From IMG/VR virus record IMGVR_UViG_3300042876_001120, positions 1 to 31,576 of that record: 31,576 bases of DNA; one strand, written 5' to 3'. A program made the translations under genes and the position numbers. The stretch's first letter is position 1. Each line of letters opens with the position of its first letter. This DNA comes from a virus. Shown piece after piece: positions 1 through 31,576 of this stretch. The notes below the pieces were generated by a model. It did no database searches. It saw only the letters and a program-made list of their open reading frames with translations, and had not been told where the DNA came from.

Positions 1-401
1 ACGTGCGCATAGATCGGCGAGCCGACCTTGAGGGCGCCGACGATCCGGCGCGGATTGGCAGTCAGGAAGTACGTCACCGCCTGGTTGTGACAGGGCACGC
101 CGCTGGTCTTGATGCCCGGCTGCGCCTCGAACGGTGCAGCCGGCACATAGCCCACCATCGTCGCGGCGAGCAGGTTGTAGTAATCGGCGGCGACGTTCTG
201 ATAGGCCTTGAAACCGACCGTGATCTCCTCATCGCCCGTGGTGCCGGTCGAGCGCAGGATCAGTTCGCGCTCAGGGATCGACGTGTCGAAGCGCAACGTC
301 GTCCAGCCGGCGTTTTCTGCCAGCGCGCGCAGGACATCGAGCAATTGCAGATGGGCGTCCGGGCCTGCGCCCTTGACCACGGTGTCGATGGCGTAGGCCA
401 T
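1..401 (-). CDS. Tail-tip / virion structural protein, 5' part only
   Basis: The gene starts at the ATG at 401 and runs off the left edge with 133 codons visible and no stop. It begins MAYAIDTVVKGAGPDAHLQL. The ATG shares one base with the tape-measure stop (TGATG), so the two are probably translationally coupled. Lambda-like phages place minor tail or tail-tip proteins directly downstream of the tape measure. The visible sequence, with a tyrosine-rich middle (AADYYN) and a later CHNQAVTYFLTANPRRIV stretch, resembles a family annotated only as virion structural protein in siphoviruses. The position supports a tail-tip role. The family identification is from memory and the exact function is unknown. 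Confidence 0.7.
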   Translation of the reverse strand, partial: MAYAIDTVVKGAGPDAHLQLLDVLRALAENAGWTTLRFDTSIPERELILRSTGTTGDEEITVGFKAYQNVAADYYNLLAATMVGYVPAAPFEAQPGIKTSGVPCHNQAVTYFLTANPRRIVGALKVGSPIYAH

Positions 402-3400
402 CAGGCGCCTCCGATCCGCTGGCGCAGGAAACTGCCGTTGCGGTCGATCACGTTGAGGATGGTCTGCTCCAGCCCCCGGCTCTGCGCCATCGACTCGGCG
501 AGCGCATCGGTGTTGATCGCATTGATCAGGCGCAGATTGAGTTGCGGGTTCAGACCCGAGGCTGCCCGCGCGAGGCCGCCTTCGGCGAAGTGCATGCGCG
601 GCGGACGCGGCAACGACACGGCGGGCGGCGTGGCGCCCGCGAAGCGACGCGCGTGCCAGGCCTCCAGCGCGGGCATGCCGCGTCGGTTGAAGTCTTCGAG
701 GAAGGGCAACGCGCCGGGCTGGCGCACGATGGCGGCGCGGGTGACGAACTCGAAATCCGACAGCCACGCCGGGATGCTGTCGGAGGTCGCCGTACCCGGA
801 CCGCGCACGTGGCCACCGCTGGCGTAGCCGCCCCCGCCATTGAAGGTGGCCTGCGCGATCAGTCCGGCGATGGTCGCGCCCTGGGCGATGGCGCCCGCGA
901 TGAAGGGGATGTTCTGCGGAAAACCGACCTTGCTCGCTTCGGCAACATTGTTGGCGAGCGCGAGCGCCGCCTGCGCGATGGCGAACGCCTTCGACAGCGC
1001 GAACAGGGCGCGGTAGGTCGCGCTCTGCTCGCCGCCGAAGGATTTGGCGATGTCGGCGAGCTGGCCGAAAGTCGCGGAGGCACCCGCGAGCAGCACCTGG
1101 GTCTGCGCCGATTGCAATTGCGCGAGCGCGGCTTGGTGCTGGCGCTCGATCGTCTCTTCCTGCGCATCCCACTGCGCGTTCAGATCGGCGCGCTGCGAAC
1201 GGAACTGCGCGAGCAGCGCAAGCTGTTCGGCGTGCCAGGCTTCGAGCCGCGTGCGCGACTGTTCGATCTGCGCCAGATCGCTGCCGGTCTGACCGAGATC
1301 CGGTGTCGCACCGGGGACGCGGTCGAGCGCCGCATCGGGCTTGCGGAAACTCGTCTGCGCCACGCGCGCCATCGCCGCGTCGAACGCGGCCTTGGTCGCG
1401 ATCCCATCGCGCAGCGCATCGTTCAGCAGCGTGACCTGCGCCCGCGCCTCTTCCAGCGCGACTTCGGCCGGCGTGCGCAGACTGGCGCGCAGCGTCTCGT
1501 AGGCGCGCGTGGTCTTCTCGAGTTCGGCCTTGCGCTCCCGCTCGATCTCCGCGGCGGCGCGCGCTTGGTCGAGGGCCTCGGCCTCGGCGACGAGTTGCGC
1601 TTTCAGCGCGGGCGCAATCGCCTTCAGCGCGCCCTGCGTGGTCTCGTAGCGGATCCGCGCGGCCTCGCCGGCTCGGGTCTGGCCGGTTTCGACCTCGCCG
1701 AGCAACGCGACCTCGCGGCGCAGGGACTCCAGTTCGCGTTCGGCCGCTTCACGTGCGCGATCGGCGTCGGTCGCTTTGGGCTTCGGGGCGCGCGGACCTT
1801 TGGGTGCCTTGAACTGCTCGTCGATCTGCCCGCGCCGCGTCTTCTCGAAGGCCGCAAGCGAGACGCCCTCGACCTGCGTGACACCGCCCGCGCGCAGCGC
1901 CGCGATATCGCGTTCAAGCTCGCGCAGCTGCTGCGCCTTGGCGACCGCACGATCCTGACCGAGCGCCGCCTGCGCGCGACCGAGGGCGTTGATCGCGTTG
2001 GTCTGCCTGGCCTGCGTCGCCGCCTGGGCATCGGCCTTCGCCTGTTCGGCATTGGCCTCGCGCTGCAGGGTCGCCTGCTCCTGCCGCAGCGCACGGATGC
2101 GTTGCTTCGTGTCGGCATCGACATCGGCGCTGGCCAGCACCGCATCGAGCGAGTTCAGGCCGCCGAGTTCCCGCCACTCGTTGCCGATCCGGTTCAGCTC
2201 GTCGGTGGTCTTCGACAACCGGAACGCGAGATCGTCGCGGCCGATGTTGCGGATCGTCTGCCAGACCCCGCCGATGACCTTGCCGAGCGCGATCCACGCG
2301 CGTTCGAGCGAACCGGCACGCGCATAGGCGTCCTGCACGCGCTGCTCGTGGACGCGCGCGAAGGTCTCGATGGCGAGGCGCGCGGCGTCCTGCGCACGGC
2401 CCTGCGCTTCGAGCGCACGCACATGCTGGTACACCTCGACCGAGAGGAAGCGGTACTGCTGGTTGAGTTCGAGCAGTTGTGCAGACGGTGCGCGCGCCAG
2501 CGCAATCACCTTCTGCGTCGTGTCCTCGATCGACGCGCCGGTCAGGGTCGAGAGATTGACCGCGGCGCCCGCGGCGAGTGCGAGTGTGTCCCCCGCGAGG
2601 GTGCCTGCGGCGGCCAGCGCGGTCAGCGCGGCCTCGGCGTTGCCGTACTCGCCGGTCGCGCCGCCAACACTGTCCTTCACCACGCGCAGTTGCCCGGCGG
2701 TGGTCGCGGCGGCGTTGCCGCTGGCGATCAGCGCGCGTTCGTAGGCCTGCGTCTCGCGGTAGCCAGACACCGCCGCGACAGCGACGGCGCCGATCGCGGC
2801 GGCGGTCAGGCCCAAGCCGATCACCATCGGCGAGAGCGCCCCCAGCAGAGCACGTGCGGCGGGGACGATGCCGCCGAAGGAGTCCTTCAGCTGGCCACCC
2901 TGCTGGATCGCGACCAGCCACGGCTTCTGACCGCCGGCCAGCGAGGTGAAGATGTCCGTGATCTGCGCCGGCAACTGGCGCATCGCCTGCCGGGTCTGGC
3001 CGACGGAGATCCCGTACTGGTCCACGGCGCGGCGACCGACATCGGTCGCCCGCGCGGCGGTGACGGTCGCGGTGGCGAGCCCGGTACGCGTCGTTGCCAG
3101 CCGCGCTTCCAGCGCGTCGGCGCGGCGGTTGATCTCCAGCATCCGCAGCGCGGCGTCGCGCTGCAGGGCCTGCGCCTGCCCGAGGGCTGCGGTGCGGTCG
3201 GCCGGCGTGCGCAGCTGCTCCGGCGTTGCTGCAGAGAACACCGCGGTGGACGCGGCGCGACGTTCGGCGATGCGCGCCTGCTCAACCGCCTGCTGGCGCA
3301 AGGCGGCGGCGTTGCGGGCCGCGGCATCGGCTTCCAGGCGCGTGCGTCGCTCGACCTCGGCGGTGATCGCGCGCTGCGCGGCGAGCACGGGCGCTGCCTG

Positions 3401-3550
3401 CGCATCGACGGTCACCGCCCGACCGGCCGCGCGCACCTGGCCCAGCGCACGATCGACCTGGACGAGCGCGTTCTGCAGCCGGCCGAGACTGGTCTCGGCC
3501 TGCGCGGAGTCGCCGCGGACCTTGAAGTTGAGGACGAAATCCTGATTCAT
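401..3550 (-). CDS. Tail length tape measure protein (gpH role)
   Basis: This 1049-residue protein is the longest in the window. It sets tail length and forms the inner tail core. The N-terminal half is Ala/Gln/Arg-rich and looks coiled-coil. Around residues 195-225 there is a TMP_2-type signature (TDIFTSLAGGQKPW followed by QQGGQLKDSFGG), then a hydrophobic, Gly/Ala-rich stretch near 230-265. A central charged coiled-coil region follows. The last 200 residues resemble the lambda tape-measure C-terminus: hydrophobic Ala-rich helices, then GGGGYASGGHVRGPGT and DFEFVTRAA. It lies directly after the G/GT chaperones, as in lambda. The start is 27 bases after the T-frame stop and in the same frame, with no convincing Shine-Dalgarno, so reinitiation is likely. 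The stop overlaps the next start by one base. Confidence 0.93.
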   Translation of the reverse strand: MNQDFVLNFKVRGDSAQAETSLGRLQNALVQVDRALGQVRAAGRAVTVDAQAAPVLAAQRAITAEVERRTRLEADAAARNAAALRQQAVEQARIAERRAASTAVFSAATPEQLRTPADRTAALGQAQALQRDAALRMLEINRRADALEARLATTRTGLATATVTAARATDVGRRAVDQYGISVGQTRQAMRQLPAQITDIFTSLAGGQKPWLVAIQQGGQLKDSFGGIVPAARALLGALSPMVIGLGLTAAAIGAVAVAAVSGYRETQAYERALIASGNAAATTAGQLRVVKDSVGGATGEYGNAEAALTALAAAGTLAGDTLALAAGAAVNLSTLTGASIEDTTQKVIALARAPSAQLLELNQQYRFLSVEVYQHVRALEAQGRAQDAARLAIETFARVHEQRVQDAYARAGSLERAWIALGKVIGGVWQTIRNIGRDDLAFRLSKTTDELNRIGNEWRELGGLNSLDAVLASADVDADTKQRIRALRQEQATLQREANAEQAKADAQAATQARQTNAINALGRAQAALGQDRAVAKAQQLRELERDIAALRAGGVTQVEGVSLAAFEKTRRGQIDEQFKAPKGPRAPKPKATDADRAREAAERELESLRREVALLGEVETGQTRAGEAARIRYETTQGALKAIAPALKAQLVAEAEALDQARAAAEIERERKAELEKTTRAYETLRASLRTPAEVALEEARAQVTLLNDALRDGIATKAAFDAAMARVAQTSFRKPDAALDRVPGATPDLGQTGSDLAQIEQSRTRLEAWHAEQLALLAQFRSQRADLNAQWDAQEETIERQHQAALAQLQSAQTQVLLAGASATFGQLADIAKSFGGEQSATYRALFALSKAFAIAQAALALANNVAEASKVGFPQNIPFIAGAIAQGATIAGLIAQATFNGGGGYASGGHVRGPGTATSDSIPAWLSDFEFVTRAAIVRQPGALPFLEDFNRRGMPALEAWHARRFAGATPPAVSLPRPPRMHFAEGGLARAASGLNPQLNLRLINAINTDALAESMAQSRGLEQTILNVIDRNGSFLRQRIGGA

Positions 3551-3577
3551 GCGGACGCGTTCATGACGATGCTCGAA

Positions 3578-4233
3578 TCACGGACGGCCGCGCAGGGACT
3601 TCACGCGCGCCTCGGCGGCCTCCCCGCCCCACACGGCGGTGGCCACGTCCTCGATGAAGTCCGCACGGCGGTGGCGATCGGCGCGTTCAAGCGCCTCGAA
3701 CGCGGCGATCAACTGGCGCTCGGTGCGTCGTCCGAGCTGGTCGGGCGTGCCGTGTCCGGCGGCGGCGAGTCCGGCGAAGAGATCGCTCCAGCCGAGGCGC
3801 CGGTCGCGAGCCGCTGCGCCTCGCGCAATTGGGTCTCGCGCAGTTCCGCCAGCACCTCGCGCACGAAAAAAGCGGCGTTCACCGCGAACCAGGTCGCGAG
3901 GTACAGCTCCAGGTCGTCCGGCGGCAACGCTTCGAGCCAGGCGACCTCGACATCGCCCGCCTGCGCCGCGATCGCCGGGATCACCGCGCGGTGGCGACCG
4001 AACAGCCGGCGCACGTGCGCGTAACGCAGCGCGCCGTCGTCACTGGCGAGGATCAGATCGGCGATGAACGCCGCCGCGCGATCGGCCACGTCCAGGCCCT
4101 CGAAGAAGCCGTACTCGCGCAGCGTGATCGCGCGACCACCGAGGGTGAGCGTGCGATCCGGATGCAGGATCGCAAGGTCGTCCGCGGTGGCGGTGGCATC
4201 GGAGGCGGGAGCTGCGGGCAGTTTCGTGGCCAT
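3578..4233 (-). CDS. Tail assembly chaperone GT fusion made by -1 frameshift
   Basis: This is the predicted frameshift product of the gene starting at 4233. If ribosomes slip back one base at 3871-3865, 123 G residues are followed by 95 residues from the -1 frame, ending at the TGA at 3580-3578, for 218 residues in total. The -1 frame stays open from the slip site onward. It ends in a protein-like domain (GWSDLFAGLAAAGHGTP, RRTERQLIAAFEAL, ADFIEDVATAVWGG). That segment has no ATG, GTG or TTG between the slip site and the start of the domain, so independent initiation is unlikely. In lambda, G and GT coat the tape measure during tail assembly, and the position between tail tube and tape measure matches. 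Frameshifting is inferred from sequence. Confidence 0.75.
3709..4233 (-). CDS. Tail assembly chaperone (gpG role)
   Basis: This is the unshifted 174-residue product. The start chosen is the ATG at 4233 (MATKLPAAPASDATATADDL), which overlaps the tail-tube stop by one base; the frame is open further upstream but that part is antisense-like. A compact middle region (RAITLREYGFFEGLDVADRA, later DDLELYLATWFAVNAAFFVR) is followed by a Ser/Pro/Asp-rich tail. That tail is the part replaced when the ribosome shifts frame. The family is weakly conserved, so the role is assigned from size, from the position between tail tube and tape measure, and from the slippery site it contains. Confidence 0.8.
   Translation of the reverse strand: MATKLPAAPASDATATADDLAILHPDRTLTLGGRAITLREYGFFEGLDVADRAAAFIADLILASDDGALRYAHVRRLFGRHRAVIPAIAAQAGDVEVAWLEALPPDDLELYLATWFAVNAAFFVREVLAELRETQLREAQRLATGASAGAISSPDSPPPDTARPTSSDDAPSAS
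3865..3871 (-). other. -1 ribosomal slippery heptamer T TTT TTC
   Basis: On the minus strand the chaperone codons GCT TTT TTC place a canonical X XXY YYZ heptamer (T TTT TTC) in the correct phase. After a one-base slip the new frame has no stop until 3578, where it ends in a domain-like sequence just before the tape measure. In the plus-strand listing it appears as six A residues preceded by G. Confidence 0.78.
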
Positions 4234-4988
4234 CACGCCACCTCCGGCAGATCGAGTCGCCCGAAGCCGCCGAGCAACGGATCGGCTGCGGCCTCGGCAT
4301 CGAACAACACCGACGCGGTCAGCTCGAACTGACCGAACGACTCGTGGATCAGGCCGAGGTTGCTGACCGGATTGAATTGCACCCGGTACAGGCGCACCTG
4401 CACCGGCGCGTTGTCGATCGAGTTGATGCCGTCGAGGTACAGGAAGCGTTCCGGTGCCGGCGTGGTCAGCATCGCCACGCTGGTGCGCGCACCATAGCGG
4501 TAGGCCGCGCGCAGCGGCTGAGTGAACGCCGCGAGGTTCAACAGCTTGATCAGACCCGCGCGGATGCTCTCGATCCGGTAGTGGGTGTTCGCCACCAGCG
4601 TCGCGGGGGCGGCGTTGCCGTCGGTCAACACGAACTGGCTGATCGTGGTGTGGTCGAGCGCGATCACATCGTTCGCGGCGAGCCCCGCCGGAAACGCTTC
4701 GCCCGTCACCGTGCCGGCGGCGATCGTGGCTTTGCTCGCGTACAGGCCGAGCAGAAGATTGTCGATGTCGGCCCAGTTGATCGCGACGGTGAGTTCGGCC
4801 TCCTTGCCCTTCTGCAGCACGGCGGAGGTCAGGCGATTGCCCGAGTACGATTCCTTGCGCGTTTCCGTCTCGGTTTTGAGGGTCAGGTCGCACTTGGGGG
4901 CATCGCCGACCCAGCGCAGTGCGCCGGGCCGGCCGCCGGGCAAGCGGGTGCCCAGATAGAGTTTTCCCTGGAACGAAAAGTCCTGCAT
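4233..4988 (-). CDS. Major tail tube protein (gpV role)
   Basis: This 251-residue protein would polymerise into the non-contractile tail tube. The start chosen is the ATG at 4988 (MQDFSFQGKLYLGTRL). It has a good Shine-Dalgarno (AGGAG about six bases upstream) and overlaps the preceding TAA by one base (TAATG). The N-terminal half (GALRWVGDAPKCDLTL, SGNRLTSAVLQKGKEAEL, WADIDNLLLGLY) resembles a phage tail-tube family. The C-terminal half is beta-rich and ends in a strand pattern with ASVLFDAEAAAD. It sits upstream of the chaperone genes, as V does in lambda. The tail-tube assignment is fairly secure, though the named family is from memory. Confidence 0.82.
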   Translation of the reverse strand: MQDFSFQGKLYLGTRLPGGRPGALRWVGDAPKCDLTLKTETETRKESYSGNRLTSAVLQKGKEAELTVAINWADIDNLLLGLYASKATIAAGTVTGEAFPAGLAANDVIALDHTTISQFVLTDGNAAPATLVANTHYRIESIRAGLIKLLNLAAFTQPLRAAYRYGARTSVAMLTTPAPERFLYLDGINSIDNAPVQVRLYRVQFNPVSNLGLIHESFGQFELTASVLFDAEAAADPLLGGFGRLDLPEVA

Positions 4989-5284
4989 TACACGCTCCTG
5001 GCCGTCGTGTCGGCGGTCGGTTCGGGGGAGGAAAGATCGACCGCGACGCGGGCGCGGCGGTCTTGGCGCGACGGGACCGCGTCGGTCACCGCGTCGGCGA
5101 CAGGCGCATCCGCGACGGGTGCGGTGGTCGACGCATCGGCGAGCGCGGGCGGCGGCCGGGTCAGGCCCCATGCCTCGAGCACGGCGGCATCGGCGTCGTT
5201 GACGCTGAGTTCGATGCCTTCCGGCGGCGGGTCGTAGGCGATGCCCTCGTGGGTGTGCGGGTGGTACAGGCGGATGGTTTTCAT
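4988..5284 (-). CDS. Small conserved phage protein, function unknown
   Basis: This 98-residue protein starts MKTIRLYHPHTHEGIAYDPP. The first 45 residues look folded (EGIELSVNDADAAVLEAWGL). The rest is Ala/Pro/Asp/Val-rich and probably disordered, with repeated VADA/VTDA segments. It overlaps the Z-like gene by four bases and the tail-tube start by one, so it belongs to the tail operon. Phages often encode such a protein next to the tail tube. No function can be assigned from sequence. Confidence 0.75.
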   Translation of the reverse strand: MKTIRLYHPHTHEGIAYDPPPEGIELSVNDADAAVLEAWGLTRPPPALADASTTAPVADAPVADAVTDAVPSRQDRRARVAVDLSSPEPTADTTARSV

Positions 5285-5913
5285 GTGCGTGGTGCGTTGG
5301 GGGAAACAGGGGTTGACGCCCCGGCGGCGAGCCGCTGTAGTCGTTCGGACGCGGCGGCGACCACGCCGCGGGCGTAGTCGACGAGGCGTTCGGGGCGACG
5401 GCCCTTGGCGAGCATTTGCGCGGCGGTGGCGCCGTACTCGGCGACCAGCGGCTGACGTTGCTTGCCGGCATACCGGCCTTGCTGCATCGGGCGCTTGGGG
5501 CCTTCTCGGCGGAAGACGTGTTCGTTGCCCGCGAGGCCCCGTCGGATGAAGGCGCGTTCGCGCAGGCTGCGTTTGCCGCGGAAGATCGCGGCGGTGACGC
5601 CACGCGCCGTCGGACGCGCCGCAAAATTCCGTAGGCCGATGCCGCGGAAGCGGCCGACCAGGCGCACGCCCTCATCGGTGACGCGCGATGACAGGTCTTG
5701 CGTGAGGCGGCGCGCGCCGATCTGGTACTCGGCCTGGATATCGCGGCGGGCCTGGACCGGCAGACGCCGGGACAAGGTGCCGATCGCGCGCGTGTGCAGG
5801 GTCGGCAGCCGCGAGGCCAGCACGCTCAGATTGCGGGAGGCGGACAGCAGGCCGTCGAGATCGGCGTGCAACGCGAACGCGCCGCCACCGCCCTGCGTGG
5901 AGGTCGTGGTCAT
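5281..5913 (-). CDS. Minor tail protein Z-like (tail completion)
   Basis: This 210-residue basic protein resembles the lambda gpZ family: LPVQARRDIQAEYQIGARRL, then LRNFAARPTARGVTAAIFRG, then an Arg-rich segment. Z acts in tail completion and DNA positioning at the head-tail joint. It lies downstream of the U-like gene, but the two are separated here by an inserted plus-strand gene. No Shine-Dalgarno is visible before the ATG at 5913. In lambda the order is Z then U, whereas here U-like precedes Z-like. The family call rests on remembered motifs and length. Confidence 0.65.
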   Translation of the reverse strand: MTTTSTQGGGGAFALHADLDGLLSASRNLSVLASRLPTLHTRAIGTLSRRLPVQARRDIQAEYQIGARRLTQDLSSRVTDEGVRLVGRFRGIGLRNFAARPTARGVTAAIFRGKRSLRERAFIRRGLAGNEHVFRREGPKRPMQQGRYAGKQRQPLVAEYGATAAQMLAKGRRPERLVDYARGVVAAASERLQRLAAGASTPVSPNAPRT

Positions 5914-6013
5914 GGGGAGGAATGGAAATTCAGTGGGAAACGGAACGTGTCCGCTTTCGGGAAGGGCCGGGGTGCGCTACAAGGGATCTCTCCCCCAGGC
6001 CAGGAACGAATGC

Positions 6014-6790
6014 ATGCCGCCGACCAATCGCTTCATCGACGCGAAGCTCATCGAACACTCGCGGCAACTGCGATCCGAACTCGGAAAGGACGCGATTTTT
6101 TTCGGGATCACGGGGGTCCTGATCGGCTTGGTGCATCTGTCCGAATTCAGGATTCTTGGCGTCAACGTCGGCGGCGCCAGGCTCTCCGACGACCTCCTCG
6201 GCGACTACCTCTCGTTCACCGCGCTTGCATTTCAGATGCTCGGTTGCATGCTCATGGGAGGCTTGGTCGGATTGATGCGAAGCGTTGCGCCGTTGCGGCG
6301 GGCGCTTCTCGAACTCTATGACCATGTCCGACTGCGGCTGCTGCAGGTCGCCTCGCCGATGATCTGCATTTCGATCGGCATCGCGCTCACATCGACCACG
6401 CATTTCTTCAACACCGGTCGTGGCCACGGACTGGCGCTGGCCGTACTGCTGGTGGTGTTCGTCCTCTATGTGGTCATCGCCTATCTGGTGCCAACACTCC
6501 TCGATCCGCGCGCCGACTGGCCTGCCGTACGTGGACAACAGTGGGTCGTTCCCGTGCTGACCGTCGCGCTGTCGCTGGCCGGCTTGCTGTTTCTCATCGT
6601 TGCGATCCCCGCCCAGCATCGACACGAGGCGACCGGCGACGCGAACGCCTGGGATCAGACGCCCCGCCCGGACCGCCGATACCGCGTCCCGAACAGCACC
6701 TGCGCCGCCATCGCGGCGATGCCGTCCGGTCGGTCGAGCAGCACCGACTCCTGGAACTGCAGCGGCAATGCCAGCGGTGCCTGCGCGTAG
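6014..6790 (+). CDS. Five-helix integral membrane protein, inserted (moron-like) gene
   Basis: This 258-residue protein of unknown family is encoded opposite to the surrounding tail genes. The ATG at 6014 is preceded by AGGAA with about seven bases of spacing. Five hydrophobic segments fall at about residues 27-43, 67-88, 113-131, 139-160 and 176-198, giving an inner-membrane protein with a charged N-terminus. From about residue 214 the reading frame is antisense to the U-like gene, and that 45-residue tail looks random (Ser/Arg/Pro/Cys-rich), so the functional part probably ends near residue 210. The location between two tail genes on the opposite strand is typical of a lysogenic-conversion or superinfection-exclusion moron. 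It is not obviously a holin: it is too long and far from a lysis cassette. Confidence 0.75.
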   Translation: MPPTNRFIDAKLIEHSRQLRSELGKDAIFFGITGVLIGLVHLSEFRILGVNVGGARLSDDLLGDYLSFTALAFQMLGCMLMGGLVGLMRSVAPLRRALLELYDHVRLRLLQVASPMICISIGIALTSTTHFFNTGRGHGLALAVLLVVFVLYVVIAYLVPTLLDPRADWPAVRGQQWVVPVLTVALSLAGLLFLIVAIPAQHRHEATGDANAWDQTPRPDRRYRVPNSTCAAIAAMPSGRSSSTDSWNCSGNASGACA

Positions 6791-7098
6791 CCATCCAGCG
6801 CATCCTCGATGTCGGCGATGGTCTCGACGATGCGCTGCTGCGCGTCGCCCTGTTTCACCGGCACCAGCGCCTCGACGACGAAGGTGAACCCACGTTCGCC
6901 GGCACTGCGCGCGTCGTCAGGAAACACGCTCGTCAGCGGATACAGCGTCAGGCGCGGCGCATCGCTCGGGTCGAATGCCCCCGGCTCCAGACGCACGTCG
7001 CGGCCGGCGTCGGTGCGGTAGTCGTTCGCTCGACGCACGGTGCGCAATCGCGTCTGCACCAGCTCCAGAATCGCCCACGGGATCGGCGTCTCACCCAT
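6655..7098 (-). CDS. Tail terminator protein, U-like
   Basis: This 147-residue protein begins MGETPIPWAILELVQTRLRT and ends VLFGTRYRRSGRGV. Its length, its mixed alpha/beta pattern (DAPRLTLYPLTSVFPDD, RGFTFVVEALVPV, IVETIADIEDALDG) and its place between the FII-like joiner and the Z-like gene fit a gpU-type terminator that caps the tail tube and joins it to the head. It overlaps the upstream FII-like gene by eight bases. Its last 136 bases are overlapped antisense by the inserted membrane-protein gene. The family is sequence-divergent, so the call rests on context. Confidence 0.6.
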   Translation of the reverse strand: MGETPIPWAILELVQTRLRTVRRANDYRTDAGRDVRLEPGAFDPSDAPRLTLYPLTSVFPDDARSAGERGFTFVVEALVPVKQGDAQQRIVETIADIEDALDGYAQAPLALPLQFQESVLLDRPDGIAAMAAQVLFGTRYRRSGRGV

Positions 7099-7396
7099 GC
7101 AGCACCGTTTCGGTCACGAAGCCGTCGTCGACGACGATGCGCTCGATCCGGAACCGGCCGCCGGGCACGTGCAACACATCCCCCGCACGCGGCGTCCACT
7201 CGGTCTTGCGGAACTTCACGGTGGTGACGCGGGTGAAGCCCTGGCTGTAGTCGCCCAGTTCCGCCACGTTGTAGGTGATCACCACCCGCACGGGCACCGG
7301 TGGCCGACGGCCCCGGCGCACGATGGCCGGCTCGCCGAACACCGCGAACAGCGCATCGTGCGCGGCCTCGAAGGCCGGATCGAGCGGCGCGCTCAC
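7091..7396 (-). CDS. Head-tail joining protein, FII-like
   Basis: This 101-residue protein resembles the lambda FII/phage-attachment family. It begins DPAFEAAHDALFAVFGEPA and ends in beta-rich GDVLHVPGGRFRIERIVVDD. Translation is taken from the GTG at 7396, which overlaps the endolysin stop (GTGA) by four bases; no ATG lies at a sensible position. FII-type proteins complete the portal vertex before tail docking. The neighbouring U-like and Z-like genes fit this. Confidence 0.7.
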   Translation of the reverse strand: MSAPLDPAFEAAHDALFAVFGEPAIVRRGRRPPVPVRVVITYNVAELGDYSQGFTRVTTVKFRKTEWTPRAGDVLHVPGGRFRIERIVVDDGFVTETVLHG

Positions 7397-7917
7397 GCCA
7401 GATCCCGCGCGGCATAGCGCAGGTTCTCGGCGATCCGCCGCGTCCAGCCGCGACCGAACGCGGAGAAGCGGTCGTGTTCGGCATACAGGTCGAGCCGCAG
7501 CGCGAGCAGCCGCTCGATCAGCGAGGCCTCGTCGGCCACACGCAGGGCCGCCAGCGTCACCGGCCCGAGTTGGCCGTCGATCCGCACGCCGCCCAGCCGC
7601 TGCAGCCAGCGCACCGTGCGACCGACGCCGTGGTTCACGGCGGCGTCGAGCGCCTGGAACGCGAGCGCGGGCGGCAACGCATCGCCCTGCAGCGGTGTCC
7701 AAAAATCCCGCCGGTACAGCGCGATCGCCTCCGCCCGCGTGAGCCGGCGGATGTCGAGGGTCGGATAGGTGCGCTGGCTGATGCCCCAGCGCGTGCGTCC
7801 GCCCGCATCGCGCGGATCGTCGGCATCCCCGCCCTCGTGGATCAGCACGCGGTCGATCGCGCGGACAAAGCGCTCCTGTGCCGGCAGCGATGCTGCCGGC
7901 ATTTCGGTGTCGGTCAT
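7393..7917 (-). CDS. Endolysin, GH108-type N-acetylmuramidase
   Basis: This 174-residue protein carries the glycosyl hydrolase 108 signature near its N-terminus: HEGG at residues 27-30 with the likely catalytic Glu28, then DPRDAGGRTRWGIS. A C-terminal part with DGQLGPVTLAAL resembles the peptidoglycan-binding PG_binding_3 domain. It would cleave the glycan strand of peptidoglycan at lysis. No signal peptide or membrane anchor is visible, so it needs a holin, which is not adjacent. It sits between the capsid gene and the head-tail joiner, within the head operon rather than in a lysis cassette. Confidence 0.88.
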   Translation of the reverse strand: MTDTEMPAASLPAQERFVRAIDRVLIHEGGDADDPRDAGGRTRWGISQRTYPTLDIRRLTRAEAIALYRRDFWTPLQGDALPPALAFQALDAAVNHGVGRTVRWLQRLGGVRIDGQLGPVTLAALRVADEASLIERLLALRLDLYAEHDRFSAFGRGWTRRIAENLRYAARDLA

Positions 7918-7926
7918 CGTCGTGCC

Positions 7927-8937
7927 TCAGTTGATCGAGAGCTTGACCAGCACGCTGGGGCGCAGACACAGCGGCAGCGGGTTCGATTGGGTATGCATGT
8001 CGGTCCCGCGCTCGAACTTGCGCGGCTCCTGCTTGGCGTAGACCGGCTGGCCGAGCGTGTTGACGGTCTCGTTGAAGTCCGCCGGGGCGTTGTAGGTCGC
8101 GAAGCTGTTGATGGTGCCGATCGGGAAGGCGTGCGCCTCACCCGGCGCGATGAAGCGACGCACGTTGCCGTCAAGGTCGGACGCCTTGCCGCGGTACTCC
8201 TCGAACACCAGGCCGCCGAAGCTGAAGCCCTTGCGCACGTCGTTGATCAGCACCGCACCCTGCTGCCACTGCGCGTAGGCGGTCTTGACGTCCTTGTGCG
8301 AAGTGAGCGCGGCGAAGAACTCCTGCGAGCACAACACGCGCGCGCTGGTCATGAACTCGCCGAGCAGCCCCTCCTCGATCAGCGCGAGGGTCTCGATGCA
8401 CTTCTGCTTGACGTCGGTGCCGTTGTTCGGATTGTCGATCTGGAACGCGACCGACTGCTGCGCGATCCGGAACTCCTCGAACAGGTCGTAGAGCACGCTG
8501 CCGTCCGAATCGAGGATCAGGCCCTTGAGTGCGCCCATGCGCAGGTGTTCGAGCGTGATCGCGTGCTTGTTGCGCATGGTCTCGAGTTTTTCGGCGACGA
8601 CGCTGGCGATCGATTCGAGCTCGGTTTCCGAGCCGAAGGCACGCAGCCCCTGCACTTCGTTGGGCAGCACGACATCGTCGTGCGGGATGTGCGGCACGAC
8701 GAACGAGCGCATGCGCCGCTTGCTGCGCGCCGCCAGCGTGCCCGGTGCGCCGAGCGGCTTGGTGGGCAGCAAGGTCAGGACACCGGCCCGCTCCTCGACC
8801 AGGATCTGGTTCTGGCGCACCGGCTTCTCCGGGAACAGGTCGAGTTCCTGCAGGCGCCCGTAGCGGTTGGGGATCAGGTTGATGGCGGCGGTGAGCGCGG
8901 CCATCGAGAACGCGGGGTTATTGAACGGATTCAGCAT
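7927..8937 (-). CDS. Major capsid protein (gpE family)
   Basis: This 336-residue protein is close in length to lambda gpE (341). It starts MLNPFNNPAFSMAALTAAIN and contains family-like segments: IPNRYGRLQELDLFPEKPVR, VLTLLPTKPLG, a central helix KRRMRSFVVPHIPHDDVV, and a C-terminal RKFERGTDMHTQSNPLPL typical of phage_cap_E proteins. It forms the icosahedral shell together with the gpD-like protein. Its start lies within the last 20 bases of the decoration gene. No clear Shine-Dalgarno precedes it, so translation is probably coupled. Confidence 0.93.
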   Translation of the reverse strand: MLNPFNNPAFSMAALTAAINLIPNRYGRLQELDLFPEKPVRQNQILVEERAGVLTLLPTKPLGAPGTLAARSKRRMRSFVVPHIPHDDVVLPNEVQGLRAFGSETELESIASVVAEKLETMRNKHAITLEHLRMGALKGLILDSDGSVLYDLFEEFRIAQQSVAFQIDNPNNGTDVKQKCIETLALIEEGLLGEFMTSARVLCSQEFFAALTSHKDVKTAYAQWQQGAVLINDVRKGFSFGGLVFEEYRGKASDLDGNVRRFIAPGEAHAFPIGTINSFATYNAPADFNETVNTLGQPVYAKQEPRKFERGTDMHTQSNPLPLCLRPSVLVKLSIN

Positions 8938-9325
8938 GGGTCGTGCTCTGCGGGAACTGACGGACGAGGACGCCGAGCGCCGCCAGCTGCGCGAGGGCGG
9001 CGGCGGTCTGTTCGGACGTGAGGGAGGTGGGCAGCACCAGCGCGCCGCCGAAGACCGTTGCATGGCGGGCGACGATCACGCTGCGACGACGTTCGGTCGC
9101 GGACGTGGTCACCGCTTCGATCAGGACGCCCGCGACGGTCTCCCGGCCATCGCTGGCGGTCGGATCGAGGGCGACGATCTCGCGGGTGGCGGTCACGCGA
9201 CCGACGACGGCGCCGAGCGCGAGCGTCTGGCCGGCACCGATGACGACTTCGTCGCGGGAATACAGGTTCGGCGCTTCGTACTTGAGCAGATCGCCGAGGG
9301 TCATCGGTTCATGGAGAACGGGCAT
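8918..9325 (-). CDS. Head decoration protein (gpD family)
   Basis: This 135-residue protein is slightly longer than lambda gpD (110). It begins MPVLHEPMTLGDLLKYEAPN, followed by YSRDEVVIGAGQTLALGAVVG, the usual decoration-protein pattern. It binds the capsid surface after expansion and stabilises it. It lies between the protease/scaffold gene and the capsid gene exactly as D does in lambda, and its 3' end overlaps the capsid start by 20 bases. Confidence 0.9.
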   Translation of the reverse strand: MPVLHEPMTLGDLLKYEAPNLYSRDEVVIGAGQTLALGAVVGRVTATREIVALDPTASDGRETVAGVLIEAVTTSATERRRSVIVARHATVFGGALVLPTSLTSEQTAAALAQLAALGVLVRQFPQSTTHAESVQ

Positions 9326-9328
9326 GGC

Positions 9329-9742
9329 TCAGGCTCCTTGCGGGTGGGTCACGGCGATGCGCCTGCGCACCGCATCGAGCACGGGGTTGGCGGCGGTGGC
9401 GGCATTCGCCGCGGTCGTCGCGCCAGGCGTGCCGGTGACCGTGAGGTGCGAGGCGATCTCGACCTGATCGGCGCGGGCCTGCAGCAGCACCTGTCGCACC
9501 TGCGCCGCGGTCATGCGTGCGGCGAGGAACTCGCCGGTGCGTTCGGGGCAGCCGGCGAGCAGGCACAGCTCGGCGATGGCGACGGCCTCTCCTTGCGGAT
9601 CGGTGGAAAGCGGCGCGACGGACGCGGTCGGCGCCGGCAGCGCGGCGGGCGCGACCGTGGGCACGACGGCGGCCGGTGCGGGCGCGGTGGGCGCAGCAGG
9701 GGGCGTGGACGGCGCGGGCGCCGCCTCGGTGGGAACAGTCAT
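9329..9742 (-). CDS. Capsid scaffold nested in the protease gene (Nu3 role)
   Basis: An in-frame ATG at codon 309 of the S49 protease gene (9742-9740) is preceded by CGGAG with six bases of spacing (complement 9749-9753). Initiation there would give a 137-residue protein made of the protease C-terminal part. It starts MTVPTEAAPAPST, continues with a long Ala/Pro-rich segment, and ends in a helical tail (FLAARMTAAQVRQVLLQAR). In lambda the scaffold Nu3 is expressed in just this way from inside gene C. The site and composition are seen; separate translation is inferred. Confidence 0.65.
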   Translation of the reverse strand: MTVPTEAAPAPSTPPAAPTAPAPAAVVPTVAPAALPAPTASVAPLSTDPQGEAVAIAELCLLAGCPERTGEFLAARMTAAQVRQVLLQARADQVEIASHLTVTGTPGATTAANAATAANPVLDAVRRRIAVTHPQGA

Positions 9743-10666
9743 CGAAATCTCCGTAGTCGTTGGAAGTGCAAGCCGCATCGGCGAAGCGAGCGGTGTTGGG
9801 GAACCTGGCGAACGCCCGCGCTCGCGAAGGGCGGTGGCGAAGTCGGCGAGGACGGCATCGAAAGGTGCGACCGCATCGGCCAGGCCCGCCGTCACCGCGT
9901 CCTCGCCGAAGAACAGCGCCGCTTCGGTCGCGCGCACGGCGGCGGTGTCGAGGCCGCGCATCGCGGCGACGTGATCGACGAACAGGGCGTACAGCCGATC
10001 GATCTCGGTTTGCAGGGCCTCGGTCGCCTGCGGCGTCAGCGGCGCGTGCGGAGTGGCGTCGTTCTTGTGCGCGCCGGCATAGAGCGCGGTCACGCTCAGG
10101 CCGTTCTGCGCGTTGCGCACCGACTGGTCGATGTGCAGCGCGATCACGCCGATGGAGCCGACGCCGCCGGTCTGCGCGAGGGTCACGCGCTGCGCAGCGG
10201 ATGCGAGGGCGTAGGCGGCCGAGAACGCGCTGTCGCCGGCATGCGCCCAGATAGGTTTGATCGCAGTCGCCGCGCGGATATGGTCGGCCAGCTCGAACAC
10301 CCCACCCGCCTCGCCACCGGGCGAGTCGATATCGAGCAGGATGCCGGCCACGTCCGGACTGGCGAGCGCCGCATCTAGGTCCGCCGCGATGCGCGCGTAG
10401 GAGGTCAGCCCCGACATCGCGTCGAGCCCGAGCGCGCGGCGCACCAGCGTGCCGTGGATCGGAATCACTGCGATGCCGGGCATCGTCGGCACGGGGTCCG
10501 ACGCCATCGGCGCGGCCGTCGGCAGCACGAGCCCGATGGACGCCGTCTCGACCGACGCCAAGGCGATGCGCGGACCGAGCACGGCGAGGATCGTGTCGAG
10601 TTTGGCGCGCGCGATCAGCAGCGGCGTCCCGTACAGACGGGACGCCAGGTGGACGAGGGAGGTCAT
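9329..10666 (-). CDS. Prohead protease, S49 / gpC type, fused to scaffold
   Basis: This 445-residue protein is close to lambda gpC (439). The N-terminal two-thirds is an S49 (SppA-like) peptidase: DIDSPGGEAGGVFELAD at about 112-128, the likely nucleophile Ser149 in DSAFSAAYALASAA, GGVGSIGVIALHID at about 167-180, and the likely general base Lys201 in AGAHKNDA. The C-terminal third is Ala/Pro-rich scaffold sequence. It processes the prohead and removes the scaffold. The start ATG at 10666 shares one base with the portal stop (TGATG). Confidence 0.92.
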   Translation of the reverse strand: MTSLVHLASRLYGTPLLIARAKLDTILAVLGPRIALASVETASIGLVLPTAAPMASDPVPTMPGIAVIPIHGTLVRRALGLDAMSGLTSYARIAADLDAALASPDVAGILLDIDSPGGEAGGVFELADHIRAATAIKPIWAHAGDSAFSAAYALASAAQRVTLAQTGGVGSIGVIALHIDQSVRNAQNGLSVTALYAGAHKNDATPHAPLTPQATEALQTEIDRLYALFVDHVAAMRGLDTAAVRATEAALFFGEDAVTAGLADAVAPFDAVLADFATALRERGRSPGSPTPLASPMRLALPTTTEISMTVPTEAAPAPSTPPAAPTAPAPAAVVPTVAPAALPAPTASVAPLSTDPQGEAVAIAELCLLAGCPERTGEFLAARMTAAQVRQVLLQARADQVEIASHLTVTGTPGATTAANAATAANPVLDAVRRRIAVTHPQGA

Positions 10667-12150
10667 CAATTCGCCTGGGAAGGTGGAGCGGTGTTGGACG
10701 GGGTCGAACGACCCTCGTGACGGGGATCGGAGTCGAAGCGCAGGCCCAAGGCATCGGCGCGGGCGTTGTCGGCGGCGATCTCGTGGTCGATGTCCTCGGC
10801 GTCGTAGCCGAAGCTGGAGATCGCTTCCGAACGCGAGAGCAGGCCACCGCGGATCGCCGCGATCATCGCGTCGAACTCCTTCTTCGGATCGACCCACTGC
10901 CAGCCCTGCGCGATCCACTTCACCGCGAGGTACTGGCGTCGGCGCGCGACACCGCCGCGCGCGTAACCGGGCAGCGTCAACGCGCCTTCGAGCACGGCCT
11001 GCGTCATCCACGCGCGCCACAGCGGACGGCACAGCTGGTGGACAATCACGCCGTGCTGGATCGCCTCGCAGCGGCGCCGGAACTCCAGCAGGCCGGCGCG
11101 GATCGACGAGTAGTTCAGTTGCGACAGATCCCCGGTGAGCATCTCGTAAGTGATCCCCATCGCCGCCGCGACCGCGCGGAACTGCTGGCGCATGAACTCG
11201 GCGTAGCTCGATCCCACATCGGCCGGTTGCGAGAATTTCACGTCCTCACCGGGTTCCAGGAACTGCATCGTCCCCGGCTCCAGGCTCGCCATCGCCACGC
11301 CCTGCACGTCGGCCTCGTCCTCGCCGAGCAACGGGTCTTCCAGCCCTCCGCGGGTGATGAAGCCCGCGAACATCGCCGCGGTCTTCTTGCGCACCAGTTC
11401 CGCGTCGTCGTACTGGTCGAGTTCGTGCAGCTTCACCAGCGCCCGCGCCAGCCACGGCTCGCCGCGGATCTGGCCCGGCCGCAGCGGCCGGAACAGGTGC
11501 AGGACTTCATCGGCCGGCACCCGCACGGTGTCGAGGCCACCGTGCGCCGACATCGGCGCGAGCATCCCGTCGCCGGGATGGCTCTTGTGGAGGTGGTAAG
11601 CGACGCGCACACCGATGGCGTTGAACTCGATGCCGGCGCGGATCACGTTGCCGTTCGGCAGTTCGCGATTCAGCGTCGTCGGCAGGTGCTCGGGTTCGAG
11701 TAGTTGCAGCTGCAGGCCGACGCTGAGCCGATCCTCCGGCCGCCGGTAGCGCAGCCGCACCAGGCACTCGCCGCCTTCGAGCATCGCCCGGCAGGCGAGC
11801 GCCTGCAGGCCGTAGAAGTCGGTCAGGCCTGCCGCATCCGCCTCCTCACACCAGTCGCGCCACAGCGCCTGCACCGCCTCGCGCTGGGCGAGATCGTGCA
11901 GCATCGACTGCGGTTTGATGCCGGTGCCGATCGCGTTGGCGACGAAGGCCTCGACGCCGGTCGCCGCCCAGGCATTGCGACGGACGAGGTCGCGGCTCTT
12001 GGCGCGCAACTCGTCCTGCGCGAACGCGAGCGCCGCGACCGCACCGGGATTGCCGACCTGCCAGAAGCGGGCACGCCGTCCACCACCGACGCCGTCGTAG
12101 GTGGGCGACGCGCCGAACAGCCGGGCGCGCAACCGCGACCACCAACTCAT
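10666..12150 (-). CDS. Portal protein (gpB family)
   Basis: This 494-residue protein is a lambda-type portal (Phage_portal_2 family). Recognisable parts include RDLVRRNAWAATGVEAFVAN near the N-terminus, the central VPADEVLHLFRPLRPGQIRG, and the helix RKKTAAMFAGFITRGG. The later segment EMLTGDLSQLNYSSIRAGLL is a hallmark of the family. It forms the dodecameric ring at the packaging vertex. The gene lies between gpW and the protease as in lambda. The C-terminus is acidic and polar. Confidence 0.95.
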   Translation of the reverse strand: MSWWSRLRARLFGASPTYDGVGGGRRARFWQVGNPGAVAALAFAQDELRAKSRDLVRRNAWAATGVEAFVANAIGTGIKPQSMLHDLAQREAVQALWRDWCEEADAAGLTDFYGLQALACRAMLEGGECLVRLRYRRPEDRLSVGLQLQLLEPEHLPTTLNRELPNGNVIRAGIEFNAIGVRVAYHLHKSHPGDGMLAPMSAHGGLDTVRVPADEVLHLFRPLRPGQIRGEPWLARALVKLHELDQYDDAELVRKKTAAMFAGFITRGGLEDPLLGEDEADVQGVAMASLEPGTMQFLEPGEDVKFSQPADVGSSYAEFMRQQFRAVAAAMGITYEMLTGDLSQLNYSSIRAGLLEFRRRCEAIQHGVIVHQLCRPLWRAWMTQAVLEGALTLPGYARGGVARRRQYLAVKWIAQGWQWVDPKKEFDAMIAAIRGGLLSRSEAISSFGYDAEDIDHEIAADNARADALGLRFDSDPRHEGRSTPSNTAPPSQAN

Positions 12151-12154
12151 GCGC

Positions 12155-12376
12155 TCAGGTCGCCTTGTCGGTGTTCACGACGACGCGACGGGGGCGACGC
12201 CTGGCGGTGCCCGTTGCGATCGCCTGCTCTTCGAGCCCGCGTCGAACGACGCCGATGGCGGCGATCAGGTCGTCGATGGAGCGGTACTCGACGGTGCGGT
12301 CCCCGAAGGTGACGCGCTGCTCGCCGGTCGCGAGCGCACGTTCGAGCGCCGCGAGTTGTTCGGGGGTGTAGGCCAT
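12155..12376 (-). CDS. Head-tail connector gpW-like
   Basis: This 73-residue protein is close to lambda gpW (68). It begins MAYTPEQLAALERALATGEQ, then RVTFGDRTVEYRSIDDLIAA, the gpW pattern of two helices around a beta hairpin, and ends with a basic tail. gpW binds the portal after packaging and prepares it for FII. It lies ten bases after the large terminase stop and four before the portal start. The frame is open upstream of the ATG at 12376, but that part is antisense-like, so the short start is chosen. Confidence 0.9.
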   Translation of the reverse strand: MAYTPEQLAALERALATGEQRVTFGDRTVEYRSIDDLIAAIGVVRRGLEEQAIATGTARRRPRRVVVNTDKAT

Positions 12377-12386
12377 GCGGCAGGTC

Positions 12387-14348
12387 TCAACGGTGGAGCC
12401 AGCGGCTCTTGACCACGCGCCGACGACTCGGGCGCGCGGATGTGGAAAGGCCACCGTCGCCGGTGGCCTCGTCTGTGGATGTCGTGATCGCCATCGGTGG
12501 CGGATCGGGCGCCTCCTGGATGCCGAGGGAGCGCTCCAGTTCGCGCCAGTGGCGATGCTCGAATCGGTCCAGTCCGGCCGCCGCCGCCGCGGCGCGCGCG
12601 TAGACGTAGCAATCGAGCGCCTCGTTGCGCTCGCGCAATTTCTGCCACTCGCGCACCGCATAGCCGTTGCGATCCCGCCGCGTGATCAACTGTTCCGCGC
12701 ACAACTGCTGCAGAAACTCGGCGTCGATCTTCGGCAGGTGAATGAAGCCGGCCGGATACACCGGCGTCAGGCCATCGGCCGCCACATCGGCATGCAGGCG
12801 CAGATGCTGGTACAGCGCCTGCTTGGCGATGCCGACCACGACCGTGTAGAGCTTGATGCCCCGGCGCAGCTTCCTGCCGGCGACGGTGATGTCCACCGCC
12901 GTCGGCGTGCCGACCAGCGCCGCGCCGCGCGCTGCGCCCTTGACCGCCATCACTCGGCTGTCGCGGCACGCGCGCACGAAGGCGTAGACCTCCTGGGTCG
13001 CGAAGCCGGTGTCGATGGCGAAGCGCGCCAGCGGCAGTTGCGCCCCGCCCGCGTGTGTCCAGGTCTCGTCGAGCAGTGCGCGCAGTTGCGTCCACACGCC
13101 CTCGCGCGCGGTGTCGCCCATCAGCACCCGGTGTTCGATGAGCCACGCTTCCTTGCCGCGACCGAAGGCCCACACCGAGACCTCGATGCGATCCTTCTGC
13201 ACATCGGCGCCACCCACCAGCAGCAGGCCACCGCGCGGCACCGTACCGATGCGGTAGTCCTCGCGCCGCTCCAGCAACTGCTGCCAGTCCGGCGCCTCGC
13301 CCTCCTCGACCCAGGTCTCGCCGAGTTCCGTGTTCTTGAACGTCTTGATCGCCGACGCCGACCCGGTGGTCTTGTCGGTCGCGCTCTCCCAGGCCGCGGC
13401 GATCTCGCGCCAGCTGCGCCAGCCCACCGGGCTGTACAGCGATGACAGGTGAAATCCAGCCGTCCGGCCGTTCCCCGGTGCCGTCGCGCGCCACTGCCCA
13501 TGCTCAAGCATCCACGTCTTGTGGTGCTCGGCGATCGGCTGCTCGCAACCTTCGCAGATGTAGGCAGCGGTTTCAGGCTGGCCGCGCTCCCAGCGCAGCC
13601 GCTCGAACTTGAACCACTGCGCATGCGCGCAGTGCGGGCACGGCACGAAGTACCGACGCTGGTCCGACGCCTCATACTCGCGCTCGATGCTGCTGGCGCC
13701 CGCGATCGTCGGCGTCGAGACGATGAAAATCTTGCGCCGGGTGAAGGTGCGCGTGCGCGCCTCCGCCAGCGAGATCGCATCGCCCTCCCCTTCGACGTCG
13801 AGCGGATAACCATCCACTTCGTCGAGAAACAGGTACCGCACCGGCATCGAGCGCAGGCCGACCGCGCTGTTCGCGCCGGTCATCACCAGCACGCCGCCGC
13901 GGAACTCCTTCGCCAGAATCGTGTTGCCGGCATCGCGCGAACGCGCGGGTGCGATCAACGCGGCCAGCACCGGCGACTCCTCGATCAGCGGATCGATCCG
14001 CTGTTTGGAGTTGCGCTTGGCCATCTCCACCGTCGGCCAGACCGCCATCATCGGGCCGGGCGCGTGGTGGATCACGTAGCCGATCCAGCAACTGCCCGCT
14101 TCGGTACCGCCGATCTGCGCGCCCTTCATGAAGACCACGCGCTCGATCGGCGAGGCCGGCGAGAGGCAGTCCATGATCTCGCGCAGGTAGGGCGTGCGCG
14201 CCGTGCGCCAGCGCCCCGGTTCGGCCGCTGCCTTGCTGGACAGCATCCGGTGCTGGTCGGACCAGTCCGACACCGACAGCCACGGATCGGGGGTCAGGCC
14301 TTCCCGCCAGGCGCGCTCGATCTCGTGCGCGCCTTCGTAGTCGAGCAT
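12387..14348 (-). CDS. Terminase large subunit (gpA family)
   Basis: This 653-residue protein (lambda gpA has 641) is the packaging motor ATPase and nuclease. An atypical Walker A, KGAQIGGTE, lies at residues 75-83 and Walker B, LFLDEVD, at 173-179, followed by the coupling-type segment STPT near 211. A zinc-finger-like pair, CPHC (237-240) and CEGC (265-268), is typical of the gpA family. The C-terminal nuclease part includes GADVQKDRIEVSVW and FAIDTGFATQEVYAF. A plus-strand gene lies between it and the small subunit. The start at 14348 (MLDYEGAHEIERAWREGL) is the expected N-terminus. Confidence 0.96.
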   Translation of the reverse strand: MLDYEGAHEIERAWREGLTPDPWLSVSDWSDQHRMLSSKAAAEPGRWRTARTPYLREIMDCLSPASPIERVVFMKGAQIGGTEAGSCWIGYVIHHAPGPMMAVWPTVEMAKRNSKQRIDPLIEESPVLAALIAPARSRDAGNTILAKEFRGGVLVMTGANSAVGLRSMPVRYLFLDEVDGYPLDVEGEGDAISLAEARTRTFTRRKIFIVSTPTIAGASSIEREYEASDQRRYFVPCPHCAHAQWFKFERLRWERGQPETAAYICEGCEQPIAEHHKTWMLEHGQWRATAPGNGRTAGFHLSSLYSPVGWRSWREIAAAWESATDKTTGSASAIKTFKNTELGETWVEEGEAPDWQQLLERREDYRIGTVPRGGLLLVGGADVQKDRIEVSVWAFGRGKEAWLIEHRVLMGDTAREGVWTQLRALLDETWTHAGGAQLPLARFAIDTGFATQEVYAFVRACRDSRVMAVKGAARGAALVGTPTAVDITVAGRKLRRGIKLYTVVVGIAKQALYQHLRLHADVAADGLTPVYPAGFIHLPKIDAEFLQQLCAEQLITRRDRNGYAVREWQKLRERNEALDCYVYARAAAAAAGLDRFEHRHWRELERSLGIQEAPDPPPMAITTSTDEATGDGGLSTSARPSRRRVVKSRWLHR

Positions 14349-14380
14349 TCCTGAATCCTGTTGCGATGCGGCGTCGGCCG

Positions 14381-14415
14381 CGCTTGGCTTCTGCGGCGAA
14401 CAGCGCGTACATGCC
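14381..14415 (+). repeat. Conserved leader element, copy 1 of 3
   Basis: This 35-base element reads CGCTTGGCTTC, six variable bases (TGCGGC), then GAACAGCGCG and TACATGCC. It ends 34 bases before the ATG of the plus-strand gene at 14450. The same element lies before the genes at 15525 and 16338. CGCT/AGCG and TTC/GAA can pair around the variable six bases, so it could be an RNA hairpin or a dyad DNA-binding site. Confidence 0.85.
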
Positions 14416-14449
14416 GTCCCCGGTCAGACGACCATCAAGGAACACCGCC

Positions 14450-14791
14450 ATGCACGCCGCCCTGCACATCGACCCGCTGCACACCGATCTGTTGCTCATC
14501 CGGCAGCGCATCGAGTCGCTGTACGCGGCCTACCCCGACGACGAGGACTTCCAGAACGGCCTGAACTTCGCGGTCAGCGGCATCGAACAGGCGCTCGGCG
14601 CGGCCGGCGGCGAGCCCGACATGGCGATGCCTGCCGGCGACTCCCTCGACGGCATCGACAGTTCACTCGCCGAGTTGCACATCCGCCTCGACACGCGCAG
14701 CGACGAACAGAACGGCGATCCGTCCCAGCACGCGCGTCTTGCGATGGTCGACCACCTGCTCCAACAGGCCTGCGCCCTCCTCGTGGGCTAA
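14450..14791 (+). CDS. Small acidic protein between the terminase genes, function unknown
   Basis: This 113-residue protein is encoded opposite to the flanking terminase genes. It begins MHAALHIDPLHTDLLLIRQR and continues with a helical, acidic sequence (SLYAAYPDDEDFQNGLNFAV, SSLAELHIRLDTRSDEQNGD, MVDHLLQQACALLVG). AAGGA lies about nine bases before the ATG at 14450. A longer in-frame start at 14366 is possible and would translate the leader repeat. The stop overlaps the small-terminase stop by four bases, tail to tail. No domain is recognised. It is one of three genes preceded by the leader repeat. Confidence 0.8.
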   Translation: MHAALHIDPLHTDLLLIRQRIESLYAAYPDDEDFQNGLNFAVSGIEQALGAAGGEPDMAMPAGDSLDGIDSSLAELHIRLDTRSDEQNGDPSQHARLAMVDHLLQQACALLVG

Positions 14792-15351
14792 TCCACCTTC
14801 ACCCGTACCTCGCCCAGTTCGGCGAGGTGCGTGCGGACCGCCGCCTCCAGCGCCAGATGCATCGCGTGCGGATCGACCGCCAGCGTCGCCGCCATCTGCG
14901 CCGACACCCGCGCCGGCCAGTTCAGCCATGCATCGCGCTCGTCGCGCGCCAGCTTGAAGACGTGCGCCACGACCTGCGAGCGTTCGACCAGTTCGCCCTT
15001 CAGGCGTGCCAGCCGAACCTTGTTCGTTTGCGCTTTCACCACCTCGTTGACCGTACGCGCCTGCAGCAGCGACGCACCGCCGGCCGGCAGCGCCGCCGCG
15101 CCCGCGTCTCGGCCCGTGTCGCGGCCCGTGTCGCGGCCCATCTCTGCCGCCTCCGGCACCACCACGCGCGGTGCGCGCGCCTGCGTGCCGCTGCGCGAGG
15201 GCGCGGAATTGCGCGCCCACTCCGCGTCGGCCTTCGCCGCATCGATGGTGCCGTCGGCCTCCGGTGTGACGCGCCCCGCACGAATGGCCTTATGGACCGC
15301 GGTGTCGGTGACGCCGCGATGGCGCGCATACGCGCGGATCGAAATTCCCAT
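14788..15351 (-). CDS. Terminase small subunit
   Basis: This 187-residue protein has an N-terminal helix-turn-helix (SIRAYARHRGVTDTAVHKAI) followed by an Arg-rich linker. A C-terminal helical region (SQVVAHVFKLARDERDAWLN) is typical of Nu1-type small terminases. It would recognise the packaging site and recruit the large subunit. The start is set at the ATG at 15351 (MGISIRAYARH); an in-frame ATG at 15381 adds ten residues and cannot be excluded, since neither has a good Shine-Dalgarno. The linker contains a short repeated GRDT segment. The usual small-large terminase pair is split by an opposite-strand gene. Confidence 0.85.
   Translation of the reverse strand: MGISIRAYARHRGVTDTAVHKAIRAGRVTPEADGTIDAAKADAEWARNSAPSRSGTQARAPRVVVPEAAEMGRDTGRDTGRDAGAAALPAGGASLLQARTVNEVVKAQTNKVRLARLKGELVERSQVVAHVFKLARDERDAWLNWPARVSAQMAATLAVDPHAMHLALEAAVRTHLAELGEVRVKVD
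15106..15141 (-). repeat. Three 12-base tandem repeats in the small terminase linker
   Basis: Three consecutive 12-base units (plus-strand GTCKCGGCCCRT) encode GRDT, GRDT and GRDA-like repeats in the linker of the small terminase. The units are in frame, so copy-number change would only alter linker length. Confidence 0.8.
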
Positions 15352-15449
15352 CCTAATGTTTGACCGATGACTTGACTTCATGCGCGCACAGCGCGCCAGG
15401 CGACGGCTTCCCGTCCGTTGGCTTAACGCGACGCGGATGCGCGAGATCG

Positions 15450-15484
15450 CGCTTGGCTTCGGTGCGGAACAGCGCGTTCATCCC
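15450..15484 (+). repeat. Conserved leader element, copy 2 of 3
   Basis: CGCTTGGCTTC, six variable bases (GGTGCG), then GAACAGCGCG and TTCATCCC. It ends 40 bases before the ATG of the DUF3489-type gene at 15525. It lies in the 173-base divergent region between the small terminase and that gene, which otherwise shows no recognisable feature. Confidence 0.88.
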
Positions 15485-15524
15485 ATCGCGCCAACCACAT
15501 CCAACACCACTCAGGAGCAACGAA

Positions 15525-16118
15525 ATGAACACCGACACCGCCGTCAAGCCGATCACGCTGAGCGACAACCAGACCGCCGTGCTGACCCACGCCATCGATC
15601 ACACGCAGGGCAAGATCGAATGGTTCCCCGATACCATCAAGGGCGGCGCGCAGAAGAAGGTCATCGAGGCCTTGTTCGTGCGCGCGATGATCATCGGCCA
15701 CCACGGCGACTGGATCGTCACCGACGCCGCCTACGATGCGCTGGGCCGCGCGCGCCCCGCCGCGCAGGCCACCGCCGAAGCGGCGACGCCGTCCGGCGAG
15801 AACGCCACCAAGCCCGCACGGAAGACCGCGCGCAAGGCCGCGAAGCCGGCGCAGGACACCACCGCATCGGGCGACGGCGAAACGCCCGCACCGCGCACCC
15901 GCGAGAACAGCAAGCAGGCGCAGGTGATCGCGATGCTCAAGCGGCCCGAAGGCGCCACGATCCCGCAGATCTGCGAAGCGACCGGCTGGCAGGCGCACAC
16001 GGTGCGCGGCACCTTCGCCGGGGCCTTCAAGAAGAAGCTCGGCCTGACCGTCACCTCCGACAAGGCCGAAGGCGGCGTGCGCGTGTACCGCATCGCCGAG
16101 GTCACGCCGACGGCGTGA
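15525..16118 (+). CDS. DUF3489 domain protein
   Basis: This 197-residue protein has three parts. Residues 1-75 are a folded N-terminus (NQTAVLTHAIDHTQGKIEWF, VIEALFVRAMIIGHHGDWIV). A basic Ala/Lys/Pro linker follows (KPARKTARKAAKPAQ). The C-terminus matches the DUF3489 winged-helix-like pattern (KQAQVIAMLKRPEGATIPQI, EATGWQAHTVRGTF, KKKLGLTVTSDKAEGG, then RVYRI). The family is common on mobile elements and may bind DNA, but its function is unknown. AGGAG lies about eight bases before the ATG at 15525. It is the second gene preceded by the leader repeat. Confidence 0.88.
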   Translation: MNTDTAVKPITLSDNQTAVLTHAIDHTQGKIEWFPDTIKGGAQKKVIEALFVRAMIIGHHGDWIVTDAAYDALGRARPAAQATAEAATPSGENATKPARKTARKAAKPAQDTTASGDGETPAPRTRENSKQAQVIAMLKRPEGATIPQICEATGWQAHTVRGTFAGAFKKKLGLTVTSDKAEGGVRVYRIAEVTPTA

Positions 16119-16142
16119 TGTCGCAGCCCAACGCAGCCCAAC

Positions 16143-16170
16143 GCAATGCCGTGCCGAGGCGCGGCATTGC
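16143..16170 (+). other. Perfect 9-base inverted repeat after the DUF3489 gene
   Basis: GCAATGCCG at 16143-16151 and CGGCATTGC at 16162-16170 form a perfect stem around a 10-base loop. There is no T-tract after it, so it is not a textbook terminator. A direct repeat of CGCAGCCCAA lies just upstream (16123-16142). Confidence 0.6.
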
Positions 16171-16271
16171 GCACCGACAATCGCCTGCGTGACGCATTTC
16201 CGCGCACCGGTTCGGATCACGCGTACCGCGCACGAAATCTTGAGAAAAAGAAGCGAAACATCGCGATGAAC

Positions 16272-16306
16272 CGCTTGGCTTCGATGGCGAACAGCGCGTT
16301 CATGTC
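16272..16306 (+). repeat. Conserved leader element, copy 3 of 3
   Basis: CGCTTGGCTTC, six variable bases (GATGGC), then GAACAGCGCG and TTCATGTC. It ends 31 bases before the ATG at 16338. An in-frame ATG at 16266, just before the element, could also start translation through it. Confidence 0.88.
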
Positions 16307-16337
16307 CGCACGCACACCACACGACAAACATCCCACC

Positions 16338-16715
16338 ATGAACACGCACACGAACACCGCCATCCCCGCCACCGAAAACGAAAGCTGGGGTTTCTGGGGC
16401 ACGATGCGCGGCTACGCGAGCGTCGCGTGGCCGCTGGCCATGACCGCCATCGCCGAGGCCACCGGCGAATCGCTCGATGCGGTGCGGGCCTTTCTCGACA
16501 GCAAAGCCGGACGGCACTTCGCCGATGAAGTCTGCGGCCATCAGTCCCACGGTCAGGCGCTGCCCGACGCGATTGCGAACACCGTCGCGGCATGGATGCG
16601 CATGACCATCAAGCGGCGCACCGCGATCGACTACGGCATCCCGCACGGGTTGCCTTACCTCACCGGCTTCGTGATGCACGCCGCGATCCACGACGAGACC
16701 CTCGAGCGCGATTGA
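16338..16715 (+). CDS. Conserved mobile-element protein, function unknown
   Basis: This 125-residue protein begins MNTHTNTAIPATENESWGFW, then GTMRGYASVAWPLAMTAIAE, and ends with GIPHGLPYLTGFVMHAAIHD. The composition is that of a soluble helical protein. Similar sequences are, to my memory, common as hypothetical proteins on proteobacterial integrative elements. The start at 16338 matches that family's N-terminus; the in-frame ATG at 16266 would add 24 residues encoded by the leader repeat. No clear Shine-Dalgarno precedes 16338. It is the third gene with the leader. Confidence 0.8.
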   Translation: MNTHTNTAIPATENESWGFWGTMRGYASVAWPLAMTAIAEATGESLDAVRAFLDSKAGRHFADEVCGHQSHGQALPDAIANTVAAWMRMTIKRRTAIDYGIPHGLPYLTGFVMHAAIHDETLERD

Positions 16716-16762
16716 CAGCGCTTTGATGACCGAACCCTCACCCCCAACGCTGGAGTTTTCCG

Positions 16763-16981
16763 ATGTCCTCTTCGATCGATTTCTATCTCAAGCAACTCGC
16801 GCCGCTGGTCGGCGGCACCATCACCGCGCTCGTCCGCAGCGGCGCCAGCGACGATCCGCTCGACGAAGAACTCTATGGCTTCGTCGTCAAGTGTCGCGAC
16901 GGCAAGGAACGCACGCTCATCCTGCTCAGCGACGACGAGGGAAATGGCCCCGGCAGCTTCATGTTCAACGAAGACGCCTGA
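16763..16981 (+). CDS. Small conserved protein, function unknown
   Basis: This 72-residue acidic protein reads MSSSIDFYLKQLAPLVGGTI, then TALVRSGASDDPLDEELYGF, then VVKCRDGKERTLILLSDDEG. It looks like a single small beta-rich domain. CTGGAG lies about eight bases before the ATG. It belongs to the plus-strand group of small genes and lacks the leader repeat. A hairpin follows the stop within about six bases. No function can be assigned. Confidence 0.75.
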   Translation: MSSSIDFYLKQLAPLVGGTITALVRSGASDDPLDEELYGFVVKCRDGKERTLILLSDDEGNGPGSFMFNEDA

Positions 16982-16986
16982 CCGCG

Positions 16987-17013
16987 CCGGGATCGGGCCA
17001 TGCCCGGTCCCGG
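16987..17013 (+). other. GC-rich hairpin, copy 1
   Basis: CCGGGATCGGGC and GCCCGGTCCCGG pair across a CAT loop to give a 12-base stem with one T-G wobble, directly after the stop of the gene at 16763. No T-tract follows. It is nearly identical to the hairpin at 17251. Confidence 0.75.
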
Positions 17014-17040
17014 TCCTCGAACGCCACCACGGAGCAGGCC

Positions 17041-17226
17041 ATGCACGAATGGCAGATCCACGTCACCGGCGTCGGCTGTATCGGCACCGTCCACGAACGC
17101 AACGAAACCCTCGCGCGCTGCGCCGCGCTCAGCCGGTACGGCGAGGACGGGCCGCGCGCCAGCGCCGAGACGCGCAGCTCGAAGCGCATCTACGAGGACG
17201 ACGAGTTCAGCGTCGCGAAGAGGTGA
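17041..17226 (+). CDS. Small conserved protein, function unknown
   Basis: This 61-residue protein begins MHEWQIHVTGVGCIGTVHER and ends KRIYEDDEFSVAKR. A GGAG precedes the ATG at 17041 with suitable spacing. It has one Trp and two Cys, is rich in charged residues and has no membrane segment. It lies between two nearly identical hairpins. The last gene of the plus-strand group, it converges on the cytosine methyltransferase. The family is not recognised by name. Confidence 0.7.
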   Translation: MHEWQIHVTGVGCIGTVHERNETLARCAALSRYGEDGPRASAETRSSKRIYEDDEFSVAKR

Positions 17227-17250
17227 AACGCCAGCCGAACGACATCTGAG

Positions 17251-17282
17251 CGGGATCGGGCATTGCCCGGTCCCGTTTACTT
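17251..17282 (+). terminator. Likely intrinsic terminator (hairpin copy 2)
   Basis: CGGGATCGGGC (17251-17261) and GCCCGGTCCCG (17265-17275) form an 11-base stem with one T-G wobble and an ATT loop, followed by TTTACTT. It ends the plus-strand gene group just before the convergent methyltransferase gene. The stem repeats the hairpin at 16987. Confidence 0.7.
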
Positions 17283-17290
17283 ATGCCGCG

Positions 17291-18418
17291 TCACCCTTCG
17301 CGCAGCGCACGGAGGACTTCCGCTGCGAGGATCGGGACGATCGCATTGCCGGCGGCGCGCAATCGAGGAATGCGCGCGGGAACCCCATGAGCCAGAAGAC
17401 GAACTCCGGTGCGAGGGACCCGGCGGAGTTTGCCGTCGTGTCCGACGATCCACTCGACGTCGTCCCATGCGCCGCGCTCAGGTCCATCGCGATCCCGCGC
17501 AGCAGCGGTTCGTGCCTGCGCGTGCCGCTGCGCGAGGTCTGCCCGCCGTTCGCGCACGCGCTGGTCGGCGTCGGATACAGTCCCAGCGCGATCTGTCGGA
17601 TCGCCACCAGTCCCGCCGAATTCCCCGCCCCGTTGTAGCCGTCCTTCGGCGGTGCGAGGCTCGTCGGCGTCGGCCACAGCGCCAGTGTCTGCGCCGCAAG
17701 ATCCGGCGAGCGGTCGCGCTCGACTTCCCGGCGCGCGCCGGCCGGCGTGCGGATCGACTTGTCCGCCGAGGCCGTCGGCGTCGCCCACAATGCACGCACC
17801 GTCGCGTACACCTGACGCGGCAACAGATCCGTCCGCGATGCGCCATCCTTCCTCGGCGCCAGCGACATGCCCCACGAGTCCTTGTGATCGCGCGTCGTCG
17901 GTGTGAGCCACAAACCACAGTCGATCGCGTCGATGGGGCGCGTTGACGGCACAAGCCGGGAGTACGACCGCCCGGCAGGCGTAGTCGAGACTCGCCAGGT
18001 CAGCGAACACTCGATCGAGCCAATGCTGGCCAGCCGCCGCCGCAACCTGCTCTCCCACCAGCACAGCGGGCCGTCGGGCACGGACGAGCCGAAACACGTC
18101 GGGCCATAGATGCCGAGGATCGTGGGTCCCGCCACGCTTGCCGGCGAGCGAGAACGGCTGGCACGGGCACGAGGCGCTCCACAGTTCGACGTCGTCCGGC
18201 CAGCCGGCGAGCCGGGCGGCGTAGGCCCAGCCGCCGACGCCTGCGAACAGGTGGACTTGCCGGTGGCCCGCGAGGTCGTTCGGGTCGAGGTCACGGATGT
18301 CGCGTCCATCGACGCGCCCCGGCGCAATGAGGCCGGCGGCGATCTGGTTGTTGAGCCATGCGCAGAGGTAGGGTTCGATTTCGTTGTAGAAGGCCGGAGC
18401 GTCCAGTGCCGGGTTCAT
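17291..18418 (-). CDS. DNA cytosine-C5 methyltransferase
   Basis: This 375-residue phage-type C5 methyltransferase has motif I as FAGVGG (58-63) and motif IV as PCQPFS (85-90), with the catalytic Cys86. Motif VIII is NAPHRRDRLWFVA and motif X is GNAIVP (357-362). The region between is the target-recognition part and is repetitive (VGDAD, VADAD, VSDAD). No restriction partner is nearby, so it probably protects phage DNA from host nucleases. The ATG at 18418 overlaps the upstream methyltransferase stop (ATGA), which fixes the reading frame. The +1 frame of the distal half also looks like a conserved methyltransferase (see findings). Confidence 0.88.
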   Translation of the reverse strand: MNPALDAPAFYNEIEPYLCAWLNNQIAAGLIAPGRVDGRDIRDLDPNDLAGHRQVHLFAGVGGWAYAARLAGWPDDVELWSASCPCQPFSLAGKRGGTHDPRHLWPDVFRLVRARRPAVLVGEQVAAAAGQHWLDRVFADLASLDYACRAVVLPACAVNAPHRRDRLWFVAHTDDARSQGLVGHVAGAEEGWRIADGSVAASGVRDGACIVGDADGLGGQVDPHAGRRAPGSRARPLAGSCGADTGAVADADEPRTAEGRLQRGGEFGGTGGDPTDRAGTVSDADQRVRERRADLAQRHAQARTAAARDRDGPERGAWDDVEWIVGHDGKLRRVPRTGVRLLAHGVPARIPRLRAAGNAIVPILAAEVLRALREG

Positions 18419-19665
18419 GCGAGCGCATCCGCCGCGTCGTCGAACGGCACGCCGTCGGCTTCACGCAGGGCGGATTCGCCGCTCCAGGTCTGCCAGCGAC
18501 GCACGATCACATCGACGTATTTCGGATCGAGTTCCATCAACCGCGCGCGCCGGCCGCTCTTGTGCGCGGCGATCAGCGTCGTGCCCGATCCACCGAAGCT
18601 GTCGAGGACCACATCACCCGGTCGGCTGGAATTGCGGATGCACCGCTCCACCAACTCGACCGGCTTCATCGTCGGATGCAGATCGTTGCGCTGCGGCTTC
18701 TTGATCTGCCACACGTCGCCCTGGTCGCGATCGCCGCACCAGTGGCGCTGCGCGCCCTCCGGCCAGCCATAGAGAATCGGCTCGAACTGACGCTGGTAGT
18801 CGGCGCGTCCGAGGGTGAAGGTGTTCTTCGCCCAGATCACGAACGTCGACCAGTGACCGCCTGCGGCGCGAAACGCGGCCTGCAGCGTGTCGAGTTCGCC
18901 CGAGGACATGGCGATGTAGATCGCGCCGCGGCACTGCGCCACGATCGGCGTCAGCGCGGCGAGCAGGAAGTCGTGGAAGGCGGCGCCGAGATTGTCGTTG
19001 AGGATCGGACGCTGCGTGCCGCGCAACTTGTCCTTCGCACTGTTGGCGTAATCGACGTTGTAGGGCGGATCGATGAAGACCATGTCCGCGCGTTCGCCCG
19101 ACAGAAGTCGCACGTAGCTCTCCGGATCGGTGGCGTCGCCGCACAGCACGCGGTGTTCGCCCAGCACCCACAGGTCGCCGGGGCGCGAGACCACCGCGAC
19201 GGCTTCCTCGGGCACCTCGTCATCATCGACGTCACCGGCCTGGTCGGTCTCCTCGCCCGCCAGCAGTTCGGCGAGCGCGTCCGGATCGAAGCCGGTCAGG
19301 TCCAGATCGAAGCCGTCGGCCTGCAGCGCTTCCAGTTCGGTGCGCAGCATGGCGTCGTCCCACGCCGCGTTCTCGGCGATGCGGTTGTCCGCGATCACCA
19401 GCGCGCGACGCTGCGTTGGGGTCAGGTGATCGAGGACGACCACCGGCACCGCCTCCAGTCCGAGCTTGCGCGCGGCGGCCAGGCGGCCGTGGCCCGCGAC
19501 AATGACGCCGTCGCCACCGACGAGGATAGGATTCGTGAACCCGAATTCGACGATGCTGGCTGCGATCTGCGCGACCTGGTCGTCCGAGTGCGTGCGAGCA
19601 TTGCGCGCATACGGCAGCAGCCGCGCGAGCGGCCACTGCTCGATCTTGTCCGCGACCCAACTCAT
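18415..19665 (-). CDS. ParB-like domain fused to DNA amino-methyltransferase (DPPY)
   Basis: This 416-residue protein has an N-terminal ParB/sulfiredoxin-like domain (about 10-125; RNARTHSDDQVAQIAASIVE, VIVAGHGRLAAARKLG). The C-terminal beta-class N6/N4 methyltransferase has catalytic DPPY at 199-202 and the S-adenosylmethionine motif FGGSGT at 357-362. DPPY usually means adenine-N6 methylation, but cytosine-N4 is possible. This fusion is common in phages and modifies genome DNA against restriction. It overlaps its neighbours by four bases on each side, so the three methyltransferases form one operon. Confidence 0.92.
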   Translation of the reverse strand: MSWVADKIEQWPLARLLPYARNARTHSDDQVAQIAASIVEFGFTNPILVGGDGVIVAGHGRLAAARKLGLEAVPVVVLDHLTPTQRRALVIADNRIAENAAWDDAMLRTELEALQADGFDLDLTGFDPDALAELLAGEETDQAGDVDDDEVPEEAVAVVSRPGDLWVLGEHRVLCGDATDPESYVRLLSGERADMVFIDPPYNVDYANSAKDKLRGTQRPILNDNLGAAFHDFLLAALTPIVAQCRGAIYIAMSSGELDTLQAAFRAAGGHWSTFVIWAKNTFTLGRADYQRQFEPILYGWPEGAQRHWCGDRDQGDVWQIKKPQRNDLHPTMKPVELVERCIRNSSRPGDVVLDSFGGSGTTLIAAHKSGRRARLMELDPKYVDVIVRRWQTWSGESALREADGVPFDDAADALA

Positions 19666-21140
19666 GCCGCCTCCGATGCGGTGTCGCGACGCTCAGCCGC
19701 GACCGCATCGAATCGTTGGCCGGTCGCTTCGAGCGTGATCGGGACGTCCGGCAGTTGCTGGCGAATGCGTTCGATGGCGATATCGACGTACTCCGCGGCG
19801 ATCTCCACCGCGCGACAGCTACGGCCGGTGCGCTCGCAGGCGATCAGCGTGCTGCCGCTGCCCCCGAAGGGTTCGTACACGACTTCGCCCGCATCCGAAT
19901 ACGCCTCGATGACGAACACTGGCAGCGCGACCGGGAACACGGCCGGATGATCGATGTCCCGACCGAGCTTGCCCTTGTGGCGCATGATGCGAATCACCGA
20001 GTCCGGAATCCGCATGTCCTGTGTGGGCTGGTGTTCGTGCGACCACGCCAGCGCCCCGCCGTCCCGGCCGCGCAGCGCGGTGGACGAGCCATCGGCGCGC
20101 AGGTGGATGTCCTGCCCGGCGAACTTGCACGGCACGGTCTTGTTCGCCTTGCGGTTGTGGCGGTTGAAGTGGAAGACGAACTCGAAGCTGGGCGCGAGAC
20201 GGCCGCGCCAGTCGCCCGGCAGACCCGGCCCCTGGTCCCAGACGTACCAGCCGAAGCGGCGCCATCCCCGCGCGCGCATCCACGCGATCCAGGCGTCCCA
20301 ATACGGCTGCACTTCGTTGTCGTCGTGGACGAGGCCGAGGTTGACCAGCAGTTGGGCGTCGTCGCGCAATGCGCCGTCGGCGGCAGCGAACACCCCGCGC
20401 ATCAGCGCATCCCAGTCGCCGATGCCGCTGGCGTAGTCGCGCTGCCGCGCATAGGGCGGCGAGGTGATGCACAGGTGCGCGGTCTCGCCACGCATCAGCG
20501 CCGCGACGACGGCGGGATCGCCAGCGTCACCGCAGATCAGTCGGTGCCTGCCGATGATCCAGACATCGCCTGCGCGGGACACCGGCGCGATCGTCGATAC
20601 GGGTTCGTGGTCGTCGCCGTTGTCTTCCTCGCCGTTGTCGATCGCGTCCGCGTCGGCGCTTTTGTCGTTGGCCGCGTCCGCAGCACGCGATACAGGTTCC
20701 GGATCGCCGCCCGCCGCGTCGCCGTCTTCCACCAGGTCGAGCAGCCGCTCGATCTCGCTGGCGGTAAAACCGGTCATGTCCAGGTCGAAACCGACCTCGG
20801 CGAGGTCGGCCAGTTCCAGCACCAGCAGCGCCTCATCCCAACCGGCATCGAGGGCGATGCGGTTGTCGGCGATCACCAGCGCGCGCTTCTGCGCCGCGCT
20901 CAGGTGCGCCAGTTCGATCACCGGCACCTCGCGCATGCCGAGCCGGCGCGCGGCGAGCAGCCGGCCGTGGCCGGCGATCACGCCGTTCTCGCCGTCCACC
21001 AGGAGCGGCGAGGTCCAGCCGAATTCCACGATGCTCGCGGCGATCTGTGCGATCTGCGCATCGCTGTGCGTGCGCGGATTTTTCGCGTAAGGGATCAGCG
21101 CCTCGACCCGGCGGGTCTCGACGGTGAGGGCGTGGGGCAT
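19662..21140 (-). CDS. ParB-like domain fused to DNA methyltransferase (SPPY)
   Basis: This 492-residue paralogue of the next gene shares the ParB-like N-terminus (NPRTHSDAQIAQIAASIVEF, GVIAGHGRLLAARRLG). An Asp/Ala-rich linker at about 135-185 follows. The methyltransferase domain has TSPPY (226-230) and FGGSGST (425-431). S/TSPPY is often found in cytosine-N4 enzymes, so its target base may differ from that of the DPPY paralogue. The start is set at the ATG at 21140 (MPHALTVETRRVEALIPYAK). The frame is open further upstream, but that sequence lies in a hairpin-rich region and is not protein-like. No Shine-Dalgarno is clear. Confidence 0.9.
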   Translation of the reverse strand: MPHALTVETRRVEALIPYAKNPRTHSDAQIAQIAASIVEFGWTSPLLVDGENGVIAGHGRLLAARRLGMREVPVIELAHLSAAQKRALVIADNRIALDAGWDEALLVLELADLAEVGFDLDMTGFTASEIERLLDLVEDGDAAGGDPEPVSRAADAANDKSADADAIDNGEEDNGDDHEPVSTIAPVSRAGDVWIIGRHRLICGDAGDPAVVAALMRGETAHLCITSPPYARQRDYASGIGDWDALMRGVFAAADGALRDDAQLLVNLGLVHDDNEVQPYWDAWIAWMRARGWRRFGWYVWDQGPGLPGDWRGRLAPSFEFVFHFNRHNRKANKTVPCKFAGQDIHLRADGSSTALRGRDGGALAWSHEHQPTQDMRIPDSVIRIMRHKGKLGRDIDHPAVFPVALPVFVIEAYSDAGEVVYEPFGGSGSTLIACERTGRSCRAVEIAAEYVDIAIERIRQQLPDVPITLEATGQRFDAVAAERRDTASEAA

Positions 21141-21247
21141 CGTGGACTCGGAAAAAGAAACCCACCGACCATCGCGCCCGGGAACAGGGGGGAACGCGGA
21201 CGCAATGGCCGGTGGGTTGGAGAGAAGTGGGACATCGTCGTGGTGCA

Positions 21248-21270
21248 CAAACGCGCATGGAGCGCGTTTG
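21248..21270. repeat. Perfect 9-base inverted repeat, possible operator
   Basis: CAAACGCGC at 21248-21256 and GCGCGTTTG at 21262-21270 around ATGGA. It lies about 110 bases upstream of the first methyltransferase gene and could bind a regulator or form an mRNA hairpin. Confidence 0.65.
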
Positions 21271-21297
21271 GACCGCCGCAGGCGGGTCGCGGAGCGA

Positions 21298-21319
21298 CAG
21301 GCCCCAGGGATGGGGCCTG
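21298..21319. repeat. Perfect 9-base inverted repeat
   Basis: CAGGCCCCA and TGGGGCCTG around GGGA. It directly abuts the GCAAACC repeat array that follows. No T-tract is present on either side. Confidence 0.6.
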
Positions 21320-21379
21320 CAAACCGTGGGTTGCACCGCAAACCTGCAAACCCGCAAACCGGCGCAAACCTCGGTTTGC
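21318..21379. repeat. Array of GCAAACC repeats with two palindromes
   Basis: GCAAACC occurs at 21319, 21338, 21346, 21354 and 21364; the middle three are spaced exactly eight bases apart. The first copy is paired with an inverted GGGTTGC and the last with an inverted GGTTTGC, giving near-palindromes at both ends. The pattern resembles iterons or a cooperative operator. Its ligand is unknown. Confidence 0.75.
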
Positions 21380-21443
21380 AGTCTGACGGTAGCGGGGTTC
21401 TGCGGCTCTGCCGCCCGCTCTAGCCGGGGCGCAGGGAGGACCC

Positions 21444-21479
21444 GTAGACCTTGTGGGTCTACTACTGACCTCGTGGGTC
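21444..21479. repeat. Two adjacent similar hairpins
   Basis: GTAGACC-TTGTG-GGTCTAC (21444-21462) is followed by GACC-TCGTG-GGTC (21467-21479). The shared core is GACCTYGTGGGTC. Confidence 0.6.
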
Positions 21480-21614
21480 GCCATCGCGTCCGAAGCGTGC
21501 TGCTTCAGGACGCATGACCACCGTGGCACAAAAGATACCCTGCAATCGGGGATAGTGTTTCAGCGATTTTCGTGTGGTTTTACGATCCAACGCGCGCACT
21601 TGCGTTGCACTGCT

Positions 21615-22031
21615 TCACGTCGCGTCACGCTGCGCAATCGCGTCCACGATGCGCGGCGGCTGGCCGTTGAGCTGCACCACGATCAGCGTGAGCGCGTGCC
21701 GCCAGCGCCGCCACGCGGTGGGCTTGGAGCAGTGGTGCGCTGCGCAGATCGCGCGCCACGGCACGTAGCGGGCGCGTGCCCACACCAGCTTGCGCTGCTC
21801 CACGCTCAGCAATTGCAGCCACTGCGTGGTCTCGGCCAGGCGATCGACCGCCGCAGGTGTCGCCGGGAAGCGCAGCACGATCCGCTCGTCCGCGTAGCCC
21901 TCCCACGACTGGCGTGCGATCTCGGGCCACAGGCTGACGTAGCCGGCGACCCGCGCCGCGGGCAACCGGAACGACGTCGCCGCGGCTTCGTGGAAGCGGT
22001 GCTCGACCTCGTCGAATGTCCACACGGTCAT
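21615..22031 (-). CDS. DUF6362-like protein, possible DNA-binding regulator
   Basis: This 138-residue protein begins MTVWTFDEVEHRFHEAAATS and contains RLPAARVAGYVSLWPEIARQ. The C-terminal half has a helix-turn-helix-like segment (VPWRAICAAHHCSKPTAWRR, then WRHALTLIVVQLNG). The pattern matches, from memory, DUF6362, which recurs in phage early regions. The C-terminal part resembles sigma-4-like or recombinase-type HTHs, so a transcriptional role is possible but unproven. Its start overlaps the RuvC gene stop by four bases. Downstream is the non-coding region. Confidence 0.7.
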   Translation of the reverse strand: MTVWTFDEVEHRFHEAAATSFRLPAARVAGYVSLWPEIARQSWEGYADERIVLRFPATPAAVDRLAETTQWLQLLSVEQRKLVWARARYVPWRAICAAHHCSKPTAWRRWRHALTLIVVQLNGQPPRIVDAIAQRDAT

Positions 22032-22495
22032 GCCGAACGCTCCTGCGCGATGGCCCAGTGCAGCAGGGCGAGCGCGTCCGCTTCGTTGTCGTCGACCGGG
22101 GCATAGCCCCAGCCCCGCACCGCGGCGAGCATCGCGTCCTTGTTCGCGTTGCCCTTGCCGGTGGCGTGCCGTTTGATCGTACCCACGGGTACGCCCTGAT
22201 ACGGAATCGCATGCTGTTCGCACCAGGCGGAGAGCTGGCCGAGGAAGCCGCCATAGGCGTGCGCGGCGTCCGTGGACGCATGCCGGCGCACTTCCTCGAA
22301 CGCGAGCTGGTGCAGTCCGCCCGAGAGCATCTGCAGTTCGTCCAGCCAACGCAGGAAGCGCAGGAAGCGCATGCCGCCGCCCTCGAAGCGTTGCGGCTTG
22401 AACGATTGGGTGCCACTCACGATGCGGCGATCGGGGGTGCGCAGTGCCCAGCCGGTGGTGGTGCCGAGGTCGAGCGCGAGAAGGGTCTTGATCAT
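22028..22495 (-). CDS. RuvC-like Holliday junction resolvase
   Basis: This 155-residue RNase H-fold nuclease has acidic residues in the expected order: Asp9 in LALDLGTTTGWA, Glu67/Glu68 in LAFEEVRR, and a C-terminal DDNEADALALL (Asp135/136, Glu138, Asp140). The basic segment GTIKRHATGKGNANKDAM is typical of phage and bacterial RuvC relatives. It would resolve branched DNA before packaging. The gene ends the replication/recombination block. No Shine-Dalgarno is clear before the ATG at 22495, and a 120-base gap separates it from the primase. Confidence 0.85.
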   Translation of the reverse strand: MIKTLLALDLGTTTGWALRTPDRRIVSGTQSFKPQRFEGGGMRFLRFLRWLDELQMLSGGLHQLAFEEVRRHASTDAAHAYGGFLGQLSAWCEQHAIPYQGVPVGTIKRHATGKGNANKDAMLAAVRGWGYAPVDDNEADALALLHWAIAQERSA

Positions 22496-22615
22496 GGCGT
22501 GTGTTGTGCTGTGAAAACGTAGGGGCGAACGGCGCGGTGACGGAAGGTGACGACCTCCAGGAATATCCCTATACGTGCGTGTGCGCGCGTGTGTAGGCGT
22601 TAATCGGCAAGGTAG

Positions 22616-24922
22616 TCACCACACGTCACCATCCTCCCGTTCGGCTGGTTCCGAATGGTGGCGGGCATAGGGTTTGGGGCGCAGCGATATCCCTTTGATG
22701 GCGCGTTTTCCGCCATGCATCCGGGTGTGATTGAAGCCACGGGCGAGCAGCAATTCCGAGAAACGCTTGATCGAACCGACGAACTCGCCCGCACGCTCGG
22801 CCCATTCGCGCCAATCGCCGTACAACTCCGCCGTCCCTACACGCGCTTCCGCGTGCTGGAAGGTCCGCTCCTCGATCCACTGCCCCAGCGCATCCTCTGC
22901 CTCGAAATACTCCTCGGTCGCCGAGACCACGCTCGCGGGTGGCTGCAGGCCCGTGCGCTGCCACTGCAGGCACCCAGCCAATGCCCAGGCGAGAATGCCA
23001 TCACGCTCGGCGAGCAGTTTCTCGGTCAGCTTGCTATCGCGGCGTTCGTGCGGAATCGTCACCGTGAACGGAATCAGGTGCAGACGTCGCTTCATCGCCT
23101 CGTCGACGTTGCGGATCGCCGGCTTGTGGTTGCCCGCGATGACGAGCTTGAATTGCGGCGTGTACTCGAAGAAGTCCTGGCGCATGAACCGTGCCGAGAC
23201 CTTGTCGCCGCCCGTGATCGCCTTCACCTTCGACTCGTTCCAGCGCCGGCCCTGCTCGGTCTCGATCGAGGCGACGAAGCGCGCGCCGCGCAGTCCGGCC
23301 AGATCCGTGGGATGGCGGTCGCCGCGCGCCTCCATGAACGTGTCCATCGGCGCGTTGGCGGCGTAATCGCCGAGCATCGTCGAGAGCGCGTTCACGAACA
23401 CCGACTTGCCGTTCGCACCGGTGCCGTAGAGGAAGAACAGGGCGTGCGCGCTGGTCGATCCGCTGAGGCAGTAGCCGGCCATCCGCTGCAGGTACGCCTG
23501 CAGATCGGCGTCGCCGCCGGTCACATCGCCGAGGAACGCCCGCCAACGTGGACACTCGCTGCGGGGCGTGGCCGTCGCCAGCCGGGTCTGCCGCGCGCCG
23601 CGATGATGTGCGGACATGCGCCCCGTGCGCAGATCGACGATCCCGCCGGGGGTGTTCAACGCCCACGGATCAGCGTCCCACTCTTCGGGGACGGCCACGT
23701 GCGTGGGTTCGCTGCGCGCGAACCGCTCGACGGCGGCGGTGGTCGCCGCACTGGCGAGCTTGTTTTGGTCGCTCGGCTTGTCCGCGCGCTGCGAGGCGTC
23801 CCGGCAGACGTGGCGCACCAGATTGAACACGCCGAGCGTGCGATCCTCGTTCCAGCGCTGCCCGGTCCAGACGAACCATTTGCCCCAGGCCGCGCAATAG
23901 CGCCAATCGTCGCCATGCCGGCGCGTGAACGCGGACGCGAGCCCGTCGTCGTTGCGCCAGTTCAATCCCGAGAAATCCACTGCGGGCGCCTGCGGCGCCA
24001 CCGGCAGGCAGGCACCTGCGCGCAGGAAGCCGTCGATGTCGAAACCGTCGGTGATCGCGTCGGCCGCGTCCCACCCCTCCGGCGTGTCTTCGGGCGGATA
24101 CAGGATGCGACAGGATCGCGCCCCCGCCTCAAGGATCGCGTGCGAAGCGGCATCGGCATAGTCCCAGCCCGGCTTGTCCCGGTCGGGCCAGATCACCACC
24201 GTCTTGCCGGCCAGCGGCGACCAGTCGGTCTTGTCGACAGGCGCGTTCGCCCCGTGCATTGCGGTGGTCGCGACGATGCCGACATCGATCAGCGCCTGCG
24301 CGCACTTCTCGCCTTCGACCAGGACCACGGTGTCCGCGGTCACGATGCCCGGCTGGTGATACAGCGGACGCGGCTCCGGCGGCGCCATCTTGCGACGCTT
24401 CGCATCCCACGGCCGGAATTCCTTCTTGCCGCCGGGCGGATCGTAGCGGTACACCACCGCGATCAGTTGGCCGTCGGCATCGAGGTAATCCCACTTCGCG
24501 GTCGCCGGGCCGAGGTCGTCCATCGGCGGGGTCTTTCTCGGCTTCGCGATCGGCGTTGCGGACGCGCGCCCCAGCAGACGCCCCGCCTCTTCCAGCACGC
24601 GCGGAAACTCGGCGTGTACGTCGATCCGGAAATGCGCCGCGATCAGGTCGAAGATGTCACCACCGTTGCCGTCGGCGCGGTCGGTCCACAACCCCGCCTT
24701 CTCACCCAACAGCACCACTTCGAGACTGTCGCCAGGACTGCCGAGCGCATCGCCGATGATGAACTTGCCGCGGCGCACCTTGCCGGCTGGGAACAGCATC
24801 GTCAGCACCGCCTCCAGGCGCGCGATCAGCTCGACGCGGATCGCCTCGCGCGAGTCGTCCTGCAAATGCGCGGGCGCGGCAGCCTGCGGGGCATCGTTGA
24901 AGTCCAAAGACGGATGCGTCAC
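22616..24922 (-). CDS. Primase-helicase, D5 / P4 type
   Basis: This 768-residue protein starts MTHPSLDFNDAPQAAAPAHL. A Toprim domain at about 195-290 has Glu203 in VVLVEGEKCAQAL and the DxD-type WPDRD (245-249). A D5_N-like region spans about 315-410. The superfamily 3 helicase follows with Walker A GTGANGKS (500-507), then a region with LRGARFVASIETEQGRRWNE and KLVIAGNHKPAIRN. It primes and unwinds phage DNA at the origin. It overlaps the upstream gene by four bases. That upstream gene repeats its D5_N segment. Confidence 0.93.
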   Translation of the reverse strand: MTHPSLDFNDAPQAAAPAHLQDDSREAIRVELIARLEAVLTMLFPAGKVRRGKFIIGDALGSPGDSLEVVLLGEKAGLWTDRADGNGGDIFDLIAAHFRIDVHAEFPRVLEEAGRLLGRASATPIAKPRKTPPMDDLGPATAKWDYLDADGQLIAVVYRYDPPGGKKEFRPWDAKRRKMAPPEPRPLYHQPGIVTADTVVLVEGEKCAQALIDVGIVATTAMHGANAPVDKTDWSPLAGKTVVIWPDRDKPGWDYADAASHAILEAGARSCRILYPPEDTPEGWDAADAITDGFDIDGFLRAGACLPVAPQAPAVDFSGLNWRNDDGLASAFTRRHGDDWRYCAAWGKWFVWTGQRWNEDRTLGVFNLVRHVCRDASQRADKPSDQNKLASAATTAAVERFARSEPTHVAVPEEWDADPWALNTPGGIVDLRTGRMSAHHRGARQTRLATATPRSECPRWRAFLGDVTGGDADLQAYLQRMAGYCLSGSTSAHALFFLYGTGANGKSVFVNALSTMLGDYAANAPMDTFMEARGDRHPTDLAGLRGARFVASIETEQGRRWNESKVKAITGGDKVSARFMRQDFFEYTPQFKLVIAGNHKPAIRNVDEAMKRRLHLIPFTVTIPHERRDSKLTEKLLAERDGILAWALAGCLQWQRTGLQPPASVVSATEEYFEAEDALGQWIEERTFQHAEARVGTAELYGDWREWAERAGEFVGSIKRFSELLLARGFNHTRMHGGKRAIKGISLRPKPYARHHSEPAEREDGDVW

Positions 24923-25494
24923 TGCGCGCGCTCCCCGCCAGCCGGCATCGCATCCGCACGCAGGCGCGCGATCCGCTCCACGGCCGCGACCGTCGTGGCG
25001 CTGGCAAACCAGCGCCTTGCCTGTTCTGTCCTGGCGCGATCAGCGGCTTCACGGCAAAGGCCGCGCACCCGGTCGAACACGGCAAGCGTGTCGTCCCGAC
25101 GCCAGCCTTGATCGGTGCGAACGAACCAACTTCGCAAGCGCGCGCTGTAGCGGCAGTCGCTGCCGTGACGACGCACGAAGATCTCAGCGAGCCCTTCGCG
25201 ACGGTGCCAGTTCACGCCGTTGAAATCCGTGGCGACCGGCGGAGGTGAGACGACGACGGTTGCGGCATTGGCCTGTTCAAGCCGCGGCGCGACGACGGCC
25301 GCGTGGCGATCGCGCCACTGCTCCAGTTCGCTCAACCGGAACCGGACCAGATGGCCGATGCGATAGTGCGGCACGCCGCGCGCGCGACGCTCGACCGCGT
25401 TGTTGAGCCACTGCATCGGAATGCGCAGCGCCTCGTGCGCGGCGCGCGCGGAGACCATCGACTCGGCGTGCGGTGGAAGGTGTCCGGGGATCAT
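24919..25494 (-). CDS. HTH protein with a segment duplicated from the primase D5_N region
   Basis: This 191-residue protein is translated from the ATG at 25494, which overlaps the exonuclease stop (ATGA). Residues 15-65 resemble a helix-turn-helix of AlpA or terminase type (ARAAHEALRIPMQWLNNAVE, GHLVRFRLSELEQWRDRH). Residues 90-178 align, about half of positions identical by eye, with primase residues 316-402: DF-G-NW, RRHG-D-RY, WFV-T-Q-W, VF--VR--CR and AAVER-AR. It has no Toprim or Walker motifs. It may load or regulate the primase, or bind the origin. The role is inference; the similarity is seen directly. Confidence 0.8.
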   Translation of the reverse strand: MIPGHLPPHAESMVSARAAHEALRIPMQWLNNAVERRARGVPHYRIGHLVRFRLSELEQWRDRHAAVVAPRLEQANAATVVVSPPPVATDFNGVNWHRREGLAEIFVRRHGSDCRYSARLRSWFVRTDQGWRRDDTLAVFDRVRGLCREAADRARTEQARRWFASATTVAAVERIARLRADAMPAGGERAQ

Positions 25495-26225
25495 CGGGAA
25501 CTCCAGCAGCGGTCCTGCCATGCGCAGAACCGGCACTCTAAATGGGTGGGATCGGAGAAGCTGCGCGGCAGCAGTTCGCCGGCATCGGTGGCGAGCACGA
25601 TCTGCACCGCGCGATCGGACATGCGCTGCGCGAGTTGGCCGTCGAAGGGCACGCGCTCGGCGTAGACCTCCATCGTTTCGGCGTTGATCGCGGTGAACAG
25701 CGCCGGGTGGGCGTGCAGATCGAGATACGCCTGGTACATCGCGACCTGCGCGGCGTACACCGGCTTGGCGACGGCGAGCCGGTTTTTCTCCAGGTCGCGC
25801 CAGGCCTTGGCGCCGAGAAATTTGCACTCCCAGAGCGCCGGGTAGTCGTAGCCCTCGGGACCGGCGACGAAGACGCCGTCGACGTGACCACGTAATCGGC
25901 CATCGAGCGCGGAGAAGCCGAACTGCGTGCCGTCATCCTGGCGCGTGCGCAGATCGAAGCCGGCACCGCGCAGCCACGCGACCATGCTCTCCTCGAGCAC
26001 GTGGCCACGCTCGAAGATGCGCAGCATGCGGCCATCGGTGTCGCGACCGGGATCGACCGGCGCGTCGGCGTACTCGTACTGCAGCGCACGCGAGCAGGCC
26101 ACGCCGAGCCGCGATGCGCCGAGGTAGGTACGTTTGGGCTCGGCCGCGCGCGCCTGCTGCAGGCCGATGTCGATCAGGGCTTCGAGGCGTCCGGACTCGC
26201 TCGACGATGAGTTGAAATCCAGCAT
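25491..26225 (-). CDS. PD-(D/E)XK exonuclease with Cas4-like Fe-S cysteines
   Basis: This 244-residue nuclease has Asp116 in GHVDGVF, then Glu133 and Lys135 in LWECKFLG, and Gln160 in AAQVAMYQAYL, the RecB-type motif order. Four cysteines, Cys44 and Cys231, Cys234 and Cys240 (CRFCAWQDRC), match the 4Fe-4S arrangement of Cas4/AddB nucleases. It probably resects double-strand ends to feed the Sak4-like ATPase encoded upstream. It is separated by nine bases from the DUF6511 gene and overlaps the next gene by four. Confidence 0.85.
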   Translation of the reverse strand: MLDFNSSSSESGRLEALIDIGLQQARAAEPKRTYLGASRLGVACSRALQYEYADAPVDPGRDTDGRMLRIFERGHVLEESMVAWLRGAGFDLRTRQDDGTQFGFSALDGRLRGHVDGVFVAGPEGYDYPALWECKFLGAKAWRDLEKNRLAVAKPVYAAQVAMYQAYLDLHAHPALFTAINAETMEVYAERVPFDGQLAQRMSDRAVQIVLATDAGELLPRSFSDPTHLECRFCAWQDRCWSSR

Positions 26226-26234
26226 CGGTCGGCC

Positions 26235-26654
26235 TCAGAAGGGGATTTCGCTGTCTTCGAAATCGTCCAGCGGCGGCAGCCCGCGCAGCGCGCGCGACTG
26301 CTGGTGCTGCTGGCGTTCGTAGGCGTGGATCACCGCGTCGATGACGTGCAGCGCCTGGGTCTGCGAGTACTGCGCCAGCGGCACGGCGAAGCCGACCGCA
26401 TCGGCGGCGTTGCCGAGCGCGAGCAGGCAGGCGCGCTGGGCATCGGGGGACAAGGGCAGAGTCACGGGAACAAGCTCCTCCAGCGCCGCCGGCTGGTGCC
26501 GGCGACGGGTGTCGTAGAGTTGGTGGAAGGCGTCCTGGCAGCGCGTCGAGCAGAATGCCCAGCGGTGCGGGTAACGCCGTGGATCGGCGGGCGGGTGTCT
26601 CAGGTCAAGGTGACCGAACCCACGCGCCGGTTGGCCGCAGGCCCAGCACCGCAC
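26235..26654 (-). CDS. DUF6511-like zinc-binding protein
   Basis: This 139-residue protein has CxxC at residues 3-6 (CWAC) and a second pair at Cys35 and Cys39 (FCSTRCQ), suggesting a zinc ribbon. The C-terminal half is helical (ACLLALGNAADAVGFAVPLA, HVIDAVIHAYERQQ) and ends in an acidic DFEDSEIPF tail, a form seen in SSB-type interaction tips. The pattern matches, from memory, DUF6511 of phage recombination modules. The function is unknown. It lies within the exonuclease/Sak4 block. Confidence 0.72.
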   Translation of the reverse strand: MRCWACGQPARGFGHLDLRHPPADPRRYPHRWAFCSTRCQDAFHQLYDTRRRHQPAALEELVPVTLPLSPDAQRACLLALGNAADAVGFAVPLAQYSQTQALHVIDAVIHAYERQQHQQSRALRGLPPLDDFEDSEIPF

Positions 26655-26663
26655 GTGCGCGCC

Positions 26664-27257
26664 TTACTGCGCCCACGTCGGGCGTCCGGTCGGGGCCGCC
26701 GGCCCGGCGTGCGTCGTGGCCGGCGCGGCCACGCGGGCCGCCGCACCGGCCGCGGGCGGTGCGCCCGGTGGGTAGTCGGGCTGGCCGGGTTCCACCGCCT
26801 GTTTGATGATGTTCCGCAATTCGTCCCGGCCGTCGCGTTCGACATCGATCTTCGCGACGAAGGCGATGCCCTCCAGTTCGTGGAATCCCTGAATCCGACG
26901 CGCGGCGGCGGCCTGTGGGCTGTTGTCCTCCGGCCGCACGTTGCGCGCGGAGTTGAGGATGGCGCGCAGCAGGCTGCGGCCCATGCCCGCCCATGTCGGT
27001 CCCTTGCTGCTGTGCAGACCGATGTTCGACCAGAGCTTGCGCTTGGCGAACGGGCCTTCCAGCACCACGAACTCGCAGGCGAGGTAGATCGCGCCGGTCT
27101 CGTCGCTGCGCGTGGCCCAGCCGCCGGTCCAGCCCTGGCTCGGGTCGTTGTAGCCGCCGGGCTTGATCGTCATCCGCACCCAGGCGACGGTGCCCTTGGG
27201 AATGAGGTCGAAGCTCTGCTGCTGTTCGGCGTCGTTGAAATCGTTCCAGACGGTCAT
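26664..27257 (-). CDS. SSB-like / DUF669-like phage replication protein
   Basis: This 197-residue protein begins MTVWNDFNDAEQQQSFDLIP. It has a beta-rich core of OB-fold type (GTVAWVRMTIKPGGYND, GAIYLACEFVVLEGPFAKRK, LEGIAFVAKIDVERDGRD) and a disordered Pro/Ala-rich C-terminus. Such proteins are often encoded beside Sak4-type recombinases and bind single-stranded DNA. The start overlaps the Sak4-like gene's stop (ATGA). The OB-fold call is by eye and not certain. Confidence 0.62.
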   Translation of the reverse strand: MTVWNDFNDAEQQQSFDLIPKGTVAWVRMTIKPGGYNDPSQGWTGGWATRSDETGAIYLACEFVVLEGPFAKRKLWSNIGLHSSKGPTWAGMGRSLLRAILNSARNVRPEDNSPQAAAARRIQGFHELEGIAFVAKIDVERDGRDELRNIIKQAVEPGQPDYPPGAPPAAGAAARVAAPATTHAGPAAPTGRPTWAQ

Positions 27258-28141
27258 GGGGTCTCCTGCGCGGCGATGGCCGGCGCGTGCGAAGTAGTGG
27301 TCGTGGTCGCGGGGCGCGTGAAGTCGAGCCGTTCGAGCGCGGGACGCGCGCTGCCGGCGATCTTCTGCATCAGGCGGCCGAGGTGCGGCTCCTCAATCAG
27401 GTCGAGGCGACCGGAACGGTCCTTGGCCGGGTAGCCCCACGGATTGAGGGTGTGGCAGACGAAGGCGCGATAGGCCGGGCCGTCGTCGGCGGCGATCTCG
27501 GTCATTGTCACGACTTCATCGACGATGCCCGGCAGCTCGAGCCCGGTCTTGCTGCCATCGATCTGCAACTGCAGGATGCGGCGGCCGAAGTCGTCGATCT
27601 TCTCTTCGAGGATGCCGACGAACCACACACTCTTGCCGCGGGTGTGCTGCAGGTGCGTGAGCCACGCGATCATCTCCTGCCCCATGAGGCCATAGGCGCC
27701 GCGCATGTCCGGCTTGCCGGTCTTGTCCGAGTACGCCTGCGGCTGGCCCTTGCTCCACTGCAGGCACAGCCGGCCGGCGACGGTGATCGAGTCGACGAAC
27801 AACGTGTGGTACTTCGCGAGCTGTGCAGGATCGCCGTAGCGCGCGCAGGCGGCGTCATAGTGCGCCTGGCTATAGGCCTGGTCGTCGCGCAGCGCCGGGT
27901 TCGGGCCGCCGATGAACACCGCCAGGTCGCGGCACTCGCTCCAGGTGCGCGGGCGCAGGCTGTCGCCGGCCCAGTCCTCGACTGCGAGATCGCCCGCCTC
28001 CAGATCGAGGAACAGGGTCGAGCCCGCGTCGAGCGTCCATAGCTGCGAAGTCTTGCCGATGCCGGATTTACCGATGAGCACGCCCTTCACGCCGCGGCGT
28101 TCGGACATGCGCTGGTCGGCGCCGATGATGGGAAGCGTCAT
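27254..28141 (-). CDS. Sak4-like RecA-fold ATPase (annealing/recombination)
   Basis: This 295-residue protein has Walker A GKSGIGKT at 24-31 and a Walker B-like strand at about 47-50 (LFLDLEAG). A second candidate acidic strand is YHTLFVDSITVAG, and then MGQEMIAWLTHLQHTRGKSV follows. This pattern belongs to the AAA_24/Sak4 family of short RecA-like phage recombinases. It probably acts with the SSB-like protein and the exonuclease in replication-linked recombination. A one-base gap separates it from the upstream gene. Confidence 0.82.
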   Translation of the reverse strand: MTLPIIGADQRMSERRGVKGVLIGKSGIGKTSQLWTLDAGSTLFLDLEAGDLAVEDWAGDSLRPRTWSECRDLAVFIGGPNPALRDDQAYSQAHYDAACARYGDPAQLAKYHTLFVDSITVAGRLCLQWSKGQPQAYSDKTGKPDMRGAYGLMGQEMIAWLTHLQHTRGKSVWFVGILEEKIDDFGRRILQLQIDGSKTGLELPGIVDEVVTMTEIAADDGPAYRAFVCHTLNPWGYPAKDRSGRLDLIEEPHLGRLMQKIAGSARPALERLDFTRPATTTTTSHAPAIAAQETP

Positions 28142-28142
28142 C

Positions 28143-28622
28143 TCAGCCCTCCCCTGCCGGCGTCAGCCGGTACGTCGGCTTGCCGGGCTTGACGGTGCGG
28201 GCGGCCTCGAACTGCGAGCGCAGCGTCGACGGCCAGTTCTGGTAGCGCGATTCGGAAATGCTGTAGCTGACGTCGATGAATTCCTCGACGGACTCGCCTG
28301 CTGCTTCTATGCGTTTGGCGATCGTGGCCAGTTGCGCCTGGTCCCAGGTCACGCGCTTGGAGACGTCCACGCTCAGGCGCACCTCGCCGTCGGCGATATG
28401 GACGACGCCGAAGTCCTTGCCGCCATCGCTACGGACGGTGCGGATGCGGTCGCCATAGGTCTGCTCCAGCGCGGCATCGAAGCGCGCCTTGACCTGCTTG
28501 AGCCACTCGCCGGCCTGTTCGAGTTGCCGGGCGAGCAGAATCTTCTGTTGGGGGCAGAGCGCCGCCAGTTGGGCGACGGACAGTTCGGCGAGTTCCGCCG
28601 GCACGAGGGTGAGGTCGGTCAT
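28143..28622 (-). CDS. Conserved phage protein of the recombination module
   Basis: This 159-residue protein is translated from the ATG at 28622 (MTDLTLVPAELAELSVAQLA). The frame is open further upstream, but that part is antisense-like. It has a long helix (LARQLEQAGEWLKQVKARFD) and a beta-rich middle (DFGVVHIADGEVRLSVDV). The helical end, WDQAQLATIAKRIEAAGES and WPSTLRSQFEAARTVKPG, resembles proteins I recall beside Sak4 genes. Function unknown. It precedes the Sak4-like gene by one base. Confidence 0.75.
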   Translation of the reverse strand: MTDLTLVPAELAELSVAQLAALCPQQKILLARQLEQAGEWLKQVKARFDAALEQTYGDRIRTVRSDGGKDFGVVHIADGEVRLSVDVSKRVTWDQAQLATIAKRIEAAGESVEEFIDVSYSISESRYQNWPSTLRSQFEAARTVKPGKPTYRLTPAGEG

Positions 28623-28633
28623 CGTCGTCGTCC

Positions 28634-28867
28634 TCACGCGAACGCGCGTTCGCCGGTGCCGCGGCGCAGCGCTTGGCGTTCGTAGGCCTCGACATCCTCG
28701 CGGCGGTAGCTGACGCGATTGCCGAGCTTCAGGTAGACGGGGCCGATCCCCATCCGGCGCCACTGCTGCAGCGTGCGGTGGGAGATGTCCCAGCGTCGGG
28801 CGAGCTGGTTCTCATCGAAGGCGCGGGCATCGTCGGAGACGCCTTGCGCGGAAGTGCGGTCTTGCAT
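28634..28867 (-). CDS. AlpA/MerR-like HTH regulator or excisionase
   Basis: This 77-residue protein has the HTH_17/AlpA pattern: FDENQLARRWDISHRTLQQW, then RRMGIGPVYLKLGNRVSYRR, then EDVEAYE. Such proteins serve as phage excisionases or early regulators. It is the first gene of the leftward early operon, lying 62 bases after the TGGAAA repeats. The start at 28867 has only a weak GAGAAG upstream. Which of regulator or excisionase it is cannot be told. Confidence 0.78.
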   Translation of the reverse strand: MQDRTSAQGVSDDARAFDENQLARRWDISHRTLQQWRRMGIGPVYLKLGNRVSYRREDVEAYERQALRRGTGERAFA

Positions 28868-28928
28868 GTCGTGCTTCTCGTCGTGCTGCGGTAGCAGCGG
28901 GCGACACGCAGACTATGCATCGGACGGC

Positions 28929-28979
28929 TGGAAAGCAGGTGGAAAAGCGGTTGGAAAACGGACTTTTTATTTTCCAACC
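28929..28979. promoter_or_regulatory. TGGAAA repeat array with perfect 10-base inverted repeat
   Basis: TGGAAA occurs at 28929, 28940 and 28953-ish (TTGGAAAA), spaced 11-12 bases, and inverted at 28970 (TTTTCCAA). GGTTGGAAAA (28949-28958) and TTTTCCAACC (28970-28979) form a perfect inverted repeat. The AT-rich sequence stands out from its surroundings. A weak plus-strand promoter (TTTCCA at 28971, TTAAAT at 28994, 17-base spacing) is possible. This looks like the operator of the early region between divergent genes. Confidence 0.6.
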
Positions 28980-29116
28980 TCTAGGTAATTGATTTAAATA
29001 GACTTTCTGCCGCACATCGTGTCGCGAAGGCTTGCCCCTCACCGCGGACGGACGATAGGATCGGGGTATCAGGGGCTACGTCATGGAGTCCCCTCGCACT
29101 CACGAAGGAAGCGGTC

Positions 29117-29752
29117 ATGGCCAGCGAAACTCCGATCCCCGTCTCGACAGGGAATGCGTTCGAGAAAGGATTGTTCTTCATCATCGAGCCGAGCTTCCGG
29201 GGCGGCGGCAGGATCCCGGGCTTGGAGATCGCCAATGAAGACAGACTGGCGCTTCCTGGGGCTCACACGGTGGAGCCACCCAACGGTGATCCGAATCAGT
29301 ACCCGGAGCGTCCGCGTCTGATTCACATGCCCGAACAGGGCGGGCTGCCGCGCGATTTTGAAAATCTGTACGGCATCTGGATCGTCTCCGAGGCGTTGAA
29401 GTGCGTGTTCGAGTCGATCGACCCTACTGGATTCGTCTTCGTCGCTTGCGATTTCACGCTCTCTGACGGGACTCCCGGTCCCGCGCATTACTTCTGCAAT
29501 GTCATGCGCACGCTGGACGCTCTCGACGAAGCTGCCTCCAGACTGAAGATCAAAGTCGGCGACTACGTCAACGGCAAGTACTACAGCCTCGCAGGCGGAG
29601 CGAGCCTGGTGTTCAAGAAAGAGATCATCGGCCCTGCGCATGTATTCAGAACGCCATTCTCGGACACCGTGTTCTGTGATCGCTCCCTTTACGATGCAGT
29701 GATCGCTGCGAATTTGAATGGCGTGGAATTTCTCGACGTCGCCACTTGCTGA
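29117..29752 (+). CDS. Imm11-type (DUF1629) immunity protein
   Basis: This 211-residue protein begins MASETPIPVSTGNAFEKGLF. It contains IWIVSEALKCVFESIDPTGF, FVFVACDFTLSDGTPGPAHY, MRTLDALDEAAS, KYYSLAGGASLVFKKEIIGP and AHVFRT, and ends FCDRSLYDAVIAANLNGVEF. This series is characteristic of the Imm11/DUF1629 family, whose members neutralise partner polymorphic toxins. The ATG at 29117 has an AAGGA about eight bases upstream. It precedes the AHH-like gene by 44 bases on the same strand, so the pair is probably toxin and antidote, in immunity-first order. Confidence 0.82.
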   Translation: MASETPIPVSTGNAFEKGLFFIIEPSFRGGGRIPGLEIANEDRLALPGAHTVEPPNGDPNQYPERPRLIHMPEQGGLPRDFENLYGIWIVSEALKCVFESIDPTGFVFVACDFTLSDGTPGPAHYFCNVMRTLDALDEAASRLKIKVGDYVNGKYYSLAGGASLVFKKEIIGPAHVFRTPFSDTVFCDRSLYDAVIAANLNGVEFLDVATC

Positions 29753-29796
29753 TCCCCGCTGCGCTTCCCGCAGTCTTTCGACAAGGAATTTGACGG

Positions 29797-31576
29797 ATGG
29801 CCGAGACGCCAGTTTTTCAGGGGCATCATGTCATCGAGCAGGATGCATACAAACAAAGCCGACTGCTTCGGGAATTGTCGAAGCAAGAGTTGTTTGATCT
29901 GCATGCTCCCCGCAACCTGCTCAATCTGCCCGTCGATCGGGCGCTGGCAGAACAGCTTGATCTTTCTCCACATCCAGGTGGACCGCTCGGCGAGTATTCA
30001 AGGGGCGTCCGAGAGCAACTGGCGGAGCTAGAGCAAACTCCAGACGGTCGAGCGGCACTTCGAGGCGACCGCGCCGCTGCGGAGCGCGTAGCTACCAGAG
30101 TAGGCGAGCTGACCGATACGCTGAAAACCGGACTGGTCAACGGGGATCTGCATTCCAACACGCCACAGGGCATGACGCGCGAACAGGCGAATGCGCGCAT
30201 TCGCGAATTCTTCGGCGACATCGATGGGTATCGACAAACTCACGCGACGCAGATCGCGGAGATCGGCAGGATGCCTGGACAGGAGGCGCGCTGGGCCGGC
30301 GTGACCCGATCCGAAGGCAACGTCGCTGCGACACTCGATGCCATCGAAGAACCGGGCATGAAGCCGATGGCTGGCGATCCAGCCGCAGGCCGACAGTCGC
30401 TCGGCACTGCAGTTGCGCAGGCGAACGAAGCGGGACGTTTGCCGCTGTCGGAACCGATGGAAGTCAGACTGCGCGCCACCTTCCCACAAGAGATGCCACC
30501 AACGCTGGTCCGCACGCCCACCATGCCGGAGGCGCGTGGACCACTGGTGGAAGGCGGTACGGTGCCGGACGTGGACGCGCCTCGCACAGGAGCGCCAAGT
30601 ACGGGCCGGGCACTGCGTGTCGTCGGTGCGGCAGGTGTGGCTCTCATGGCCTACGATTTCGCCAGCACCGGGCATCGCGTCCTTGAATTGCGGGCGCAAG
30701 GCAACGACGCCGCCGCCGAAGCCGCTGGGACGCGCTTCGTCGGTCGCAATGCAGGCGGCCTGCTGGTCGGCTTCGGAGCGGGCTTCGCATACGGCGCCAC
30801 CACCGGTTCCTGGACCGGCCCAGGTGCGCTGGTGTCAGGGGTGATCGGCGGCGGTGTTGGGGCTTATCTGGGCGAGAAATGGGCGGATCAGAAGCAACTC
30901 GAGCAGATCTATACCCAGACCGACGTCAATGGGAATGCGTGGACGCGAGACCCTGCGGATCCTCAAGGCGCGTGGTTGCGTACGGCGCGTGCGCCGAATG
31001 CGACAGGCGGGTTCGACGAAACACGCCTCGTCGCCGCCGGTCGTCTGGTCGACGAACTGAATTACAGATCCGCCAACGACTCCTATTCGCTGGGTCTCGC
31101 GAATCCTCCGGAGCCGAAAGCACCGTTTAGGCTGCCTGCGGAACCTGGTGTCGACTCGCCGCGAGCCCCGTTCGAGACCGGCCGAGACTATGTGCGTGAT
31201 GCGCAATCCGGGAAATGGCAGATCGAGATCAGAGAGAACCTCGACGGCCGCATACCGCTTACCCGGCACGAACCGGTCAGTGATGAGCGTGCGATGGAGT
31301 TGGAGCGCCAGTCGGCGTTGATCATCGCCAACAATGCCGCCAACACACCTGCGGTGATCGCTGCGCGGTATCAGATCGCCCACGACCAGTTCGCCTGGGG
31401 AGAATTCGCATCGAAAGAACCAGTTCCGCCAGTCATCCGCAATTCGGCCGCGCAGACCGAGACCCTGCCGGCGTCAGACGGCAACACCTACACCCGCGGT
31501 GCCGACGGGGAGTGGACCAGGCCCGGAATGCTCTACGGCACCAATCAGGCATCGGGCAACCTCCGTGAGGAATTGA
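29797..31576 (+). CDS. AHH-like nuclease effector, 3' end beyond window
   Basis: This frame is open from the ATG at 29797 to the right edge (593 codons, no stop). A Shine-Dalgarno-like AAGGA lies about ten bases upstream. The N-terminus has His10-His11 in GHHVIEQ, then NLLNLPVD (Asn40/Asn43) and His59 in SPHPGGPLGEY, the AHH-type nuclease order. A Gly/Ala-rich hydrophobic segment (GLLVGFGAGFAYGATTGSW, ALVSGVIGGGVGAYLGEK) lies near residue 340 and may insert into membranes. Similar AHH proteins occur in Xanthomonadales, from memory. The nuclease-like part is N-terminal, unlike most polymorphic toxins. The rest is not identified. Confidence 0.78.
   Translation, partial: MAETPVFQGHHVIEQDAYKQSRLLRELSKQELFDLHAPRNLLNLPVDRALAEQLDLSPHPGGPLGEYSRGVREQLAELEQTPDGRAALRGDRAAAERVATRVGELTDTLKTGLVNGDLHSNTPQGMTREQANARIREFFGDIDGYRQTHATQIAEIGRMPGQEARWAGVTRSEGNVAATLDAIEEPGMKPMAGDPAAGRQSLGTAVAQANEAGRLPLSEPMEVRLRATFPQEMPPTLVRTPTMPEARGPLVEGGTVPDVDAPRTGAPSTGRALRVVGAAGVALMAYDFASTGHRVLELRAQGNDAAAEAAGTRFVGRNAGGLLVGFGAGFAYGATTGSWTGPGALVSGVIGGGVGAYLGEKWADQKQLEQIYTQTDVNGNAWTRDPADPQGAWLRTARAPNATGGFDETRLVAAGRLVDELNYRSANDSYSLGLANPPEPKAPFRLPAEPGVDSPRAPFETGRDYVRDAQSGKWQIEIRENLDGRIPLTRHEPVSDERAMELERQSALIIANNAANTPAVIAARYQIAHDQFAWGEFASKEPVPPVIRNSAAQTETLPASDGNTYTRGADGEWTRPGMLYGTNQASGNLREEL

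Follow-up and report, generated by a model that had tools for sequence, protein, structure and literature searches.

The gene directly upstream of the primase-helicase in this phage encodes a new domain arrangement, a well-supported one, in which an HTH head is joined to a stand-alone copy of the collar of D5-type helicases. The gene, hereafter P1, lies at positions 24919-25494 on the minus strand of the window, which is the whole stretch of 31,576 nucleotides analysed, and starts with an ATG codon to give a protein of 191 residues with a predicted winged-HTH (Xis/MerR-like) head. With a probability of roughly 0.45, we propose that P1 is a collar-multimerised, origin- or operator-binding accessory factor that assists primase-helicase loading, and that its collars assemble with one another. 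The 31.6-kb window carries tailed-phage structural genes, including those for the terminase, portal, major head and tail proteins, and tape measure. Relatives with the same gene arrangement sit in Lysobacterales genomes, and the host is therefore probably a member of this order.

The primase-helicase (P2; 22616-24922, minus strand) is a protein of 768 residues with Toprim-like, D5_N and SF3 helicase regions, is assigned to phrog_6088, PRK07078 and P4-family primase_Cterm, and passes TIGR01613. The P1 stop codon and the GTG start codon of the primase overlap by four bases (24919-24922, minus strand), and the same -4 arrangement is present in every related locus with the long, collar-bearing form of the gene; translational coupling is the probable consequence. 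Directly upstream of P1 is a gene for a Cas4-domain exonuclease (25491-26225, minus strand; phrog_1990, E 1e-72), whose stop codon shares four bases with the P1 ATG. The coordinates of P1, its position 5' of the primase and the four-base overlap had been given correctly in an initial annotation, and the coding strand is the minus strand; a gene on the plus strand was ruled out, plus-strand translation being noise. Elsewhere in the window, positions 19662-21341 encode a single protein of 559 residues that is apparently a fusion of a ParB-like nuclease domain and a DNA methyltransferase. No RNA families were found.

The HTH head occupies residues 13-65 of P1 (25300-25458, minus strand), and is the part shared with the short HTH gene that precedes the primase at about 95 related loci. 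The HTH_17 profile scores below its Pfam cut-off in P1 (16.9 bits versus 27, E 0.008) and just over it in the P1 homologue of locus L065 (27.3). PHROG profiles divide the protein in two, with the N-terminal part matching excisionase families and the C-terminal part matching the primase family phrog_6088. In structural comparisons, residues 11-71 resemble Tn916 Xis, BldC, the N-terminal domain of CarH, and RdfS, with Z values of 3-3.7 only and a pLDDT of about 40-69 for this block, a moderate confidence at most. To our knowledge, these Xis/MerR-like proteins have no collar and are not neighbours of primases. The DNA-binding-like N-terminus that the initial annotation had recognised is supported, as a prediction, by the excisionase PHROGs and the HTH structural matches.

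The relationship of the C-terminal part to the primase is evident from pairwise alignment, where BLASTP matches P1 residues 77-177 to P2 residues 303-403 without gaps, with 50 of 101 positions identical (50%, E 8e-27). The identity of about one half that had been estimated by eye for the primase D5_N segment was accurate, and the motifs DF-G-NW, RRHG, WFV and AAVER are all found in P1. The Pfam D5_N profile (PF08706) scores 23.9 bits in P1 against a curated cut-off of 22.4 (E 5.7e-5), and the cut-off is also exceeded by relatives in G863 and G864. A chance match or artefact is ruled out by the profile score together with the BLASTP E-value. The match covers profile positions 1-79 of 145 in P1 and positions 1-144 in the primase; P1 is not a full-length D5_N member, and has the D5_N collar only. 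The Toprim and SF3 helicase part is absent, as the initial annotation had it, and because P1 has neither a Toprim or AEP primase nor SF3 Walker A and B motifs, it is not a P4-family primase-helicase. Between the HTH and the collar is a linker of residues 66-94 (25213-25299, minus strand), placed by the BLASTP match to the primase and by allele comparison. Short and long alleles part ways from about codon 66, and the second half of the linker (residues 77-90) is still similar to the linker between Toprim and collar in the primase.

The collar copy itself, as delimited by AF2, fold alignment to D5/E5 residues 323-405 and BLASTP, spans residues 95-182 (24949-25212, minus strand), and its counterpart is residues 316-403 of P2 (23714-23977, minus strand), which lie within a block that is sharply variable among relatives. 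In the AF2 model of P1, which is not independent of the primase collars contained in its alignment, helices are predicted at residues 99-110, 138-153, 157-164 and 166-182, and strands at residues 114-117, 122-127 and 130-133, with pLDDT values of 82-90. This succession of a helix, a three-stranded sheet and three helices is the order of the D5 collar, and P1 is thus predicted to adopt the collar fold. Poxvirus D5 and E5 account for every one of the 36 best Foldseek hits, with weak E-values (best 0.066). The best 31 entries in a second structural comparison are E5, D5 and ASFV C962R, with Z values of 4.9-6.4, the next unrelated row having a Z of 3.9; the D5 and E5 rows align to residues 321-405. 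These Z values are modest, but carry weight because they agree with the sequence homology. A sequence profile search of the PDB with P1 gave no significant match, the similarity to these structures being by fold alone, and a BFVD fold search returned mostly primases and helicases, with no clear HTH-plus-collar protein among the matches listed. For the whole primase, AF2 gave a low-quality model (pLDDT 56, with most of the collar below 50), which was left out of the analysis.

In vaccinia D5, the collar is the sole autonomous structural unit of D5_N, and oligomerisation requires residues 323-381 (PMC9611036). Because the predicted fold and the borders of the copied piece match those of the D5 collar, it is the whole collar and not a randomly cut fragment. 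P1 had been described as carrying a partial copy of D5_N; derivation from D5_N holds, whereas 'partial' is better refined to a complete copy of the collar subdomain. The fold shared with D5-type collars, on which that description depended, is recovered by AF2, by Foldseek and by the second comparison. The predicted fold and element order of P1 are like those of the D5_N collar in vaccinia D5, mpox E5, ASFV C962R and the P4-family phage primases, but in P1 the collar stands alone at the C-terminus of an HTH protein, with no second D5_N half and no SF3 helicase.

The copy also differs from primase-type collars in its residues. P1 keeps 20 of the 30 primase-collar columns that are at least 90% conserved and changes the other 10, six of which cluster in the sheet and are fixed or nearly so (W114C, W120L, G121R, W126R, G128D and R130G). 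The copy is, in addition, richer in arginine than primase collars. With 10 of 30 conserved residues changed, six of them in the sheet, the copy may have lost the ability to build the same ring, and judged from its sequence it looks like an altered yet maintained domain. A 29-nt direct repeat, 83% identical between its copies, is present at 24808-24836 (the primase start, VELIARL) and 24954-24982 (the end of the P1 collar, VERIARL); it may be a relic of the recombination event by which the collar arrived, or it may be chance.

The adjacency of an HTH gene and this primase, noted in the initial annotation for the window, extends to related phages. Scans of viral and genome sequences found HTH-primase pairs at 101 distinct loci, with the HTH gene nearly always beside this primase and the frames mostly overlapping. 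Ninety-five of these have only an HTH protein of about 60-90 residues, and six have the long form (the long forms being the window, L001-L007, L026 and L027, which include near-duplicates beyond the six distinct loci). For instance, the short form in Acidithiobacillus phage AcaML1 is Gp16, a protein of 84 residues that, like P1, has a homologous HTH and is encoded in overlapping frames between a Cas4-like gene and a PRK07078/phrog_6088 primase, but that lacks the collar, the short form ending about 10-15 residues past the HTH. The short-HTH state, seen at 95 of the 101 loci, is likely ancestral. Since most relatives carry a short HTH protein without a collar, the system does not depend on having one.

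Among the 101 loci, the collar-bearing form is confined to one clade of Lysobacterales phages. P1 collars form a single clade (100/100) nested within the A-type primase collars of Lysobacterales (96/99), in a tree with a long stem (1.73 changes per column) and a short alignment. The tree points to a single gain of the collar, from an A-type primase of the same phage group. A foreign origin is not favoured given this nesting, with the same caution as to stem and alignment. The simplest history consistent with the sequences would be a single duplication that appended the linker and collar of such a primase to the HTH gene, followed by fast divergence and then constraint. Across 299 genomes of the phylum, the D5_N profile has 39 matches. 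The P1 homologue alone ends at profile position 79; each of the others extends to position 142-145, and its open frame is 466 residues or longer. Phage and plasmid records matched the P1 collar only through primases or weak chance matches, with no other stand-alone collar among them, and a search of viral contigs with the collar alone found nothing outside the P1 clade.

Exchange between alleles is also seen at these loci. Long-form locus L002 and short-form locus L012 have 195 identical HTH bases and are 92% identical over the 600 bases upstream, and long and short forms have therefore recombined here recently. Contig names place long and short alleles together in two metagenomes, 3300035183 and 3300036768 (L002/L009 and L003/L008). 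Two loci have an additional gene, of about 190 codons and with a sigma-70 region 4 domain (Pfam E 2e-19), that separates the primase from the short HTH gene (L089:3406-4000 and L113:3418-4000), and in L107 and L125 only both ends of this gene are left; the HTH-primase junction in these four loci seems to be a site of insertion or deletion. The primase match at L013:3163-5409, and in L014, L015 and L016, falls in three reading frames with the same break points, and appears to represent either a broken gene or a shared assembly fault. At L024:3597-5852, the primase frame is apparently interrupted, being open for 520 residues from the start with the match reaching residue 751.

The initial annotation had named recent decay of a split primase gene as the outcome that would undo its reading. 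A functionless remnant of a duplicated or split primase gene is the explanation suggested by a fragment of primase descent, yet the P1 collar is under purifying selection, with a dN/dS of about 0.2. For the collar part, one independent pair gives a pN/pS of 0.13 (Fisher p 1e-7) and another gives 0.21 (p 3e-4), and a third, close pair is not significant; the pooled value of 0.22 is the lowest among the six frames, and no copy of the collar contains a stop codon. Open copies, this constraint, a single origin and the likely ancestral short HTH all stand against recent decay, as do the conservation of the copy in two primase backgrounds and in Lysobacterales genomes, and the coincidence of its borders with domain borders. 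Decay is, on this evidence, highly improbable.

Within the primase, identity among relatives is 85-100% over the helicase core and falls to about 30-70% in a block around residues 281-440. Taken over residues of about 281-468 (23519-24082 in the window) and the same region in L001-L031, the relatives differ at 30-70% of positions. At least three primase collar types are present, among them A (as in the window and L002), B1 (as in L004 and L007) and B2, and the region is judged from these alignments to be a block swapped among relatives. The P1 collar, by contrast, keeps 92-95% identity when phages with A-type primases are compared with those that have B1-type primases, although the collars of the primases themselves share only 55%. 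That the P1 collar is steady while the primase collar is swapped argues against an obligatory, allele-specific co-assembly of the two proteins. Of the two roles put forward in the initial annotation, this decoupling would weigh against the dominant competitor, if it has to join the primase ring, and to a lesser degree against the origin-binding loader, if its collar docks on that of the primase. Self-assembly of P1 collars seems favoured over mixing into the primase collar ring, with the decoupling, which is indirect and compatible with contact to a conserved primase face, being the sole evidence here that separates the two.

In the mechanism that we propose for P1, the collar would act as it does in D5-type helicases, driving multimerisation, probably into a ring whose inner face is basic, while the HTH would bind the phage origin or an operator. 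Multimeric P1, made in amounts coupled to those of the primase, would then gather or load the primase-helicase at that site. The collar ring of D5-type enzymes is stable, and basic residues that it carries are needed for unwinding (Arg387 in E5; Lys439, Lys525 and Arg529 in C962R), making a P1 ring that encircles or touches DNA plausible. Against the proposal, a scan for direct repeats near the genes, as origin iterons, gave two-copy matches only and nothing convincing.

Other functions draw on much of the same evidence. P1 could instead load by co-assembly, its collar docking on the collar ring of the primase-helicase or substituting for a subunit, with the HTH tethering the ring to the origin. 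The copy stems from the same primase lineage, is probably coupled in production through the four-base overlap, belongs to an HTH gene that nearly always adjoins this primase, and retains the helical part along with several invariant residues, namely R109, R115, R144, C147, R148, V172, A176 and R177. However, a packing partner would be expected to co-vary with the primase collar, which P1 does not, and six sheet residues that are near-invariant in all primases are gone, so that we regard co-assembly as rather doubtful. P1 might otherwise be a transcription regulator or excisionase, its collar merely stabilising a multimer and its tie to replication being positional; the HTH is similar to those of excisionases and MerR-type regulators, and multimers are frequent among phage regulators. 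This is unlikely, since the short HTH gene is tied to this primase in nearly all relatives, in different hosts and mostly with overlapping frames, a tie that points instead to a part in replication or, failing that, to autoregulation of the replication operon.

A negative regulator, in which P1 poisons or caps the primase-helicase ring to hold down replication or copy number, or keeps out co-infecting phages whose collars are of other types, would fit the ability of free oligomerisation domains to compete, the co-occurrence of long and short alleles in the same metagenomes, and the exchange of the primase collar block, as expected if collar identity counts between co-infecting phages. A purely functional parallel exists on the archaeal plasmid pRN1, where orf56 encodes a repressor in copy-number control and, like P1, is a small regulatory gene directly before that of a D5_N-type replication protein, orf904 (PMC4234260). 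The pRN1 primase is of another type, and no collar is reported for ORF56 in that text (PMC4234260). A further possible parallel is cnr of P4, which lies near alpha, the primase-helicase gene, and controls copy number (PMC8628076). The P1 gene is coupled to primase expression rather than opposed to it, and its collar is decoupled from that of the primase, making such a regulator quite improbable.

The prior view was that the collar of D5-type helicases is never found apart from the motor. We suggest, as a tentative and still doubtful generalisation, that a helicase collar may be detached by duplication and reused as a DNA-tethered ring module (a loader, cap or origin ring) in a group of phages with collar cassettes. 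A natural stand-alone collar, fused to an HTH, under selection and located beside its parent enzyme, lets the roles of the collar in ring formation, DNA gating and partner choice be asked singly, and the exchangeable primase collars provide natural alleles for testing collar self-recognition. P1 shows a concrete route by which a phage builds a helicase accessory factor out of a piece of its own helicase.
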